Below are positions 1-64,000 of a stretch of 64,000 nt of DNA, piece after piece; the stretch's first letter is position 1; every line of letters starts with the position of its first letter. The notes below the pieces were generated by a model. It was not told the origin of the DNA. It saw only the letters and a list, made by a program, of their open reading frames with translations, and did no database searches. Source of the stretch: Antarctobacter heliothermus (lineage in GTDB: Bacteria; Pseudomonadota; Alphaproteobacteria; Rhodobacterales; Rhodobacteraceae); assembly GCF_002237555.1 (NCBI RefSeq), contig NZ_CP022541.1:308264-372263 (forward strand). Direction: 5' to 3'. A program made the translations under genes and the position numbers.

Positions 1-932
1 GGAGCAATCCGGCCCCCGCTGACGAAATCGCCGCCTTCGCCCTTGTTGCAAAAGCCGATGTCTTCCAGAGTGGTCAGCACGGTGTAGGTGAACGAGTCGT
101 AGATTTGCGCGACATCGATGTCGTCATGGGCGACGCCAGCCATGGCAAAAGCGTCCGGCCCGGAGATCCTGCCGGGCCCCGAGGTCAGGTCGGGCATTTG
201 GCTGATGATCTGGTGATCGTGTCCTTCGCCCCAACCGATGACCCGCACGGCGCGCGCATCAAGGTCTTTGGCGCGCTGGGTACTGGTCAGGACCACGGCA
301 CCCGCGGCATCGGTCACGAGGCAGCAATCCAGCTTGCGGAACGGCCAGCTGATTATGGGCGACGCCATTACATCGTCGATGCTCAACGGATCGCGTTTGA
401 AGGCGCGTTCGTTCAACTGCGCCCATTTGCGCGCGGCGACGGCAATTTCCGCGAGCTGTTCGTGCGTTGTTCCATACTGATGCATGTGGCGGGCGCAAGC
501 CATTGCATAGGCGCCCGGCGCGCCGGGCATGCCGTAGGGGTGTTCGAACTGGCCCTCCATGCCTTGCGGGCTGGACCCGGAGGCGGGCAGGCCGATGCCG
601 GAGCGTCCGCTTTCGCCGTGCACGATCAGGGCGACCTCGATGCGGCCAGATGCAATCGCCGCGGCCGCATGGCCCAGATGCACCACAAAGGACGATCCAC
701 CCACATGGGTGCCATCGAAATAGCGCGGCTGGATGCCCAGGTATTCTGCTACCTCGGTGGTTCGGAAACCGGCCGTGAACAACCCGTCCACGTCCTTGAG
801 GGTCAATCCGGCATCGGTCAGGGCATTGAGCGACGCTTCCCCCTGAAGCTGAAGTGTGGATTTGTCTGGCACAATGCCGATATCGTCGCTTTCCGCGACA
901 CCGACAACGGCGGCCTGTCTTGCGTCGTTCAT
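1..932 (-). CDS. thiolase-fold protein (lipid-transfer/SCP2-thiolase-like), 3' end outside window
   Basis: Reading the minus strand from the ATG at 932 gives about 310 codons with no stop before the window edge. The protein starts MNDARQAAVVGVAES and contains the thiolase-superfamily landmarks ARHMHQYGTT, LDCCLVTDAAGA and the IYDSFTYTVL / GFCNKGEGGDFV block. It is clearly related to the complete protein at 26193-27362. At the place where true thiolases have the nucleophilic Cys the sequence reads THVGGSSFVVHL, so no Cys is present there. That points to a non-thiolytic role, for example a retro-aldolase like Ltp2; this is inferred. Its ATG overlaps the stop of the upstream SDR gene by 4 bases, so the two are co-translated. 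The C-terminus and any DUF35 partner would lie outside the window. Confidence 0.85.
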   Translation of the reverse strand, partial: MNDARQAAVVGVAESDDIGIVPDKSTLQLQGEASLNALTDAGLTLKDVDGLFTAGFRTTEVAEYLGIQPRYFDGTHVGGSSFVVHLGHAAAAIASGRIEVALIVHGESGRSGIGLPASGSSPQGMEGQFEHPYGMPGAPGAYAMACARHMHQYGTTHEQLAEIAVAARKWAQLNERAFKRDPLSIDDVMASPIISWPFRKLDCCLVTDAAGAVVLTSTQRAKDLDARAVRVIGWGEGHDHQIISQMPDLTSGPGRISGPDAFAMAGVAHDDIDVAQIYDSFTYTVLTTLEDIGFCNKGEGGDFVSGGRIA

Positions 933-1921
933 TTGCTGTCCTCCTTGCGCACCCAATAGCGGCGTTTTTCGCCGATCTCGGTCCAGTCCTCGGGTGTCAG
1001 ATCGTCCACGTCGCGGGCAAAGGGCATGGCCGGGCGAGGTTTCATGTCTGCTGCCATATAGCTGTCGTACGCGTTCGCCAGACCTTCCGGGGTCCAGGCC
1101 GTGTCGCCTTCGAGCCGGGCGAGGGTGCGCGGCGGTTCGATCAGTGTGTAGCCGAAACCATATGAGCTGAACACTTGGCCATTGACCGAAGCCGCCCGGT
1201 CGGAGGCCAGAAAGGTCACCAGCGGTGCGACGTTGTCGGGATCTTTTGGCGTGCCCTTGGCGTGCTCGCTGGGCCACTTGCCAGTTTCGTCATGAATTTT
1301 CTTTGACTCCGGTTTGGAATCGATCATTCGTGTCGTGCCGGTCGGCAGGACCACGTTCGAGGTCACGCCGTATTTCGCCATCGCATTGGCGGTCGAATAG
1401 CTCAGCCCGATGATCCCGGCCTTGGCCGCTGAATAATTTGGCTGACCGGCGTCGCCGTATGCCGACCCCGAGGCCAGCGAGATGATTCGTCCGCCCTTTT
1501 GTTGACGCATCCGCGCGGTGGCAGGGCGCAGCACGTTGAACAGACCCTTGAGATGCACGGCGTTCACGATGTCCCATTCTTCCTCGGACATGTTGAAGAT
1601 CATCCGGTCGCGCAGAACACCGGCGGCATGCACCACGATGTCGAGCCCGCCGAAGGTATCAAGCGCCTGTTCGATCATTGCGTTTGCTGCATCGTAATCG
1701 GCGACCGAACCGCCGTTAATGACAGCTTTGCCGCCCTGCGCCTTGATCGCGGCCAACGTTTCTTCAGCCGGTCCGGAATCGCGGCCGTCTCCGGCAAGGC
1801 CGGCGCCGAGGTCATTGACCACCACTTTCGCGCCACTGGCCGCAAGCGAAAGCGCAATGCCGCGCCCGATTCCCCTGCCACCGCCAGTGACCAGCGCAAC
1901 CTTTCCTTCCAGCATGCCCAT
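929..1921 (-). CDS. short-chain dehydrogenase, MFE-2-like 3-hydroxyacyl-CoA dehydrogenase type
   Basis: 330 residues. The NAD-binding motif TGGGRGIG lies at about residues 13-20, NDLGAG follows at about 37, NNAG appears as the variant HAAG, and the catalytic YSAAK is in QPNYSAAKAGIIG. The length and the NDLG signature match the stand-alone SDRs related to the dehydrogenase domain of peroxisomal multifunctional enzyme 2, which oxidise 3-hydroxyacyl-CoA. An extra C-terminal tail of about 70 residues follows the usual SDR core. It is the first gene of a minus-strand operon with the thiolase-fold gene, and a candidate GntR operator lies about 50 bases upstream. A paralogue with the same layout is at 39112-40032. 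The substrate is not known. Confidence 0.87.
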   Translation of the reverse strand: MGMLEGKVALVTGGGRGIGRGIALSLAASGAKVVVNDLGAGLAGDGRDSGPAEETLAAIKAQGGKAVINGGSVADYDAANAMIEQALDTFGGLDIVVHAAGVLRDRMIFNMSEEEWDIVNAVHLKGLFNVLRPATARMRQQKGGRIISLASGSAYGDAGQPNYSAAKAGIIGLSYSTANAMAKYGVTSNVVLPTGTTRMIDSKPESKKIHDETGKWPSEHAKGTPKDPDNVAPLVTFLASDRAASVNGQVFSSYGFGYTLIEPPRTLARLEGDTAWTPEGLANAYDSYMAADMKPRPAMPFARDVDDLTPEDWTEIGEKRRYWVRKEDSK

Positions 1922-1970
1922 ATCGTGCCTTTCCTGACTGTAAATCAGCGCTTTGTGCCAAACATTATAT

Positions 1971-1987
1971 ATGATACTAGTACACCT
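1971..1987. promoter_or_regulatory. candidate GntR/FCD operator O1, upstream of the SDR-thiolase operon
   Basis: The core GATACTAGTACAC resembles the near-palindrome GTATACTAGTATAC that recurs before most transcription units of the first 23 kb. The inner part TAGTACACC fits the FadR-subfamily operator pattern T.GT..AC.A. It sits 50-66 bases upstream of the minus-strand start at 1921, a normal promoter distance. Confidence 0.6.
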
Positions 1988-2121
1988 AAAAAAAGATGCG
2001 GGTCAAGCGCGCTCTGGAAGGTTTGCGGGACAAGGCGGTTTTTGGAGACCGCACAGAAAGAAGGCAAAGTGGGCGCATAGCCGGACCACACGCGAATTTT
2101 CCTTGACCAAGATCAATCGGG

Positions 2122-2147
2122 ACAACTAGTATAACAGTGCACTATAT
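2122..2147. promoter_or_regulatory. candidate GntR/FCD operator O2, upstream of the binding-protein operon
   Basis: Two adjoining copies of the T.GT..AC.A pattern are present: CTAGTATAAC at about 2126-2135 and CAGTGCACTA at about 2135-2144. They lie 40-65 bases before the ATG at 2187. With O1 they occupy the divergent intergenic region, which otherwise holds no gene. Confidence 0.55.
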
Positions 2148-2186
2148 AAATGAGCCGAAAACGGTATATCCTGACAGGGGACCCAC

Positions 2187-3029
2187 ATGACGAAACTGCA
2201 GAACACATTGATCGCCGCGGCAGGTATCGCCGCTTTGGCCGCATCCGCGCAGGCCGCTTGCGAACCCGAAAAGGTCGCTGAAAAGTATCCCGAGCTTGCA
2301 GGAAAGCCGGTCAGAGTCGCAACTACACCGCTCTATGCTCCGTATTCATATACTGACATGGCCAAGGACAAGATGGTCGGCAGCGATATCGAAGTCAGCG
2401 AAAAGGCGCTGGAATGCGTCGGGCTGACCTATGAGTACACCAAGGGCGTGTGGTCGAGCCTGTTGCCGACGATCCTAAACGGGCAGACCGACGTGATGGT
2501 CGCAAACCTGTACTACACCCCCGAGCGTGCCGAAAAGGCGGATTTCATCATCTACATGAAAGCCGGCAGTGCAATGCTAGTGCCCAAGGGCAATCCCAAA
2601 GGCGTCCAGTCGATGGATGACCTGTGCGGTCTGAAGACGAACGGCGTATCGGGATCCTATTCTCTTCCGATCCTGCAAGAACAGTCGGCAAAATGCGTGG
2701 CTAATGGCGAGAAACCCATCACCATTACCGTGGCGACCGAAACCGACGCAGCCCTGCGTGGGCTCGACAGCGGCCGAGCCGATTTCCTGCTGGACAATGT
2801 TGGCGCTGCCGCCGTGCGCATTGCAGAAGATCCCGAGAGGTACGAGATCGCGTTTTCCGCCACCCGCGAGATTTTTGTCGGCAACGCCGTTCTAGACGGC
2901 AATGACGCGCTGCTCCAAGCCTACGAGGAAGGTATGAAAGAGATCGCTGCCAACGGCACTCTGGAAGACATCTTTGTCAAATACGGGCTGGATCCCAATC
3001 TGATCGTCCCGATCGAAATCAAGCGCTGA
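2187..3029 (+). CDS. ABC transporter substrate-binding protein, polar amino acid family
   Basis: 280 residues with a clear Sec signal peptide (MTKLQN, hydrophobic core, cleavage after ASAQA at about residue 23). The mature part has the family 3 solute-binding pattern: VRVATTPLYAPYSY, then KMVGSDIEVSEKALECVGL, SLLPTILNGQTDVMVANLYYTPERAEKADF, and ALRGLDSGRADFLLDN. Such proteins bind amino acids, opines or related compounds in the periplasm. The most likely partner is the fused permease-ATPase at 18323, which has no binding protein next to it and carries the same candidate operator. The RBS AGGGGA precedes the ATG. A strong stem-loop follows the stop, typical for a binding-protein gene at the head of an operon. 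The ligand is not predictable from sequence alone. Confidence 0.88.
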   Translation: MTKLQNTLIAAAGIAALAASAQAACEPEKVAEKYPELAGKPVRVATTPLYAPYSYTDMAKDKMVGSDIEVSEKALECVGLTYEYTKGVWSSLLPTILNGQTDVMVANLYYTPERAEKADFIIYMKAGSAMLVPKGNPKGVQSMDDLCGLKTNGVSGSYSLPILQEQSAKCVANGEKPITITVATETDAALRGLDSGRADFLLDNVGAAAVRIAEDPERYEIAFSATREIFVGNAVLDGNDALLQAYEEGMKEIAANGTLEDIFVKYGLDPNLIVPIEIKR

Positions 3030-3050
3030 ACCGCGCCAAGTTGCACCACA

Positions 3051-3078
3051 GCCGACGCCGCAGCGTTGCGGCGTCGGC
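3051..3078 (+). terminator. strong intra-operon stem-loop without T-tract
   Basis: A perfect 12-bp inverted repeat (GCCGACGCCGCA, loop GCGT, then its complement) lies between the binding-protein stop and the MaoC gene. There is no run of T after it. It more likely stabilises the 3' end of the binding-protein message or attenuates read-through than acts as a full terminator. Confidence 0.6.
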
Positions 3079-3096
3079 ATCGAAAGGGAAAAGAAC

Positions 3097-3582
3097 ATGC
3101 CGCGGGCAAAGCCCTGGACGATACAAAGCTTCGAAGAGCTCTCGGCGATCGTGGGCCAGGATCTGGGTGCCAGTGACTGGCTGCGCATAGATCAGGATCA
3201 GGTCAACCAGTTCGGGGAGTCGGTCGATGATACGCAATGGATTCATTGCGACCCCGAGCGGGCAGCCGCGCAATCGCCGTTTGGTGGCACGATCGTGCAC
3301 GGGATGCTGTTGCTGGCGCTTCTGTCCAAGTTGCGCGACCGGGTACAGGATGTGCGCATAGATATACCGCGCCGAATGGGCGTCTTTTACGGCTTGAACA
3401 GAGTGCGGTTTATCGAGCCAGTCAAAGTTGGATCGCGGGTGCGTGTTCAACTGAGCGTTGCCGAAGCGACACTGATCGAGCCGAAGGTGATCCATGTGGT
3501 CTATGATCACATACTTGAGGCTGAAGTCGCGGATCGGCCTGCGGTTTTTGCGCAGGCCATCAACCGCATCTATTTGCCATAA
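3097..3582 (+). CDS. MaoC-like hot-dog enoyl-CoA hydratase/dehydratase
   Basis: 161 residues, the normal size for a single-domain MaoC protein. The hydratase-2 motif is visible at about residues 45-70: ESVDDTQWIHCDPERA followed by FGGTIVHGML, with the catalytic Asp and His in place. These enzymes add water to or remove it from CoA esters with R-stereochemistry. The gene lies 18 bases after the stem-loop, with an AAAGGGAAAAG ribosome-binding stretch before the ATG, and is followed after 19 bases by a crotonase gene. Having both a MaoC hydratase and a crotonase in one operon suggests two separate hydration or cleavage steps. Confidence 0.85.
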   Translation: MPRAKPWTIQSFEELSAIVGQDLGASDWLRIDQDQVNQFGESVDDTQWIHCDPERAAAQSPFGGTIVHGMLLLALLSKLRDRVQDVRIDIPRRMGVFYGLNRVRFIEPVKVGSRVRVQLSVAEATLIEPKVIHVVYDHILEAEVADRPAVFAQAINRIYLP

Positions 3583-3601
3583 TGGCCAGAGAGGGCAGAT
3601 C

Positions 3602-4381
3602 ATGGCCATCGAGTTTACCGTTGATAATGCGGGCATTGCGACACTGACGATAAACCGTCCTGATCGGATGAATGCCCTGGACCAGGTGCACTACGCCGAG
3701 CTTTCACGGCTCTGGATCGAGGTACGAGACAACCCGGCCATCCGTTGCGCCATCATCACAGGCACGGGAGACAAGTCGTTCTGTGCAGGCGCCGACATCA
3801 AGGAGGTGCTGGGTGACAAGATCGCGCTGCACGATCTTTGGCAGACCCAGAAGCAACCTTTGCTGAACCGGGGGCTGGAGATCTGGAAGCCGGTTATCGC
3901 GGCGGTGAACGGCTATTGTCTGGGGGGCGGCATGACCCTTCTGCTGTCCACCGATATCCGCATCGCTGCGACCGGGGCAACCTTTGCCGTGGGCGAGGTC
4001 AAGCGCGGCATCGTTGCCGGGATGGGTGGTACTCAGCGGCTAATACGGCAGGTCACACATGCGCGCGCGATGGAGATGCTACTGACCGGCGACAGCATCG
4101 ACGCGACGACGGCAGAGCACTGGGGGCTGATCAACAGGGTTGTCCCTGAGACCGACCTGATGCGCACGGCGCAAGACTTTGCCCTGCGGATTGCCGGAAA
4201 CGCGCCGCTGGCCGTTCGCGCCACCAAAGAGTTGGCCCTGAGGGCACGGGATATGAGCCTGGCCGACGGAATGCGGACCGAACAGATGATGAATACTTTG
4301 CTGCAAAACACTTCTTCAGACATGCAGGAGGGGCGTGCGGCGTTTCTTGAAAAACGGCCGCCGCGTTTCACTGGGGCCTGA
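3602..4381 (+). CDS. enoyl-CoA hydratase/isomerase (crotonase) family protein
   Basis: 259 residues starting MAIEFTVDNAG; the ATG at 3602 is preceded by GAGAGGGCAG. Oxyanion-hole segments are FCAGADIKE and NGYCLGGGM. Both crotonase glutamates are recognisable: AVGEVKRGI and RAMEMLLTG. It should therefore be a competent hydratase, in contrast with the crotonase at 27728. It is third in the operon behind the binding protein and the MaoC gene. Confidence 0.87.
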   Translation: MAIEFTVDNAGIATLTINRPDRMNALDQVHYAELSRLWIEVRDNPAIRCAIITGTGDKSFCAGADIKEVLGDKIALHDLWQTQKQPLLNRGLEIWKPVIAAVNGYCLGGGMTLLLSTDIRIAATGATFAVGEVKRGIVAGMGGTQRLIRQVTHARAMEMLLTGDSIDATTAEHWGLINRVVPETDLMRTAQDFALRIAGNAPLAVRATKELALRARDMSLADGMRTEQMMNTLLQNTSSDMQEGRAAFLEKRPPRFTGA

Positions 4382-4427
4382 AAGTCGTAAAGACAGGCAA
4401 AGCAACAATGGTGAACTCTTGGCCGAA

Positions 4428-4733
4428 ATGATGAATTCCCTGCGCGTGGGTCAGGCTGACCGCGGCGCTCCGTTCGAGATCTCTGTAGATGGGCGCTCCC
4501 TGCGGGCCTACAGCGGTGAAACGGTCGCAGGTGTGTTGATGTCCAATGGCATTACCATCTTTCGTCGAACACAGGAAACCGGGCGCCCGCGGGGCCAGTT
4601 CTGTGGGATGGGTGTTTGTTTTGATTGCCTGGTTCAGGTCGACGGCGCCGGCATGTCCCGTGCCTGTATGACAGAGGCACAACCGGGCATGCACGTCAGC
4701 TTGAAGCTTCAGGATGTGAAGGACGCAAAGTGA
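4428..4733 (+). CDS. [2Fe-2S] ferredoxin-like small subunit of an HcnA/opine-oxidase-type dehydrogenase
   Basis: 101 residues from the ATG at 4428 (a second ATG follows directly). The plant-ferredoxin-like cluster motif CGMGVCFDCLVQVDG has Cys at about residues 60, 65 and 68, and a fourth Cys lies in SRACMTE. This is the layout of HcnA and of the small subunit of opine/proline-type FAD dehydrogenases. Its stop overlaps the ATG of the FAD subunit, so the two are almost certainly made together. The third component of such enzymes, a DadA-like oxidase, is not adjacent; the best candidate is at 15926. Confidence 0.85.
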   Translation: MMNSLRVGQADRGAPFEISVDGRSLRAYSGETVAGVLMSNGITIFRRTQETGRPRGQFCGMGVCFDCLVQVDGAGMSRACMTEAQPGMHVSLKLQDVKDAK

Positions 4734-6139
4734 TGGATCAGGATCTGCCGCCCGAAACCACAGATGTTTTGATAGTGGGCGCGGGGGCCGCAGGTTTGTC
4801 GGCCGCTGCCGTGGCCAGCCATCACGGCTTGGAGGTGACAATTCTGGACGAAAACGCGCGGCCGGGCGGACAATACTACCGTCAGTCCCGTCTCGCCGGC
4901 GCTTTGCCGGCGCGGATCGTCGGCCCGTCACAGGAGGCCGGAAGAAAGCTGATCGACAAGGTCGATTTTAGCCGAACGCGCCTGTTTTGCGATGTCATTG
5001 TCTGGGGCAACGAAGGGTCGGATACTTTGCTCTATTCGATGGCCGGTCGCAGCGGGCGGATCACGGCCAAGACGATCATTCTTGCAACAGGCGCGCATGA
5101 ACGTGTTGTTCCGTTTCCCGGGTGGACCCTTCCGGGGGTCATGACGGCGGGCGCCGCGCAGACCTTGTTGAAATCTCAGGCAATCCTGCCCGGCCGGCGG
5201 ATCGCGATCGCAGGCACCGGGCCGTTCCTGTTTCCGGTCGCGACGCAATTGGCCGCTGCGGGTGGAGAGATCGCGGCACTGTGCGAGGTGTCGCATAGTC
5301 GGCTGTGGCCGCTGCGGGCGCCGCATCTTTGGCGGCATTTGCCGGTGTTTCGCGAAGCGGTTCAGTATCTGATCCGCATGCGGCAGCTGGGTCTGTCCAT
5401 CGCTCATGGTTATACCGTCGTCGAGGCTCATGGCTGCGACTCACTACGCGCCGTCACCGTTGCCCAGATGACGGAGGATATGACCGAAAAGCCCGGCACG
5501 CGCCGCGAAGTTGAGGTCGATGCGCTGCTGACCAGCTTTGGCTTCGTTCCCAACACGCAGATTGCCCGACTGATCGGTTGTGATCTGCGATGGGATGCTG
5601 TGCAGAAGACGAGGTTCGTCAGGGTCGACGCGGCGCAGGCCACATCGCTGCCCGGCGTGTTCGCCGCCGGCGAAATTGTTGGTATAGGTGGGCACCGGGT
5701 CGCAAAAGCCGAGGGCGTTCTGGCCGGAATGGAGGTGGTCGGCGCACTGGGCGTCACTCTGCGCGATGACTGGCCGACAGCCCGACGCAAAGCAGTCCGC
5801 GCGCAGAGGGCCGGGCGGGAGTTCACCGACCACATGTTGCGTAGTTTCGCGCTCAAGCCTGGGATGCTCAATCTGGCCACAGCCGATACGATCCTGTGCC
5901 GTTGCGAATCTGTGCCGCGCAGCGAAATCGACTATCACGCCGCTCTGTGGGATGGGTCGCGCCGTGCCGTAAAGCAATGCACCCGCGCCGGAATGGGCCG
6001 GTGCCAGGGACGGATTTGCGGTTTTGCAGTCGAGGCCTGTATCGAACGGCACGCTTTGGCGGAGTCAGGACCGTTGAGCCCGGATACGGCCCAGATTCCG
6101 GTCAAGCCAATCGCTTTGGTACAGACTGGCGGCAACTGA
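4733..6139 (+). CDS. FAD-dependent dehydrogenase, HcnB / opine oxidase subunit A-like
   Basis: 468 residues starting MDQDLPPETTDVLIVGAG. An N-terminal FAD-binding GAGAAGLS lies at residues 16-22, GGQYYRQ at about 48, and a second Rossmann segment RRIAIAGTGPF at about 155. The C-terminus has a BFD-like [2Fe-2S] region with CRC at about 388-390 and CTRAGMGRCQGRIC at about 415-428. HcnB/OoxA-type subunits pass electrons from amine or opine oxidation to the respiratory chain. The ATG overlaps the stop of the small [2Fe-2S] subunit. Oxidation of a C-N bond in an imported amino-acid-like substrate is inferred; hydrogen cyanide formation is less likely because the third subunit is far away and the context is catabolic. 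Confidence 0.85.
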   Translation: MDQDLPPETTDVLIVGAGAAGLSAAAVASHHGLEVTILDENARPGGQYYRQSRLAGALPARIVGPSQEAGRKLIDKVDFSRTRLFCDVIVWGNEGSDTLLYSMAGRSGRITAKTIILATGAHERVVPFPGWTLPGVMTAGAAQTLLKSQAILPGRRIAIAGTGPFLFPVATQLAAAGGEIAALCEVSHSRLWPLRAPHLWRHLPVFREAVQYLIRMRQLGLSIAHGYTVVEAHGCDSLRAVTVAQMTEDMTEKPGTRREVEVDALLTSFGFVPNTQIARLIGCDLRWDAVQKTRFVRVDAAQATSLPGVFAAGEIVGIGGHRVAKAEGVLAGMEVVGALGVTLRDDWPTARRKAVRAQRAGREFTDHMLRSFALKPGMLNLATADTILCRCESVPRSEIDYHAALWDGSRRAVKQCTRAGMGRCQGRICGFAVEACIERHALAESGPLSPDTAQIPVKPIALVQTGGN

Positions 6140-6165
6140 CGGGCGCGCGGCAATTAGGCACCTTA

Positions 6166-6185
6166 GCAGCTTTCGGAAAAGCTGC
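6166..6185. terminator. stem-loop between FAD subunit and GntR gene
   Basis: An 8-bp inverted repeat (GCAGCTTT, loop CGGA, AAAGCTGC) lies in the 132-base gap between the dehydrogenase stop and the GntR start. No T-tract follows, so it is a weak terminator or attenuator candidate that may lower regulator expression. Confidence 0.4.
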
Positions 6186-6271
6186 CGGAGGCGTGGACTT
6201 GCGCAACCTGCGGTCTTATAGGTGAAATAGTAACCCTCTTAACGAACCCGCTCATAAATAAGGTGATAGCA

Positions 6272-7069
6272 ATGGCGTCCGAACAGAAGCTCGATCTTGC
6301 CGCAACCTCTTCCGAGCGGATGTTCGAGTCTTCCAACCAGGGTAAGGCATCGCAGGTCATTGTCTCTAAGATCCGTGAAACTGTGGATGCGGGCAAGCTC
6401 GGCATCGGAGATCGGTTGCCGCAGGAAAAGGAACTGATCGAACAATTCGGCTTCAGCCGTGCGGTGATCCGAGAGGCACTGCGCACGCTTGAGGCCGAGG
6501 GTCTGATCAAGCTGGTATCGGGCCGCAACGGCGGTGCCGAAATCTGCGAACCCGATCCACTGAAATTCGTGCCGGCGATCACGACATTGATGCGGCTCCA
6601 AAATACATCGGTCGAAGAGGTGCACGAGACGCTGGAACTGATCGAGCCGATCATCGCGGAAATTGCAGCCGAGCGGTTGGAGCAGGAAGACATAGACCTG
6701 CTGCAACAATCCATCGACCTTATGTTGGAAAACGCGAACGATCCGCTTGTGTGTCAGACACAGTCCAACCGGTTCCACATTCTTCTGGCGCGTGCCACTC
6801 GCAACCAGATGCTGATCTTTCTCAGCACGATGATCCGTCAAGTCATCGTGCGGCTGGAATACAAGGGCGTAGGCGAGCGGCCAAAGCAGGTGGCAGAGGA
6901 ACACCAGCGCATCCTCGATGCGCTGAAATCCCGCGACGGCGCCGAGGCGCGACAGGCGACTCTGGATCATGCGCATCAGTGCGAATATGCGCTGAAATCC
7001 TCGCCGACCGGGTACAAGCTGCGCACCGATGCTACCCGTGATCAGATGACCCGCAACCTTTTGCGCTGA
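6272..7069 (+). CDS. GntR-family transcriptional regulator, FadR/FCD subfamily
   Basis: 265 residues from the ATG at 6272; AAGG 10 bases upstream favours it over the GTG at 6263. The winged HTH is at about residues 28-95 (GDRLPQEKELIEQFGFSRAVIREALRTLE), followed by an all-helical FCD domain at about 100-230 (EPIIAEIAAERLEQEDI, FHILLARATRN, EEHQRILDAL). FCD regulators bind small organic acids or acyl-CoAs and usually repress nearby catabolic operons. Their operators follow T.GT..AC.A, and seven sites of that pattern lie before neighbouring units (O1-O7). It is therefore the leading candidate for controlling the whole 1-24 kb cluster. No clear operator was seen before this gene itself. Confidence 0.88.
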   Translation: MASEQKLDLAATSSERMFESSNQGKASQVIVSKIRETVDAGKLGIGDRLPQEKELIEQFGFSRAVIREALRTLEAEGLIKLVSGRNGGAEICEPDPLKFVPAITTLMRLQNTSVEEVHETLELIEPIIAEIAAERLEQEDIDLLQQSIDLMLENANDPLVCQTQSNRFHILLARATRNQMLIFLSTMIRQVIVRLEYKGVGERPKQVAEEHQRILDALKSRDGAEARQATLDHAHQCEYALKSSPTGYKLRTDATRDQMTRNLLR

Positions 7070-7111
7070 GTTTTATCAACGCCGGGCGATTCAACGAATT
7101 CCCCAAAGTCT

Positions 7112-7145
7112 GTCCGGCCTGCGCCCCTTGCGTCGCAGGCCGGAC
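7112..7145. terminator. bidirectional stem-loop between convergent genes
   Basis: A perfect 12-bp inverted repeat (GTCCGGCCTGCG and its complement, 10-base loop) lies between the 3' ends of the GntR gene and the aminotransferase gene. It lacks a long T-run but is well placed as a shared transcription end for the two converging units. Confidence 0.55.
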
Positions 7146-7161
7146 CTTGGTCAGTAGAGCA

Positions 7162-8082
7162 CTATACTTCCGTTCGCCACTCTGGACGGTGGCTTTTGCG
7201 TCCGAAGGCCAGATCGAAATAGTCGGATTGCAGCGCGCGCGTTGTCTCCCCGGGAGATCCGCTGCCGATCGGGTCACCGTCAACGTCGATCAACGGCGTA
7301 ATCTCGGCCCCGGTGCCGCAGAAGAACGCCTCGGACGCATCGAAGAATTCGCTACGATCCATCTCACGTTCCTGAACGGGGATGCCTTGCGCCTTGAGCA
7401 GCTCGATTACAGTATCACGCGTAATGCTTTCCAGGATATCGCTGGTGACAGAGGGCGTGACCGCCACGCCGTTGCGAATGATGAAAAGGCACATGCCTTG
7501 ACCTTCGGACACCTTGCCGCGACTGTTGAGCAGGATCGCTGCCTCATACCCGTCGCGGGTTGCCTGAAGGCCAGCATAACGCGAATTGTTGTAGTTGGCG
7601 TTAGCCTTGGCACGGGCCGGCATGACGTTGTCGGAAATCCGCTGCCAGGACGACACCTGCGCGCGGACACCGGTTTCGACCTTTTTTGGCGTGCCGCGTG
7701 GGATGGCGGTTATGAAGCTGCCGATGGGGTCGGTGGCATAGCTTTCGCCGGTGCCGCCGACATAGACCGTGGGCCGGATATGAACCGAGGACCGGAAGCC
7801 GTTCTTTCGCATGAGCGCAATCGTGGCTTCCATCATCTCTTCGGCGGGCACAACCCTACCAAAGCGCATGATGCGCTGGCTCAGCTCCATCCGGCGCATG
7901 TGATCTTCAAGACGGAAGAGATACATCTTCTCGTCTGACTCGTTCCAGTAACCACGGATGCCTTCGAACACCGCAGCGCCGTATTTCACCGCTGGCGAAA
8001 AGACATGGAGCTTGGCGTCGTCCCAGCGCACCAACTCACCATCAAGGTAGATATAGAGGTCTGAAAAATCATCCATCTTCAA
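7162..8082 (-). CDS. branched-chain-amino-acid aminotransferase-like, PLP fold-type IV
   Basis: 306 residues. The class IV pattern is clear: GAAVFEGIRGYW at about 35-46, the probable Schiff-base Lys159 in PARAKANANYNNS, then GKVSEGQGMCLFI and FFCGTGAEITPL. It matches IlvE-type enzymes in length. The ThDP enzyme, Hyu and SDR neighbours suggest a catabolic transamination rather than housekeeping leucine or valine synthesis. It is the last gene of the minus-strand operon that begins with hyuB, and its start overlaps the SDR stop by 4 bases. Its amino donor and acceptor cannot be read from the sequence. Confidence 0.85.
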   Translation of the reverse strand: MKMDDFSDLYIYLDGELVRWDDAKLHVFSPAVKYGAAVFEGIRGYWNESDEKMYLFRLEDHMRRMELSQRIMRFGRVVPAEEMMEATIALMRKNGFRSSVHIRPTVYVGGTGESYATDPIGSFITAIPRGTPKKVETGVRAQVSSWQRISDNVMPARAKANANYNNSRYAGLQATRDGYEAAILLNSRGKVSEGQGMCLFIIRNGVAVTPSVTSDILESITRDTVIELLKAQGIPVQEREMDRSEFFDASEAFFCGTGAEITPLIDVDGDPIGSGSPGETTRALQSDYFDLAFGRKSHRPEWRTEV

Positions 8083-8867
8083 TATCTCTCTTGCACGGGC
8101 AGGGTATAGTTCAGGCCCGACCGGCCGCCGTCGATATAGACGGTTTCGCCGGTCATGTAGCCTGCGTCTTCACTGGCGAGGAAGGCCACGACATTGGCGA
8201 CATCGCGCCCCGCGCCAAAGCGCATGAGCGGGATGCGCGACAGGATCTCTTTGCGCTTCTCCACATCCTTGAGCAGGTTGTCACGGTTCAGTTCGGTCTG
8301 GATAGTGCCTGGGCCGACGGCGTTCACACGGATGCCATGCTTTGCCAGCGACAGTGCCATGGCATTGGTCAGGGCCGAGATGCCGCCCTTGGACGCGGCG
8401 TAGGAGGCAATGGTGGGCATCGTCATCCGCACCGACGAGGAAGACATGTTTATGATCGTCCCGGTCCTGCCGGTTTCGACCATGTGCCGCGCCACCTTCT
8501 GGCCAACCAGGTAAATCGATTTGAGGTTGATGCGGATGACGTCGTCGAAATCTTCTTCGGTCAACTCCAGAAAGTCCGCGCGCCGGGTGATGCCTGCGTT
8601 GGAGAACAGAACATCGATGCCGCCAAAGTCAGTGATGACGCGGTCCAGCGTGGCATCGACCTCGGCTTTGGTGCCCACATCGCATGTGTAAAGACGGCAG
8701 ATGACGCCGTGCGTTTCAGCGATCTCTCGCGCGGTGTCTTCGCCCCGGTCCGTCAACACGTCGAGGATTGCGACGTTGGCGCCTTCCTCGGCGAAACGTT
8801 CAGCACAGGCGCGCCCGATGGAGCGGGCGCCGCCCGTGATGACAGCTGTTTTTTCCTTGAATCGCAT
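8079..8867 (-). CDS. short-chain dehydrogenase/reductase
   Basis: 262 residues, a classical SDR: TGGARSIG at about 12-19, NAG at 90-92 (LFSNAGITRR), Ser in NMSSSSVR and YAASK as the catalytic Tyr-Lys pair, ending in a MTGETVYIDGG block. An acidic residue after the second strand (AILDVLTDRG) suggests NAD rather than NADP. It lies 12 bases after the ThDP enzyme gene, with a G-rich RBS, and overlaps the aminotransferase start. It probably oxidises or reduces a keto/hydroxy intermediate of the same pathway. Confidence 0.86.
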   Translation of the reverse strand: MRFKEKTAVITGGARSIGRACAERFAEEGANVAILDVLTDRGEDTAREIAETHGVICRLYTCDVGTKAEVDATLDRVITDFGGIDVLFSNAGITRRADFLELTEEDFDDVIRINLKSIYLVGQKVARHMVETGRTGTIINMSSSSVRMTMPTIASYAASKGGISALTNAMALSLAKHGIRVNAVGPGTIQTELNRDNLLKDVEKRKEILSRIPLMRFGAGRDVANVVAFLASEDAGYMTGETVYIDGGRSGLNYTLPVQERY

Positions 8868-8879
8868 GGCGGCCCCCCT

Positions 8880-10490
8880 TCAGAGTTCCCGTAGAGCATT
8901 GAATTGGTCGACGTAGCAGGACCCGTCGATCCGCACGGCGATGACAGTCGTGTTGCCAGATTTCACCGCGGCGGACAGCGCGCCGGACAACTGGGCTTCG
9001 GTTTCGGCCACGGCACCGTCGGCGCCAAAGCCCTCGGCCAGCTTGACCCAGTCGAGACCGCCGAGCTCAACTCCAAATCTCGGGATCTGCTTGAGCTCCT
9101 GCTTGACCCGGATCAGTGCAATCTCGCGGTCGTCAAAAACCATGACGATGATTGGAAGCTTTTCCTTGACCGAGGTCTGGATGTCGGCGACGGCCATTAA
9201 GAACCCGCCATCACCTGCAAATGCGATGACAGGCCTTTTGGGGTGCGCCAGACGCGCGGCCAGCGCGCCGGGTATGGCATAGCCCATGGTGCCCAACCCG
9301 TTCGAGGTCAGAAACTCGCGCGGGCCGTAGGATTGCCACTTCTGCACAACCAGAAGACGGCTTTGCCCGGCATCGCAAGTGGCGATGGTATCACGGGGCA
9401 GAGTGGCACGGGCAATTTCCATGGCGCGGTGAGGGGACAACCCCTTTGTCGATACGTTCAACGCATCGGTCACTGAGGAGCGGAATGTGGCCGCAGCTCT
9501 TTCACCCCATTCGCCCTGTCCACCAAGCCCACCTGACAAGCCCGTCAGAAGCCCGCCAATCTCGCCGATCACCTCCATCGTCGCGGGAACGAGAGCGTCT
9601 GTGGTGGGCGTATTCGCTAGGCTCAGAAGCGGTGTTGAATAGGGCCATGCCTTGGGCTGCAACTCGACCGAATCCAGTCCCACCGTGATGATCAGGTCAG
9701 CCTGATTGACAAGGTCGCGTTCGATCAGACCGCCGATGATGCAACCGGCGCGCAAGGGGTGATCTTCGGGTATCACGCCCTTACATTTCGAGGTTGTCAG
9801 AACCGGTGCACCGAGGGTCTCGGCAAAGCTGACAAGATCATCGGAGGCGCGGTCCCAAAGAACACCAAGGCCGACGAGCAGGATCGGGCGTTTCGCAGCC
9901 TTGATCATGTTCAGGGCTGGCGCAAGCGATCCCGCATCAGGCACAAGATGAAGCGTTTCCTGCCGCAAGTCCGGCGCGTTCTTCATCTCCCGTGCTTCTG
10001 CAGTGGTTTCAGTTGACGGCAGGTCGATCTGGACCGGGCCGGGGGCCGGGGCTGTTGAAATCCGCAAGGCGCGCCTGATCTGCTGCTGCGCGCTTTTGGC
10101 TTGCAGCGTCGTGCTCCACTTGGTGATCGGGTCATAGACCGCGCGGTGGTTGATCACTTGCCGCTGCCCGCTTTCCAGCGTTGCAGCGGGGTATTGGTCA
10201 GTCAGGGCGATAAGCGGCGCACGATCCAACCAGGCGTAGGCGATACCGTTCACCATGTTGGTCGCGCCGGGACCACGCGTAGAGGTGCACACACCGGGGC
10301 TGCCGGTGATTTCGCCCCACGTGGCTGCAAGGATGGCGCCCGCAGTTTCCTGTTTCATCAGGATGTAGCGCATGTCGCGCTGGCGTGCTGCGTCCATCAA
10401 TTCGACGGTTTCACCGCCGGGATGCCCGGCGATGAAGGGCGTGCCGCTTTGCTTGAACGCATCGGCCATGAATTCCACTGTTGTTGCCAC
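8880..10490 (-). CDS. thiamine diphosphate-dependent enzyme, acetolactate synthase/benzoylformate decarboxylase superfamily
   Basis: About 536 residues from a GTG at 10490, preceded by GGGGAGG and lying just after the hyuA stop. The ATG at 10529 is also possible but would overlap hyuA by 38 bases. Domains run in order: N-terminal PYR domain with the activating Glu in MKQETAGAILAA, central domain (RPILLVGLGVLWDRA), and C-terminal PP domain with GDGGFLMAVADI. The ThDP/Mg motif ends in FDD where most family members have NN. Such enzymes decarboxylate or join 2-keto acids. With an aminotransferase and an SDR in the same operon, it probably acts on a 2-oxo acid formed from the imported amino compound. 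Confidence 0.85.
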   Translation of the reverse strand: MATTVEFMADAFKQSGTPFIAGHPGGETVELMDAARQRDMRYILMKQETAGAILAATWGEITGSPGVCTSTRGPGATNMVNGIAYAWLDRAPLIALTDQYPAATLESGQRQVINHRAVYDPITKWSTTLQAKSAQQQIRRALRISTAPAPGPVQIDLPSTETTAEAREMKNAPDLRQETLHLVPDAGSLAPALNMIKAAKRPILLVGLGVLWDRASDDLVSFAETLGAPVLTTSKCKGVIPEDHPLRAGCIIGGLIERDLVNQADLIITVGLDSVELQPKAWPYSTPLLSLANTPTTDALVPATMEVIGEIGGLLTGLSGGLGGQGEWGERAAATFRSSVTDALNVSTKGLSPHRAMEIARATLPRDTIATCDAGQSRLLVVQKWQSYGPREFLTSNGLGTMGYAIPGALAARLAHPKRPVIAFAGDGGFLMAVADIQTSVKEKLPIIVMVFDDREIALIRVKQELKQIPRFGVELGGLDWVKLAEGFGADGAVAETEAQLSGALSAAVKSGNTTVIAVRIDGSCYVDQFNALREL

Positions 10491-10491
10491 T

Positions 10492-12600
10492 TCAGGCTGC
10501 CTCCCCTTGAGGTGTTTCAATATCGACAATCAGATTTAGCCAGGGGTCCACGGTGATCGTGGTGTCAGGCCCCAAGACTGCAGTGGATTCCCGCTCTTCG
10601 ATGACTGCAGGCCCGCTGAAGGTCATCCCGCAGGTCAAGCCATAGCGGTTGTAGACCTTTGCCTCGACAAACCCGGATTCCGCAAAATGCACCATGCGGG
10701 TTCCCTTGAGGGCCGTCTTACGCAGGATTTGTTCGCCCTGGAAATCCAGTTTAATTTCGACACGGGGCGCACTGGCCGCCAGCCGCCACGACACGATCTC
10801 GATGGCCACGTCCTTGATGTGACGTCCGAACAGGATCTTGTATTTTTCTTCGAACCGCGCTTGCAAATCCGCCCTGAAATCGCTGGTCAGGAAATCGGCG
10901 GGCAGTGGGACTTCGATGTCAAAGCCCTGGCCTCGATAGCGCGCGTCCACCGACGGTTTCATCACGATGCTGTCCGGGTCGGCGCCAGCATTGGCGAGCC
11001 GAGCCGCCGCATCCGCCATCATGGTATCATAATGTGCCTGCACCAGATCAGGGCTGGCCTGTTCCAGAGGCAATATCTGGCTGCGCACATCATTGACGGC
11101 CGGGGCTGCCAGCAAGAACCCCAGCGCCGAACTGACCCCGGCCCCAAAGGGCACGATCAGCCGCGAAATCTTAAGTTCCTTGGCCAGGCCGTAGGCGTGC
11201 ACAGGTCCGGCACCGCCAGTGGCGATCAGAGTGTATTTGCGCGGATCGCGTCCCTTCTCCGCAATATAGCGGCGGGTGGCTGCGGCCATGTTGTTGTTCA
11301 CAACCGCGTGGATGCCCGCGGCAGAGGCTTTGTCATCAAGGCCCGAACTCTCTCCGACCTTTGCGACCATCGCTTCGGACACGGCTTGCAGGTCCAGCGT
11401 CATTTCCCCGCCCAGGAAGTAATCGGGAGACAGGTAACCCAGCATCAGATCGGAATCGGTAACCGTCGGATCGGCGCCCCCCTTGCGGTAACAGACCGGG
11501 CCGGGGTCGGAGCTGGCGCTTTCGGGGCCAACCTTCAGCAGGCCCATCCGGTCCAGACGCGAGATTGAGCCGCCACCTGCGCCGATTTCGATCAAGTCGA
11601 TGACCGGCACTTTCAGCGGTATGCCAGACCCCTGACGAAAGCGACGCACGCGGCCGGCTTCGAAGGTCTGGGAATGCTCGGGCTGGCCGTTTTCGATCAA
11701 GCACATCTTGGCGGTGGTGCCGCCCATGTCAAAGGCGACAACGCGGTCGGATCCGGTCAGCTTTGCGTAGTGCGCTCCGGAGATGGCACCGGCGGCGGGG
11801 CCGGATTCGATCATCTGGATCGGAGCATCTTCGGCCAGCGACAGTGCGGCGGTTCCTCCACTGGACAGCATCACCGAAAGCGTTCCGCGAAAGCCCAGAT
11901 CGCTTAGTTTGTCGCGCAGTACGCGGATGTAGCGGCGCATTTTGGGCAGGACGTAGGCGTTGGACACAGCGGTACAGGTGCGCTCATATTCCCTGATTTC
12001 GGGCGCAACCCCAACCGAGGTCGTGACAGGCAGGTCCGGGTAAGCGTCTGCGATAATCTGAGCCGCGCGTTGTTCGTGGGCCGGATTGGCAAAGGCGTTG
12101 AGAAAGCTGATGGCGATGGCTTCGACACCGGCTGCAACAAGTTCCGCAGCCTGCGCGCGTACACCATCTTCGTCCAGTGTGTCCAGCACCTCGCCCTTGG
12201 CCGACATGCGTTCGGCGACGGTCAGGCGTAGGGGCCGGGGCACAATCGGTTCAGGCTTTTCCATGAACAGATCGTACAGGTCGTAGCGCATTTCATGCCC
12301 GACCTCGAGGATGTCGCGAAACCCCTTCGTGGTGATCAGCCCGACTGTTGCGCCGTTGCGTTCAATCAGGGTGTTGGTGACCAGGGTTGTGCCATGCACA
12401 ACGGCGTCGATGTCGGTGATTTCAAGACCGGCCTCGCGCACGATTCGTTCCACGCCTTCACAGATCGCCTGTGACGGATCGCTGTGTGTAGTCAATTGCT
12501 TGCCGGTGAAGATGACACCGCGCTTGCCGTCGACCAGTACGAAATCGGTGAAAGTGCCGCCAACGTCGACGCCAATACGGATGCGGGGGTCTGCGGTCAT
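10492..12600 (-). CDS. hyuA: hydantoinase/5-oxoprolinase family subunit A, ATP-dependent
   Basis: 702 residues starting MTADPRIRIGVDVGGTFTDFVL, the ASKHA-type phosphate motif of HyuA/OplA N-halves. VHGTTLVTNTLIERNGA, FDMGGTTAKMCLI and GPGPV-type DPGPVCYRKGG segments follow in the expected order, and the C-terminus carries the usual SGPAVIEERESTAVL block. These subunits use ATP to open lactam or hydantoin rings, or to carboxylate ketones in the acetone-carboxylase branch. The start overlaps the hyuB stop by 4 bases. Which ring is attacked cannot be told. Confidence 0.86.
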   Translation of the reverse strand: MTADPRIRIGVDVGGTFTDFVLVDGKRGVIFTGKQLTTHSDPSQAICEGVERIVREAGLEITDIDAVVHGTTLVTNTLIERNGATVGLITTKGFRDILEVGHEMRYDLYDLFMEKPEPIVPRPLRLTVAERMSAKGEVLDTLDEDGVRAQAAELVAAGVEAIAISFLNAFANPAHEQRAAQIIADAYPDLPVTTSVGVAPEIREYERTCTAVSNAYVLPKMRRYIRVLRDKLSDLGFRGTLSVMLSSGGTAALSLAEDAPIQMIESGPAAGAISGAHYAKLTGSDRVVAFDMGGTTAKMCLIENGQPEHSQTFEAGRVRRFRQGSGIPLKVPVIDLIEIGAGGGSISRLDRMGLLKVGPESASSDPGPVCYRKGGADPTVTDSDLMLGYLSPDYFLGGEMTLDLQAVSEAMVAKVGESSGLDDKASAAGIHAVVNNNMAAATRRYIAEKGRDPRKYTLIATGGAGPVHAYGLAKELKISRLIVPFGAGVSSALGFLLAAPAVNDVRSQILPLEQASPDLVQAHYDTMMADAAARLANAGADPDSIVMKPSVDARYRGQGFDIEVPLPADFLTSDFRADLQARFEEKYKILFGRHIKDVAIEIVSWRLAASAPRVEIKLDFQGEQILRKTALKGTRMVHFAESGFVEAKVYNRYGLTCGMTFSGPAVIEERESTAVLGPDTTITVDPWLNLIVDIETPQGEAA

Positions 12601-14243
12601 TCTGTTGCTCCGTAGTCACGTTTGGCCGCAGCTTGAGATACATAGCCGTAGGCGATGTCGCGCTTGATCGCGGCGGGATCGCGCTCGCCTGGGGGGCCGA
12701 AGCCGCCGCCGCCCGGATAGTGAAAGTGCAGTTGTGCGCCGGGGCTCAGTACGCTGCGCGACTTGGGATGCAGTCGCGTACCATCGGCCAGTGCGACGAC
12801 CGATTTCGATCCCGCACCGCCGCCCATGAGGCCTTCGGGAGGGTATTTATGCCGGTCTGACAAGAGTGAGATGTTGATCGGTGCATCCGACAGCACATCC
12901 AGAATGATATCCTGCCCCAGACCGCCGCGATGGGTGCCGACACCACCCGAATCCTGCGCGAGTTCCTTGTGGCGCACCAGCAGGGGCGACACACTTTCTA
13001 GGACTTCGATGCTGCCCGCGCCGGTGTTGGACGGGAAGGCGGTGCAGGCGTAGCCGTCCATCCGGCTGCTGGCCCCCAAACCGCCCGAGGCAAACAGAAC
13101 CTGGTTAAAGCTCTGCCCATCCCGCGTCTTGCCGCCGAACACCGCCCGCAGTGTCGGCGCGCTGCCCGATTCCGCCACGACCAGATCGGGCACGATCTGC
13201 GCCAGGCAGCCATAGATCGCCCCAGTCAGAAGGTGGCCGGTCAACTGGCGTGCGGCAACGGGCGCAGGAAACACTGGGTTGAGGATCGACCCGTGGGGCG
13301 CCTTGACCGTGATGGACTGGAACGAGCCTTCGTTCCGGGGGCTTTCCGGGTCCAGTGCGCATTTAATCGGGTAGTTCGCATAGGCCGTCGTGTACTTCAG
13401 GACCGAATTGATGCCGCGATTGATCTGTGGCGACGTGCCCCCAAAGTCGATTTCGATGTCCGAGCCATTTATCGTCAAGCAGCATTGAATCTGAGTTTCA
13501 TCGGCGTCAAAGCCGTCAGCCGTGACTGAGGCTGTCCATGACCCGTCCGGCAGATCGGCGATCGCTTTGCGCATGGCGCTTTCAGCGCGGCCGCGCAACT
13601 CGGCCGATAGCGCCACCAGATCGTCCATCCCGGTGTCGTCCAGAAACTGCTGTACCCCGGCGGCACAGACCCGTTGTGCCGAGACCTGAGCATATATGTC
13701 TCCGATGACCTGATCCGGCGCGCGAACGTTGTGGCGGATCAGCTGAGTGACAAAGGCATTTTCGCGACCGCCGTCGATGAATTTGACGGGCATCAGGCGA
13801 AGGCCTTCTTCGAACAGTTCGCGGCAGTCCCCTGCCCAGCCCGCGCCGCCGATGTCGGGCAGATGCGCGATCGAGCCAGAGAAGCCGACCAGTTTGCCCT
13901 TGTAGAAAATCGGCGCAGCCATTGTGATGTCGGGCAGGTGCCCAGATCCGATTTCGGGATCGTTTGTGATGATGCAATCGCCGGGCCGCCACTCCTCGCG
14001 CGGGATGTGCTCCAGAAACGACCGCACCGCACTGGGCAGCATTCCAACGAAGGACGGGATGCCGGCGGTGTTTTCCGAAAGGCAGTTGCAATCTGCATCC
14101 ATCAACACGGTGGTGAAGTCATTTGACTCCCGCACGACGGTCGAAAAGGCAGTGCGCAGTAAGGCTGCTGCGGATTCGTCGGAAACGGAAATCAGGCGTG
14201 ACCAGTAGATTTCCAGCGATATGGGGTCGAACTGCTGTGTCAT
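12597..14243 (-). CDS. hyuB: hydantoinase/5-oxoprolinase family subunit B
   Basis: 548 residues from the ATG at 14243 (RBS GAGGGA); a longer in-frame start at 14297 is unlikely. It begins MTQQFDPISLEIYWSRL and shows the HyuB landmarks LRTAFSTVVRESNDF, GDCIITNDPEIGSGHLPDI, DFGGTSPQINRGIN and the Gly-rich end YPGGGGFGPPGERDP. It forms a complex with HyuA. It is the first gene of the five-gene minus-strand operon and has a candidate operator about 60 bases upstream. Confidence 0.87.
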   Translation of the reverse strand: MTQQFDPISLEIYWSRLISVSDESAAALLRTAFSTVVRESNDFTTVLMDADCNCLSENTAGIPSFVGMLPSAVRSFLEHIPREEWRPGDCIITNDPEIGSGHLPDITMAAPIFYKGKLVGFSGSIAHLPDIGGAGWAGDCRELFEEGLRLMPVKFIDGGRENAFVTQLIRHNVRAPDQVIGDIYAQVSAQRVCAAGVQQFLDDTGMDDLVALSAELRGRAESAMRKAIADLPDGSWTASVTADGFDADETQIQCCLTINGSDIEIDFGGTSPQINRGINSVLKYTTAYANYPIKCALDPESPRNEGSFQSITVKAPHGSILNPVFPAPVAARQLTGHLLTGAIYGCLAQIVPDLVVAESGSAPTLRAVFGGKTRDGQSFNQVLFASGGLGASSRMDGYACTAFPSNTGAGSIEVLESVSPLLVRHKELAQDSGGVGTHRGGLGQDIILDVLSDAPINISLLSDRHKYPPEGLMGGGAGSKSVVALADGTRLHPKSRSVLSPGAQLHFHYPGGGGFGPPGERDPAAIKRDIAYGYVSQAAAKRDYGATE

Positions 14244-14303
14244 GGATCCCTCGTGGTCTAGGCCCGGATGCCGCGTGGCAGCGATGGGCAGTTTCATTTA
14301 ATT

Positions 14304-14320
14304 ATGATACCAGTATACCT
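14304..14320. promoter_or_regulatory. candidate GntR/FCD operator O3, hyuB side
   Basis: The core GATACCAGTATAC is a near-match to GTATACTAGTATAC and lies 61-77 bases before the hyuB start. It shares the divergent hyuB/aldehyde dehydrogenase region with O4, about 70 bases apart. Confidence 0.62.
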
Positions 14321-14386
14321 AATGTCAATCGCTAGAAAGGGGTGTGCTTCGGCGAACGGGGCATCTTGCGCTTGCCAAAAATAAAT

Positions 14387-14404
14387 AGGTACACTAGTAT
14401 ACGC
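14387..14404. promoter_or_regulatory. candidate GntR/FCD operator O4, aldehyde dehydrogenase side
   Basis: The core GTACACTAGTATAC is one base from a perfect palindrome of the consensus. It lies 69-86 bases before the aldehyde dehydrogenase ATG at 14473. Confidence 0.65.
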
Positions 14405-14472
14405 TTATGTTTGCTGGATTTCTTTTGTCCTGCAACAAAAATTTTTGCAGTCAGGTAGAAAAGGGACAGGCG

Positions 14473-15909
14473 ATGATTACCAGACCATTCCTTGCGGACG
14501 GGACATGGACCCATGGGACAGGCACGCCGTTTTCCACGACGAACCCTGCCGATGGCACCATTGTGGAAACTGTTGCCGCCGCAAGTTCCGAGGATCTGGA
14601 TGCCGCGGTGGTGGCGGCACGAAAGGCATTTTCCGATCCGTCGTGGGCCGACCTTCGACCACACGCCCGTGCCCGTTTGCTCTATCGGATGGGAGAGCTG
14701 ATCGACCGTGACCGTCCCCGCCTGGCGCAGGTGCAATTGCGCGACAATGGCAAAACTCTGAACGAATGTTCGACGATGCTGGAAAGTGCGGCGAACACCT
14801 TCCGCTACTACGCGGCCGCCTGCGAGACCCATCAGGGCGCGGTTCCACCGGCGCGGGGGGCCTACATGAACTTGGCCGTCGACGTGCCTGTCGGGGTTGT
14901 CGGGGCGATCACGCCGTGGAATTCACCGGCCACGTTGGAGGCGCAGAAGCTGGCGCCGATCTTGGCGGCAGGCAATGCGGTGTTGTTGAAGCCGTCCGAG
15001 GTGACGCCGCTGATCGCTCTGGAATACGCGGCGCTGTCGCAGGAGGCCGGATTTCCACCGGGGATCGTTTCAGTGCTGACTGGTGGCATTGAGCTGGGTC
15101 GCCAGATGGTGTCACACCCGGGCATCGACATGATCAGCTTTACCGGCGGTACAAGGGCAGGCAAACTGATCGCGTCCGAAGCGGGGCTGCAGTTGAAGCC
15201 GGTTGTGCTCGAGCTTGGGGGGAAATCACCGCATATTGTCTGCGCCGACGCCGATTTGGAGGCCGCTGCGCGTGCCGTGGCCATAGGCATTTTTGCCGGG
15301 ACCGGTCAAAGTTGCGTCGCTGGATCGCGGATCTTTGTCGAGCATTCCATTCTGGCAGAGTTTACCGCCTCCCTGGTCGATATTGCCAAGTCGCTGGAAC
15401 TGGGCGCGCCGGAAGAATCTACAACCGACTTGGGGCCGCTGGTATCCTTTGGCCATCGCGAGGTTGTTCATGGCCATGTGCTGCGCGCCGTTGCCGATGG
15501 CGCCACCCTGCTCACGGGTGGTGATCTGCCAGCTGACCCAAAGTTGAGCGCGGGCGCTTATTACCCTCCGACGCTGCTGACGGGACTCCCGAATTCGTCG
15601 GATATCTGCCAGCAGGAGGTGTTTGGTCCGGTGGCCGTCGTATTGCCATTTGATGACGATGCGAATCTGATCGCACAAGCCAATCACAGCGATTTTGGTT
15701 TGGCATCGGGCGTGTGGACCAAAAGCCTGGAGCGCGCGTGGCGCATCGCAGACGGCCTGCAGGCTGGCACCTGCTGGATCAACTCCTATAAGAATCTGTC
15801 AATATCGGCTCCGTTCCAGGGACACAAGCAGAGCGGGCTGGGTCGCGAAAAGGGTCTGGACGGTCTGCGCCAGTATGTTCAGACAAAAACCGTCTTCTGG
15901 CCGGTTTGA
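14473..15909 (+). CDS. aldehyde dehydrogenase (NAD(P)+), class I/II family
   Basis: 478 residues starting MITRPFLADGTWTHGTG. The catalytic Glu lies in VLELGGKSP at about residue 245 and the nucleophilic Cys in GTGQSCVAGSR at about residue 280; ITPWNSPATLE and FTGGTRAGKLI are the cofactor segments. It oxidises an aldehyde to an acid, probably the aldehyde released when the FAD oxidase cleaves the C-N bond of the substrate (inferred). GGGACAGG precedes the chosen ATG; an upstream in-frame ATG at 14407 lies next to the candidate operator and is less likely. The DadA-like oxidase gene follows after 16 bases. Confidence 0.88.
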   Translation: MITRPFLADGTWTHGTGTPFSTTNPADGTIVETVAAASSEDLDAAVVAARKAFSDPSWADLRPHARARLLYRMGELIDRDRPRLAQVQLRDNGKTLNECSTMLESAANTFRYYAAACETHQGAVPPARGAYMNLAVDVPVGVVGAITPWNSPATLEAQKLAPILAAGNAVLLKPSEVTPLIALEYAALSQEAGFPPGIVSVLTGGIELGRQMVSHPGIDMISFTGGTRAGKLIASEAGLQLKPVVLELGGKSPHIVCADADLEAAARAVAIGIFAGTGQSCVAGSRIFVEHSILAEFTASLVDIAKSLELGAPEESTTDLGPLVSFGHREVVHGHVLRAVADGATLLTGGDLPADPKLSAGAYYPPTLLTGLPNSSDICQQEVFGPVAVVLPFDDDANLIAQANHSDFGLASGVWTKSLERAWRIADGLQAGTCWINSYKNLSISAPFQGHKQSGLGREKGLDGLRQYVQTKTVFWPV

Positions 15910-15925
15910 GAGGAGCTGTTGACGC

Positions 15926-17164
15926 ATGCAAGACTCGAGGCCCCGGATCCCGCCCTACGGGACAAGTAGCAAGAGCGTGGTTCTGAGCACGGCGGATGTT
16001 GTTATCGTCGGCGGCGGTATCATAGGCTGCTGGACGGCGCTTCGGCTGGCCGAAGCCGGTCAAAAGGTCACTGTGATCGAAAGATCCGAGATCGGTCACG
16101 AGGGCTCCGGCCGCAACCGAGGCAATGTGCGCGTGCAATTGCGCGAAGCCGCGGAACGCGCACTGATCGAACGTTCTCTCAATCTGTGGCAAGAGATCGA
16201 GGACACCGCCCGCAAGACCGTGGAATACCGCGTCACTGGCAATCTTCTGGTGTCCTACGACGCCACCATGGCCGAGGACTTTTGCATAGAGGCCGAAGAC
16301 CATCGAGCCTTGGGCTATGATGCGCATGTCGTGGAGGGGGATGATCTGCGCGCACTGGTGCCCGGCCTGAGCCAAGAGGTTCCTTGCGGGTTTCTGACCA
16401 CGCAGGACGGGCATGTGAACGGCCAATTGGCCACTTGGGACATTGCATCTCGTGCCAAGGCCGCCGGCGTGCAGTTCCTGCGCGGTGTCAGTGTTAACCG
16501 GATCGCGGTCGATCATGATCGCGTCACTTCGGTCCTCACGGACGCGGGCACCTTCGCGACCGGCTGCGTTCTTGTAACGGCAGCGGGCGGCGCTGCGCCT
16601 TTGTTGGAGCCGTTGGGTCTCAAGGTCCCGATTTCGCTGGCGTTGCACCAGATCCTTGTCACCGAAAAGTTGCCGCATGTGACCGGGCCGTACCTGCGCT
16701 GTGCTTCTCCCCGGATCAGTTTCTGCCAGACGGCGATGGGATCGCTGCTGCTGGGGCTGGGTCCCGCGCGGACGATAGCGCAGGGCGATCCGCAAAAAGT
16801 CGAACCGGAAAAGATCGCGGCGATTATGGCCGAGACGACGCGTCTGGTCCCGACTTTGGCCGGTGCTCATGTGGTGCGCAGCTGGCCGGGCCTGTTCGAT
16901 CTGACACCGGATGGCCGCGCGATGATCGGCCCCGCCGCCGGAGTAGATGGACTGTGGGTCGCCACCGGATTCAACGGACACGGCATGTCTATATCGCCAG
17001 CCGTCACCGAGTCGCTTGCGACCATGATGACTGGGGTGACGCCGGCAATCCCGCTGGACGCGTTTGACCCCGACCGCTTTGAACATCCCATCCAAGCTGA
17101 CGAGCAAGACCGACCCAAGAGCCGCGTTGGCCATCTTGGCAATCTCGTCGCTCCACCCATCTGA
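15926..17164 (+). CDS. FAD-dependent oxidoreductase, DadA / opine oxidase subunit B-like
   Basis: 412 residues. The FAD Rossmann motif VVIVGGGIIGCWTALRLAEAG lies at about 27-47, the substrate-domain segment GSGRNRGNVRVQ follows at about 62, and the C-terminal closing motif is ATGFNGHGMS. The fold is that of D-amino-acid dehydrogenase DadA, sarcosine oxidase beta, HcnC and OoxB. It probably oxidises the C-N bond of an N-substituted amino acid. The [2Fe-2S] and HcnB-like subunits needed for an OoxAB-type enzyme are at 4428-6139, so the enzyme would be encoded by split loci under one operator type. GAGGAGCTG precedes the ATG. Confidence 0.85.
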   Translation: MQDSRPRIPPYGTSSKSVVLSTADVVIVGGGIIGCWTALRLAEAGQKVTVIERSEIGHEGSGRNRGNVRVQLREAAERALIERSLNLWQEIEDTARKTVEYRVTGNLLVSYDATMAEDFCIEAEDHRALGYDAHVVEGDDLRALVPGLSQEVPCGFLTTQDGHVNGQLATWDIASRAKAAGVQFLRGVSVNRIAVDHDRVTSVLTDAGTFATGCVLVTAAGGAAPLLEPLGLKVPISLALHQILVTEKLPHVTGPYLRCASPRISFCQTAMGSLLLGLGPARTIAQGDPQKVEPEKIAAIMAETTRLVPTLAGAHVVRSWPGLFDLTPDGRAMIGPAAGVDGLWVATGFNGHGMSISPAVTESLATMMTGVTPAIPLDAFDPDRFEHPIQADEQDRPKSRVGHLGNLVAPPI

Positions 17165-17177
17165 CTGGATTCCCTCC

Positions 17178-18158
17178 ATGACACTCATTCTCGACAAACA
17201 AGCTGTGATCGATAGCATCGACCTTCGGACACTCGTGGAAGATGTGGCGCAAGGCATGGCGGCGCTGTCCCAAGGGCAGGTCATCCAGCCGCTGCGCACA
17301 CGCGTCTTTTCACCGGAAACCGGAGGGCTGCTGGCCAGTTTGCCGTGTTATCTGGCGGGCGCAGAGCTGTTCAGCGCCAAACTGGGCTTCAGCCACCCGA
17401 CGCTGCGCGCGCCCGACGGGACACGTCATTTGACGCAGGTCGTTGCGCTTGGCGACACCGAAGGACGCTTGATGGCAGTGATGCATGGCACGCTTCTGGG
17501 CATGTACCGGACGGCGGCCTGTTCGGCTTTGGCCGCAAAACACCTGAGCGCGCCGGTCGCAGCGCATCTCGCTGTGATCGGCGGTGGTCCTATGGGGCAG
17601 GCCGAGGCCGAGGTCATGGCAACGGTGCGACCGCTGAACAAGATCACTGTCTTTGACACCAACCCGAAAGCCGCGGAACGCTTCAAGGTGTATGTCGAGG
17701 CAAGGACGGGCATTTCGGTAACGCTGTGTGCGTCTGCGCAAGAAGCTGTGGCCGGTGCGCCGATTGTGTCTCTGGCCACAACCGCCCATGATCCGGTGAT
17801 CGATCGTGCCTGGCTGCGGGATGATTGTCATGTCGCGGCGCTTGGTGCGCACCGTATCGACCAACGCGAAATCGACAGCGCCACAATGGCTGAGGCAGGC
17901 GTGTTCATCGAAAGCCGTGAGGCGTTGATGGCCGAAGCCGGTGATTATCTGATTCCCATGACAGAAGACTTGTACGGTGCGGACCATTTCGTCGCCGAAG
18001 TGGGCGATCTGACGACAGGGCAGGTCGATGACCGCAAATGGCCCGACCGGTTGACCGTGTTCAAATCGACCGGAGTCGGCATTCAGGATCTGGTAATCGC
18101 GCGCCACGTCTACGAATGCGCAAAGGCCGCAGGCCGCGGGGTCGAGATCGAATTCTGA
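17178..18158 (+). CDS. ornithine cyclodeaminase / mu-crystallin family protein
   Basis: 326 residues from the ATG at 17178, which follows CCCTCC; a weak RBS suggests coupling to the gene before it, 13 bases away. Family marks are LTQVVALGDTEGRLMAVMHG, GMYRTAACSALAAKHL, the NAD Rossmann loop VIGGGPMGQAEAE at about 133-145, and KSTGVGIQDLVIA near the C-terminus. Members include ornithine cyclodeaminase, L-lysine cyclodeaminase, alanine dehydrogenase of archaea and ketimine reductases. Beside a C-N oxidase, reduction or hydrolysis of an imine is a fair guess. The exact reaction is not known. Confidence 0.85.
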   Translation: MTLILDKQAVIDSIDLRTLVEDVAQGMAALSQGQVIQPLRTRVFSPETGGLLASLPCYLAGAELFSAKLGFSHPTLRAPDGTRHLTQVVALGDTEGRLMAVMHGTLLGMYRTAACSALAAKHLSAPVAAHLAVIGGGPMGQAEAEVMATVRPLNKITVFDTNPKAAERFKVYVEARTGISVTLCASAQEAVAGAPIVSLATTAHDPVIDRAWLRDDCHVAALGAHRIDQREIDSATMAEAGVFIESREALMAEAGDYLIPMTEDLYGADHFVAEVGDLTTGQVDDRKWPDRLTVFKSTGVGIQDLVIARHVYECAKAAGRGVEIEF

Positions 18159-18278
18159 ACTGGCGGACGCCAGTTCGTCGAAGCGTGTCTAGGAACAAGT
18201 ATGCCAAGAATTTCAGCGTAGCCGACAATCCTGTTGATTTCTGACATCGCCAAAACCAGAACTGTTGACAGATAATAC

Positions 18279-18297
18279 GAGTATACTGGTATACTAT
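18279..18297. promoter_or_regulatory. candidate GntR/FCD operator O5, before the ABC transporter gene
   Basis: GTATACTGGTATAC at 18281-18294 is the best copy of the operator and contains TGGTATACTA, a full T.GT..AC.A match. It lies about 25-45 bases before the ATG at 18323, probably overlapping the promoter or transcript start, as expected for a repressor site. Confidence 0.68.
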
Positions 18298-18322
18298 AAA
18301 ATCATGACAGTGAGGTCTCGAA

Positions 18323-19936
18323 ATGGAAATACTGCAGTATGCCACAAGCGCATATCTTCTGAATGGTTTGTTGATTGCCATTCAGATCACGGGAATCGCG
18401 ATGGTATCTGGGCTGGCACTTGGTTTGCTTCTGGCCTTGATGCGAATGTCGAACAACCCGGTCTTCAGCGGCGTGGCCTGGTTCTATATCTGGGTCATGC
18501 GGGGTACGCCGATCCTGCTGCAGCTGATTTTCATCTATGACGCCTTGCCGCGCATGGGGATTTTGCTGTCACCATTCTGGACGGCCGTTATCGGTTTCGC
18601 GCTGAACGAAGCGGCTTTTGCCGCGGAATTCATTCGGGGCGGGCTGCTGTCTGTCAAACGCAACCAATCCGTTGCGGCATCGGCCCTAGGCATGGGGCCC
18701 TTCGTGACCTTGCGTCGGATCGTATTGCCACAGGCATTGCGCGCCATCGCGCCGCAGATCTCGAACGGGACCATTTCGATGCTCAAGGGCACGTCCCTTG
18801 CCTCGATCGTTTTCGTAAACGAACTGACGTTCCGCGCCCAGCAGATCGTGGCCACCAACTTTGACTTCTTCACGGTGTTTATTGCGGCGGCGACTTTGTA
18901 TCTGTGCGCCACGACACTGATCTCGTTCGGGCAGCTATATGTGGAGCGCAAGATCGATCCGGAGCTGCGCACGCTCAGCAAATCGCCGTCGTTGTGGTCT
19001 CGCTGGGTGACCGGGGTGAGAACGCCCATGCCCCGCGAGGAAGAGGCTAGTCCGAAACCCGCCGACGCGGCCCAGGCATCTGATGCGTCCGACGATCACG
19101 TGATCATCAAGGCGCTGGCGTCGGACGTGGCAAAAGACGTGCAGGAGACAGCTGATATGCCCTTTGTCGTCTGCCGCAATGTGCGCAAGTCTTACAAGCT
19201 GCGCGGACGGGAACCTCTCGAAGTGCTGAATAGCGTGAATTTCGAAGTGCACCGGGGCGAGGTTGTCGCCATTCTGGGGGCCAGCGGATCAGGCAAAAGT
19301 ACACTGCTGCGGCTGATCAACCACCTTGAAGAGTTGAACGGGGGCGAGATCCTAGTCGAAGGAAAGCCTGTAGGATACGAAAAGAAAGGCGACAAGATGG
19401 TGCCGATCAAGGCACTGTCCAAGGCCCGGGCCGATGCCCGCATCGGCATGGTGTTCCAAAGCTTTGACCTGTTCGATCACAAGACCGCGCTGGAAAACAT
19501 CGCCGAAGCACCGGTGCAGGTCTATGGTATGAGCCGCTCGGACGCCAACGAACGGGCCCGTAAGCTACTCGACGGAGTTGGATTGGGCGAACACGCTGAC
19601 CATCTCCCAATGCGGCTTTCGGGCGGCCAACAGCAGCGTGTGGCGATCGCGCGTGCCCTCGCGACCAAACCAAAGCTGATGCTCTTTGACGAACCCACCT
19701 CGGCGCTCGACCCGGAACTTGTGGGCGAGGTGCTGGCTGTAATGCGCAGTCTTGCCGAGGCAGGGATGACCATGATTGTCGTCACCCATGAAATCCGCTT
19801 TGCTCGCGAAGTGGCCGACCGGGTGGTCTTTATGGACCAGGGGGTGATCGTCGAAGAGGGCCCTCCATCCGAGGTGTTGGATAACCCCAAGGAACCCCGG
19901 ACGCAACAATTCCTGCGCATGGTGCAGGATCACTAA
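18323..19936 (+). CDS. polar amino-acid ABC transporter, fused permease and ATP-binding protein
   Basis: 537 residues. Residues 1-225 are a HisM/GlnP-type permease with several membrane helices and the EAA loop ([23 protein letters not shown], about 119-141). A charged linker (226-280, rich in E, D and A) leads to a GlnQ/HisP-type ATPase: Walker [10 protein letters not shown] at about 318-326, Q-loop FQSFDLF, signature LSGGQQQR at about 432, Walker B LMLFDEP at about 452, and the switch His in VVTHEIRF. Homologues are usually two proteins; here they are one chain with no internal stop. The likely binding protein is at 2187. A Rho-independent terminator follows, so this gene is transcribed alone or ends the unit. 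Confidence 0.9.
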
Positions 19937-19957
19937 TCTAACAAGGGACTCATAAAA

Positions 19958-19987
19958 GCGCCCGCGTCATGCATGCGGGCGCTTTTT
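19958..19987 (+). terminator. Rho-independent terminator
   Basis: An 8-bp GC stem (GCGCCCGC / GCGGGCGC, 9-base loop) is followed directly by five T. It lies 22 bases after the ABC transporter stop and is preceded by a run of A, so it may also serve the converging EamA gene. Confidence 0.85.
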
Positions 19988-20005
19988 CATGTCAGCTGTT
20001 TGTGA

Positions 20006-20878
20006 CTAGGGCCGATTGACCGTTTTGTCGAACGCGACAAGCAGTGTGGCACTTGCGATCAGGACGATGCCAAACACGCTCCACCCCTCAAGAACTTCAC
20101 CGGCGGCAAGGCCTATCAGGACGCCCCACGCCAGCTGCACAAAATCGGTGATGATGACTTGTGTGGTTTGCCCATGCCGGAGCGCAGTTGTCCAGAACAG
20201 CGTACCCGAGGCTGTCAGAAGTCCGATTGCGCCCAGCTCCGCCCATTGCCAGCCTTCGGGCCAGATCCAGAATGGCAATGCAGCGGGCAGGCTGAAAACC
20301 GTAATGACGGCACTGGTCCAAAGGGCGATGATCAGAGGCTCTTCGGACCGTGAGGCGCTTCGCACCAGAACGGCGGCTATTCCCCAGCACGCCGCAGCGG
20401 CAAGAACCGACAGCGCCTCGGGCTGCAACCCCTCAACGCCTGGCCGGATAATGGCAAGCGCTCCGCACAGCGCGGCGAGAATCGCAAGGATTCTGAAACG
20501 CGTCACATGCTCGCCCAGAAAAAGTGCGGCGCCCAGTGTTGCAAAACATATCGTGGTCAGACTGAGGGATGTGGCTTCGGCAAGCGGCAGATGCACTAGT
20601 CCGTAAAACCATAAGAGCAGGCCCAACGCACTGAGACACCCGCGAAAAAGGATTTTTCCGGGCATTTTGGCACGGAAACTGCGGCGTAGCGCCAGCGTCA
20701 GCCCGACAAGAAGAAGAGTGCAAATGGCGGTTCGGAAAAAGACAATCTGAAACGGATGAAGACCCGCGGCACCGAGATGTCGCACGAAGATGTAGGAAAA
20801 CGAATAGCTCGTGCTGGCTAAGACTCCGAAGATCAGGAAGCGGCGTGAGGTCCGGGGCGGGGAGATGGGTGCAACCAT
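20006..20878 (-). CDS. EamA/DMT-family transporter
   Basis: 290 residues, almost entirely hydrophobic with about ten predicted membrane helices in two EamA repeats (first ending near LALRRSF, second starting near EALSVLAAAACWGI). DMT proteins export amino acids, metabolites or their analogues. A candidate GntR operator 20 bases upstream puts it in the same regulon as the catabolic genes. It could protect the cell from a toxic intermediate, or move a pathway product. The substrate is unknown. Confidence 0.82.
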   Translation of the reverse strand: MVAPISPPRTSRRFLIFGVLASTSYSFSYIFVRHLGAAGLHPFQIVFFRTAICTLLLVGLTLALRRSFRAKMPGKILFRGCLSALGLLLWFYGLVHLPLAEATSLSLTTICFATLGAALFLGEHVTRFRILAILAALCGALAIIRPGVEGLQPEALSVLAAAACWGIAAVLVRSASRSEEPLIIALWTSAVITVFSLPAALPFWIWPEGWQWAELGAIGLLTASGTLFWTTALRHGQTTQVIITDFVQLAWGVLIGLAAGEVLEGWSVFGIVLIASATLLVAFDKTVNRP

Positions 20879-20896
20879 TTTGCAATCCTAATTAAA

Positions 20897-20914
20897 GGCT
20901 ACTAGTGCACCATT
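20897..20914. promoter_or_regulatory. candidate GntR/FCD operator O6, before the EamA gene
   Basis: CTACTAGTGCACCA contains TAGTGCACCA, a full match to T.GT..AC.A, and lies 19-36 bases before the EamA start in the 80-base gap after the hydrolase gene. It implies the exporter has its own regulated promoter. Confidence 0.55.
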
Positions 20915-20958
20915 TATAGATGCGCCACAAGATGGCTGCCAAGGTGGTTCGTGTCAGG

Positions 20959-21852
20959 CTACGAAAGTTTGTGCCTTGTCGTGAAATCAAGAATGGCCCC
21001 CGCAATCTGTCCGGCGATATCGGGATGCAGATGGAAATGGTGGTCTCCAGCAAGCGTATGCGTTTCGTATTCGACAATGAGCGCCGTCCCGAGGCTGGCC
21101 ACATCCGCAGCCTTTGGGCGGTTGAGCAGAACACCTTCCCGGGCCCAGATGTTGAGAACCGGACAGCGGATGGATCGAAGTACATCCTCAAGCTGTTGCA
21201 AGTTCAGTTTGATGGCCGAACTTGCGAACAATCGGCGATCCGCACGCAATCGAAAGCCCTCTGATCCTGTCTCCAACGCGCGGTCGGCAAGCGCGCTGGC
21301 AGTGAACCAAGAGTTGCCCCTTGCGCTCCGGCGATTGATGTATTCCTCCCGTGATTTGAATAATCTTGGCGGGCGCGCCTTCTGCTGGCTCGTCTGTTCG
21401 ATAAACTTTCTAAGGGAGGTAACCACGCCGTTTTCATCCGGCTCGGGCAACAGGGAATCCAGCGCCACCAATGCGCGCACCTTCTCGGGCATCGCCGCAG
21501 CGAAAAGAGAAGCGATGTTCGCCCCTCTCGAATGACCCAAGAGCACACAACTTTTCCAGTCAAGGTGTTCAAGCAACCCTGCAATCTGGGGTAGATCGTC
21601 CCAGATATTGTAGGTCGCATGCGCCGCGCGGTGGGCGCTCAGACCCTGACCACTCAGATCGAGCGCAATCACGTGGCATCCGGTTAGTTTCGGCGCAAGT
21701 TCCCTAAAACTCGAAGCGTGGTCCATCCAGCCGTGGAGCGCCAGCACCGGAATGCCATCTTGCGGCCCCCATTGCAGGCCAGCGAGCCGAAGACCATCTA
21801 CTTCCCAATAACACTCTTGCGGCGTTGTCTTGCTGAACGTTTCCATGTGCAT
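20959..21852 (-). CDS. alpha/beta hydrolase
   Basis: 297 residues. The oxyanion segment HGWMDHASSFRELAP is at about 40-54, the nucleophile elbow GHSRGA at about 108-113, a late acid in RCPVLNIWAREG, and the catalytic His in LAGDHHFHLHPD near the C-terminus. These fit a soluble serine hydrolase (esterase, amidase or C-C hydrolase). It lies upstream of the EamA gene on the same strand and close to the amidase pair. No signal peptide is seen. The substrate cannot be named. Confidence 0.82.
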   Translation of the reverse strand: MHMETFSKTTPQECYWEVDGLRLAGLQWGPQDGIPVLALHGWMDHASSFRELAPKLTGCHVIALDLSGQGLSAHRAAHATYNIWDDLPQIAGLLEHLDWKSCVLLGHSRGANIASLFAAAMPEKVRALVALDSLLPEPDENGVVTSLRKFIEQTSQQKARPPRLFKSREEYINRRSARGNSWFTASALADRALETGSEGFRLRADRRLFASSAIKLNLQQLEDVLRSIRCPVLNIWAREGVLLNRPKAADVASLGTALIVEYETHTLAGDHHFHLHPDIAGQIAGAILDFTTRHKLS

Positions 21853-21860
21853 AGCCGCTT

Positions 21861-21876
21861 CCTTAATTGATTAAGG
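21861..21876. promoter_or_regulatory. AT-rich palindrome next to the hydrolase start
   Basis: CCTTAATTGATTAAGG is a palindrome with 7-bp arms located 9 bases upstream of the alpha/beta hydrolase ATG, overlapping its RBS region. It could be an operator for a separate regulator; it does not resemble O1-O7. Confidence 0.35.
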
Positions 21877-22289
21877 ATGTGAATTAAAAAGATTTGTTTG
21901 CGCAGAAGGTAGATTCTGCGCTTGGACCCAACCGATGGGCAATTCGTGGAGATCGCCAAGTTGCCAAGTCGTTTGTCGCGTCACGCAAAGTGTCAGCGAT
22001 CATTAAGTTATGGTTCTATCTCTTTCCCATAGTCGGTCCAGGGTTGAACGCGTCAACTCGGGCGTGGCGGTCTGATTTTGTGGTGAGTTGAAATCAGCGG
22101 GGTCGGAGAATCAAGTTAACCTGATCATGCGCGGACAGAAATCTCTGGGATTGCCGATGTGAGTTAACCTGGGCGATTATATTCTCTCGCTTGAGGGTGG
22201 GCTTGTATGACACTTCAAGGGCAGTTTTCAATTCCTTGTGGATACTATGATCCGCATCCGGAGCCAGAACTTCGATCGGCTTGGTATAT

Positions 22290-22383
22290 GAGTGCAGCAT
22301 TGGCTCTGGCTGGTGTGCGAGACCAGCGCATGGGTCGTAATCTTTTCTTCAGCGCGGCATGATCGCTTTCGATGCGATTGTTT
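22290..22383 (-). pseudogene. IS6/IS240-like transposase C-terminal remnant
   Basis: In one minus-strand frame the segment reads NNRIESDHAALKKRLRPMR, the conserved C-terminal part of IS6-type DDE transposases that carries the catalytic Glu. The rest of the gene is missing, and the frame runs into unrelated sequence. The preceding 410 bases (21877-22289) show no recognisable gene. The terminal repeat of another IS6 copy abuts it at 22384, so one element has inserted into or beside the other. Confidence 0.65.
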
Positions 22384-22600
22384 GGTGTTGTCACATTACC
22401 GGACGTGAGGTTGCTGGTTCATTGATCTGGTCTTAGGCGATAACGATGCAGCCAGTGACAATCTGCTACAAACGCCACTGGTTTCTACGTCAGATCGTTG
22501 CTCATGTTGTCTGGTTATGTACGGGGTTCATCTTGAGCCTGCGCGAGGTCGAGGAGATGATGCTGGCACGTGGCGTGGACGTTTCGTACGAGCCGATCCG
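22384..22600 (+). pseudogene. IS6-family element, 5' fragment with transposase N-terminus
   Basis: It starts with the terminal repeat GGTGTTGTCACATTA also found at the outer end of the complete IS6 copy (51147, reversed). It continues with the transposase start, YKRHWFLRQIVAHVVW and SLREVEEMMLARGVDVSYE, which matches the intact protein at 50384-51091. Similarity stops soon after VSYEPIRR and the frame ends at 22631. From there to the small gene at 22845 only a candidate operator was found. Confidence 0.8.
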
Positions 22601-22745
22601 TCGCAAGTCGCCGACTTTCCGCTCTTGCTAGAAGCTTTCGAGGCGCACAGTGCTGCAATACCTCCGCCCGCCACCAGAACATCGTACTCTGCGCTTAGTT
22701 GATCCTACATTTCGTACGCTCCCCGATTGCATGCCTCGAAAATAA

Positions 22746-22763
22746 CATGATACTAGTATTATT
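22746..22763. promoter_or_regulatory. candidate GntR/FCD operator O7, before the amidase pair
   Basis: GATACTAGTATTAT is a near-match to the operator of the upstream cluster and lies about 80-100 bases before the small-subunit start at 22845. It ties the amidase pair to the regulon although IS remnants lie on both sides. Confidence 0.55.
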
Positions 22764-22844
22764 AATTACCATTCTGTGGAGTCGGCCCTGACGCCATGCC
22801 ACAGCTTCCCGTGACCTGTCCTTTTGCATGGTAGACCCTTCTCA

Positions 22845-23036
22845 ATGGCACCCGAACCCGATCTCGAAGAATTTGCGATACTGGCCCGCCGAACGGGTCT
22901 GCCGCTCGACGGGACCGACCTGTCGTCCCTGCGTGATGGCTATCTCAAGATGCAGCGGATCGTCGGCGCACTCCAAAGACCGCAAGACATGGCAACAGAG
23001 CCGCCGCTGGTTTTCAAAGTGGATCCAAGACCATGA
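22845..23036 (+). CDS. small GatC/AtzG-like amidase partner protein
   Basis: 63 residues from the ATG at 22845 (MAPEPDLEEFAILARRTGLPL); an upstream TTG is less likely. The protein is acidic and helical, with the layout of the short GatC/AtzG-like proteins (DUF4089 type) that precede amidase-signature genes and stabilise the amidase. Its stop overlaps the amidase ATG (ATGA), showing translational coupling. Recognition rests on size, position and general pattern, not on a firm motif. Confidence 0.65.
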   Translation: MAPEPDLEEFAILARRTGLPLDGTDLSSLRDGYLKMQRIVGALQRPQDMATEPPLVFKVDPRP

Positions 23037-24394
23037 TGCCAACCACAATCGCAGAGGCGTCACGCCTAATCGCCAGAAAAGAGATTTCTCCCGTCGAGCT
23101 GACGCAATCCTGTCTGGACCAGATAGAATCGGAAAACGACAAAATTGCCGCCTTCATAACCGTGACGGCGGATACGGCACTGGCGACAGCCCGTCAGGCC
23201 GAAAGCCGGATCATGCAAGAGGGGCCCCGGACACCGCTCGATGGCATTCCCATCGCGCACAAGGATATCTTCAACACGGCGGGCATCCGGACGACCGCGC
23301 ATTCCAGGTTGCTGGAACACAACGTCCCAACTACGGACGCAACCGTGGTGCGCCGTTTGGCCGAGGCTGGCACAGTGATGCTTGGCAAACTTTCAACGTT
23401 GGAATTTGCTCTGGCGGGTCCATCCTTTGACCTGCCCTGGCCGCCTGCGCGCAATCCCTGGAACACCGATCACTTCACCGCGGGATCAAGCAGCGGCACG
23501 GCCGCGGCTGTTGCTGCGGGCCTGATCCTTGGGGGCACAGGAAGCGACACCGGCGGCTCGATCCGCGGACCGGCGGCAATGTGCGGCACCACTGGCATCA
23601 AGCCAACCTATGGACGCTGCAGCCGTACCGGGATGCTCCCCCTAGCCCCATCTCTCGATCAGGCCGGCCCGATGGCAAGCACAGCCAGGGACTGTGCAAT
23701 GCTTCTTCAGCATATGGCGGGCCACGACTCAACCGACCCCGCCAGCCAGAACCAACCGGTTCCCGACTTTTCCAGTCTGATCGGCCAAGGCCTGCGGGGC
23801 CTGCGGGTCGGCGTCATACGGCATTTTCACGAACACGATCTGCCAGCGCATCCGCCTGTTCTTTCTGCAATCGAACGCAGCATCGACATCCTGTGCGCAG
23901 AGGGCGCAGAGGTCCGCGACGTCATCTTATCACCGTTGTTGGACTACTCTGCAGCCAACAAGATTATCATGAATTGCGAGGCCGCCGCCCTTCATGAAGC
24001 CGCCCTTAAAAATCACTCTCACCTTTATGGGGCTTTGCTGAGGGGGCGTCTCATCGTTGCCTCGATGCTATCGTCCAACGACTATATTCAGGCGCAGCGC
24101 CGTCGGCAGGAGCTGTCGCAGGAACTAGTCGAAATGATGCGCGAAGTCGATGTACTCATTACTGCAACAGCGGTTGGTGAAGCCCCGCGCATGGACGAAA
24201 TCACAACCTGGGACGGACTTGAATCCCCCAGCTTCACCGCGCCTTGGAACCTGGTCGGACTGCCTGCAATTGCGGTCCGAATGGGATTTGGCCCAAAGGG
24301 CCTGCCAATTTCAGTGCAGCTTGGCGGTCGTAAGTTTGACGAGGCAAGGCTGTTTCAAGTCGCGGACCTGATTGAAGCGAACAACGACAAATGA
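23033..24394 (+). CDS. amidase-signature family amidase, AtzE/GatA-like
   Basis: 453 residues. The Ser-cisSer-Lys triad is visible: Lys77 in GIPIAHKDIFN, cis-Ser near 153 in TAGSSSGTAAAV, and nucleophile Ser176 in GSDTGGSIRGPAA. Length and the coupled small partner suggest an AtzE/AtzG-type or GatA-like hydrolase that cleaves an amide or urea-type bond. In this cluster it may act after lactam opening by HyuAB (inferred). It lies between two same-orientation IS6 fragments (22384 and 24504), so its arrival or rearrangement by IS6 is possible. Confidence 0.87.
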   Translation: MMPTTIAEASRLIARKEISPVELTQSCLDQIESENDKIAAFITVTADTALATARQAESRIMQEGPRTPLDGIPIAHKDIFNTAGIRTTAHSRLLEHNVPTTDATVVRRLAEAGTVMLGKLSTLEFALAGPSFDLPWPPARNPWNTDHFTAGSSSGTAAAVAAGLILGGTGSDTGGSIRGPAAMCGTTGIKPTYGRCSRTGMLPLAPSLDQAGPMASTARDCAMLLQHMAGHDSTDPASQNQPVPDFSSLIGQGLRGLRVGVIRHFHEHDLPAHPPVLSAIERSIDILCAEGAEVRDVILSPLLDYSAANKIIMNCEAAALHEAALKNHSHLYGALLRGRLIVASMLSSNDYIQAQRRRQELSQELVEMMREVDVLITATAVGEAPRMDEITTWDGLESPSFTAPWNLVGLPAIAVRMGFGPKGLPISVQLGGRKFDEARLFQVADLIEANNDK

Positions 24395-24503
24395 GTACTT
24401 CTGACCTTTAAGCCAGCCTGAATCAAGCACTGTAAAGTTGACTGAGGCGAGCCAAGAAAATCTAAAATTCAATAGGATAACCATTTTGTGACTATGTAGA
24501 CGC

Positions 24504-24643
24504 GGTGTTGTCACATTCACGGGAGTGAGATTGCTGGTTCAATGATCTGATTTTAGACCGTGTCGATGCAGACAGTGAAAGTTAACTGCAAACGGCCCCA
24601 GATCTTTGCTCAAGTTGTCTGGTATTACGCCAGGTTCAACTTG
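24504..24643 (+). mobile_element. IS6-family element, 5' end fragment cut by an IS3 element
   Basis: It begins GGTGTTGTCACATTCACGGG, the same terminal repeat as at 22384 and 51147 (reversed), and continues through the decayed start region of the IS6 transposase. It stops exactly where the IS3 terminal repeat begins at 24644. The matching remainder of the IS6 gene is not found on the other side of the IS3 element, so a deletion accompanied or followed that insertion. The 109 bases between amidase stop and this end hold nothing recognisable. Confidence 0.75.
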
Positions 24644-24709
24644 TGAAGTCGTCCGGCAAAATTGGACGGCGTGCTAAGATGTATCCAACCATGAAAACAG
24701 GATACACAA

Positions 24710-24988
24710 ATGACGAAGAGACGCAGTTATTCAGACAAATTCAAAGCTACGGTGGCGCTCGAGGCGCTGCGTGGTGACAAGACCGCGCAAGAGATTGCAG
24801 CGAAGCACAAGGTTCATCCAACGCAGGTGACGACGTGGAAACGGCAGGCTATCGATGGGCTGACAGGCGTGTTTTTTGATAAGGTTAGACGAGCTGAAGA
24901 CAACGGGGCCGAAGTCAAAGAGCTTCACGCCAAGATCGGTAAATTGGCGGTCGAAAACGATTTTTTGTCACAAGGGCTGAAGCGATGA
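24710..24988 (+). CDS. IS3-family transposase OrfA
   Basis: 92 residues, MTKRRSYSDKFKATVALEAL at the start. The helix-turn-helix (TAQEIAAKHKVHPTQVTTWKRQ) is followed by a leucine-zipper-like helix (VKELHAKIGKLAVENDFL) as in all IS3 OrfA proteins. It overlaps orfB by 4 bases. OrfA appears intact. Confidence 0.9.
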   Translation: MTKRRSYSDKFKATVALEALRGDKTAQEIAAKHKVHPTQVTTWKRQAIDGLTGVFFDKVRRAEDNGAEVKELHAKIGKLAVENDFLSQGLKR

Positions 24989-25839
24989 GCCCGTCAGAAC
25001 GCAAGAATTTGATCGACCGTATCCGCACTGCTCTCAGCCTGACGAAGCAGTGCAAGTTGCTTAAGATCAGCCGGTCCTCTCTGTATTATACGCCGGTTGG
25101 TGTGAATGCTGAGACGCTGGATTTGATGAATGAAATTGACCGCGTGTTTACCAAATACCCATTCTTCGGCAGCCGCCAGAACGCAGCTTACTTGCCCAGA
25201 AATGGGTTCCATGCTGGCCGCCACCGTGTGCGCCGTCTGATGAGGATCATGGGGCTGCAAGCTATTTATAAGGGTCCAAACACCAGCAAGAAGCACCCAG
25301 AGCATCGCATTTATCCATACCTGCTGAGAAAGCTGCCGATAACCCGCCCGAACCACGTTTGGTGCAGTGACATCACCTACATCCCACTGCGGCGTGGCTT
25401 CTTGTATCTGGTGGCAATCATGGACTGGGCCACGCGCAAGGTGCTGGCGTGGCGGCTCTCGAATACGCTGGACGCCAGCTTCTGTGTTGAGGCCTTAAAA
25501 GAGGCCATAGTAAAATACGGCAAGCCCGAGATTATGAACACCGACCAAGGATCGCAGTTCACTAGTGCAGCCTGAATCACCACTTTGACTGAGGCTGAAG
25601 TCAAAATATCGATGGATGGGCGTGGCCGTTATCTCGACAATATCTTCATCGAACGACTGTGGCGGTCCCTCAAACAGGAGGCCGTATACTTGCATGAATT
25701 GCAGGATGGGTTCCAAGCCAAACGCGTGATTAAAGATTGGATCAGCTTCTACAACATCGAGCGGCCTCACACCGCTCTCGACAAACGATTTCCCAACGAC
25801 GCATTCTTCACAACAGAACAGACGCAAAAGGCCGCATGA
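24985..25839 (+). pseudogene. IS3-family transposase OrfB, interrupted by an in-frame TGA
   Basis: The frame runs from 24985 to 25839 but is broken by TGA at 25573-25575, just after NTDQGSQFTSAA. The same frame resumes at once and carries VKISMDGRGRYLDNIFIERLWRSLK with the catalytic Glu. The first two Asp are in VWCSDITYIP and NTDQGSQF. Homologues usually have Trp at the stop position (TGG), so one base change explains the loss. The full reading frame would be 284 codons. Confidence 0.88.
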
Positions 25840-25900
25840 AACCAACCAGATTACATCTTAGCTGAGCCGTAAAACGGTCCAGAAAAGCAGGACCACTTCA

Positions 25901-26192
25901 AGTTGATGGGGCGGCTCCCCGGCAGGCACAAAGATTTCTGGCTGCCCATGATCAGATAAACATCGTTTTTCGCCCACGACGCTATCAACTCTCCGCCGTC
26001 TCATACCGCCACGCAAGGTCCGATGCTTTCGACCTCTGGCGAGGCTATGCTGCCGAAATGACCGCCTGAATGGCGTGCTTGATGTTGTTTTCAAGCAGAT
26101 GCAAATAAGTTGGCAATACCGCTGATTTTCATATTTTTTCCTCTTTGCCGTTGGATCTCGTCCAACGACTTTTTGTTTGATGTGCCTCAGCG
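25901..26192. other. intergenic segment between IS3 end and thiolase-fold operon
   Basis: No gene, known IS end or terminator could be recognised. It lies downstream of the minus-strand operon that ends at 26193, and marks the junction between cluster A with its IS scars and cluster B. Confidence 0.5.
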
Positions 26193-27362
26193 TCAGACGG
26201 TCGCCGATGTGCCAAGAATTGCGGTCGACTGGCTTGATAGCGTGCCGCCATTGCCATGAACGAGCGCGAGTTCTGCGCGGGCGACTTGCCGCTCCCCGCA
26301 CGTGCCGCGAAGCTGGCGAACAGCCTCGATCATGATGAATGCGCCGTACATTCCGGGATGTATGCACGACAGGCCTCCCCCATTGGTGTTGACCGGCAGC
26401 CTGCCGCCCGGCGCGATACCGCCATCGGCCACGAAGCCGCCGCCTTCGCCTTTCGGACAGAAACCGAGATCCTCCAGGAACAGGATCGTGTTTATCGAAA
26501 AGGCGTCATAGACCTCGGCAACATCGATGTCGGCCGGCGCAACACCCGCCATGCGGAACGCTTCGCGTCCGGTCTCCACCGCGGCCGTCTCTGTCAGTCT
26601 CGGGAGGGACGATCCCTGGCGGGCGAATACCCGCGTGGCGTTGCCCAACACATGAACCGGAGGATGTGGCAAATCTTTGGCGCGGTCAGCGCGAATGAGG
26701 ACGTAGGCCGCGGCGCCATCGTTCACCATACAGCAATCAAGCGCGCTCAACGGGTCGGAGATCATCTTGGCAGAGAGTACCTCCTCCCGTGTCAACGGAT
26801 CCCGCCGCTGTGCCTCGGGATTGAGCATGGCCCAAGCGCGGGCGGCCACCACCACATCGGCGAGGTTTTCGCGCGTCGTACCGTAGTCGTGCATATGGCG
26901 CGCAGCGGCCATAGCGTATGTGCTCAGCGGGTTGAGGGGCTCGTAAGGATATTCGTAGGGTTGCGGATCGAAATCACGCCGGACGCCTGCGATCACCTTG
27001 CGGCTGATCGCCGAACTCCTCTGCGTGCTGCCGTAGCACACGAGAACGGCATTGCACTCCCCCGAATTCAGCGCGTGGATCGCGGGCATAAGATGGGCGA
27101 CGAAGCTCGACCCGCCCAGCATGGTGCTGTCGATGAAGCTCGGCTTGATCCCGAGGTATTCAATGACAGGCATTGCCCACATCGGAGCGAGCACGCTTGC
27201 GGTAGCCAAACCATCAATGTCGCTCATCCGAAGGCCCGCGTCGGCGACCGCAGCATGCGCCGCTTGGGCAAGAATTTCAAGTTCGGTGAAGCCCTTTGCA
27301 TTGCCGAGCCCGGCCTGACCAACACCGGCGATTGCAACTTTTTCGCGGAAATGTGCATTCAT
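26193..27362 (-). CDS. thiolase-fold protein lacking the nucleophilic Cys (Ltp2-like)
   Basis: 389 residues from the ATG at 27362, which overlaps the stop of the DUF35 gene; a longer frame to 27458 would overlap that gene heavily. Thiolase-superfamily blocks are VAIAGVGQAGLG at the start, YGTTRENLADVVVAARAWA, LDCCMVNDGAAA, EVYDAFSINTILFLEDLGFCPKGEGG and the terminal HGNGGTLSSQ. The usual nucleophile position reads STMLGGSSFVAHL, without Cys. Ltp2 from steroid degradation is a known thiolase-fold aldolase that needs a DUF35 partner, and a DUF35 gene is directly upstream here. A retro-aldolase role is therefore proposed; a classical thiolase seems unlikely. Confidence 0.83.
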   Translation of the reverse strand: MNAHFREKVAIAGVGQAGLGNAKGFTELEILAQAAHAAVADAGLRMSDIDGLATASVLAPMWAMPVIEYLGIKPSFIDSTMLGGSSFVAHLMPAIHALNSGECNAVLVCYGSTQRSSAISRKVIAGVRRDFDPQPYEYPYEPLNPLSTYAMAAARHMHDYGTTRENLADVVVAARAWAMLNPEAQRRDPLTREEVLSAKMISDPLSALDCCMVNDGAAAYVLIRADRAKDLPHPPVHVLGNATRVFARQGSSLPRLTETAAVETGREAFRMAGVAPADIDVAEVYDAFSINTILFLEDLGFCPKGEGGGFVADGGIAPGGRLPVNTNGGGLSCIHPGMYGAFIMIEAVRQLRGTCGERQVARAELALVHGNGGTLSSQSTAILGTSATV

Positions 27363-27721
27363 GCTGCGTGCTCCGGACGGTAGAGGATGGTGTCGGCGTT
27401 GGGTCCGATCCCGGCGTAGCGGACCGGCATACCGATATGGACGTGCTCCGGCGCGCAATCGACGATCTGTGCCATCATGCGAACACCTTCGCTAAGGTCG
27501 ACAAGGGCGACACCGTAATCGCCGCCATGTTCCGGCTTCCGGCGGATGATCGTGGTAGAATAGACGACGCCAGTTCCCTTCGGAGTGGCCCAAGTCAAAG
27601 TGCCACCGCATTCAGGGCAATGGGTGCGCGGATAGAACACCGCCGAGGTGCAATCGTTGCAGCGTTGGATACGAAACTGACCCTTTGTCAGCAGGTCAAA
27701 ATATTCAGCTTGAGGCCCCAT
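27359..27721 (-). CDS. DUF35 OB-fold protein with zinc ribbon
   Basis: 120 residues. A rubredoxin-like zinc ribbon (CNDCTSAVFYPRTHCPECGG, Cys at about 21, 24, 35 and 38) is followed by an OB-fold (VVYSTTIIRRKP, YGVALVDLSEGVRMMAQIVD). Such proteins pair with thiolase-fold enzymes as acyl-CoA-binding or scaffold partners, for example the DUF35 domain of ChsH2 with Ltp2. The stop overlaps the thiolase-fold start by 4 bases, and a crotonase gene ends 6 bases upstream. Confidence 0.88.
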   Translation of the reverse strand: MGPQAEYFDLLTKGQFRIQRCNDCTSAVFYPRTHCPECGGTLTWATPKGTGVVYSTTIIRRKPEHGGDYGVALVDLSEGVRMMAQIVDCAPEHVHIGMPVRYAGIGPNADTILYRPEHAA

Positions 27722-27727
27722 GGTCTT

Positions 27728-28534
27728 TTACATTCCCGACGACTTGGCAAATGAAGGATCGCGGCGTTCGCGCAGGGACTTGAGCCCCTCCGTCATATCA
27801 CCTCCGGTGAAGCCGAGCATTTCGAGCGCTAGGGAGGCGTCGAAGCTGGGGCCGGCGAGCCGCAACCAGTTGTTAAGCGAATGTTTGGTCCATTGCAGGG
27901 CCGAGGGGGACCCGGCGGCTAGGCGCTCGACAATCGACATGGTTTGCGCGTCAAGCTCGTCGTCCTCGACGCAAAGCGCCACAAGCCCCATCCGTTCGGC
28001 GGCTTCGCCCGTCACCGGCTCGTTCAGGAGCAGATGATATTTGGCTTTTGCCATCCCGCAGAGAAGCGGCCAGATGATCGCCGCATGATCGCCTGCAGCC
28101 ACGCCAAGCCGGACATGCCCGTCGACAAGCTTGGCTGATTTCGTTGCGACCGGAATATCAGACAGGAGCGCCGCCGCGAGGCCGGCCCCTACCGCCGATC
28201 CTTTGATTGCCGACACCACTGGTTTGGGACAGTCGATCAGCCCAAAAACCAGATCGCGCGCTTCCCGGAACATCCGCGCACGGGCTTCGGGTCGGGTGGC
28301 CAGATCCTCAACCACCGCGAAATCGCCACCAGCAGAGAACGCCCGGCCTTCGGCGGCAAGCAGGACAGCACGGGTTTGATCATCCCGCGCAATCACTCGC
28401 CAGATGTCGGCAAGCTGGCGGTGCCCATCCTCGTCTAGGGCGTTCAGACGGTCTGGGCGGTTCAGCAAGATACGCAGCACGCCATCCGACGGACGGTCGA
28501 TCGCAAACCCATCGAAGCTCTCATATAATTTCAT
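27728..28534 (-). CDS. crotonase-family protein without the usual catalytic glutamates
   Basis: 268 residues. The fold marks are clear: ILLNRPDRLNALD, the oxyanion segment FSAGGDFA, and GSAVGAGLAAALLSD. At the first hydratase Glu position the sequence is DGHVRLGVAAGD (His in place of Glu), and the second Glu in a MEM context is replaced (GMAKAKYHLLL). It is therefore probably not an enoyl-CoA hydratase. Crotonase relatives lacking these residues act as hydrolases, decarboxylases, isomerases or C-C lyases. It lies inside the long Liv/CoA-ligase operon, 3 bases from its SDR neighbour. Confidence 0.82.
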   Translation of the reverse strand: MKLYESFDGFAIDRPSDGVLRILLNRPDRLNALDEDGHRQLADIWRVIARDDQTRAVLLAAEGRAFSAGGDFAVVEDLATRPEARARMFREARDLVFGLIDCPKPVVSAIKGSAVGAGLAAALLSDIPVATKSAKLVDGHVRLGVAAGDHAAIIWPLLCGMAKAKYHLLLNEPVTGEAAERMGLVALCVEDDELDAQTMSIVERLAAGSPSALQWTKHSLNNWLRLAGPSFDASLALEMLGFTGGDMTEGLKSLRERRDPSFAKSSGM

Positions 28535-28537
28535 TGT

Positions 28538-29323
28538 TCAGCCTCCGATTGAACGGCGTGAAGTGATGCCGCCGTCAACGGTGACGATCGTGCCCGAGGT
28601 GTAACCAGATCTCTCAGACGCCAGGAAAGCGAAAAGGTCAGCGATTTCACGCACTTTGGCGACGCGCCCCAAGGGATAATGGGACAGGAACTCAACATAG
28701 CGATCTGCGTCTCCGAACTGATCCTGGGCACGCAGTTTGAGCACTTTCGTGATCCGGTCCGTATCAACAGGGCCGGGGTTCACGCCGATGACACGAATGT
28801 TGTCATCGAGGCTCGCTCCGCCGATTGCACGGGTAAAGGCCATGAGCGCGGCGTTGCCTGTACTGCCTGCCACGTAACGTGCATCGAAGTTCTCGCCACC
28901 GTTGCCAATATTATTAAGGATGACGCCGTGACCCCGTGCCTTCATCCGCGCGTAGAAAAGCCGGGTCATGTCGATGTAGCCCATGACCTTCACTTCCCAG
29001 CCTCGCCGCCAAGCTTCGGCGTCAACCTGCCAAAGATCGCCTGCCGGAATTGCGCCAGCATTATTCACGAGGATGTCGATGTCGCCCGCCGCGTCGGCTA
29101 TTTGCACGGCGGCCTCAGGTTGCGTCAGGTCAGCACCTTGCACCGTGACGGTGACGCCGTGGGCATCGCGGAGGCGAGCCGCGAGTTGCTCCAGCTTGTC
29201 GATCTGCCGAGCAACGAGGTGAAGATCAGTTCCTTCCTCGGCGAAGACTTCGGCCAGACCTTCTCCAATGCCCTGCGAAGCGCCTGTAATCAGGGTTTTT
29301 TTCCTTTTCAGCATCAGATCCAT
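28538..29323 (-). CDS. SDR-family oxidoreductase with altered Tyr-xxx-Lys motif
   Basis: 261 residues. The cofactor motif TGASQGIG is at about 13-20, VNNAG at about 86-90, and the C-terminal TSGTIVTVDGG block is present. Where classical SDRs have YxxxK the sequence is RYVAGSTGNAALMAF, so Tyr is present but Lys is not. LVARQ after strand two suggests NADP binding. The variant motif makes the mechanism uncertain; it may be a distinct subfamily with another proton relay. It lies 4 bases after the CoA ligase gene in the same operon. Confidence 0.82.
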   Translation of the reverse strand: MDLMLKRKKTLITGASQGIGEGLAEVFAEEGTDLHLVARQIDKLEQLAARLRDAHGVTVTVQGADLTQPEAAVQIADAAGDIDILVNNAGAIPAGDLWQVDAEAWRRGWEVKVMGYIDMTRLFYARMKARGHGVILNNIGNGGENFDARYVAGSTGNAALMAFTRAIGGASLDDNIRVIGVNPGPVDTDRITKVLKLRAQDQFGDADRYVEFLSHYPLGRVAKVREIADLFAFLASERSGYTSGTIVTVDGGITSRRSIGG

Positions 29324-29327
29324 GGAC

Positions 29328-31286
29328 TTATACTCCCTGTATTACTTTTTGTCCGTCGAGGACTTGACGGATTGCATCGATGGCTTCCGGATTGACCAGC
29401 GACGATATGTCTCCGGCGGGTTGCCCTGAGTAAATCGATCGCACGACCCGGCGCATTATTTTGGAACTCCTTGTCTTGGGCAAATCCGCGACGACATAGA
29501 TCGCCTTGGGTGAAAACGGCTTGCCCAACCGTTCGCGGATACGGGCGCCCACCGCGGTTGCAAGGCCCTCGCTCGCGCTGCCTCGCAAGGTGAGGAAAAC
29601 TGCGATCGCCTGGCCTTTTACCGGATCGTCGACACCTATTACGGCGACCTCGCGGACTCCTTCGATTTCGACGACTATCTCTTCGACCTCGGCAGGACCG
29701 ACCCTTTTGCCTGCAACCTTCAGAGTGTCGTCCGAGCGCCCAACCAGAACGTAATTGCCTTCGGTATCGCGAACGGCCAGATCGCCATGTACCCAGATAT
29801 CAGAGATGGACGCCCAATAGGTCTCCAAATAGCGTGTGTCGTCATGCCAGAAGCTCTGCGTCATGCCGACGAAAGGCTCCCGCACGACCAACTCACCTAC
29901 TTCGCCGGTGACCGATCGACCATTGGCGTCGGTGACGTCCACAGCGATGCCAGGCGAACGGGCGTTAAAGCACCCCGAGGGGATCGGTCGCGTTACAACA
30001 CTCGATAGCAACGCACCTGACACTTCAGAGCCGCCGGTGTAATTGATGACCGGCGTATTGCCTGGTCCGATATGGTCTTGGAACCAAGTGAAATGCTCGG
30101 GCGCGATGCTTTCGCCAGCGGTGATCAGCAGCTCGACCGAGGACATATCCGCGGTGGTGCTGACATCCTGATTGGCGGCCAAGCCCCGGATCAATGTCGG
30201 GGCAGAGCCGAAATGGGTGATTGCATGGTCTTCGATCAGATGGCCCATACGGCCCCAGTCTGGGTAATCCGGTGCACCGTCGTAGCAGATCAGATGGGCG
30301 CCGTGACTCAGCGCCGCGGTCAGCACCAGTGCCCCCGCGATCCACCCCATGTCCGCCGGCCAGCAGTAAACAACGTCGCGCGAGACGTTGAAATGTACCG
30401 CAGCATCATGGGCGATTTTTATTGGAAAGCTGCCATGGGTGTGCACCGTGCCCTTGGGCTTGCCGGTCGTTCCTGACGTATAGATGAGCATGAAAGGATC
30501 GGAACTTTCCATCACTTCGGGCTCGGCCAGAGGTTCGGATGCGGCAAGATCGTCCCAATTCACCGCTCCATGCCAGATCTCTTGCGGACCGGCGGGCGAG
30601 AGCTTCTGAATGATTGCAGTCTGGGGAGGAAGCGCCGCCCTTACTGCCGTGATGGTGCCTTTGGTAGCAACGAACTTTCCGCGCCGCTCGAATCCCGTGC
30701 TGACGATCAGCGCGTCAACATCGCAGGATTGTAGTCGGGCGAGGATCGCATCGCTGCCGAAACCGCTGAAGAGCGGCACGGCAATTGCCCCAACATAGCT
30801 GATGGCAAGGAAGGTCACTGTTGCGGCGATTCCGTTTTCCATAAGGAAACCAATACGGTCACCACGGGAAATGCCCCTGTCCTTCAGTCCGCCGGCAAAA
30901 CGCTGCACACGTTCGCGCAACTCACCGTAGTTCAATACCTCAGTCTCACCAGACTCCGTGACACCGGTGACAGCAGGTCGCTCGGGCTCTCTGTCGGCAT
31001 GGCCCAGCAACGTATCGGTCCAGTTCAGCTGCCCGCCCGGGAACCAATCCGGAAATTCCGGTCCGCGTGAGAAATCGGCGTAGCCGGTATAAGGCTTGCG
31101 CCAGCGGATGCCGCAAAATGCATTGACCCCGTCCCAGTATCTCTGAGGATCGGCGAGGGAGAGCGCATATAGTTCATCGTAATCAGCACATTCAAGTGCG
31201 TGGGCAAGCCGCGTCACTTGGGCATTTTCGATCATGTCTTGTCCGGGTTTCCAGACCGAATGCGATTTGGTCACGTTAAACTCCAA
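29328..31286 (-). CDS. acyl-CoA synthetase, acetyl/acetoacetyl-CoA synthetase-like AMP-binding ligase
   Basis: 652 residues. An ACAS-type N-terminal segment (YWDGVNAFCGIRWRKP) precedes the AMP-binding P-loop YTSGTTGKPKGTVHTHG at about residue 270, the A5 motif NYTGGSEVSG, HGDLAVRDTEGNYVLVGRSDD, and the catalytic Lys in LPKTRSSKIMRR near residue 620. It activates a carboxylic acid with ATP and CoA. In an operon with a Liv-type importer it is the likely first enzyme acting on the imported acid. The start overlaps the livF stop by 11 bases. Confidence 0.88.
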   Translation of the reverse strand: MEFNVTKSHSVWKPGQDMIENAQVTRLAHALECADYDELYALSLADPQRYWDGVNAFCGIRWRKPYTGYADFSRGPEFPDWFPGGQLNWTDTLLGHADREPERPAVTGVTESGETEVLNYGELRERVQRFAGGLKDRGISRGDRIGFLMENGIAATVTFLAISYVGAIAVPLFSGFGSDAILARLQSCDVDALIVSTGFERRGKFVATKGTITAVRAALPPQTAIIQKLSPAGPQEIWHGAVNWDDLAASEPLAEPEVMESSDPFMLIYTSGTTGKPKGTVHTHGSFPIKIAHDAAVHFNVSRDVVYCWPADMGWIAGALVLTAALSHGAHLICYDGAPDYPDWGRMGHLIEDHAITHFGSAPTLIRGLAANQDVSTTADMSSVELLITAGESIAPEHFTWFQDHIGPGNTPVINYTGGSEVSGALLSSVVTRPIPSGCFNARSPGIAVDVTDANGRSVTGEVGELVVREPFVGMTQSFWHDDTRYLETYWASISDIWVHGDLAVRDTEGNYVLVGRSDDTLKVAGKRVGPAEVEEIVVEIEGVREVAVIGVDDPVKGQAIAVFLTLRGSASEGLATAVGARIRERLGKPFSPKAIYVVADLPKTRSSKIMRRVVRSIYSGQPAGDISSLVNPEAIDAIRQVLDGQKVIQGV

Positions 31287-31998
31287 GGTAGGCTAGTCTT
31301 ACTTCTGGGTTGACCAAAAGTGCCTTAGCGTTATCGGCCATCACGACACGGCCATTTTCCAAGACGTATCCGAAATCCGCGATGGTAAGCGCTACTTCGG
31401 CATTTTGCTCGATAAGAAGGATGTCTACGCCAAACTCCGATATCTCCTGGATCAACGCGGCGACTCGGTCCACGACAACGGGGGCCAGACCGATGGTAGG
31501 CTCATCAAGCAGCAACAGCTTGGGCGCCCCCATCAAAGCGCGCGCGATGGCCACCATCTGCTGCTGGCCACCGCTGAAGGATTTTGCATGTGTTGAGAGG
31601 CGATCCCGCAGCTCCGGGAAAAGCTCAAGGACACGGTCAAAATCTTTGGCGACCTGTTGGCGATCAGTACGCGCGTAAGCGCCGAGTTCGAGGTTTTCGC
31701 GCAGGGTCATTTCACCGAACAGCCGTCGTCCCTCAGGCACAATGCCAAGGCCGGCGCGGACCATCTGGTCGGGGCGACTCCGGGTGCAATCTGCGCCGTT
31801 GAAAGACACCGAACCGGCCGTCGATTGTATCAGACCGCCGATGACTTTGATCAGGGTCGATTTGCCCGCGCCATTGGCCCCGATCAGCGTGACGACGCTC
31901 CCACGTTCCACTGTGATGGCGACATCGTGCAGAACGGGCACGGTACCGTAGCCCGCATCCAAGCCGGAAATTTCGAGTGTAGGGGCGTCAAGAGGCAT
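31276..31998 (-). CDS. livF: branched-chain-amino-acid-type ABC transporter ATP-binding protein LivF
   Basis: 240 residues from the ATG at 31998, which overlaps the livG stop by 11 bases; an upstream in-frame ATG at 32079 is rejected. Walker A GANGAGKST, signature FSGGQQQM, Walker B LLLLDEPTIGL and the short LivF-type C-terminus are present. It powers the HAAT-family importer with LivG, LivM and LivH. The enzymes nearby suggest the cargo is an organic or aromatic acid rather than leucine. Confidence 0.9.
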   Translation of the reverse strand: MPLDAPTLEISGLDAGYGTVPVLHDVAITVERGSVVTLIGANGAGKSTLIKVIGGLIQSTAGSVSFNGADCTRSRPDQMVRAGLGIVPEGRRLFGEMTLRENLELGAYARTDRQQVAKDFDRVLELFPELRDRLSTHAKSFSGGQQQMVAIARALMGAPKLLLLDEPTIGLAPVVVDRVAALIQEISEFGVDILLIEQNAEVALTIADFGYVLENGRVVMADNAKALLVNPEVRLAYLGV

Positions 31999-32725
31999 TG
32001 GCTTGTCCCAGATAGGCTTCGATGACTTTTGGGTTATTCTGAATCTCCGCGGGATTGCCGGAAGCCAAGAATTCCCCATGGTGAAGTACGTGAATACGGT
32101 CGCAGATCTTCATCACCGCCTTCATGTTGTGTTCCACCAACAGGATCGCGCGGCCATCCGACTCGCGGTAGCCGTTGAGCACCCGAAGAACGGTCGTGAC
32201 TTCGGTTTCGTTGAGGCCTGTCAGCGGCTCGTCAAGGCAGAGAAGTTTTGGTGCCGCAGCAATCGAGATGGCGATGCTGACGAGCCGCTGAAGCCCGTGC
32301 GGTAGGTTTCCAGCGATTTCGTCTAACATCTCGGTCAGCCCGAGCAGGTCCGCCGCTTCGCGAACCTTCGCGATGCGATTGCCGGGCGCGATCCGAGCTA
32401 GGGTGCCTAACCGGATATTGTCGCGCACGCTCATGTTGCGCACGTAACTTCCGTGCTGGAAGGTCCGCACCAGGCCTGCTTGGCTCGCCGCCCCGGCCTT
32501 GCCGCCTGGCAGGGCTTTGCCCGCGAAGGTAACCTTGCCAGAGGTTGGCGCGAGGAAGCCGCTGATGACATTAAAGGTGGTGCTTTTTCCGGCGCCGTTC
32601 GGCCCAATGAGGCCAAAGATCTCTCCCGGCCGGACCTCCAGATCGAGATCCTTGACCGCCACCAAACCGCCGAAGCGGCGACTGACCGCCTCGACTTGGA
32701 GGAGTGATTGCATCTCAATGGACAT
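31988..32725 (-). CDS. livG: branched-chain-amino-acid-type ABC transporter ATP-binding protein LivG
   Basis: 245 residues. Walker A GPNGAGKST is at about 41-49, Walker B LLCLDEPLTGL and the switch His in LLVEHNMKAVM are present, ending with the LivG tail VIEAYLG. The signature region is divergent: NLPHGLQRLVSIAI replaces LSYGxQR. The start overlaps the livM stop by 11 bases. Confidence 0.9.
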   Translation of the reverse strand: MSIEMQSLLQVEAVSRRFGGLVAVKDLDLEVRPGEIFGLIGPNGAGKSTTFNVISGFLAPTSGKVTFAGKALPGGKAGAASQAGLVRTFQHGSYVRNMSVRDNIRLGTLARIAPGNRIAKVREAADLLGLTEMLDEIAGNLPHGLQRLVSIAISIAAAPKLLCLDEPLTGLNETEVTTVLRVLNGYRESDGRAILLVEHNMKAVMKICDRIHVLHHGEFLASGNPAEIQNNPKVIEAYLGQANAS

Positions 32726-33662
32726 TGGCGTCGACTCCCCGTTTAAAAGGGTTGCCGAGAAATCGCAGCTTCCCCAGAGTTCCCAGGACGCCTTTCGGCA
32801 TCAGCAGTACCGCGACGATAATCGCCCCGCCGTAGAGGAAATGCTCATCGCCCCCCAGACCTAGCGCGTAGCTCGACAACGCGACGAGCAAGATCGCACC
32901 GACGATTGGACCGAGGAAGTGGTCCTCGCCGCCGACCTTGACATATGCGAGCGCGAAGGCAGCCAGCAGGTAACTGAAATCGCCAGGGCTGATGACACTG
33001 TTCACGAAGGCGTGCAGCCCGCCCGCGACCCCAGCGGCGAAACAGGCGCCAGAGATGGCGACAACCTTGCAAAGATAGGTATTGATGCCAACGCTGCGGG
33101 CAACGTCCTCGTTCTCGCGTATTGCGAACAGGATGCGGCCGAAGTCGGAATGCTCAGCGATGTAAAAGGCCAGAAGCAGCAGCACAACCACACTCATTAC
33201 GATGAAGGGCATCCAGTCGTCGAGGGCCCGTGCCGGGAAAATTCCGATCATACCGGAAGTGCCCCCGAGCGCATCGAATTTCGAATAGGCGACCCGCACG
33301 GCCTCGGCGAAGGCGAAACCGATCAGCAGGAAGTACGGACCTTTGGCGCGAAGCGTGATCGCCCCGAAGACCGCACTTGCCAGCGCCGTGACAAGGCCCG
33401 CAGATAGTACGGCAACTCCGAATGGCACGCCGAGCGCTGTGTTGAGGTACCCAGCGCAATAGGCGCCGATGCCTGTGAACGCTGCAAGGGCAAAATTAAG
33501 TTCGCCCATCAGCATTACGAAGCGCAGGCTGCTGGCCAGAAGGGCGCTGATTGCCATAAGGTTCAGTACGCTGCGCAAATAGAAATCCTGCAACAGCAGC
33601 GACACCAGCAGTGCCCCGCCCGCGAACAGTACAAAGAGACCAGGATTGATACGTTTATCCAC
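32715..33662 (-). CDS. livM: branched-chain-amino-acid-type ABC transporter permease LivM
   Basis: 315 residues, hydrophobic with about eight to ten membrane helices. The cytoplasmic coupling loop reads RILFAIRENEDVARSVGIN, typical of LivM, and the C-terminus ends in the usual LMPKGVLGTL segment. It overlaps livH by 8 bases and livG by 11, so the permease and ATPase genes are tightly coupled. Confidence 0.9.
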   Translation of the reverse strand: MDKRINPGLFVLFAGGALLVSLLLQDFYLRSVLNLMAISALLASSLRFVMLMGELNFALAAFTGIGAYCAGYLNTALGVPFGVAVLSAGLVTALASAVFGAITLRAKGPYFLLIGFAFAEAVRVAYSKFDALGGTSGMIGIFPARALDDWMPFIVMSVVVLLLLAFYIAEHSDFGRILFAIRENEDVARSVGINTYLCKVVAISGACFAAGVAGGLHAFVNSVISPGDFSYLLAAFALAYVKVGGEDHFLGPIVGAILLVALSSYALGLGGDEHFLYGGAIIVAVLLMPKGVLGTLGKLRFLGNPFKRGVDANVH

Positions 33663-34530
33663 GTCCGAGCACCCCTTTTGGCCAGAACAGCAGTACGATG
33701 ATCACCATTCCAAAGATCGCAAGCGTTGCGTAGGAGGAATCGAGGTAATAACTGCCGAAGGTTTCGATTGAAGCTACAAAAAGACTGCCGAGGATCGCTC
33801 CGGGCACGCTGCCCAGCCCGCCGATGATTACAGCGATAAACCCTTTGATCAGGTAGTCAGTGCCGATGACCGGCGAGACGATGGTGACCGGGGCAAGTAA
33901 CACTCCGGCAACAGCCGCCAACAGTGAGGCAATCATGAAGCCAAGAAATGCGATACGTGAATAGGGCACACCCACCATCATCGCTGCCTCGTGATCGTAC
34001 GAAACAGCACGCAAGGCCTTTCCCAGCTTCGTGTGGCTAAGTGTCCAATAGAGCGTCGCTGCCATAACCAAGGCAACCGCACAAAGAAAAAGTCGCTGAA
34101 CAGTGATCTGTGCGCCCGCAATTGACACCCTGCCGGGAAAGATCTCGGGAACGCCGCGTACTGCGCCGCCGAAGACATGCAACAGCACCCCATCGAGCAG
34201 TAAAACAAGGCCGATTGATAGGATGAAGGAGCCTACGAGATCGCGCTGGAAATAGCGGAAGCCGAATAAATAAATCAGCGCGCCAAGGCCGAGCGCCGCT
34301 ACGATTCCGGCCAGCGAGGCCAGAATGTAGGCGATCGGGGCGGATAGGCCGCCCTCGACTAGTGACGGCAGAAAATAGGCGACGGTCAGGGCAGCGACCG
34401 CGAAGATGTGGCCGTGAACGAAATTCACGATCCGCATGACGCCAAAGATCAGAGTCAATCCTAACGAGAAAAGGATATAGACTGCTCCGATCTGAAGCGC
34501 TGTTGCGCCAAGTTGAATTAAGGTTTGCAT
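33655..34530 (-). CDS. livH: branched-chain-amino-acid-type ABC transporter permease LivH
   Basis: 291 residues. The N-terminal FGVMRIVNFVHG block and the coupling loop LGKALRAVSYDHEAAMMVGV identify LivH. GLGSVPGAILGSL and WPKGVLGRG close the protein. It lies 34 bases after the binding-protein gene in the same operon. Confidence 0.9.
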   Translation of the reverse strand: MQTLIQLGATALQIGAVYILFSLGLTLIFGVMRIVNFVHGHIFAVAALTVAYFLPSLVEGGLSAPIAYILASLAGIVAALGLGALIYLFGFRYFQRDLVGSFILSIGLVLLLDGVLLHVFGGAVRGVPEIFPGRVSIAGAQITVQRLFLCAVALVMAATLYWTLSHTKLGKALRAVSYDHEAAMMVGVPYSRIAFLGFMIASLLAAVAGVLLAPVTIVSPVIGTDYLIKGFIAVIIGGLGSVPGAILGSLFVASIETFGSYYLDSSYATLAIFGMVIIVLLFWPKGVLGRG

Positions 34531-34564
34531 TGGATAATCCCTGTTGTCCTGACGTCGCCCCAGT

Positions 34565-35740
34565 TCACGGAGTCAGCCGTGCGACTTCGACGAGAACACC
34601 GTCCGTAACCTGAGTGACGATAATCGGCAGTCGCATCTGTTGATTGCGACCGTAAAGCTCTTCACCGTAGAAGCCGACCTCCTGGCCGTAGAAGCTCTGG
34701 AAGGTCACCTCCGGCAGCACCTCGGCCACAGCTTTCGGATCCACGCTTCCGGCCATTTCCATTGCGGCCTTCAGGGCGTAGAGGGAATCGTAGAAGCCGA
34801 TCTGCACGGCGTTGAGCGATTCCCCGATCTCTGCCTTGGCCCGATCATTGATCGCCTTTTGATGGTCGGTCACATTGTCGCCGTCGAAGGTGACACCGGC
34901 CCCCATATAGACGCCTTCTGCGGCACCCCCGCCGGTCGCCTTCAACCCGTCAGCCCCGGTGCCTACTTCGACCACCTTGACGCCACTCCAGCCGATAACG
35001 TCGAGTTCCTTGAAGATCGCACCGGCATCGGCGGGCGGTGTCGCGCCCAGATCGATGATCGCCGGATTCAGCGATGCGAGGCGCGCGGCAATGGGCTGGA
35101 ATTCGGTGGTCCCGCGCTCGTAGAAATCGCTGCTGGCAACCTTGACACCGTTCTCTTGCCAGACTTTGCCCCCGAGTGCTTCGGTTTCCTGTCCGGTCGC
35201 GTCGTTGGGATTCAGCATCGCAACGGATTTGGCCTCCGGATATTTATCCGCGATATAGCCGATTAGCAGCGGTAGGATCTCGCCCGGCGTGTTCATCTGG
35301 GTGAAGGTCATTGGGTGGTCCATACCCTTGAGACTGGCTCCCCATGCGACTGTAAAGACCAGCACGCCCTGGCGCTCAGCCAGCGATTGCAGCGCTTGTA
35401 CCGGCGCGGTGCCGAGACTACCGCCGATGAACTTGACGCCCTCGCGGTTCAGCAGGGCTTGCGCGACCTTGGTGCCCTCGGCGGCGTTGTACTTGTTGTC
35501 ATAGGGCAGACATTCGAAATTGTATGTCTCGCCATCGACCGAAACGCCGCCGCTTTCACGGATCTCCTCCGCAGCGGTTTCACACAGGAACTCGGCGCCC
35601 TTGCCCCAGACCGCTGCCGCACCGGACAGTGGCACCGAAAGGCCTAACTTGATAATTTCCTCGGCCTGGGCTGCAGTGGCCAGAATTCCTGTGAGCGCGA
35701 CAATCGCTGTTCCCGTCTTTAGTCTTGTCTTAATCATCAT
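34565..35740 (-). CDS. Liv-type ABC transporter substrate-binding protein
   Basis: 391 residues with a signal peptide (MMIKTRLKTG, hydrophobic core, cleavage after ATAAQA at about 26). The mature start EEIIKLGLSVPLSGAAAVWG and PYDNKYNAAEGTKVAQALL are typical of the periplasmic-binding-protein 6 family. Such proteins bind branched amino acids, aromatic acids or amides. The CoA ligase in the same operon points to a carboxylic acid. It lies 49 bases downstream of the CaiB gene that heads the operon. Confidence 0.88.
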   Translation of the reverse strand: MMIKTRLKTGTAIVALTGILATAAQAEEIIKLGLSVPLSGAAAVWGKGAEFLCETAAEEIRESGGVSVDGETYNFECLPYDNKYNAAEGTKVAQALLNREGVKFIGGSLGTAPVQALQSLAERQGVLVFTVAWGASLKGMDHPMTFTQMNTPGEILPLLIGYIADKYPEAKSVAMLNPNDATGQETEALGGKVWQENGVKVASSDFYERGTTEFQPIAARLASLNPAIIDLGATPPADAGAIFKELDVIGWSGVKVVEVGTGADGLKATGGGAAEGVYMGAGVTFDGDNVTDHQKAINDRAKAEIGESLNAVQIGFYDSLYALKAAMEMAGSVDPKAVAEVLPEVTFQSFYGQEVGFYGEELYGRNQQMRLPIIVTQVTDGVLVEVARLTP

Positions 35741-35789
35741 TCTTATCCTCCATTTGATGATATTGGTTCTTGATCTGAAGGCCGGACCC

Positions 35790-36944
35790 TCAGGTCGGCA
35801 GCTCTCCCAACTCCCGCATGATCTCGTCGTTATGTTCGCCCAATTGTGGGGCAGGGCGGGGGCCCGTCGTCCCGGCGAGCTGCGCCAACGGAGCGACGAC
35901 CGGAACGTCGCGCGCCGCGGGGTAAGAGAAGTAGCCTCCGTTCTGCAGCTCCGCCGATTGCAATGCCTCCGCCGCGCTGAGAATCGGCACGCAGGGAATG
36001 CGCATTTCCGTCAGGCTCGCCAGAATTTCGGCGGAGCTTCGTATGCGGCACCATTCCGCGACAATCTCACTGAGTGCGGCACCGTTCTCGCCGCGCGCGA
36101 TGTCGCTGGCGTATTCGGGCCGACCGACGAGGTCGGGGCGTCCAATCCGTTCGGCAAACCGGGCAAACATCATGTCGCCGATGACCTGGATCATGACCCA
36201 TCCGTCCGCTGAACGGAACGCGTCGGAAGGCCCGGATATCGGGGAACGGTTGCCAGTGGCCGCGCGTTCGCGCGTTCCTGTGGCAGCCTCGATTAGGATG
36301 GGGTTCATGATCGCAAGCGCATTCTGCAGTAGCGAGGTTTCGACCTGCTGTCCCTTGCCTGTCCGCATGTGACGAATGATTGCGGCAAGCGTCGCATATG
36401 CTGCGGCAATGCCAGTGCTGTAGTCGACATAGGAAACTGCTGCACGAGTGGGCATGGCACCGTCGCCGGTGATATGCATCGCTCCGCTCAATGCCTGTCC
36501 CGTTCCGTCAAAGCCGGTCAGGTTGCGGCTCGCTCCGATCGTCGAATAAGCCGAAATGGTGGTGAGGATAATGTCTGGCTTGAGGGCCCGCAGCTCGTCA
36601 TAGCTCAGGCCGGCCTTGGTCAGTTGGGCGGGCGGCATGTTAACGATCACAACATCCGAAACCATGACCAGGGCTCGCAGCACTGATGACTCGTTTGGAT
36701 CGCGAAAGTCGATCGCGAGAGATCGTTTTCCGCGGTTCATCTGAGCATAGAGCGCCCCATCGCGGTCGGGGCCAAGCGGCATGACATCGCGATCGGAAGC
36801 CCCGGAGACCGGTTCCACCCGAATCACATCGGCACCGAGATCGGCCAAGAGCGCCGCGCAGAGTGGTGCGGCGATGTAGCGGCCGAAATCGAGCACTCGC
36901 AAACCTGCAAGAATCGGCTCCGCCGGGTCGATTGAACGTTCCAA
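35790..36944 (-). CDS. family III CoA-transferase (CaiB/BaiF)
   Basis: 384 residues. The start LAGLRVLDFGRYIAAPLCAALLADLGADVIRVEP is the standard CaiB N-terminus (CoA binding), and the catalytic Asp lies in TGFDGTGQALSG at about residue 160. It moves CoA between carboxylates. It is the first gene of the minus-strand operon, facing the split MaoC operon across a 174-base region. Together with the CoA ligase, it gives the pathway two activation routes or one activation plus one CoA exchange step. Confidence 0.87.
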   Translation of the reverse strand: MERSIDPAEPILAGLRVLDFGRYIAAPLCAALLADLGADVIRVEPVSGASDRDVMPLGPDRDGALYAQMNRGKRSLAIDFRDPNESSVLRALVMVSDVVIVNMPPAQLTKAGLSYDELRALKPDIILTTISAYSTIGASRNLTGFDGTGQALSGAMHITGDGAMPTRAAVSYVDYSTGIAAAYATLAAIIRHMRTGKGQQVETSLLQNALAIMNPILIEAATGTRERAATGNRSPISGPSDAFRSADGWVMIQVIGDMMFARFAERIGRPDLVGRPEYASDIARGENGAALSEIVAEWCRIRSSAEILASLTEMRIPCVPILSAAEALQSAELQNGGYFSYPAARDVPVVAPLAQLAGTTGPRPAPQLGEHNDEIMRELGELPT

Positions 36945-37041
36945 TATATCGCTCCTCCTTGGCCGCGCTTTGTTCCGCCGCGTCTTTTTTGGCTTTCAAA
37001 TCCCCACGGCGCATGTTAGCCGTTCCCTATGATGAATAGCA

Positions 37042-37057
37042 TTCACATATTGCGATG
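37042..37057. promoter_or_regulatory. possible IclR-type operator in the divergent promoter region
   Basis: TTCACATATTGCGATG resembles the imperfect palindrome TTCGCATATTGCGAA used by IclR-family regulators of aromatic-acid operons. It lies between the two divergent operons, and the IclR gene at 40133 is the obvious candidate to bind it. A single site with mismatches, so only suggestive. Confidence 0.35.
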
Positions 37058-37118
37058 CACGTTACAAGCCGAAAAATCCACACCTTCATTATCGGCGACT
37101 TTTGAAAAGGAGAAATCC

Positions 37119-37529
37119 ATGGGACTTCAGTCCGACGTTCCGGACATCTGGAATTATTCCGCATTCGTCGAAGGCCAACTGCTTGGTTCGACTGAGTTTC
37201 GCATTGACGAGAACCGGCTTCGCCTTTGGTCAGGCATTTTTGATTGGCCCGCGATGTCTGAGCGTTTGTCCGTCAGTCTGCTCGTGAGCGCGATGATGGA
37301 GGCGTATCTCCACGTCGCGCAGCCGCGGCCACCTGGCAACATTCACGCCGGACAAAAGCTCTGGCTCCATGGGCGGGCGCCGCATCTGGGGGAGGCTCTC
37401 ACCGTCACCACCCGTGTCGCAGGCAAGGAAGAGCGCAAAGGCCGCAAGTGGCTAGCCTTCGAGAGCAACATTACATCCGGTGGCGACTGGCTACTTAAGG
37501 GCGAAATCCTCACCATTTGGGCGGAGTGA
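37119..37529 (+). CDS. small MaoC/FAS1-like hot-dog protein, non-catalytic half of a split hydratase
   Basis: 136 residues from the ATG at 37119, preceded by AAAAGGAGA. It resembles the N-terminal hot-dog half of double MaoC dehydratases (VEGQLLGSTEFRIDENRLRLW, then HAGQKLWLHGRAPHLGEALTVTTRV), and has no hydratase-2 Asp/His motif. The next gene, 4 bases on, encodes the half with that motif. The pair looks like ChsH1/ChsH2-type heteromeric hydratases, in which two half-size hot-dogs form one active site. Assignment is by pattern and context. Confidence 0.72.
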   Translation: MGLQSDVPDIWNYSAFVEGQLLGSTEFRIDENRLRLWSGIFDWPAMSERLSVSLLVSAMMEAYLHVAQPRPPGNIHAGQKLWLHGRAPHLGEALTVTTRVAGKEERKGRKWLAFESNITSGGDWLLKGEILTIWAE

Positions 37530-37533
37530 CGCT

Positions 37534-37953
37534 ATGACATCGAACCTCGCGCTCCCGCCTCACCTCACACAGGCGCGCATCGAAACGAATGCGACGAAGA
37601 CGGCCCGCTACGCGGCTTTGACCGCCGATTTTAATCCCATTCACGTCGATCCAGACTTTGCGCAACGCACGCCCTTTGGGGCGCCGATCAATCACGGCAC
37701 CCTCGGGCTGTCTCTCTTGGCGCAGGCCATCGAAACGACACTCGGTCCCGTGCCGCATCAGGTGAACGTCCGCTTTTCAAGGCCCGCGCCGGTTGGCGTT
37801 TCGCTGATCGCCGCTGGCGACTTGCTGGAAACTGGCGACGGGTACCATGTCCATGTGACAACCGATGACGGCGTGCGGGTCATCGAAGGCACGCTACACC
37901 TCCTCGAACCTACCAAGATTGAACAGAAAGAAAGCTCTGATGACCGAAATTGA
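37534..37953 (+). CDS. MaoC-like hydratase, catalytic half
   Basis: 139 residues from the ATG at 37534. The hydratase-2 motif is complete: DFNPIHVDPDFAQRTPFGAPINHGTLG at about 31-57, with catalytic Asp and His. A short overhang motif before it (NATKTARYAALT) is typical of ChsH2-like proteins. The stop overlaps the acyl-CoA dehydrogenase start by 14 bases, so all are translated together. It should hydrate the enoyl-CoA made by that dehydrogenase. Confidence 0.85.
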   Translation: MTSNLALPPHLTQARIETNATKTARYAALTADFNPIHVDPDFAQRTPFGAPINHGTLGLSLLAQAIETTLGPVPHQVNVRFSRPAPVGVSLIAAGDLLETGDGYHVHVTTDDGVRVIEGTLHLLEPTKIEQKESSDDRN

Positions 37954-39094
37954 TGATGAAACCTTCAACCAGCTCCAGGATGCCATCGATCGTTTCGTGA
38001 CCGAGCGGCTGAAGCCAAACGAGATGCGCGTCGAGGAGTCCGACGAAATTCCCGAAGATCTTGTTGAAGAAATGAAGGAGCTGGGCCTGTTCGGACTCAC
38101 GATTTCGCCCGATTACGGCGGTATCGGCCTGAATTGCCGACAAGAATCCGAGATTGCCATGATCCTCGGCCAGACGGCTCCGGCCTTTCGGTCGCTGTTC
38201 GGAACGAACATCGGCATCGGCGCGCGCGGCCTGATACTTGAAGGTACAGAAGAGCAGAAAGAGGCGTATCTGCCAAAATTGGCGAGCGGTGAGATGATTG
38301 CGTCCTTCGCCCTAACCGAGCCAGATTCGGGGTCTGATCCCGCGAGTCTCAAGACTAAAGCGGTGAGGGACGGCGACGATTATCTGATCTCGGGAACAAA
38401 GCGATATATCACAAACGCCTCGCGAGCCGGGCTATTCACCGTTATGGCGCGGACCGATTTCGAGCAGACCGGCGCGGGCGCGATTTCGGCTTTTCTCGTT
38501 CCTGCGGATGCGCCCGGCATTACGCTTGGTGCGAAGGACAAAAAGATGGGACAGCGCGGGACGACGACCTGCGACGTCATCTTCGAGAACGTTCGCGTTC
38601 CGGCAACTGCCATCATCGGGCAAGAGCCTGGGCAGGGGTTCAGACTGGCTATGCGGGTCTTGGATCGCGGTCGTATCCACATAGGCGCGCTGTCCACCGG
38701 GATGTGCAAACGGCTGATTCAGGAAATGGTCGCTTTCGCGACAGAACGCCGCCAATTTGGGCAGGTGATCTCTGAGTTCCAGCTCATTCAAGCGATGATC
38801 GCGGACAGCTACACCGAATTTTCGGCGGCTCAGTCCTTGGTTCGTGCCACTGCCGCGGAATACGACGCTGCCGGAGCCGCGCGGATCAATGCGTCCGCAC
38901 TGAAATACTTCGCAACAGAGGCCGTGGGGCGGATTGCCGACCGAGCGGTGCAAGTCCATGGCGGGGCCGGTTACATGACCGAATATGCCGTCGAACGGTT
39001 CTACCGCGATGTACGGCTGTTCCGGATCTACGAAGGTACAAGCCAGATCCAGCAGCTGCTGATCGCTCGGCAACTCATCAAGAACGGTTTGTAA
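37940..39094 (+). CDS. acyl-CoA dehydrogenase
   Basis: 384 residues from the ATG at 37940. FAD and substrate blocks are ASFALTEPDSGSDPASLKTKA at about 118-138, GTKRYITNASRAG, and QVHGGAGYMTEYAVER. The catalytic Glu is in RIYEGTSQIQQL near the C-terminus. It should introduce an alpha-beta double bond into the CoA ester, feeding electrons to an electron-transfer flavoprotein such as the EtfBA encoded at 45956-47640. Length and motifs are fully canonical. Confidence 0.9.
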   Translation: MTEIDDETFNQLQDAIDRFVTERLKPNEMRVEESDEIPEDLVEEMKELGLFGLTISPDYGGIGLNCRQESEIAMILGQTAPAFRSLFGTNIGIGARGLILEGTEEQKEAYLPKLASGEMIASFALTEPDSGSDPASLKTKAVRDGDDYLISGTKRYITNASRAGLFTVMARTDFEQTGAGAISAFLVPADAPGITLGAKDKKMGQRGTTTCDVIFENVRVPATAIIGQEPGQGFRLAMRVLDRGRIHIGALSTGMCKRLIQEMVAFATERRQFGQVISEFQLIQAMIADSYTEFSAAQSLVRATAAEYDAAGAARINASALKYFATEAVGRIADRAVQVHGGAGYMTEYAVERFYRDVRLFRIYEGTSQIQQLLIARQLIKNGL

Positions 39095-39111
39095 CCTTGG
39101 AGGGAAACACC

Positions 39112-40032
39112 ATGACCAAGACTTCCATGCTTGAAGGCAAATCCATTGTGGTCACTGGCGCCGGCGGCGGGATAGGCAGGGCGATCGCACTGGCCGCCGC
39201 TGCCGAAGGTGCTTCGGTCGTTGTGAACGATATCGGAGCCGCGCTCGATGGAAGCGGCGAGAATGCCGGGCCGGCCCACCAGGTGGTCGCGGAAATCCTC
39301 GACGCCGGGGGCGAGGCGGTGGCCGACACCTCCAGTGTCAGCGACCCGGCGGGGGCAGAAGCCATGATCGCCATCGCCCTAGACTCCTTCGGTCACATCG
39401 ACGGGGTGGTAAACAATGCCGGAGTTCTGAGGGACGGGTTCTTTCACAAGATGTCCACGGACCAGCTTGATCAGGTCCTCAAGGTGCATCTCTACGGGAG
39501 CTTCAACGTCAGCCGCGCGGCGGCACCGCATTTCAAGGACCAAGGGAGCGGCGCCTTCGTGCACATGACGTCGACTTCCGGACTGATCGGCAATCTCGCT
39601 CAGGCTAATTATTCCGCCGCGAAAATGGGAATTGTCGGTCTGTCGAAATCGATTGCCCTTGACCTTCAAAGGTTCGACGTGCGCTCGAACTGCATCGCGC
39701 CTTTTGCCTGGAGCCGGATGATCAGCTCTATCAAGGCGGACACCGATGACCAAAAGGCACGCGTCGCGAAGCTTCAGCAGATGACGCCCGACAAGGTCGC
39801 GACCATGGTTGCCTATCTCCTGTCGGATGCGGCGCGGGACGTGAACGGCCAGATATTCTGCGTACGCAACAATGAGATTCTCCTGTTCAGCCAGCCGCGA
39901 CCTGTCCGCTCCGTGCACAGGGGCGAGGGCTGGACGGTTGCGAGTATCGCGGAACATGCGATCCCGGCACTAAGATCGGCTTTCTATCCTCTCGATGTAT
40001 CGGCCGAAGTGTTCTCATGGGACCCAGTGTGA
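39112..40032 (+). CDS. SDR-family 3-hydroxyacyl-CoA dehydrogenase, MFE-2-like
   Basis: 306 residues from the ATG at 39112 (RBS GGAGGG). TGAGGGIGRAIAL at about 16-28, VVVNDIGAALDG at about 40, VNNAG, and catalytic YSAAK in AQANYSAAKMGIVG are visible. The C-terminal extension and the NDIG signature make it a paralogue of the SDR at 929-1921. It would oxidise the hydroxyacyl-CoA formed by the split hydratase, unless that product goes straight to the aldolase. Confidence 0.87.
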   Translation: MTKTSMLEGKSIVVTGAGGGIGRAIALAAAAEGASVVVNDIGAALDGSGENAGPAHQVVAEILDAGGEAVADTSSVSDPAGAEAMIAIALDSFGHIDGVVNNAGVLRDGFFHKMSTDQLDQVLKVHLYGSFNVSRAAAPHFKDQGSGAFVHMTSTSGLIGNLAQANYSAAKMGIVGLSKSIALDLQRFDVRSNCIAPFAWSRMISSIKADTDDQKARVAKLQQMTPDKVATMVAYLLSDAARDVNGQIFCVRNNEILLFSQPRPVRSVHRGEGWTVASIAEHAIPALRSAFYPLDVSAEVFSWDPV

Positions 40033-40055
40033 ACCTGACCTACCCGAAATGTCAC

Positions 40056-40086
40056 GTTCCGCGCAAAGCCTCGTCTGGCGCGGAAC
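40056..40086 (+). terminator. stem-loop between SDR and IclR gene
   Basis: A 9-bp GC-rich inverted repeat (GTTCCGCGC / GCGCGGAAC, 13-base loop) lies 24 bases after the SDR stop. There is no T-run, so it is probably a partial terminator that reduces read-through into the regulator gene. Confidence 0.4.
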
Positions 40087-40132
40087 GGCATTAGGCGATA
40101 ATTGTCCGGCGAAAGAAAGATGGTGGATCGGC

Positions 40133-40918
40133 ATGGGAAGAGAAGACTCGATCAAAGGGAAATCCGTCGGGGCGGTTCACAACGGTCTGCGCATCCTCCG
40201 ATACGTTTCGGAACTTGGAACGCCGACTGGCGTGAACCAAATCGCTCGGACGACCGGCGTCAGCGCCAGCAGCAGCTTCAACATCCTCGGCACGCTAGTT
40301 CAGGAAGGTCTGATTAATTTCGACCACGATACCAAAACCTACTCGCCAGGGATCGGGCTGCTCGGCCTCGCGATTCCGCTGCTCCCGACAAATCCGATCG
40401 ACCTTGTCACGCCGGAAATTGAAGAACTGTCGCGCAAGCATAACAGCCTGATCTGCCTATGGAACGTCACGGCTGACGAACGTATCGTCCTGAGCAACCG
40501 CGCCTCATCCTCGACGACGGTGCGGGTCGATATGAACCTGGGCGCGCGTTTGCCCGCCTATGTCGGCGCGGTTGGGCGTTGCTATGCCGCACTTCGAAAT
40601 ACGCCTGAAAAGATCCTGCGCGAGACCTTCGACAAGCTGCATTGGCAGTCGCCTCCGCGTTTCGAGGATTATCTCCTGGACATTGAAACAGCCCGACACT
40701 GCGGGTTTGCCTTCGATTTCGGCAACCTGTTCAACGGTCTCGAAATCACCGCGTCAGTGGTCACGGATGCCATGTCGCGTCCGCGCTACGGGTTGAGCGG
40801 CATATCAATCGCAGGACAGCAGTCGCGGGCGCAGATCGAAAGCCTCGCCAAGGACATCAAGCGGTCCGCCGATTGGATCGGCACCAATCTGTTCGGGGCG
40901 CCACAGGTCAGTCGTTGA
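40133..40918 (+). CDS. IclR-family transcriptional regulator
   Basis: 261 residues from the ATG at 40133. The winged HTH is at about 15-70 (NGLRILRYVSELGTPTGVNQIARTTGVSASSSFNILGTLVQEGL). The C-terminal ligand domain has LGARLPAYVGAVGRCYAA and GLEITASVVTD. IclR proteins sense pathway acids and control neighbouring aromatic or fatty-acid operons. It is last in the split-MaoC operon and is the natural candidate to act at the divergent region 36945-37118. Its 3' end overlaps the converging LysR gene by 11 bases. Confidence 0.88.
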   Translation: MGREDSIKGKSVGAVHNGLRILRYVSELGTPTGVNQIARTTGVSASSSFNILGTLVQEGLINFDHDTKTYSPGIGLLGLAIPLLPTNPIDLVTPEIEELSRKHNSLICLWNVTADERIVLSNRASSSTTVRVDMNLGARLPAYVGAVGRCYAALRNTPEKILRETFDKLHWQSPPRFEDYLLDIETARHCGFAFDFGNLFNGLEITASVVTDAMSRPRYGLSGISIAGQQSRAQIESLAKDIKRSADWIGTNLFGAPQVSR

Positions 40919-41894
40919 AAAGATGGGGCGCCCGTGTTTCGTCCGACTGCCATAATAAACCTGCCTCGCCGTATGTGCCGGATATTGCACCGGCCCAGAT
41001 CCCAGAGGTCACGAGATCGCCCACGATGTGATGGGCAAGCGTAGCGACAGCCTCGCTCGCGTGGCTCGAATGTCCGTTGCGGCGCTGGACCAGATACACG
41101 TTTCGCCGCAAATCTTGTTTCTCGAACCGCGCCAACCGCAACATTCCCTCTCGGGCGCTGCCGTTCACTGCATGGAAGGGAAGGATCGAACACCCCATGC
41201 CGCGCTCGACAAGCGTCTTGGTATTGGAGTACGAATCGATCTCGACCTCTGTGGTTAAAGTGAGATCGTATTGCCGCGCCCATCCGTCCAGAAGCGTGCG
41301 CAGCCCATGGGCCGTACTGGGTAGGATAAGCGGCAGATCCATCAACCGCGCCGGCGCGATACGTGCGGGCACATCCATGTTCTTGGGCGCCAGTAGAACC
41401 AATTCTTCACTCAGGAGCAGTTCGGATTCGAACGTCTTATCTTCGACGCGCATGTAGAGTACGGCGAGGTCGATGAGACCTTCTCGCAACCAGTTCAAAA
41501 CAAATCCGCTCATTGCATCGCTGATGGTCAGCCGGACATCCGAAAACCGGTCTTTTACGGCAAGCACTAAGGGCACCGACAGGATGTCTCCGATCGTTCC
41601 CGGCAGCCCGAGACGAACGTCGCCCTTGGGCGAAGCGCCAAGATTTCGGACATCATCCTCTATCCGCGCAATCTCGTCCAAGACGATCTTCGCGCGATGC
41701 AGAAGGAGGGACCCTGCCTCTGTCAACGCGACGCCGCGGGCCTGCCGGATCAACAGTTTTGTGCCCAGATGCTCTTCCATATTCCGCACATGGAGCGACA
41801 GAGCCGGTTGCGCCACACCCAGGACCTGAGACGCTGCGGAGATGGACCCCGACTCAGCAATCTGCCGAAAATACTTCAATTGCTTCAGGTCCAT
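40908..41894 (-). CDS. LysR-family transcriptional regulator
   Basis: 328 residues. The N-terminal HTH is MDLKQLKYFRQIAESGS then AASQVLGVAQPALSLHVRNMEEHLG, followed by a periplasmic-binding-like effector domain (DVRLGLPGTIGDILSVPL). It is transcribed away from the acyl-CoA dehydrogenase operon, with 131 bases between the two starts, the classic arrangement for a LysR activator. An itaconate-related effector is plausible from the neighbours. Confidence 0.9.
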   Translation of the reverse strand: MDLKQLKYFRQIAESGSISAASQVLGVAQPALSLHVRNMEEHLGTKLLIRQARGVALTEAGSLLLHRAKIVLDEIARIEDDVRNLGASPKGDVRLGLPGTIGDILSVPLVLAVKDRFSDVRLTISDAMSGFVLNWLREGLIDLAVLYMRVEDKTFESELLLSEELVLLAPKNMDVPARIAPARLMDLPLILPSTAHGLRTLLDGWARQYDLTLTTEVEIDSYSNTKTLVERGMGCSILPFHAVNGSAREGMLRLARFEKQDLRRNVYLVQRRNGHSSHASEAVATLAHHIVGDLVTSGIWAGAISGTYGEAGLLWQSDETRAPHLFND

Positions 41895-42025
41895 GGACGC
41901 CTCCGGGCGTTAGCGACGAGTCGCAGTCATATATAAAGTTGGTATGGCTCGCCTCGCAAACCAATATTTGTGAGATGGCTGGGTCCACGGATATGGTCAG
42001 CGGACACAGAAGCGGAGCTAGTACG

Positions 42026-43189
42026 ATGGCCGTTACCATAAACGAAGACTATCAGGATATACGCGAAGGCGTGCGCGCCCTCTGTGCCCAGTTTCCCGAT
42101 GAGTATCATCGAAACGTCGACGAAGTCCGCGCCTATCCCGAGGAGTTCGTGGAGGCGCTGACGCGCGAGGGCTGGATGGCGGCCCTTATTCCCGAAGAAT
42201 ACGGCGGATCGGGTCTCGGCCTGACCGAAGCTTCTGTAATCATGGAAGAGATCAACCGATCCGGCGGCAACTCCGGCGCCTGCCACGGCCAGATGTACAA
42301 CATGAATACGCTGATCAGGCACGGATCGGAAGCGCAACGTCAGGCCTATCTTCCGAAGATCGCCACGGGCGAATTGCGCCTGCAATCCATGGGCGTGACC
42401 GAGCCGACGACGGGCACTGACACGACCAAGATCAAGACCACCGCCGTCAAGAAGGGCGACCGCTATGTGGTCAACGGTCAGAAGGTTTGGATCAGCCGGG
42501 TGCAGCACTCCGATCTGATGATCCTCCTCGCGCGCACCACACCTCTTACCGAGGTGAAGAAGAAATCCGAGGGCCTCTCAATCTTCCTCGTCGATATCAA
42601 AGAGGCGATGAAGGACGGCATGACGGTCAAGCCGATCCCCAACATGGTGAACCACGAAACCAACGAATTGTTCTTCGACCATCTCGAAATCCCGGAAGAA
42701 AACCTGATCGGGGAGGAGGGCAAAGGGTTCAAATACATCTTGACCGGGCTCAACGCAGAGCGGGTGTTGATTGCGGCGGAATGCATTGGCGATGGCTACT
42801 GGTTCACCGAACGTGTCAGCAAATACGTCTCAGAACGCGAAGTGTTTGGCCGTCCTATCGGACAGAATCAGGGGGTGCAATTCCCCATCGCTGAAGCTTT
42901 CATCGAAGTCGAGGCCGCGAATCTCATGCGCTTCGATGCCTGCCGGCGCTTCGACAGCGGACTGGATTGCGGCGCTCAGGCCAATATGGCGAAATACCTC
43001 GCCGCCAAAGCCTCATGGGAAGCGGCGAATGCTTGCATCCAGTTCCATGGCGGGTTCGGCTTCGCCAATGAGTACGATGTCGAGCGCAAATTCCGCGAGA
43101 CGCGGCTCTATCAGGTGGCACCGATCTCGACGAACTTGATCCTCTCCTACGTCGCCGAACACGTTCTGAAATTGCCGAGGTCTTTCTGA
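42026..43189 (+). CDS. acyl-CoA dehydrogenase family protein of itaconate-type locus
   Basis: 387 residues from the ATG at 42026 (GGAG upstream). FAD/substrate blocks SMGVTEPTTGTDTTKIKTTA and QFHGGFGFANEYDVERKF are present. At the place of the common catalytic Glu (YEGT) the sequence reads RLYQVAPISTNLIL, so Gln occupies that position. The base may come from elsewhere, as in some other subfamilies, or the protein may do different chemistry. An acyl-CoA dehydrogenase gene also accompanies ict-ich-ccl in Pseudomonas aeruginosa. The stop overlaps the next gene by one base. Confidence 0.85.
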   Translation: MAVTINEDYQDIREGVRALCAQFPDEYHRNVDEVRAYPEEFVEALTREGWMAALIPEEYGGSGLGLTEASVIMEEINRSGGNSGACHGQMYNMNTLIRHGSEAQRQAYLPKIATGELRLQSMGVTEPTTGTDTTKIKTTAVKKGDRYVVNGQKVWISRVQHSDLMILLARTTPLTEVKKKSEGLSIFLVDIKEAMKDGMTVKPIPNMVNHETNELFFDHLEIPEENLIGEEGKGFKYILTGLNAERVLIAAECIGDGYWFTERVSKYVSEREVFGRPIGQNQGVQFPIAEAFIEVEAANLMRFDACRRFDSGLDCGAQANMAKYLAAKASWEAANACIQFHGGFGFANEYDVERKFRETRLYQVAPISTNLILSYVAEHVLKLPRSF

Positions 43190-44292
43190 TGGCGCGGCCG
43201 CTGGAAGGGATCAAGGTCGTTGCCATCGAACAGGCGGTCGCGGCTCCGTTTGCCACTGTTCGCCTAGCCGACGCCGGAGCGGAGGTCGTCAAGATCGAAC
43301 GGACTGAAGGCGATTTCGCGCGCGGTTACGACGATGTGGCCAAGGGCCAGTCCAGCTATTTCGTATGGCTGAACCGTGGAAAAACATCCGTCGTGTTGGA
43401 TCTCGCATCTCCCGAAGGAAAGGCTGAACTGAGCTGCCTTCTGAGCGAGGCGGACGTGCTGGTCCAGAATCTCAAGCGCGGGGCGCTGGACAGGCTCGGG
43501 TTTTCATTTGACAGGTTGGAGAAGGAGTACCCGCGGCTAGTGACCTGTTCGATCACCGGGTACGGCGAAGATGGACCTATGGCGGATCGCAAGGCCTACG
43601 ACCTTCTGATCCAAGCGGAATCGGGTCTGTGCTCTATCACCGGCGGTCCAGACGAACCCTCACGCGTAGGTGTTTCGATAGTCGACATTGCCACCGGATC
43701 GACAGCCTATGGCGCCATCCTCGAGGCGCTTTTGCGTCGGGCCAAGACAGGGATGGGCGCGACGATCTCGGTTTCGATGTTCGATGTCATTGCCGATTGG
43801 CTTACTGTGCCGCTCCTGAATCATGAGGGGGGAAAGTCACCCCGTCGTGTCGGGATGGCGCATCCTTCCATCGCGCCATACGGCGTGTTCCGCGCACAGG
43901 ACGGCAGCCAGATCCTGATCGCGATCCAAAGCGACCGCGAATGGGCAAAGCTCTGCGAGGTTTTTCTGGACCGCTCCGATCTGGCTGGCGACCCAACATT
44001 TGCCACCAACACAGCGCGCGTGGCCAACCGGCACAAAACCGATGCTGCCGTCGCGGTTGGCTTTGCCCGGCGCAGCGGGGAAGAGGCTATCGCTGCTCTG
44101 GAACGGGCCGATGTGGCGCTGGCTGCTGTCAATAACATGGCGGATCTCTCCGCGCATCCGCAACTGCGGCGGATTACGGTCGACACGCCGAACGGGCCGG
44201 TTTCTTATCCGGCACCCGCCCCGGTCTGGCGCGACGAGACGCCGGGCTACGGTCCGGTGCCTGCTCTCGCCCATCCTGAACCGGTGGATTGA
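43189..44292 (+). CDS. family III CoA-transferase, itaconate CoA-transferase-like
   Basis: 367 residues. The CaiB N-terminus RPLEGIKVVAIEQAVAAPFATVRLADAGAEVVKIER is complete, and the catalytic Asp lies in KAYDLLIQAESGL at about residue 137. With the hydratase and CitE-like lyase immediately downstream, a role as dicarboxylate CoA-transferase (itaconate or a relative, using succinyl-CoA) is likely. Itaconate specificity is inferred from gene order only. Confidence 0.82.
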   Translation: MARPLEGIKVVAIEQAVAAPFATVRLADAGAEVVKIERTEGDFARGYDDVAKGQSSYFVWLNRGKTSVVLDLASPEGKAELSCLLSEADVLVQNLKRGALDRLGFSFDRLEKEYPRLVTCSITGYGEDGPMADRKAYDLLIQAESGLCSITGGPDEPSRVGVSIVDIATGSTAYGAILEALLRRAKTGMGATISVSMFDVIADWLTVPLLNHEGGKSPRRVGMAHPSIAPYGVFRAQDGSQILIAIQSDREWAKLCEVFLDRSDLAGDPTFATNTARVANRHKTDAAVAVGFARRSGEEAIAALERADVALAAVNNMADLSAHPQLRRITVDTPNGPVSYPAPAPVWRDETPGYGPVPALAHPEPVD

Positions 44293-44295
44293 GCC

Positions 44296-45138
44296 ATGCA
44301 GATCGACCTCGAACATCTTCAAGAATGGATCGGCCGCGAGGAGCACACAGGCGAGACATTGACGCCAGCGCTGATTGCCCGTTTCAATGCGACCTTCGAT
44401 CGGATTTCGGCAACCGAAGAGGGCTCCGACGCGCCGGCGCTTGTACACTTCTGCCTTGGACAGCCCAATGTGCCGACGGCAGAGCTTGGCCATGATGGGC
44501 ACCCGGCAAGGGGCGGGTTCCTCCCACCCGTTCCTTTGCCGCGCCGAATGTGGGCCGGTGGGGCGGTTGAGTTCCACACAGCGATCAGGATCGGTGACCA
44601 TGTGACCCGGCGCTCGGTGATCGAAGACGTGCGCGTGAAACGGGGCCAGAGCGGTACATTGTGTTTTGTTACCGTGCGCCATCACGTCGAAAGTGGCGGT
44701 CGCGCTGCCCTGACCGAACGTCAGGACATTGTCTATCGTGATGCGCCAGCTACCTCTGACGCGTCCCCCGTCAAAACGCCGGAACGTGCTCCTTTTGGCA
44801 AGTATCGGGCACAGGTCTTGGCAAGCGCTCCTCTTCTCTTCCGCTATTCCGCGCTGACCTTCAACGCGCACCGCATCCATTACGATCTGCCCTATGTGCA
44901 GGGCGAAGAACACTATCCCGGCCTCGTGATCCACGGGCCACTTCAGGCAACCATGCTCTGTCAATATGCCGCTGAACTGCGGGGCTCTACGCCAACAAGC
45001 TTCCGCTTCCGCAGCCGATCGCCGATCTTCGGCCCGGATGTCTTCACGCTAAACGCCGCGCATGACGGGGACGCTCTGAACCTCTGGACCGCACAGTCGG
45101 ATGGTTCGGTCAGTATGGAGGCCACCGCAGAATGGTAA
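44296..45138 (+). CDS. double hot-dog hydratase, itaconyl-CoA / mesaconyl-C4-CoA hydratase-like
   Basis: 280 residues with two hot-dog domains. The N-terminal half includes RMWAGGAVEFHTAIRIGDHVTRRS, and the C-terminal half carries the hydratase motif RYSALTFNAHRIHYDLPYV and PGLVIHGPLQ. This layout and length match itaconyl-CoA hydratase and mesaconyl-C4-CoA hydratase, which make citramalyl-CoA. It lies 3 bases after the CoA-transferase gene and overlaps the CitE-like gene by 7 bases. Confidence 0.84.
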   Translation: MQIDLEHLQEWIGREEHTGETLTPALIARFNATFDRISATEEGSDAPALVHFCLGQPNVPTAELGHDGHPARGGFLPPVPLPRRMWAGGAVEFHTAIRIGDHVTRRSVIEDVRVKRGQSGTLCFVTVRHHVESGGRAALTERQDIVYRDAPATSDASPVKTPERAPFGKYRAQVLASAPLLFRYSALTFNAHRIHYDLPYVQGEEHYPGLVIHGPLQATMLCQYAAELRGSTPTSFRFRSRSPIFGPDVFTLNAAHDGDALNLWTAQSDGSVSMEATAEW

Positions 45139-45959
45139 TGCCTGATATTCTGCATGCGCTGCTTTTCGTACCGGCGAACCGGCCCGAGCGTTTCGCCAAG
45201 GCGGCGGCGTCGCATCCTGACGCGGTGATCTTGGATCTGGAGGATGCGGTGGCGGCGGTGGACAAGGAGACCGCCCGCACCTTGCTTGCTCGCGATTTCA
45301 CCGACCTGCCTGTTATCGTCCGCATAAACCCTGTCGGTACGCCATGGCATGCGGCTGACCTGCAGGCCGTCGCCGCTTTGCGCCCGGATGCGGTCTTGCT
45401 GCCGAAATCCGAGAACCCGGCGCAAGTGGCAGCCGTCGCAAACAAACTTGGCGATATCGCGCTATTAGGTTTGATAGAAACCGCGCGCGGTTTGGCTGAC
45501 GCCCGGGCTATTGCCACGCTGGACGGCGTGCAGCGGCTGGTTTTCGGGTCAGTGGATTTTTGTGCGGATCTCGGCATGTCGCTTGACCGGGACCTCTTGC
45601 TGCCAGCCCGGTTCGAACTGGTGCTTGCTTCACGACTGGCCGGCATTGGTGCCCCAATCGACGGCGTAACTACCCGACTTGACGATCCGACTGCGGCGAC
45701 GGGCGACGCGAGCCATGCCCGGGCGCTTGGAATGGCGGGCAAACTCTGCATCCATCCCAGGCAGGTGGCAGACGTCAAGTCAGCCTTCGCTCCCAGCGAG
45801 GTCGAAATCGCTTGGGCAACCCGCGTGCTTGCGTCCGGCGATGGGGCGGTGTCCCTGGATGGCGAAATGATCGATGCGCCGGTGCGAGCACGCGCGCGCA
45901 GCATTCTTGCCGCGATGAAACCGCTCTTCGAGGAGCAACAGAAGGAGAACCGCATATGA
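45132..45959 (+). CDS. CitE-like lyase, citramalyl-CoA lyase type
   Basis: 275 residues. [30 protein letters not shown] at about 11-40 is the HpcH/HpaI-CitE signature. Mg-binding acids are in [12 protein letters not shown] and [11 protein letters not shown]. The C-terminal [10 protein letters not shown] closes the CoA site. Citramalyl-CoA lyases of this size cleave citramalyl-CoA to acetyl-CoA and pyruvate; malyl-CoA or related esters are alternatives. The stop overlaps the etfB ATG by three bases. Confidence 0.85.
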
Positions 45960-46714
45960 AGGTCCTGGTACCGGTCAAGCGCGTGATCGACTACAACGTG
46001 AAAGTTCGCGTGAAAGCGGACGGATCGGGTGTCGATCTGGCAAACGTGAAAATGTCGATGAACCCATTCGACGAAATCGCCGTCGAAGAGGCCATTCGCC
46101 TCAAGGAGGCCGGCAAGGCCGATGAGGTCATCGCGGTCTCTATCGGCGTCAAGCAGAGCCAGGAAACCCTGCGCACAGCGCTGGCTATGGGCGCTGACCG
46201 CGCCATTCTGGTGATCGCCGCCGATGACGTGCACACCGACATCGAGCCGCTGGCCGTCGCCAAGATCCTGGCCGCCATCGTCAAGGAAGAAGAGCCGGGC
46301 CTTGTCCTGTGCGGCAAGCAGGCGATCGACAACGATCTGGGCGCTACCGGGCAGATGCTGTCAGCTCTGCTGGGCTGGTCGCAGGCGATGTACGCCAACA
46401 ACGTGGATATCGACGGTGATCATGCCGTGGTCACCCGTGAGGTCGACGGCGGCCTGCAGACCATCAAGGTCAAGATGCCGACCATCATCTCGACCGACCT
46501 GCGTCTGAACGAGCCGCGCTACGCCTCGTTGCCCAACATCATGAAGGCCAAGAAAAAGCCGATGGATGAAAAGACCGCCGCCGACTACGGCGTCGATGTC
46601 ACGCCGCGTCTGGAAATCGTCAAGACCGGTGAACCGGCGGCGCGTGCCGCTGGCGAAATCGTTGGCTCTGTCGATGAACTGGTGGCAAAGCTCAAGGAAA
46701 AGGGGATCATCTGA
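45956..46714 (+). CDS. etfB: electron transfer flavoprotein subunit beta
   Basis: 252 residues from the ATG at 45956 (GAAGGAGAA upstream). [20 protein letters not shown], the [12 protein letters not shown] segment and the AMP-site block [15 protein letters not shown] identify EtfB. With EtfA it carries electrons from acyl-CoA dehydrogenases to ETF-ubiquinone oxidoreductase. Two acyl-CoA dehydrogenase genes are within 8 kb. The stop and the etfA ATG share one base. Confidence 0.93.
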
Positions 46715-47640
46715 TGGCTGTTCTGCTGATTGCCGAAATTACCGATGGCGCGCTGGCCATGGATGCCACCGCCAAGACCGTCGCCGCCGCCAAGGCGCTG
46801 GGGGATGTGACCGTGCTGGCCGCGGGTGCATCTGCCAAGGACGCCGCCGCTGAGGCCGCCACGATCGAGGGCGTGTCCAAGGTGCTGCTGGCCGAGGATG
46901 ACCTGTATGGTCACCGTCTGGCAGAGCCGGTTTCCGCTCTGATCGCCTCTCTCGCAGGCGACTACAGCCACATCGTGGCCCCAGCGACCACCGACGCCAA
47001 GAACATCCTGCCGCGCGTGGCCGCGCTGTTGGACGTGATGGTGCTGACCGACGTGACCGCCGTCATCGACGCCGACACGTTTGAGCGTCCGATCTATGCC
47101 GGCAACGCCATTCAGACGGTGAAATCGAAGGACGCGAAAAAGGTTATCACCTTCCGCACCGCGACCTTTGACGCAGCTGCCGCGGGGGGCTCTGCCCCGG
47201 TCGAGGACATCGCCACCGGCGAGAACCCCGATTTGTCCGCATGGGTCGAAGACAAGGTCGCCGCCAGCGACCGTCCCGAACTGACCTCGGCCGGTATCGT
47301 CGTGTCCGGCGGACGCGGTGTTGGCAGCCAGGACGATTTCGCCCTGATCGAAAAGCTGGCTGACAAGCTGGGTGCCGCCGTTGGCGCGTCGCGTGCGGCT
47401 GTCGACTCGGGCTTTGCCCCGAACGATTGGCAGGTTGGCCAGACCGGCAAGGTTGTCGCCCCGGACCTGTACGTCGCCGTCGGTATCTCGGGCGCAATCC
47501 AGCACTTGGCCGGTATGAAAGACAGCAAGGTCATCGTCGCGATCAACAAGGACGAAGAGGCCCCGATCTTTCAGGTCGCCGACTACGGACTGGTCGCCGA
47601 CCTGTTCCAGGCCGTCCCAGAACTGACTGAGAAGCTCTAG
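46714..47640 (+). CDS. etfA: electron transfer flavoprotein subunit alpha
   Basis: 308 residues, the normal EtfA length. The FAD domain has [34 protein letters not shown] and [20 protein letters not shown], followed by [16 protein letters not shown]. The gene ends normally (PELTEKL) only 12 bases before a broken IS110 gene, so the IS insertion came close but left etfA intact. Confidence 0.93.
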
Positions 47641-47652
47641 CAACTGTATTTC

Positions 47653-48387
47653 TCAGGCGGCTTGATTGGCCCATTTCTGGCGAGATTTGCAGAGCGCGTT
47701 CGCAATCATAGCGAGCTTGCCTGCGACGGCTGTGTTGACAACCATATATGGCTTTCCCCCGGCTCGCAGGCGGTCAGCGAAGGTTTTCAGGATCGGGTTG
47801 TGATGACTGGCAACGAGGGCCGCCTGAAACATGACGTGTCGCAACTGGCGCCGTCCTCCTCCAATGGCACGCTTGCCCCGCATTGCGCCGCTGTCATGTG
47901 CGATTGGGGCCAGCCCCGCAAGCACGGCGGCCTGTTCACCCTAGAGTTGGCCGGGCTCGGGCCTCTCGGCGATCAGCATAGTGCTGGCGACGGGGCCGAT
48001 CCCGGGAACGGAACGCAGGATATCGGCAGTCGCAGCCAGGTCATCATCCGAGACCATTGTCTGCTCGATCCGCACTTCCAACTCTGCAATCTGTGTATCG
48101 AGAAGGTCTTTCAACTCGGCATCCATGGCGGCAAACATATCCGCCGATCCCAGCTTCCCCTGCGCCTTGATCTGCGCCAGAAGCCGTTTGCGTGTTTCGA
48201 AGAGCTGTCCGCGCTTTGTTACCGACGCCTGGAGAAGGCACAACTTTTCATGTGGCAATACACGTCCCACATCCGGTCGGAACGCCATGAAGCGCGCAAT
48301 GAGTTCCGCGTCGTTCCTGTCGGTCTTACCGCCTGTGCCCCTGGCTGCTGAAGACCGCGAACAGAAGACCGACCATGATCGAAGCAA
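47653..48387 (-). pseudogene. IS110-family transposase remnant, N-terminus missing and in-frame stop
   Basis: The minus frame carries GKTDRNDAELIARFM and the RuvC-domain end, then SVPGIGPVASTMLIAE. A TAG at 47941-47943 breaks the frame, which continues with VLAGLAPIAHDSGAMRGKRAI and the C-terminal Tnp domain ending NQAA. The N-terminal part with the first catalytic Asp is gone; at about 48340-48375 the sequence switches to an IS5-type fragment. The gene cannot be functional. Confidence 0.85.
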
Positions 48388-48612
48388 CCTACCTCAAGGC
48401 CCACCGAACAGCGTCCAACATGGGTGTCAATAAGGGGCGCGCGGCCGCCTGGTTGGCCGCACCAAAGGCGGTATGAACATCAAGTCGCACGCCAATTGCG
48501 ATAGCGAGGGCCGCCCTATCAACTTGCTCGTCACTGCCGACCCGGTCAGCGACTACATCGGAGGCCGAGGGTTGCTGGATGGCATGCTAGCCGTCAAATG
48601 GCTGCTCGGGGG
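48375..48612 (+). pseudogene. IS5-family (IS427-like) transposase internal fragment, frameshifted
   Basis: One frame reads MIEATYLKAHRTASNMGVNKG and another continues with RLVGRTKGGMNIKSHANCDSEG and SDYIGGRGLLDGMLAVKWLLG. Together these are the first catalytic Asp region and following part of IS427-type transposases. A frameshift lies near 48450. Neither end of the element is visible. Confidence 0.75.
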
Positions 48613-48649
48613 TAATCCTCCCGTTTTTAACGGGACGTTGTCGTAGAAT

Positions 48650-48922
48650 TTACGCAGCCATTTTCAGTTTCATTGCGGGCGTGATGCCACCAATGGCCAT
48701 GTTCGGGCGATCGTTGTTGTAGGACCAGAGCCACTGGGTGGCGAAGTGCTGAGCCTCCTCGATGCTGTTGATGATGTATTGGTCTAGCCATTCGTGCCGG
48801 ACGGTGCGGTTGTAGCGCTCGATGTAGGCGTTCTGCTGGGGCTGGCCGGGCTGGATGTGAGCCAAGGCAATGCCATGTTTCTCAGCCCAATCCAGCAGTG
48901 CCTGACTGATATATTCCGGGCC
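48650..48922 (-). pseudogene. IS3-family OrfB, C-terminal half, cut at the DNG motif
   Basis: Beginning at 48922 the minus frame reads GPEYISQALLDWAEKHGIAL, then QQNAYIERYNRTVRHEWL with the catalytic Glu, and ends KLKMAA. Upstream of the Gly, where the conserved SDN/CDN should be, lies the end of an IS110/IS1111-type element (48923-49037). The N-terminal half of this OrfB is not in the window. An inverted repeat rich in GTTAAAAACGGG follows the stop and probably marks the IS3 end near 48615-48640. Confidence 0.85.
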
Positions 48923-49037
48923 GTAACACCTTCGGAATGTTGTTGATGTTGAGGCTATGATTGCCTGCGCAGCCTCCAAATAGCGCAGCAGGTGATCATA
49001 GCCGGGTCTCAGGTCCCTACAGTGGTTTTGCACAAAC
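48923..49037 (+). mobile_element. 115-bp end fragment of an IS110/IS1111-type element
   Basis: Starting GTAACACCTTCGGAATG, this segment matches the reversed end of the element at 58813-60446 (60446 back to about 60332) with about one difference. It is cut by the terminal repeat of an IS3 element at 49038. It joins the host IS3 orfB exactly before the GGC codon of DNG, the same junction as the full copy. Confidence 0.85.
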
Positions 49038-49099
49038 AGAGGTGGTCCCGGATTTTCGACCAGTTTGCCGCCTTGCTAAGCTATAGCATTGGTTTCATT

Positions 49100-49930
49100 T
49101 CAGGCGGCGGCCTTCAGGTCCGGAGATCGTCTACCATAGGCCTCGTCCGGCGTCAGGAGCCCATGTGATGAGTGCGGGCGTCTTTCGTTGTAATAGGTGA
49201 TCCAGTCACCGATCCCGTTGCGGGCTTCGGAACCGGTTTCGAAGGCGTTCAAGTAGACGCATTCGTATTTGAGGGATCGCCATAGCCGTTCGATCATCCG
49301 GTTGTCGATCCAGCGCCCCCGACCATCCATCGAGATTTTGACCTTCGCATCGCGCAACACCTCGGTGAAATCGGTGCTGGTGAATTGCGAACCTTGATCG
49401 GTGTTGAATATCTCGGGGACACCGTATCCGGCCAGCGCTTCTTTCAAAGCCTCAACGCAAAACCTCGCGTCCATGCTGTTCGAGAGCCGCCAGCTCAGCA
49501 CCTTCCGGCTATGCCAGTCCATGACGGCCACGAGATAAAGAAAACCACGGCGCATGGGAATGTAGCTGATGTCAGCACACCAGACCTGGTTGGGCCGGGT
49601 GATTGGCAAGTCCTTCAGAAGATATGGATATATCTTGTGCTCCGGGTGCTTCTTGCTGGTCTTCGGTTCCTGGTAGATCGGCACCAACCGCATGAGCTTC
49701 ATCAGCCGCCGCACACGATGCCGCCCGCATTTATGTCCCGCGCGAGCCAAGTGCCGGGCCATTTGCCGGGACCCATACCACGGCGTCTCCAAGAACTGCC
49801 GATCGATAATTTCCATAAACTTCAGGTTCTCGGCGCTTTCACCGCGCGGCTGGTAGTAGAGGCTTGAGCGTGCCAGTGTCAGCAGGCTGCATTGCCGCCG
49901 GACGCTGAGATCAGGATGGTCTTTCTTCAC
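49100..49930 (-). CDS. IS3-family transposase OrfB
   Basis: About 276 residues from a probable GTG at 49930 (VKKDHPDLSVRRQCSL); the open frame extends further upstream, where it overlaps orfA in another frame. DDE residues are in VWCADISYIP, NTDQGSQFTS and IERLWRSLKYE. The end reads SPDLKAAA. It is closely related in layout to the broken copy at 24985-25839 and looks intact, though orfA is altered. Confidence 0.85.
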   Translation of the reverse strand: MKKDHPDLSVRRQCSLLTLARSSLYYQPRGESAENLKFMEIIDRQFLETPWYGSRQMARHLARAGHKCGRHRVRRLMKLMRLVPIYQEPKTSKKHPEHKIYPYLLKDLPITRPNQVWCADISYIPMRRGFLYLVAVMDWHSRKVLSWRLSNSMDARFCVEALKEALAGYGVPEIFNTDQGSQFTSTDFTEVLRDAKVKISMDGRGRWIDNRMIERLWRSLKYECVYLNAFETGSEARNGIGDWITYYNERRPHSSHGLLTPDEAYGRRSPDLKAAA

Positions 49931-50273
49931 CGCTTTTTGCCTCCAGCGCCGAGGACGAAACTGGAGGCTTCCGACAAAAAATCCCGTTCCACGACCAACT
50001 GCCCGATCTTTCCTGTCGCACATGCAGGCATGTGCTGTCGGACAGTGGGACGTGTAGCTTTTCGACCTCTGCCGCCGATATCGTCGGCTCCGCGGTCGCC
50101 TGGCCATTGAAGGCTGCGGCCATGTTCTCGATCACAGTCCTCTTCCAGCCGCTGATCATCGTGGGGTGGATGCCATACTTCTTGGCAAGTTCGGCTGTCG
50201 TCAGCTCCTCCCGGATGGCTTCCAGAGCCTCCTTCGCCTTGAACTCTGCCGAATAGCGTTTCCGTTTGGTCAT
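49911..50273 (-). pseudogene. IS3-family OrfA altered by a palindromic insertion
   Basis: The frame starts MTKRKRYSAEFKAKEALEAI and holds a normal HTH (TAELAKKYGIHPTMISGWKR). The leucine-zipper part should read EKLHAKIGQLVVERDFL, but after EVEKLH the sequence is HVPLSDSTCLHVRQERS. About 40 extra bases are present there, and they shift the frame so that the rest of the zipper is in another frame. The product would have a changed C-terminus and OrfAB fusion would be affected. Confidence 0.7.
50011..50045. repeat. short palindromic element inserted in IS3 orfA
   Basis: TGTCGCACATGC at 50014-50025 and GCATGTGCTGTCG at 50028-50040 form a near-perfect hairpin with a 2-base loop and one bulged base. 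It coincides with the extra bases that disrupt orfA, so it looks like a small palindromic element that has inserted. Confidence 0.5.
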
Positions 50274-50337
50274 TTCTGTGCGTTCTTCCTCAGGCGCTAC
50301 AGCTTAGCACCTGGTCCGAAATCCCGCGACCACCTCT

Positions 50338-51147
50338 GTCACATTAACTCGCCCAGTCTGCAGGTTAGGATACTGATGGCGCATCAAGCGGCGTTTGCCG
50401 CGGTTTCCCACGCCTCGAAAGCTTCGAGCCGATGGTAGCGTATAGTAAGAGCGGAACGACGGCGGGCTGGGACGGAGAAGGAATTTCGGGTTGCGGACTG
50501 CATGGAGACGAAGCGTTGCAATCCACCAGGCGATCGGAAGCCTTGCATTACTCGCTCTCGTTTCCTGAAGGGCAGGTGGCTGTTCTCCGCTCGGTTGTCG
50601 AGCCCCTTGTGTGACCAATGATCAAGACCAGGCGCGACCTCGCGCTTGGCGGCGCCGTAGGATCGCAGTTTGTCCGTAATTATCCTTTTGGGAACGACGC
50701 CCCAGCGTTTCATCAGCTTGACCAAAAGCCGCTTCGCCGCGCGCTTGTCTCGTCTCGATTGCAGGATCTCCTCACGAACAACGCCGTGTTGGTCGACGGC
50801 ACGCCACAGCCAGTAAGATCGGCCCGCGATCTTCACGACGACTTCGTCTAGGTGCCAGACATCGCTGAGGCGCGGTTGCCGTCGCCGAAGAACGTGGGCG
50901 ATCAGGGGGCCGAACTTGACGGTCCAGCGCCGGATCGTCTCATACGAAACGTCCACGCCACGTGCCAGCATCATCTCCTCGACCTCGCGCAGGCTCAAGT
51001 TGAACCGGACGTAGAGCCAGACAACATGAGCAATGATCTGGGGCGGAAACCGATGGCGTTTGTAGCTGATTATCTCTGTCTGCATCGGCATCGCCTAAGA
51101 CGAGATCAATGAATCAGCAACCTCAGGCCCGTTAATGTGACAACACC
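50338..51147 (-). mobile_element. IS6-family insertion sequence, about 810 bp
   Basis: The right end (51147 inward) reads GGTGTTGTCACATTAACGGG; the left end inward from 50339 reads TCACATTAACTCGCCC, so the outermost bases on the left seem to have been lost to the IS3 element that abuts at 50337. It contains one transposase gene. The same terminal sequence starts the two fragments at 22384 and 24504. Confidence 0.82.
50384..51091 (-). CDS. IS6-family transposase
   Basis: 235 residues, the typical IS6 length. The N-terminal HTH region YKRHRFPPQIIAHVVWLYVRF and SLREVEEMMLARGVDVSYETIRRW is followed by the DDE residues in WHLDEVVVKIAG, IITDKLRSYGAAK and NRAENSHLPFRKRERVMQGF. All three acidic residues are present. 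The frame is intact and could be the only active IS6 copy here. Confidence 0.92.
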   Translation of the reverse strand: MPMQTEIISYKRHRFPPQIIAHVVWLYVRFNLSLREVEEMMLARGVDVSYETIRRWTVKFGPLIAHVLRRRQPRLSDVWHLDEVVVKIAGRSYWLWRAVDQHGVVREEILQSRRDKRAAKRLLVKLMKRWGVVPKRIITDKLRSYGAAKREVAPGLDHWSHKGLDNRAENSHLPFRKRERVMQGFRSPGGLQRFVSMQSATRNSFSVPARRRSALTIRYHRLEAFEAWETAANAA

Positions 51148-51459
51148 ACAATGGATGTTTGCTCGGCACACACTTCTCAAGATCAGCACAGCTGACAGGC
51201 GTTACGCCCGCATCGTCCGTTCCGCGCAACATCATCTCCAGATGCCATCCGCAGAATGAACCATGTTCTCAAAGTCGGGTCGAGAAGTACTTTTTCAGCA
51301 GCCTGTTAAGGTTTCAGGTCAGGTCTTTAAATCAAGTGAGGCATTTGGGAACTGCATAGTTCCGTTTACCACACTGTTTTTTAGGGGTTTTTATAGTTTG
51401 ACACGCTTTTTATAAACCATTAGGTTTCTTATTATCATCGAGTTAGGGAGGAGACAAAA
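51148..51459. other. intergenic segment upstream of the GST genes
   Basis: No gene was recognised. The right half (about 51300-51450) is AT-rich with a TTGACA-like element (TTTGACACG at about 51397) and leads to GGGAGGAG just before the GST start, so it probably holds the GST promoter. The left half may be debris from IS insertion. Confidence 0.5.
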
Positions 51460-52137
51460 ATGAAATTTTATGATTGGGATTTTGCGCCCAACTGCCGCCG
51501 CCTGCGGATGTTCCTGCTGGAGAAGGGCATCGAAATTCCCCGAGAGGAGTGCATCACCCCGCAGATCGCTCTCAAGGATGGCTACGAGAAGACATACAAG
51601 CACTACATGGTGCCCATGCTGGAATTGGACGATGGCACTCAAATAGGCGAAGTGATCGCAATCTGGAACTATCTTGAGGGGGTGCACCCCGAGCCGAACT
51701 TGTTGGGGCGGTCTCCGTTGGAAAAGGCCGAAATTATCGCGTGGGAGCGACGTGCCTATGATGAGGGGATGATTGGATACGCTGAAATCTTCCGTAATTC
51801 ACACCCAAACTTCGTCGACCGTGGGCTGCCCGGATACATTGAGCCTATTGCGCAGATTCCGGACCTCATTGAGCGTGGCAAAAAGCGGGTGGCGCACTTT
51901 CATGAAAAATTCAACTCGCGGCTTGCCGATAACGAATTTGTAGGCGGCGACAATTTTTCTGTCGCGGATATAACTACAATTACGGTTGTGGATTTCGGCC
52001 TAGCACTGGAGATGCCCATTCCCAAAAGCGCGCCCCATGTACAGCGCTGGTACGACATGGTGAACGAGCGCGAAGGTGTACAGCTTAGCAGGCCCAGGCA
52101 CCTACCGGACGGGACGCCCGTGGAACAAGCAGCCTAG
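51460..52137 (+). CDS. glutathione S-transferase family protein
   Basis: 225 residues. A thioredoxin-fold N-terminal domain (MKFYDWDFAPNCRRLRMFLLEKGIEI, then MVPMLELDDGTQIGEVIAIWNYLE) and a helical C-terminal domain with DNFSVADITTITVVDF are clear. The active-site region has Asn-Cys (PNCRR) near residue 11-12. GGAGGAG lies before the ATG. It heads an AT-richer group with a second GST and a VOC protein, suggesting glutathione-dependent conversion of a reactive compound. The substrate is unknown. Confidence 0.86.
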   Translation: MKFYDWDFAPNCRRLRMFLLEKGIEIPREECITPQIALKDGYEKTYKHYMVPMLELDDGTQIGEVIAIWNYLEGVHPEPNLLGRSPLEKAEIIAWERRAYDEGMIGYAEIFRNSHPNFVDRGLPGYIEPIAQIPDLIERGKKRVAHFHEKFNSRLADNEFVGGDNFSVADITTITVVDFGLALEMPIPKSAPHVQRWYDMVNEREGVQLSRPRHLPDGTPVEQAA

Positions 52138-52350
52138 CGGCATCGAGGGGGCGATCTTTCGGCCTATCCAAACGGAGCGCTGCAACTCGAAAAATATGCT
52201 TCAACCAGCATGGATCCCAGTTCACTACCCCGGCGGGCGCGTCTGCCCGCCGGATGGGACACATTTTGTCGCTATCCGAAAAGGCACCTCCAGGTTGGGG
52301 TCTTACTGATCGGTGCGAGCGGCCCATTTAAAATACAAAGGACGCATCCT

Positions 52351-53046
52351 GTGCAAGAGGTGGAAATCGATCTATACACATGGGCTACTCCCAACGGGTG
52401 GAAAGCATCCTGTACTCTTGAAGAGCTAGGGATCCCGTACAAAACCCACCCGATTGATATCATGAGTGGTGACCAAAAGGCGGAGAAGTACCTTCAAATC
52501 AACCCAAACGGACGAATTCCTGCAATCATAGATCGGGGTAACGACAATTTTGCAGTGTTTGAGTCTGGCGCGATTATGATGTACTTGGCGGATCGGGCGG
52601 GTCGGTTGCTGCCAACCGAAGGCAAGGCGAGAAGCCAGGTCATTCAATGGCTTATGTTTCAAATGGGCGGGTTGGGCCCAATGCAGGGGCAGGCCAACGT
52701 ATTTCACCGGTATTTCCCGGAAAAGATTCCCAGTGTCATAGGTCGCTATCAAAACGAGGTTTCCCGGCTGTACACCGTTTTGGAGCGCCAGCTGACTGAC
52801 AATGAGTGGTTGGCCGGGGAGTTTTCAATTGCCGATATTGCGAATTGGTCGTGGTGCCGAATTCACAATTGGGCTGGTGTTTCTTTAGAGGAAATGCCGA
52901 ATCTTTCGCGTTGGATATCTAGGATCGAAAGCCGCCCGGGATGTGCTCGTGGCGTCGAGATCCCTCACAAGGTAAACTACAATGATGCCGAGCAGGAAGA
53001 CATTGACGAGTTTTCCAAGAATATACAGGGGATCTTGAGCCGATAA
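52351..53046 (+). CDS. glutathione S-transferase, Nu-class/YghU-like
   Basis: 231 residues from a GTG at 52351 with AAAGGA upstream; the frame stays open further up but that part shows no GST similarity. [27 protein letters not shown], then [12 protein letters not shown] and [15 protein letters not shown] are the G-site; the TPNG motif is typical of YfcG/YghU disulfide-reductase-type GSTs. The C-terminal domain has [13 protein letters not shown]. It follows the first GST gene by about 210 bases with little visible in between. Confidence 0.85.
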
Positions 53047-53101
53047 ACATCTCTGAGGCTTTTACGCCAGCCAACTAAACAAATTGGAGGTCGCAAAAAT
53101 A

Positions 53102-53497
53102 ATGGCGAAAGCAATACACTCAATGATGCGAGTTCTTGACCTGGAGAGCTCGATTGAATTCTACAAAAATGCATTTGGTCTGAATATACTAAGTAAATTC
53201 GATTTCGAGGATTTTGTACTTGTGTACTTGAAGAATGAGGAAACGAAATTTGAGGTCGAACTTACAAAAAATAAGTCTAGAACTGAGCCCTATGACTTGG
53301 GCGACGGGTATGGTCATTTGGCCTTTTCAGTGGTTGACTGCAAAAGTGAACGTGATCGGTTGATCCAGTTGGGATTTAAACCCGGCAAGATCGTAGAGTT
53401 CTTCCGAGAAGAAGAGTTATTTGCCCGGTTTTTCTTTTTACAAGATCCTGATGGGTACAAAATTGAGGTTCTCGAACGCTGCGGCAGATTCACATAA
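53102..53497 (+). CDS. glyoxalase/VOC-family protein
   Basis: 131 residues from the ATG at 53102, with GGAGG upstream. Two beta-alpha-beta-beta-beta modules are visible. Metal-ligand positions resemble glyoxalase I: His in KAIHSMMRV, Glu in KFEVELTKN, His in DGYGHLAFSV and Glu in YKIEVLERC. With two GSTs it suggests a glutathione-adduct lyase or isomerase. Its 3' part is included in the tandem duplication that follows. Confidence 0.83.
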   Translation: MAKAIHSMMRVLDLESSIEFYKNAFGLNILSKFDFEDFVLVYLKNEETKFEVELTKNKSRTEPYDLGDGYGHLAFSVVDCKSERDRLIQLGFKPGKIVEFFREEELFARFFFLQDPDGYKIEVLERCGRFT

Positions 53498-54233
53498 TAC
53501 ACTATAGTAATCGTCGTTTTTGGGAGGGAACGTCTATGCAAATAACACTCAAGCAGCTTGAAATAGTGCATGCTATCGTCATTGCGGGTTCTATTAGTGG
53601 GTCGAGGACAGTTCTGCAACTTTCTCAGCCAACAATTTCTCAGCAGCTAGCCAAGATTGAGGAAGAACTGGGGACGCAGCTGGTAAGTCGAGGGCGAGCG
53701 GGGAAGTTGACTTTAACTCCTGCAGCCGACTTTTGGAACAAAACCGCAGGGCAACTTTTGGGATTGCCAGAATGGCCATGTAGCCGTTTCAGTGGTTGAT
53801 TGCAAAACGTGAACGTGATCGGTTGATCCAGTTAGGATTTAGACTTGGCAATATCTAGAGTTCTTCCGAGAAGATGAACTATTTGCCCGGTTTTTTTTCA
53901 TACACAATCCTGATGGGTACAAAATTGAGGTTCTCGAACGCTGCGGCAGATTCACATAATACACTAAAATAATCGTCGTTTTTGGGAGGGAACGTCTATG
54001 CAAATAACACTCAAACAACTTGAAATAGTGCACGCTATTGTCACTGCCGGTTCTATTAGTGGGGCGAAGAGGGTTCTACAACTTTCTCAACCAACAATTT
54101 CTCAGCAGCTGGCCAAGATTGAGGAAGAACTGGGAACGCAGCTGGTAAGTCGAGGGCGAGCGGGGAAGTTGACTTTAACTCCTGCAGGCGACTTCTGGTA
54201 CAAAACCGCAGGGCAAGTTTTGGGGTTGCTAGA
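53310..54233 (+). repeat. diverged tandem duplication, period 462 bp
   Basis: The block from the last third of the VOC gene through the first 75 codons of a LysR gene occurs twice in a row, with equivalent ATGs at 53536 and 53998 (462 bases apart). The copies differ by scattered substitutions and small indels. The second VOC part is broken by stops (for example at about 53855), and the first LysR copy is cut after about 75 codons. The extent is estimated by eye. Confidence 0.82.
53536..53799 (+). pseudogene. LysR regulator, N-terminal fragment from the tandem duplication
   Basis: The frame gives MQITLKQLEIVHAIVIAGS and the whole LysR HTH (SQPTISQQLAKIEEELGTQ), nearly identical to the complete gene at 53998. 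After LLGLPEWP it runs into the second VOC copy and stops. If made, it would be a DNA-binding domain without effector domain and could interfere with the full regulator. Confidence 0.82.
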
Positions 54234-55005
54234 CTCTTCCAAGAAACAGCACAAATCACGGTTTGATTCCAAACGCTTCGTTCTCGGATTTGGCACTACC
54301 CCATCCTTCCGTGGTCCCTTTACTGAAACGGTCGCACAGGCAGCGATGGAAATGGATCGATTCGTTCGTGTAGACTTGAATTGGGCCGCGACTTCTTGTG
54401 AAGTTGTTGAGATGATAAAGAGCCATAAAATAAACTGTGGTGTAGTTAGCTTGGCCAGCGTTGAGTCCAGTAAGGCCATTTTTTCTTTAGAACCATTGTG
54501 TCACAATAGAATAGTTTGGGCTGTGCCTCGAACTATTTCAGAAAGTGTTATTTCTAAAGTTCTGAGCGAAGGTGTTGCGTCTAGTGATCGATATGGGGCG
54601 CTCTTGCGATACGTTGATGTCCATGCGGCGGATCATTGGCGGGAACGAAGCGACGGGTGGTATCGGACGACTGTGCCTTTTGCTGCCCCGCAATTTGGGT
54701 GTACGTCTCACCAGGACGCAATGGACATTGTTGCTGCGGGATTAGCTACGTCGCTTTGTCCGTTTTCAATGGTTCCCAATCTCCCTGTGTCTGTCAGGGA
54801 GCGGGTACACTTCTATGATCTCAGAGAGTTCTCGGAAGAGCTGGTCTTCGCAATGCCCAAGCATCTTTCGAGTTTAAAAATATTTGCATCGCTGGGAAGC
54901 CGCATTGGTGCTCTCGTGAAAGACAGCATTGCGAATATTGCTCCGCCGCGCGATCTTCGATCAGTATTGGGTGTTGCTCCGTTGAGTGTCGTTGGGGCTG
55001 CCTAG
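53998..55005 (+). CDS. LysR-family transcriptional regulator
   Basis: 335 residues. HTH at about 1-60 (MQITLKQLEIVHAIVTAGS and SQPTISQQLAKIEEELGTQLVSR); the effector domain starts at about 90 (RFVLGFGTTPSFRGPF). GGGAGG precedes the ATG. Same strand and downstream of the GST-GST-VOC genes, which is less common for LysR genes but compatible with local control. Codon use is visibly more A/T-rich than in clusters A-C. The stretch 55006-55342 after it holds no recognisable gene. Confidence 0.88.
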   Translation: MQITLKQLEIVHAIVTAGSISGAKRVLQLSQPTISQQLAKIEEELGTQLVSRGRAGKLTLTPAGDFWYKTAGQVLGLLDSSKKQHKSRFDSKRFVLGFGTTPSFRGPFTETVAQAAMEMDRFVRVDLNWAATSCEVVEMIKSHKINCGVVSLASVESSKAIFSLEPLCHNRIVWAVPRTISESVISKVLSEGVASSDRYGALLRYVDVHAADHWRERSDGWYRTTVPFAAPQFGCTSHQDAMDIVAAGLATSLCPFSMVPNLPVSVRERVHFYDLREFSEELVFAMPKHLSSLKIFASLGSRIGALVKDSIANIAPPRDLRSVLGVAPLSVVGAA

Positions 55006-55342
55006 CGGGCTCATCCCACCGGATTTGATAGATGAGACGGGAAAAATCCTTACGGGATTTCGTTCCGCGTTTCCGAGGACGCGAACACTTTCGGGAAAAT
55101 TGGAAGCCTCCGGAAAAATTAGTAGTTGAAGTACAGTGGAGTTAGTGGGCAATGAGTTGGCTTTGTGCGATTCGAATCAAGGTGAAGTTTTGCGTCAAGG
55201 CTTCTCATAGCCACCCTCATTCCGCGGAACTGGAAGTGGAAAATCCTATTTCACATATTGGACCGGAAAGAAGAACTCCACTGTATCGTCAACGAACGAA
55301 AGCCAAAATGAATATCAGTTAAGTCTAATATGGGAGGAAGTC

Positions 55343-55680
55343 GTGAAAACAAGGTTTGCGTCAATTGCAGCCATTCCAGGAGTGGCCATGGTACTACCTG
55401 GCGTCTCTCGAGCGGAACCAAAAACGCCAGAACGTTTGGTCAACGCGGGGTCGAGAACAAAGCAGCCAACTGGCTTATGGTGCATCGCGCTTATGACTGG
55501 CACCGATATTCTCAGGTAAATGAAATAAACGGCGGAAACGTCCACGGGCTGAAACTCGCATTTTCGTTGCCGTTGGGTGGCACCGAACTATCGGCTTATG
55601 GACCCGTCGTCGCTGAGGACAATCCAGCAGAGTGGCCGTCATGCCCAGCGAGAGATACGGTCGGCGTAATTGTCTGCTGA
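55343..55680 (+). pseudogene. PQQ-dependent alcohol dehydrogenase, frameshifted N-terminal fragment
   Basis: A GTG at 55343 (RBS GGGAGGAAG) starts a signal-peptide-like frame (VKTRFASIAAIPGVAMVLPG, then VSRAEPKTPERLVNAG). Near 55450 the similarity moves to another frame: ANWLMVHRAYDWHRYSQVNEING, NVHGLKLAFSLPLGG. This is the start of quinoprotein alcohol dehydrogenases. The frame ends at 55680 and the bulk of the 600-residue enzyme is absent. Confidence 0.72.
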
Positions 55681-55775
55681 AAACAGATCACCACAGAGAA
55701 CATCAAGCATCTTGAAGAAAGATCTTGAGATGTAGGCCGGTTGCAAACTTCAACCGTTGTAGAGGAGGAAACCTT

Positions 55776-56378
55776 ATGGAGATTCGACACTGGGGCTTAA
55801 CGCAAAGCATCCCGGAAACGGAAGGCGGCGACCCGCGTGATGCGCTTCGGACCGCACGAGCCGAAGTCGGCGGCTATTCAACCCCGATTACGTTCAGCGA
55901 CCATGAACGCCAGCTGCTTATTGCGATCTGCAACGAGATCATCCCGCCGGGAGACGGCTATCCGGCGCCCGGAGACGTTGGTGTGATCGATGAATTCTTC
56001 GTCTACTACATCGCGCCCACGGGAACGACCGTCACCCGCTTCCCGCATGCGACGGAAGACTCGTTCAAGTCTGACTTGGCCAGACTGGGACACGAATTCC
56101 TCGAGAAAGACCGCGCCGGGCGCGTTGCCGAGCTCAAGCGATTGGAGACGGAACAGCCGGAATTCTTTGGTCAGCTGCGGGCGCTGACTTACGGCGGATA
56201 CTATTCCCGCCCCGAGACGATTGCCGCGCTGCGCCGCCATCATGACGCCGGCCGGGACTATCGCGGAGCGCCGCAACCCTACGGCTACGAACAATCGACG
56301 ATGGACTGGGGCGACATGACTCCACCCAAGAAGGGGGTCAGCTACACCCGCACCGACGCGGTGAAGAAGCTGGTTTAG
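55776..56378 (+). CDS. gluconate 2-dehydrogenase subunit 3-like protein
   Basis: 200 residues from the ATG at 55776 (RBS GAGGAGG). TFSDHERQLLIAICNEIIPPGDGYPAPGDVGVIDEFFVYY is the typical opening of the small subunit of membrane-bound FAD-GMC dehydrogenases, which helps export or stability of the flavin subunit. No twin-arginine signal was found in the N-terminal part. The GMC gene follows after 53 bases. The cytochrome c subunit usually found as third partner is not in this window. Confidence 0.83.
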   Translation: MEIRHWGLTQSIPETEGGDPRDALRTARAEVGGYSTPITFSDHERQLLIAICNEIIPPGDGYPAPGDVGVIDEFFVYYIAPTGTTVTRFPHATEDSFKSDLARLGHEFLEKDRAGRVAELKRLETEQPEFFGQLRALTYGGYYSRPETIAALRRHHDAGRDYRGAPQPYGYEQSTMDWGDMTPPKKGVSYTRTDAVKKLV

Positions 56379-56431
56379 ACGGGCCAGTGTCCGCTCTCAC
56401 CTGAAATCATCCATACAAGAAAGTACAGATC

Positions 56432-58087
56432 GTGAGTATGATCAAGCAGAACAATGTGACCGACGTGCTCGTCATCGGCTCAGGCATGGGCGGGGGCGCG
56501 ATGAGCAAGCGTCTCAGCGATGTCGGCATGAAGGTAGTGTGCCTGGAACAAGGCGACTGGGTCCACCCGACGCAGTACCCACACTTCCACGACGAATGGG
56601 AATTCGAGAAATATCGTAGTTGGGACTTCAACACCAATTTCCGCAAGGGACCGGAGGATTATCCCGTCACCGGCGTCGCGCTGCCACGAATGGTCAACGC
56701 GGTCGGCGGCAGCACCACTATCTTCGCCGGCCACTGGTTTCGCTACCGGCCTGTCGATTTCCGCAAGGGCACCGAGCATGGTCTTGAGGGAACGATCGAC
56801 TGGCCGTTTACCTACGAGCATCTGGCACCCTTTTACGACATCAACGACGCCGAGGTCGGGGTCGCGGGACTGAACGGCGATCCGAGCTACCCGCCGCGCT
56901 CGCCGCGTTACACCCCGCCGATCAGACCGGGCAAGGGCGGCCGCCGTATGGCACAGGCCTGGAACGAACTGGGCTGGCAATGGTGGCCGACCGACAACGC
57001 GATCCTGACGCGCGGCAAGGATGGACGGTTGCCGTGCAACGACTGTGGCAACTGCCTGAGCGGATGCCCGCGCGGGTCGCTTGGCGGAACGGCTAACTCC
57101 TATTGGCCTAAGGCGCTACGCAACGGTGTAGACCTGCGGACCAACGCGCGCGTCGAGATGATTGAGACCAAAGACGGACGCGCCACTGGGGCCGTCTATA
57201 TCGACCGGCTGACCGGCGAGCGCCACCGCGTCAGCGCGCAGATCGTAGTGATCGCTGCCAACGCCATCGGGACGCCAAGGCTGATGCTGATGTCGGCCCA
57301 GAAGGACCATCCCGACGGGCTCGCCAACAGCAATGGGCTGGTCGGCACACACCTGATGCACCACACATGGTCGTTCGCCGATATGTGGTTCAAGGACCCG
57401 ATCGAAGGGTTCAAAGGGGCGATGGGCTGCTCCGTGCATTCCCAGGAGTTCTATGAGACTGATCCCTCCAGGGGTTTCGTCAACGGGATGACGTTGCTGA
57501 CCCTGGGCAGCTTCGGTGCGGCCTACAGCGCCATGGGTACCCACACCGCACCACCGGACCCGTGGGGCGCAGGCCACCGCGAAGCGTTCAATCGGCATTT
57601 CGGCCACCACGTCGTCTCCTTCCTGCAAGGTGAAGACCTGCCGGTTCGCACCAACCGCGTTACGCTCGATCCGGAACTTACCGATTCCAGCGGACTGCCT
57701 GCGGCCCATATCAACTACAAGATGTCCGAGAACGACATCGCGCTGGGTGATTTCGGGACGAAGCGGCTGCACGAGGCGGCCGAAGCGGCGGGCGCGGTCG
57801 ACGCGCACTTTACCGGTGTGATGAAAGATCCACCGGGTTGGCACCTGATGGGGACCTGCCGGATGGGTAATTCGCCGCAAGACTCCGTCACCAACGCCTA
57901 TAACCAGACTTGGGATGTGCCCAACTTGTTCGTGGTGGATGGCAGTTCGCTGACGACCGGCGCGGGGGTGAACCCGACCAGTACGATCGGGGCGGTCGCG
58001 GTGCGGTGTGCCGAGTTCATTAAGGCAAAACACGCTGACATTGCGGGTCAGACGAAGACGCCAGCGAACAACAACGTCTCTTGGTAA
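56432..58087 (+). CDS. GMC-family FAD dehydrogenase, large subunit
   Basis: 551 residues from a GTG at 56432 (an ATG six bases on is equally possible). The FAD dinucleotide motif VLVIGSGMGGGAMSKRL lies at about 13-29, AVGGSTTIFAGHWFRYRP at about 90, a Cys-rich CNDCGNCLSGCPRGSLGGT at about 201-219, and the catalytic-region His in WHLMGTCRMGN, followed by FVVDGSSLTTGAGVNPTSTIGA. It matches the catalytic subunit of gluconate/fructose/sorbitol-type dehydrogenases that oxidise sugars or alcohols and pass electrons to cytochrome c or quinone. The substrate is unknown. A long palindrome follows the stop. Confidence 0.88.
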   Translation: MSMIKQNNVTDVLVIGSGMGGGAMSKRLSDVGMKVVCLEQGDWVHPTQYPHFHDEWEFEKYRSWDFNTNFRKGPEDYPVTGVALPRMVNAVGGSTTIFAGHWFRYRPVDFRKGTEHGLEGTIDWPFTYEHLAPFYDINDAEVGVAGLNGDPSYPPRSPRYTPPIRPGKGGRRMAQAWNELGWQWWPTDNAILTRGKDGRLPCNDCGNCLSGCPRGSLGGTANSYWPKALRNGVDLRTNARVEMIETKDGRATGAVYIDRLTGERHRVSAQIVVIAANAIGTPRLMLMSAQKDHPDGLANSNGLVGTHLMHHTWSFADMWFKDPIEGFKGAMGCSVHSQEFYETDPSRGFVNGMTLLTLGSFGAAYSAMGTHTAPPDPWGAGHREAFNRHFGHHVVSFLQGEDLPVRTNRVTLDPELTDSSGLPAAHINYKMSENDIALGDFGTKRLHEAAEAAGAVDAHFTGVMKDPPGWHLMGTCRMGNSPQDSVTNAYNQTWDVPNLFVVDGSSLTTGAGVNPTSTIGAVAVRCAEFIKAKHADIAGQTKTPANNNVSW

Positions 58088-58090
58088 TTT

Positions 58091-58122
58091 GGGTCGAGCG
58101 GTGCGGCCGCACCGCTCGACCC
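58091..58122 (+). terminator. 32-bp perfect palindrome after the GMC gene
   Basis: GGGTCGAGCGGTGCGG is followed directly by its full complement, giving a 16-bp stem without spacer, 3 bases after the GMC stop. There is no T-run. It is a likely 3' stem of the operon message and would form a strong cruciform. Confidence 0.65.
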
Positions 58123-58190
58123 AGAGCAATCGTGTTACCGGCGGAGGAAAAACCAGCCACCAGTGGGGTGCGCCCTTCTGATTGGACACA

Positions 58191-58345
58191 TCAGGCGGCC
58201 TGTTTTGACCGGGCCGGAGCGTTTCTCTCCTCGAACTGAATGGCGCTCAGGTAGCCGAGCGCCGAGTGCAGCCGCGTGGCGTTGTAGACGTCATCGATGA
58301 AGGTGGGCAAGTCTGCGGCGACATCGTCGAAGGTTTCACACTCGG
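58191..58345 (-). pseudogene. IS3-family OrfB, C-terminal fragment
   Basis: The minus frame reads [20 protein letters not shown] and ends ARSKQAA at 58191. [10 protein letters not shown] is the universal C-terminal mark of IS3 OrfB. The preceding coding part is absent: upstream of about 58345 the sequence becomes unrelated. The stretch 58346-58510 shows no feature. Confidence 0.72.
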
Positions 58346-58510
58346 TACCGGAGACAGATTCGGCACCGTAGCCAAGGCAGATCCACTTGATCTCGGGAAA
58401 GGACAGGAGCCGCCGCGCGCTTCGCCAGGCAACATCGGTGTGCTGCTTGTTGCCTGATCTCGGCGGTGCCGAGAGCGTTGAAGCGGTTCATAAGTGCAAT
58501 GCGAATGTAG

Positions 58511-58812
58511 ATTTCAGCGGTCTACCGCGAAGAGAAGCTGCAGTTGAGGAAGCGCGGCGGCCGGAAACGGGCCCTCGGAACGCGCAGGCCGATGCAGGTG
58601 CCCGAGCGATCGAATGAGCGCTGGAGCCTGGATTTCGTCTCAGACGCCTTCACTGACGGACGGCGGTTTCGTGTACTTGCAATCGTGGATGACTTCAGCC
58701 GCGAATGCTTGGCATTGGTCGCAGACACGTCGCTCTCGTGGCTGCGTGTCACGCGGGAACTCACGGCGATCATGGTCCGGCGAGGAAGGCCGAAGACCAT
58801 AGTCAGCGACAA
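58511..58812 (+). pseudogene. IS3-family (IS407-like) OrfB, N-terminal half, split by an IS110/IS1111-type element
   Basis: The plus frame reads VYREEKLQLRKRGGRKRALG, then RWSLDFVSDAFTDGRRFRVL, the first catalytic Asp in IVDDFSRECLAL, and ends RGRPKTIVSDN at 58812. The next codon should be GGC (Gly). It appears at 60447, after the inserted element, where the frame resumes with [12 protein letters not shown]. The 5' start and the orfA of this element are missing. Confidence 0.85.
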
Positions 58813-59074
58813 CGTCCTATGCGCGGAATAATTGGCTGATTTGGCATCAGGTCATTGTCATGCTGAAGCGTTCCAGCACGTTCGAATGTGTGTCAGTTCG
58901 GCATTTTGGTCAACAACATGTCTCTCCCATAACAAACACAGAGTACGCTTATTGCGGCTCTCACCGTCCTTAAGACGAGATCTTCGGGTCGTTGAGCAGA
59001 AGGCCTGAACATTATCTACGAGGTCGAATGCTCGCCTCTACGGCCCTTACAGAGAAAGGTCCTTCTGCTGTCAA
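58813..59074 (-). ncRNA. possible guide (bridge/seek) RNA region of the IS110/IS1111-type element
   Basis: This noncoding stretch lies between the transposase stop and the element end. IS1111-type elements are known to encode their target-guiding RNA on this side, while IS110-type elements have it before the gene. No structure could be computed here; the call rests on position and on the repeated use of one target sequence. Confidence 0.3.
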
Positions 59075-60307
59075 TCATCCCTCAAAGAAGGGACGATAGG
59101 GTTCGCCGCGGTTTATTATCCCATGCACGGTGCGGGCCATTTTTGCGGCGATTGCGGTATACGCCTTGCGACGTAAATGCGTGTTTTGACGATCCTTGGC
59201 GATGTAACGCTCGAACTTGTCGCGGAAGCTGTTGGTCTTTTGCATGATGGCGACCTGACCGGCCATCCAGAGCGTGCGGCGTAATCTGGCATTCCCATAT
59301 TTTGAGAGCTTGGTTTGGCCACGGAATGTGCCCGACTGGATCGTTGCGAGGTCCATCCCACAGAACTTCAAAAATTGGCGGTGATGCCGAAAGCGGCGCA
59401 GATCGCCTGCTTCTGCAAGGATGGTCAGCGCGTTGATCAGCCCGATCCCTGGGATGGATGTTAGCAGTTGATAGTCGTCGTTGGTCTTGAGAAGCTCAAC
59501 GGCGCGATCCTCAATCTCGTTGCGTTTGGCAATCAGGCCGCGCCCTTCACCCAAGACCAAACGGAACATCCTTGCAGCGTCGGAGTCCGGCGCAATTGGC
59601 AGGCCTACAGAGAACTTGGCGGTCTGATAAATATCTGCAAGCAAACGCTCTTTTGACACTTTGCGGCCGACCACGTCCCAAGCATCTGCAATGAAAGCCT
59701 CTTGGTCCATGGCAGAGATGAAATGCGGTGAAGGATAACGTTCGAGAAAGGCAAAGAACCAATCGCTGCGTGAGCTGCGATGAAAGCGGTCAGCCTCGGG
59801 CCAATACAGCGGCAGGTAGTGGGTCAGCACCCGATGCCAAAGTTCCGTCTTTGAGCGCGAGACTATGTCGTGCGTCTTGGACAACTCCTGAAGATCATTC
59901 GTACCGCTCAGCATTGGGTCGTGGTAAAACTGCTCGTTCCCGATCAGCATCATATGCAGGATGACTTGCGCGTCTTTCGGATCGTTCTTGTCCCAACTGT
60001 TGTTCAAAGCCTCACGGGTGCGCGCCAATGCGACCGAAGACACCAGCTTCACATCGAAACCGGCCACCCCAAGCCGGTAAGCGAGAGCGCGATGGTAATT
60101 GCCTGTAGCCTCAAAAGCCGCGCGGACAGGACGATCATACTCTGAGAGTGTAGAGATCAATCGATTGAATTCGTCGAGCTGGTTGAGAACGGTCAAACGG
60201 CGGCGGCGCTTTCGGCCCGGAACAGCGATCAAGACTTCATGGCGGGCCTTTGCGATACCAATCGCAACCAAAACAGGCTCGGTTTGTGCAATAGTGGCAT
60301 CGGTCAT
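59075..60307 (-). CDS. IS110-family transposase with altered first catalytic position
   Basis: 410 residues from the ATG at 60307. The N-terminal RuvC-like domain has VAIGIAKARHEVLIAVPG, FEATGNYHRAL (Glu) and NSWDKNDPKDAQVIL (two Asp). The C-terminal Tnp domain has LTSIPGIGLINALTILAEAG, KFCGMDLATIQSGTFRGQ and LSKYGNARLRRTLW. The family normally has Asp in the first motif (IDIAK); here residue 17 is Gly (codon GGT), which would remove one of the four DEDD acids. The protein may thus be inactive despite an open frame. Confidence 0.88.
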   Translation of the reverse strand: MTDATIAQTEPVLVAIGIAKARHEVLIAVPGRKRRRRLTVLNQLDEFNRLISTLSEYDRPVRAAFEATGNYHRALAYRLGVAGFDVKLVSSVALARTREALNNSWDKNDPKDAQVILHMMLIGNEQFYHDPMLSGTNDLQELSKTHDIVSRSKTELWHRVLTHYLPLYWPEADRFHRSSRSDWFFAFLERYPSPHFISAMDQEAFIADAWDVVGRKVSKERLLADIYQTAKFSVGLPIAPDSDAARMFRLVLGEGRGLIAKRNEIEDRAVELLKTNDDYQLLTSIPGIGLINALTILAEAGDLRRFRHHRQFLKFCGMDLATIQSGTFRGQTKLSKYGNARLRRTLWMAGQVAIMQKTNSFRDKFERYIAKDRQNTHLRRKAYTAIAAKMARTVHGIINRGEPYRPFFEG

Positions 60308-60446
60308 AGTCGGTCTCCCTTGCGGCGTGGTTTGTGCAAAACCACTGTAGGGACCTGAGACCCGGCTATGATCACCTGCTGCGCTATTTGGGGGCTGCGC
60401 AGGCAATCATAGCCTCAACATCAACAACATTCCGAAGGTGTTACGG

Positions 60447-60735
60447 CACCGAACTGACCAGCATAGCGGTGCTCAGATGGTGCCAGGAGACGCGGATCGA
60501 CTGGCATTACATCGCGCCAGGTAAGCCGATGCAGAACGCCTTCGTGGAAAGTTTCAACGGTAGCTTCAGAGATGAACTCTTGAACGAAACCCTGTTCTCG
60601 TCACTTGCCGAGGCCCGCGAGAAGATCACAGCATGGAAGGAAGACGACAACCGACACAGACCCCACTCATCCCTGGGCAATCTAACGCCGCAGGAATTTG
60701 CAATGAAATCGAGATTGGAAACCAAGGCCGCATGA
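60447..60735 (+). pseudogene. IS3-family (IS407-like) OrfB, C-terminal half
   Basis: From 60447 the frame reads [20 protein letters not shown], then [22 protein letters not shown] with the catalytic Glu, and ends RLETKAA. It is the continuation of the half at 58511-58812. In the current sequence an open frame also runs into it from the inserted element (from about 60334), giving a chimeric frame with no known function. The segment 60736-60849 contains the IS3 right end region (GGAGGGAAGTCGGG) and nothing else recognisable. Confidence 0.87.
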
Positions 60736-60849
60736 GGCCAGAAATCAACCGACGGATTCTCCGCAATGCTGGAGGGAAGTCGGGTCTCAGGTCAATGTTA
60801 GCGAGTTTGCACAGTGTGGCTTTTTAAGTGACATGAGCTTGGCGCGTCA

Positions 60850-62240
60850 AATTGCAGAGATATGCGCAGAAGTTGGTGACGCGTGATCAGGCGGCGTTTT
60901 GAAGTTGGCGGACGCCGTCGCGGAACTCAACCCCGCTGATGACCTCCGGGAGGCGATTCCGCCCGTCGAGTTTTCGCCATTTCGTCTGAGCAGACATCAT
61001 CAGCCGGAAAGCCATGGCGAGCCCAGTCTTGCGGCTGAGGCAGCCCTTGGTGCGTTTCGTCCTGTGTCTGACGGTGGCGAACGTGCTCTCGATCGGATTT
61101 GACGTCCGGATGTGTTTCCAGTGTTCGGCCGGGTAGTCGTAGAAGGTCAGTAGTGCATCCCGATCCTTGACCAACTTGGCGACTGCCTTGTCCCATTTCA
61201 CGCCGTAGGCATCGACGAAGAAGTCGAAGGCGGCCGACGCCGCGGCTCGGGTTTCGGCCTGCCAGATGTCGTGCAGGTGCGCCTTGGCCTTGGCTTGCAC
61301 CGATTTCGGCAGCGCGTTGAGCACGTTCATGGTTTTGTGGAGCCAGCACCGCTGCTCCTGTGTCGAGGGGAAGACCTCGCGCAGTGCCGCCCAGAACCCC
61401 AGGGCGCCGTCGCCTATGGCGAGCTTGGGATCCTGCTTCAGTCCGCGGCGTTTGAGATCGAGCAGAACCTCGCGCCAACTCTGAGTGCTTTCGCGGAAGC
61501 CGTCGGTCATGGCCAGCAGCTCCTTGCGGCCGTATTCATCCGCACCCACGATCACCAAAACGCATTGTTTTTCCTCGGCCCTTCGCGGCTTGAAATAGAC
61601 GCCGTCGGCCCAGATGTAGAGAAACCGCCGGGTGCCGAGGTCACGCTTTTCCCAGGCCTCGTACTCGGACCACCAGTCCGCTTTCAGCCGCGTGATCGTA
61701 GTGGCCGAGAGGCCCTTGGCGTGTGGCCCCAGCAGGGCGGCAAGCGCCTCACTGAAATCGCCGGTGGACACGCCCTTCAGGTAAAGCCAGGGCAGCAGCT
61801 CTTCGACCGACTTTGCCTTGCGCAGATACCGCGGCAGGATGCTGGGCGTGAACGCGATCTTGTCCGTGCCCGGCTTGCGGTCCCGCACACGCGGCACCGT
61901 CACGGCAACAGGCCCGACACCGGTCAAAATCTCACGCTCGGGCAGGTGCCCATGACGAACCAGTCTTGCGCGACCATCCTCAAGCTTGTGATCGGCAAAG
62001 GCGCCAAGCAGCGTGGACAGTTCCGCCTCAATCGCCTGCTCGATCAGCTTGCGCGCGCCGTCCCGGATGAGGTCGGTCAGCGGGTCCGGCGAAATCCCGG
62101 ATGGATCAGATAGCTGGGTGATGGTATTCTCTTGCATGTGGCATATCCCTTTCTCGGTTGAGAATTGACGGCGCTTCGACACCGCCATGATATGTCGCCC
62201 CTCAGGGCATCACCAACTTTCGCGCATATCTCCAAATTGC
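60850..62240 (-). mobile_element. IS256-family insertion sequence
   Basis: Ends share the inverted repeat GAGATATGCGC plus AAGTTGGTGA: at about 60857-60878 on the left and, reversed, at about 62207-62234 on the right. One transposase gene fills the element. Exact outer bases are uncertain by a few positions. Confidence 0.8.
60887..62137 (-). CDS. IS256-family transposase
   Basis: 416 residues from the ATG at 62137. DDE residues lie in YIWADGVYFKPR, LAIGDGALGFW and SNPIESTFATVRHR; the family motif HxxR-type CWLHKTMNVLNALPK is between the second Asp and Glu. The start MQENTITQLSDPSGISPDPL and length are normal, and no stop or frameshift is visible, so it may be active. Confidence 0.92.
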   Translation of the reverse strand: MQENTITQLSDPSGISPDPLTDLIRDGARKLIEQAIEAELSTLLGAFADHKLEDGRARLVRHGHLPEREILTGVGPVAVTVPRVRDRKPGTDKIAFTPSILPRYLRKAKSVEELLPWLYLKGVSTGDFSEALAALLGPHAKGLSATTITRLKADWWSEYEAWEKRDLGTRRFLYIWADGVYFKPRRAEEKQCVLVIVGADEYGRKELLAMTDGFRESTQSWREVLLDLKRRGLKQDPKLAIGDGALGFWAALREVFPSTQEQRCWLHKTMNVLNALPKSVQAKAKAHLHDIWQAETRAAASAAFDFFVDAYGVKWDKAVAKLVKDRDALLTFYDYPAEHWKHIRTSNPIESTFATVRHRTKRTKGCLSRKTGLAMAFRLMMSAQTKWRKLDGRNRLPEVISGVEFRDGVRQLQNAA

Positions 62241-62585
62241 ACGAATACCTGTTGTCTCCGAAAATTCCCGACGCTAAATGTTCGCAAAGGTGCTTTGTGG
62301 CCCGATGTGGTGCGGTCAGCAATCGAGTAAGCGCCCTGGTAAACCACCAGCGCGGCTTTTCGCCTGCTTGCACAAGCTTCGCTGTCAGTTCTGTAACATT
62401 TAGGTATAATGATGGAAATGTAATGTGCTGGAACTGGATCAGCCCTCGTCGCGCACTTTTTCCACTACAAAGTATTGGAGAATGAGGCATGGGAAACTAG
62501 GAAGCACCAAGCGTGCCGAGTGAACTTTTGAATCCGTACTCAATTGAGATTGAATTTTTCAGAGTTAACTGTGCTGGAGGAACCC
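62241..62585. other. segment between IS256 and the TetR gene
   Basis: No gene recognised. An open minus frame through 62260-62490 has no family I can name and is probably chance or IS debris. The right part (62520-62580) leads to CTGGAGGA before the TetR start and should contain its promoter. Confidence 0.4.
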
Positions 62586-63173
62586 GTGGGCCGAACACGA
62601 GAATTTGACTACGATGATGTTGTAGAAAAAGCAATGTTGTTATTTTGGCGGCGTGGCTATGTGGCCACGTCGATCGGTGCCATCGAGAGTGAAACCGGCT
62701 TGACCAAAGGTAGCCTCTACAAAGCTTTTGACAACAAACGCGACCTGTTCGTTAAGTGCCTGGAACGTTACATGGTACGGGACTCCTACAAGGCTGTGTT
62801 CATTCGGATGTTTGACAGGCCGTTGAGCGAGACTTTCGAGTATATGTTCGACATGCTGATTGATAGCTCTAAAGGATCGGAGCGCCCGTGCGGCTGCCTT
62901 GCTACGAATGTTGTCGACGAACTGGTGCCGATTGACAAAGACCTTGCTGAGCAAGTGTCCAGCGGGCTCGCAGGAATGCAGGAAGCGATGGAGTTTCGTT
63001 TTCGTTGGGCTCAAGATCAGGGTGAAATATCTTCTGACGCAAACATCGAAACGCTTGCCTCTGTTGCTATGGTGATGCTGCAAGGTATGGTAGTTTTGTC
63101 GACTTCGACAAAGGATGTTGCTTCCATGCGTCGCGCGCGTGACTTTTTACTTGAATTGTTAAAACGAAGTTGA
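62586..63173 (+). CDS. TetR-family transcriptional regulator
   Basis: 195 residues from a GTG at 62586 (GGAGG seven bases upstream); an upstream TTG adds 14 residues without similarity. VGRTREFDYDDVVEKAMLLFWRRGY starts the domain, and the HTH is at about 28-50 (TSIGAIESETGLTKGSLYKAFDNKRDLF). The C-terminal helical domain contains GCLATNVVDELV. GSLYKAF replaces the more common SLYYHF but is typical of the AcrR/YdeS-like branch. It stands alone between mobile elements, and its target is not visible. Confidence 0.85.
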   Translation: MGRTREFDYDDVVEKAMLLFWRRGYVATSIGAIESETGLTKGSLYKAFDNKRDLFVKCLERYMVRDSYKAVFIRMFDRPLSETFEYMFDMLIDSSKGSERPCGCLATNVVDELVPIDKDLAEQVSSGLAGMQEAMEFRFRWAQDQGEISSDANIETLASVAMVMLQGMVVLSTSTKDVASMRRARDFLLELLKRS

Positions 63174-63749
63174 CCATCTATTGATGGATCAGTTTGACGC
63201 CTGAAGTCAGGCTCGTACAAATCGGTGCTGTTGTTTGGAACCGGCTTCACTTGGCGAGCTACTCGATGAATGCGTCAATGGGACGCTGTTTTTTACATTT
63301 GTCGTTGCGAGAGAATTTCTTGAAGTGCTGGATTCTGTCGATAATATATTGACGGCTTATTGAAGACCATCCGTTGGACGCAGTCATACCGCCAGCTCCG
63401 CTTCAGAAGCGCTCTATGCAAAACAGCCAATGCCCCCCAGCCTCCGCCGTATATGGGTCCAGAATTTCGGCTCGCTCTTGGATTTATCATTGTTACTAAT
63501 AGTGTTAATCGCACGTGCCCTTACACTTTGGGATTGGCGCGATCACGGACTGATCGGGCGTTGTGGTTTAACGGAATTCGGTCAAACATGTTCGACGGCA
63601 TTGCCAACGTGCTGCCACGCCTTGGCGCGACTAGCGTTTTGTCACGAGAATACCATCTGAGTTGCCGCGGGCTTTGATGATGTAACCGCCCCCCGACGAC
63701 ATCTGTGTGCCAGGGTGGGTCTGTGACGATCCACAAAGAGGAGCGGTCA
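63174..63749. other. segment between TetR gene and terminal IS110 gene
   Basis: No convincing gene. Short open frames on both strands (for example 63360-63677) show no recognised family. The last 70 bases, with CCCCCCGACGACATC and GGTCTGTGACGATCC, probably form the noncoding 5' end of the IS110 element that starts at 63750. Confidence 0.4.
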
Positions 63750-64000
63750 TGTCGGAGATTATCACGGTCGGACTCGATCTGGCGAAGAATGTGTTTCAAG
63801 TTCATGGAGCTGACGGTGCGGGCCGTGCAGTGCTGCGCAAGAAGTTGCGTCGAACGCAGGTGTTGGCGTTCTTCGGGCATCTGCCGACGTGCGTTGTCGC
63901 GATGGAAGCTTGCGGCGGTGCCCACTTTTGGGGCCGTGAGATCGGCAAGCTGGGTCATGAGGTTCGGCTGATCCCACCTGCTTACGTCAAGCCCTTCGTC
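63750..64000 (+). CDS. IS110-family transposase, N-terminal part, cut by window end
   Basis: 83 codons seen from the ATG at 63750 (GAGGAG upstream). MSEIITVGLDLAKNVFQVHG holds the first catalytic Asp, and VVAMEACGGAHFWGREI the Glu, as in intact IS110 proteins. It is a different lineage from the 59075-60307 protein and keeps the Asp that one has lost. The rest lies outside the window. Confidence 0.9.

Follow-up and report, generated by a model that had tools for sequence, protein, structure and literature searches.

An IS110-family element at the Asp-Asn-Gly codons of IS3-type transposase genes and the downstream RNA that may guide it there

An IS110-type element that lies exactly in the codons for Asp-Asn-Gly (DNG) of an IS3 orfB gene raises the question of whether such elements seek the catalytic motif of other transposases and, if so, what in the element reads it. 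The case considered here lies in a 64,000-nt stretch of the Antarctobacter heliothermus contig NZ_CP022541.1 (positions 308,264 to 372,263), referred to below as the window. Comparison of sequences strongly supports the view that a large IS110 clade targets catalytic-motif codons site-specifically, in a manner that would depend on an RNA.

The element (1,634 bp, 58812..60445, minus strand) carries its transposase gene antisense to the host gene that it splits. The N-terminal piece of the IS3 orfB (58544..58811, plus strand) ends with the Asp codon and the AA of the Asn codon, and the C-terminal piece (60446..60735, plus strand) begins with the last base of that Asn codon; the host frame reads V-S-D-N, runs on as V-L-C-A-E-stop inside the element and resumes as G-T-E-L-T-S after it. 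The split is as the first-pass annotation had described it, and profiles for both host pieces (PF00665, rve, on the left; PF13683, rve_3, on the right) and for the insert agree. The exact ends required correction: among the own-genome copies, the base that separates AA from GG can be either C or T on the side upstream of the transposase gene and is always C on the other side, which places the element at 58812-60445, shifted one base to the left. It is plain from this anatomy that every such insertion would break the host transposase between its catalytic residues.

The transposase (recombinase) gene (59075..60307, minus strand, 410 aa from ATG) matches the Pfam profiles PF01548 (E 8e-16) and PF02371 (E 1.1e-25) and, on the longer 443-aa frame, NF033542 (E 8.8e-60, above cut-off); the element has both the DEDD/RuvC-type transposase and the Transposase_20 domain of the IS110 family. 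The flank tables show the one specific target, the one orientation and the lack of target duplication that also mark this family. It departs from the family in that the longer noncoding region, with the RNA described below, lies downstream of the transposase gene (58812..59074, minus strand) rather than upstream, where the noncoding side is short (60308..60445, minus strand). By eye, the window copy has CGGAAT some ten bases in from either end, and this match is longer in some relatives. Residue 17 of the transposase (60257-60259, minus strand) is Gly in the window copy and Asp in the other seven full copies; judging by its position, the residue should correspond to the first Asp of DEDD, and the window copy may be inactive owing to the Gly. 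An open frame at 60334-60735 begins in the transposase-upstream end of the element and continues in frame into the C-terminal host piece.

A second copy is represented in the window by a remnant of the transposase-upstream end only (48924..49037, plus strand), truncated at 49037 and joined at the same codons to the C-terminal piece of a different IS3 orfB (48650..48923, minus strand, rve_3). The first-pass annotation had correctly identified it as the same element end at equivalent codons, with a start at 48923 that is here moved to 48924. A different IS110-type fragment lies at 47941-48387 (minus strand; PF01548 below cut-off, NF033542 E 1.9e-16).

Target sites in the genome and among relatives

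A DNA search of the own assembly with the window element gave 13 matches, namely eight full copies, which differ from the window copy at no more than three positions, and five partial ones. Junctions were readable at ten distinct places (nine on both sides, L010 on one side), and at all ten the element is preceded by GAYAA and followed by YGG, in the frame Asp-Asn-Gly and within rve genes, in agreement with the proposed targeting of the second catalytic-Asp codons. Over their N-terminal pieces, the five hosts that were compared share 28-77%. The number of independent insertions was put at seven or more, since the flanks of L005 and L006 are identical and those of L003 (the same place as L203) look recombinant, with a left side of the L008 type and a right side of the L005 type; from this chimera, the element seems to be a seat of homologous recombination. 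In addition, an identical 2,960-bp block made of an IS3 plus the element was found at L201:2161-5120 and L202:3169-6128, bounded at both ends by inverted repeats (TGACGTGCCC) and without target duplication, which reflects either transport of the element as a passenger in the IS3 or two insertions into identical IS3 copies.

The own genome contains 27 matches to PF13683 and 29 to PF00665, the two profiles often hitting one and the same gene. Twelve readable genes have the GAYAAYGG motif, and the element occupies ten of them; the two free ones (L150 and L164) lack the C at position +5 that is present in all ten occupied sites. The element is absent from all 13 genes with DQG (8), DKG (1) or DKA (4) (Fisher p 2e-5 against the DNG-type genes, with near-identical copies counted separately and with six free DKL genes and the fragments without a readable motif left out). 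It should be noted that 612 intact GAYAAYGG octamers and 72 GAYAAYGGCNC 11-mers carry no copy (557 and 68, respectively, for the reversed patterns), so that the restriction to transposase genes is not explained by the guide alone; either some further recognition exists, or insertions outside transposons get lost.

Relatives of the element were collected from family genomes (295 searched, 18 with a match, the own genome included), species genomes (80 of 267 loci kept), plasmids (103 records at 1e-60, part of which were sampled) and phylum genomes (398 searched, 5 with a match, again including the own). Among the 128 loci examined, both junctions could be read in 94, and merging of 14 duplicates left 80 distinct flanks. 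The flank survey proposed at the outset bore out the target, since 73 of the 80 sites read GAYAAYGG: GACAACGG at 34, GACAATGG at 23, GATAACGG at 11 and GATAATGG at 5. The seven deviating sites are L034, L046, L052, L096, L098, L106 and L121; at L046, one element end abuts the element's own other end and there is no host gene. The remaining 34 loci lacked at least one usable junction; on manual reading, 28 of them retain some flank, and GAYAA or YGG fits in 25, the exceptions being two one-sided places, L026/L036 (one place) and L195.

A detectable DDE gene is the host at 74 of the 80 sites. Phmmer comparison with the uninterrupted DDE proteins of the window's genome gave a match in at least one half at 68 sites (in both halves at 30), and rve or rve_3 at E<1e-3 added six more (L044, L052 and L124; below the Pfam cut-off L020, L064 and L127), with the DDE half of L020 on one side only. 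Three further hosts (L069, L095, L106) are DDE-like by eye only, and no DDE match was found in the flanks of L034. Over the whole collection of host halves, rve_3 is present in 64 of 78 C-terminal halves and rve in 55 of 74 N-terminal ones. The NCBIfam models matched by these 74 N-terminal halves are IS3 (52), IS481 (34), IS6 (2) and ISNCY_2 (1), several models per half being common. The host range, first given as IS3, has to be widened to IS481 and a few other models. In one relative, L072, the element splits a CIA30 gene at GACAATGG; recognition is thus of the octamer in the DNA, and the gene itself as target was rejected on this ground.

The target extends to distant relatives. DNG junctions were found in an element on an Acidobacteriota plasmid (L186), whose transposase is 56% identical, and in L193, a relative at 45% that belongs to a different class of the phylum, and a copy on a Rahnella plasmid (L199, Gammaproteobacteria) adjoins a DNG C-terminal half and has by eye the same target loop, its donor loop being unmatched. 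Two named families belong to the clade: a copy that RefSeq assigns to ISRel25 (79% identical) splits DNGTEL, and one assigned to ISMex12 (70%) is flanked by an NGPEF half on the side that could be read; neither name nor target was found in the literature searched. A DNA search of E. coli genomes with the window's element found none; E. coli E1 has a remnant (L216). At 1e-3, no DDE half flanks the outgroup elements L190, L191, L200 and L214, and L213 has only a weak one (1e-4). Matches were obtained in 18 phage records, with 22-29% identity among the 15 matches listed. As a separate observation, broken genes of IS3 and IS110 are clustered side by side in E. coli EC17CM2 (L217, L221), where several IS3 genes are cut beside IS110 pieces.

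A bridge-RNA-like RNA downstream of the transposase gene

Loops complementary to the DNG target and to the donor ends, which the first-pass annotation had suggested looking for, were found in the noncoding flank downstream of the transposase gene. The conserved noncoding RNA that contains them resembles a bridge RNA (58920..59068, minus strand), and the 5' end of its modelled part lies at 59068, directly after the transposase stop. The collection gave 79 distinct noncoding regions out of 104 and 56 representatives, of which 54 were aligned after exclusion of L088 and L099 for length. As in bridge RNAs, the alignment folds into two stem-loops with internal loops and with covariation support: in a 28-pair version, 97.6% of the cells pair and 20 of the 28 pairs change on both sides. 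Cells changed on both sides number 120; 500 shuffles average 26, a comparison that relatedness inflates, and slid partners give 2-10, a control that retains relatedness. Folding of the window RNA as a single sequence was no better than that of its shuffles (z +0.73), and Rfam gave one sub-threshold match only, on another part of the element.

The first loop would read the target. Its left guide (59040..59046, minus strand) is GGGCCGU here and GNGCCGU in most relatives, and its right guide (59010..59016, minus strand) is GAUAAUG, which places a U opposite the last base of both the Asp and the Asn codon; such a U pairs with A and forms a wobble with G. The guide may thus accept GAC or GAT and AAC or AAT by wobble, a reading aided by the rG:dT pair that the cited part of the IS621 study reports (PMC11208160). 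At the 72 of 80 sites with a readable RNA, guide and target pair at 12.56 of 14 positions in register and at no more than 7.44 at shifts of up to 6, and the guide reads about 11 positions. Target loop and target are both nearly invariant across the relatives, and the pairing is supported by this register test. In a single case, L047 from a Kozakia plasmid, the left guide is GCCAU instead of GCCGU, with a matching T at site position 0. An extra pairing of the conserved RNA motif UCUCUG with a downstream GAG codon was dropped by eye, as it is absent in L193 and L186.

The second loop would read the element itself. Its left donor guide AGGACG (58965..58970, minus strand) equals the element end TAGGACG, and its right donor guide GUUAUG (58928..58933, minus strand) is complementary to the element start TAAC. 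A scripted reading of the 79 distinct elements found that the donor loop fits the end in 71: LE TAG(C) occurs with GCUAUGG in 49, TAA with GUUAUGG in 21, and TAGTA with ACUAUGG in one (L193). Five do not fully fit, including L106 and L015 (which fits by wobble), and three are unreadable. For the left donor guide, examined by eye in the alignments, RE TAGGACG stands with AGGACGG, TAGTACG with AGTACAG in L186 and TAGTCCG with AAGTCCCG in L193, and L017 has RE TAGGCCG without a matching change of the guide. The donor loop covaries with the element ends, as in bridge RNAs, these changes representing few evolutionary events.

How the elements came to their sites

We consider it very probable that a broad clade of IS110 elements integrates in one orientation into the DNA that encodes the DNG motif, with the second catalytic Asp, in transposases of the rve fold such as those of IS3 and IS481, by means of an RNA encoded downstream. 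The RNA encoded just downstream of the transposase gene would be made, bound by the recombinase and used; its target loop would pair with the DNA for Asp-Asn-Gly and lead to insertion in one orientation, with U at the two degenerate codon positions presumably accepting C or T by wobble, and its donor loop would pair with the element ends. The insertion would silence the host transposon and give the element a harmless home.

Such a distribution could also arise from low specificity combined with selection, if elements were led by the guide to many GAYAAYGG-like sites and survived only in dispensable transposase genes, for which the empty octamers and 11-mers, the copy in the CIA30 gene and the small number of positions read by the guide would speak. 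We regard this as unlikely. The own-genome copies are almost identical, which points to a recent spread, and still every one of the ten places is in an rve gene. With equal likelihood for all matching 11-mers, the chance that seven independent insertions fall only in rve genes would be about 2e-7. The two free DNG genes deviate from the guide at +5. Spread of a single ancestral insertion, by recombination or with the host transposon, finds examples in the two copies that share the 2,960-bp block with inverted repeats at its ends and in L003, which resembles a recombinant of two other loci, and it can hold for single copies such as these. As a general account it was rejected and is extremely improbable, because near-identical elements sit in hosts that differ up to the junction, as expected from independent insertions rather than from one insertion followed by recombination, and because the identities of elements and hosts are uncorrelated (Spearman -0.013, 1,872 pairs).

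It is also conceivable that the transposase protein reads the target and that the conserved RNA structure serves some other purpose, since covariation does not prove complementarity where target loop and target are nearly invariant. This is very unlikely in our view, given that a single internal loop matches one target strand with each of its sides, with the geometry described in the cited part of the IS621 work and in one register only, and that the donor loop changes with the ends.

Comparison with known systems

The first-pass annotation had supposed that a DDE-motif target was new. This does not hold, as Siddiquee et al. (2024, PMC11187229) have already traced the target of ISEc21 to IS3 transposase genes, at the second-D codon and its surrounding codons. 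The novelty of a catalytic-motif target, published for this one other element, is thus partial, and the most interesting aspects are the likely convergence, the orientation and the proposed wobble reading.

Taking these together, we lean towards a joint reading in which the DDE motif is a recurrent RNA-guided address, for which at least two remotely related IS110 lineages would have evolved guides of opposite orientation (DNG antisense, DQG sense) and would thereby hit complementary sets of transposons. The U/wobble spelling would ignore synonymous change, the guide would have been kept across proteobacterial classes and Acidobacteriota while the donor loop drifted, and the element would act as a near-saturating silencer of DNG-type transposons. 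The case as such shows a predicted RNA guide that stays fixed on a protein-level signature, and a host transposon could escape only by a change in the codons of its catalytic motif or by another residue such as Gln, an alternative that is exactly what ISEc21-type elements attack. An arms race between transposons thereby becomes testable. The guide would be a naturally occurring one designed to disregard synonymous differences between codons, and many bridge-RNA-like systems become available in which the RNA lies at the downstream end.

The likeness to ISEc21, as presented in the cited part of PMC11187229, lies in the second-D codons of IS3 transposases that both target and in the order of the matches, with the bottom-strand match 5' of the top-strand match. 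Three ISEc21-type loci were examined (L222 and L223, named ISEc21 in RefSeq, and L224, an unnamed relative); in all of them the insertion point separates Asp from Gln in HSD|QGSQY or HSD|QGSHY, and the element runs in the same direction as its host. These elements use DQG codons in sense, encode 358 aa and have the longer noncoding stretch upstream, whereas the window element uses DNG codons in antisense, encodes 410 aa and has its RNA downstream; neither codons, orientation, RNA side nor transposase lineage are the same. The window transposase has no phmmer hit to that of ISEc21 (best blastp E 0.04), and the L193 transposase matches it with E 1.5e-4 over 66 residues, which makes the two lineages remote members of one family. 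Given these differences and a transposase similarity that is only remote, the shared second-D address is likely convergent.

With IS621 (cited part of PMC11208160), the window element shares the order of the loops, the first for the target and the second for the donor, and the pairing of the 5' side with the bottom strand and the 3' side with the top strand; it differs in that IS621 targets REP elements and has its RNA in the transposase-upstream end, whereas here transposase codons are targeted and the RNA lies in the other end. A downstream noncoding region is reported for some IS110 members in the cited part of Siddiquee et al. (PMC11187229), and a longer downstream region with the RNA is the point of likeness to the IS1111 group (ISEc11, ISPa11, ISKpn4). 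As described there, that group has transposases of 330-350 aa, subterminal inverted repeats 11-13 bp long that are extended by 7 and 3 bp, and target matches in the opposite order, with the top-strand match 5' of the bottom-strand match. The window element, in contrast, has a 410-aa transposase and the order of IS110, with the bottom-strand guide first; its subterminal match, as judged by eye, is short. Finally, in being specialised on other transposons it resembles IS4321 and IS5075, which are described as IS1111-type elements.
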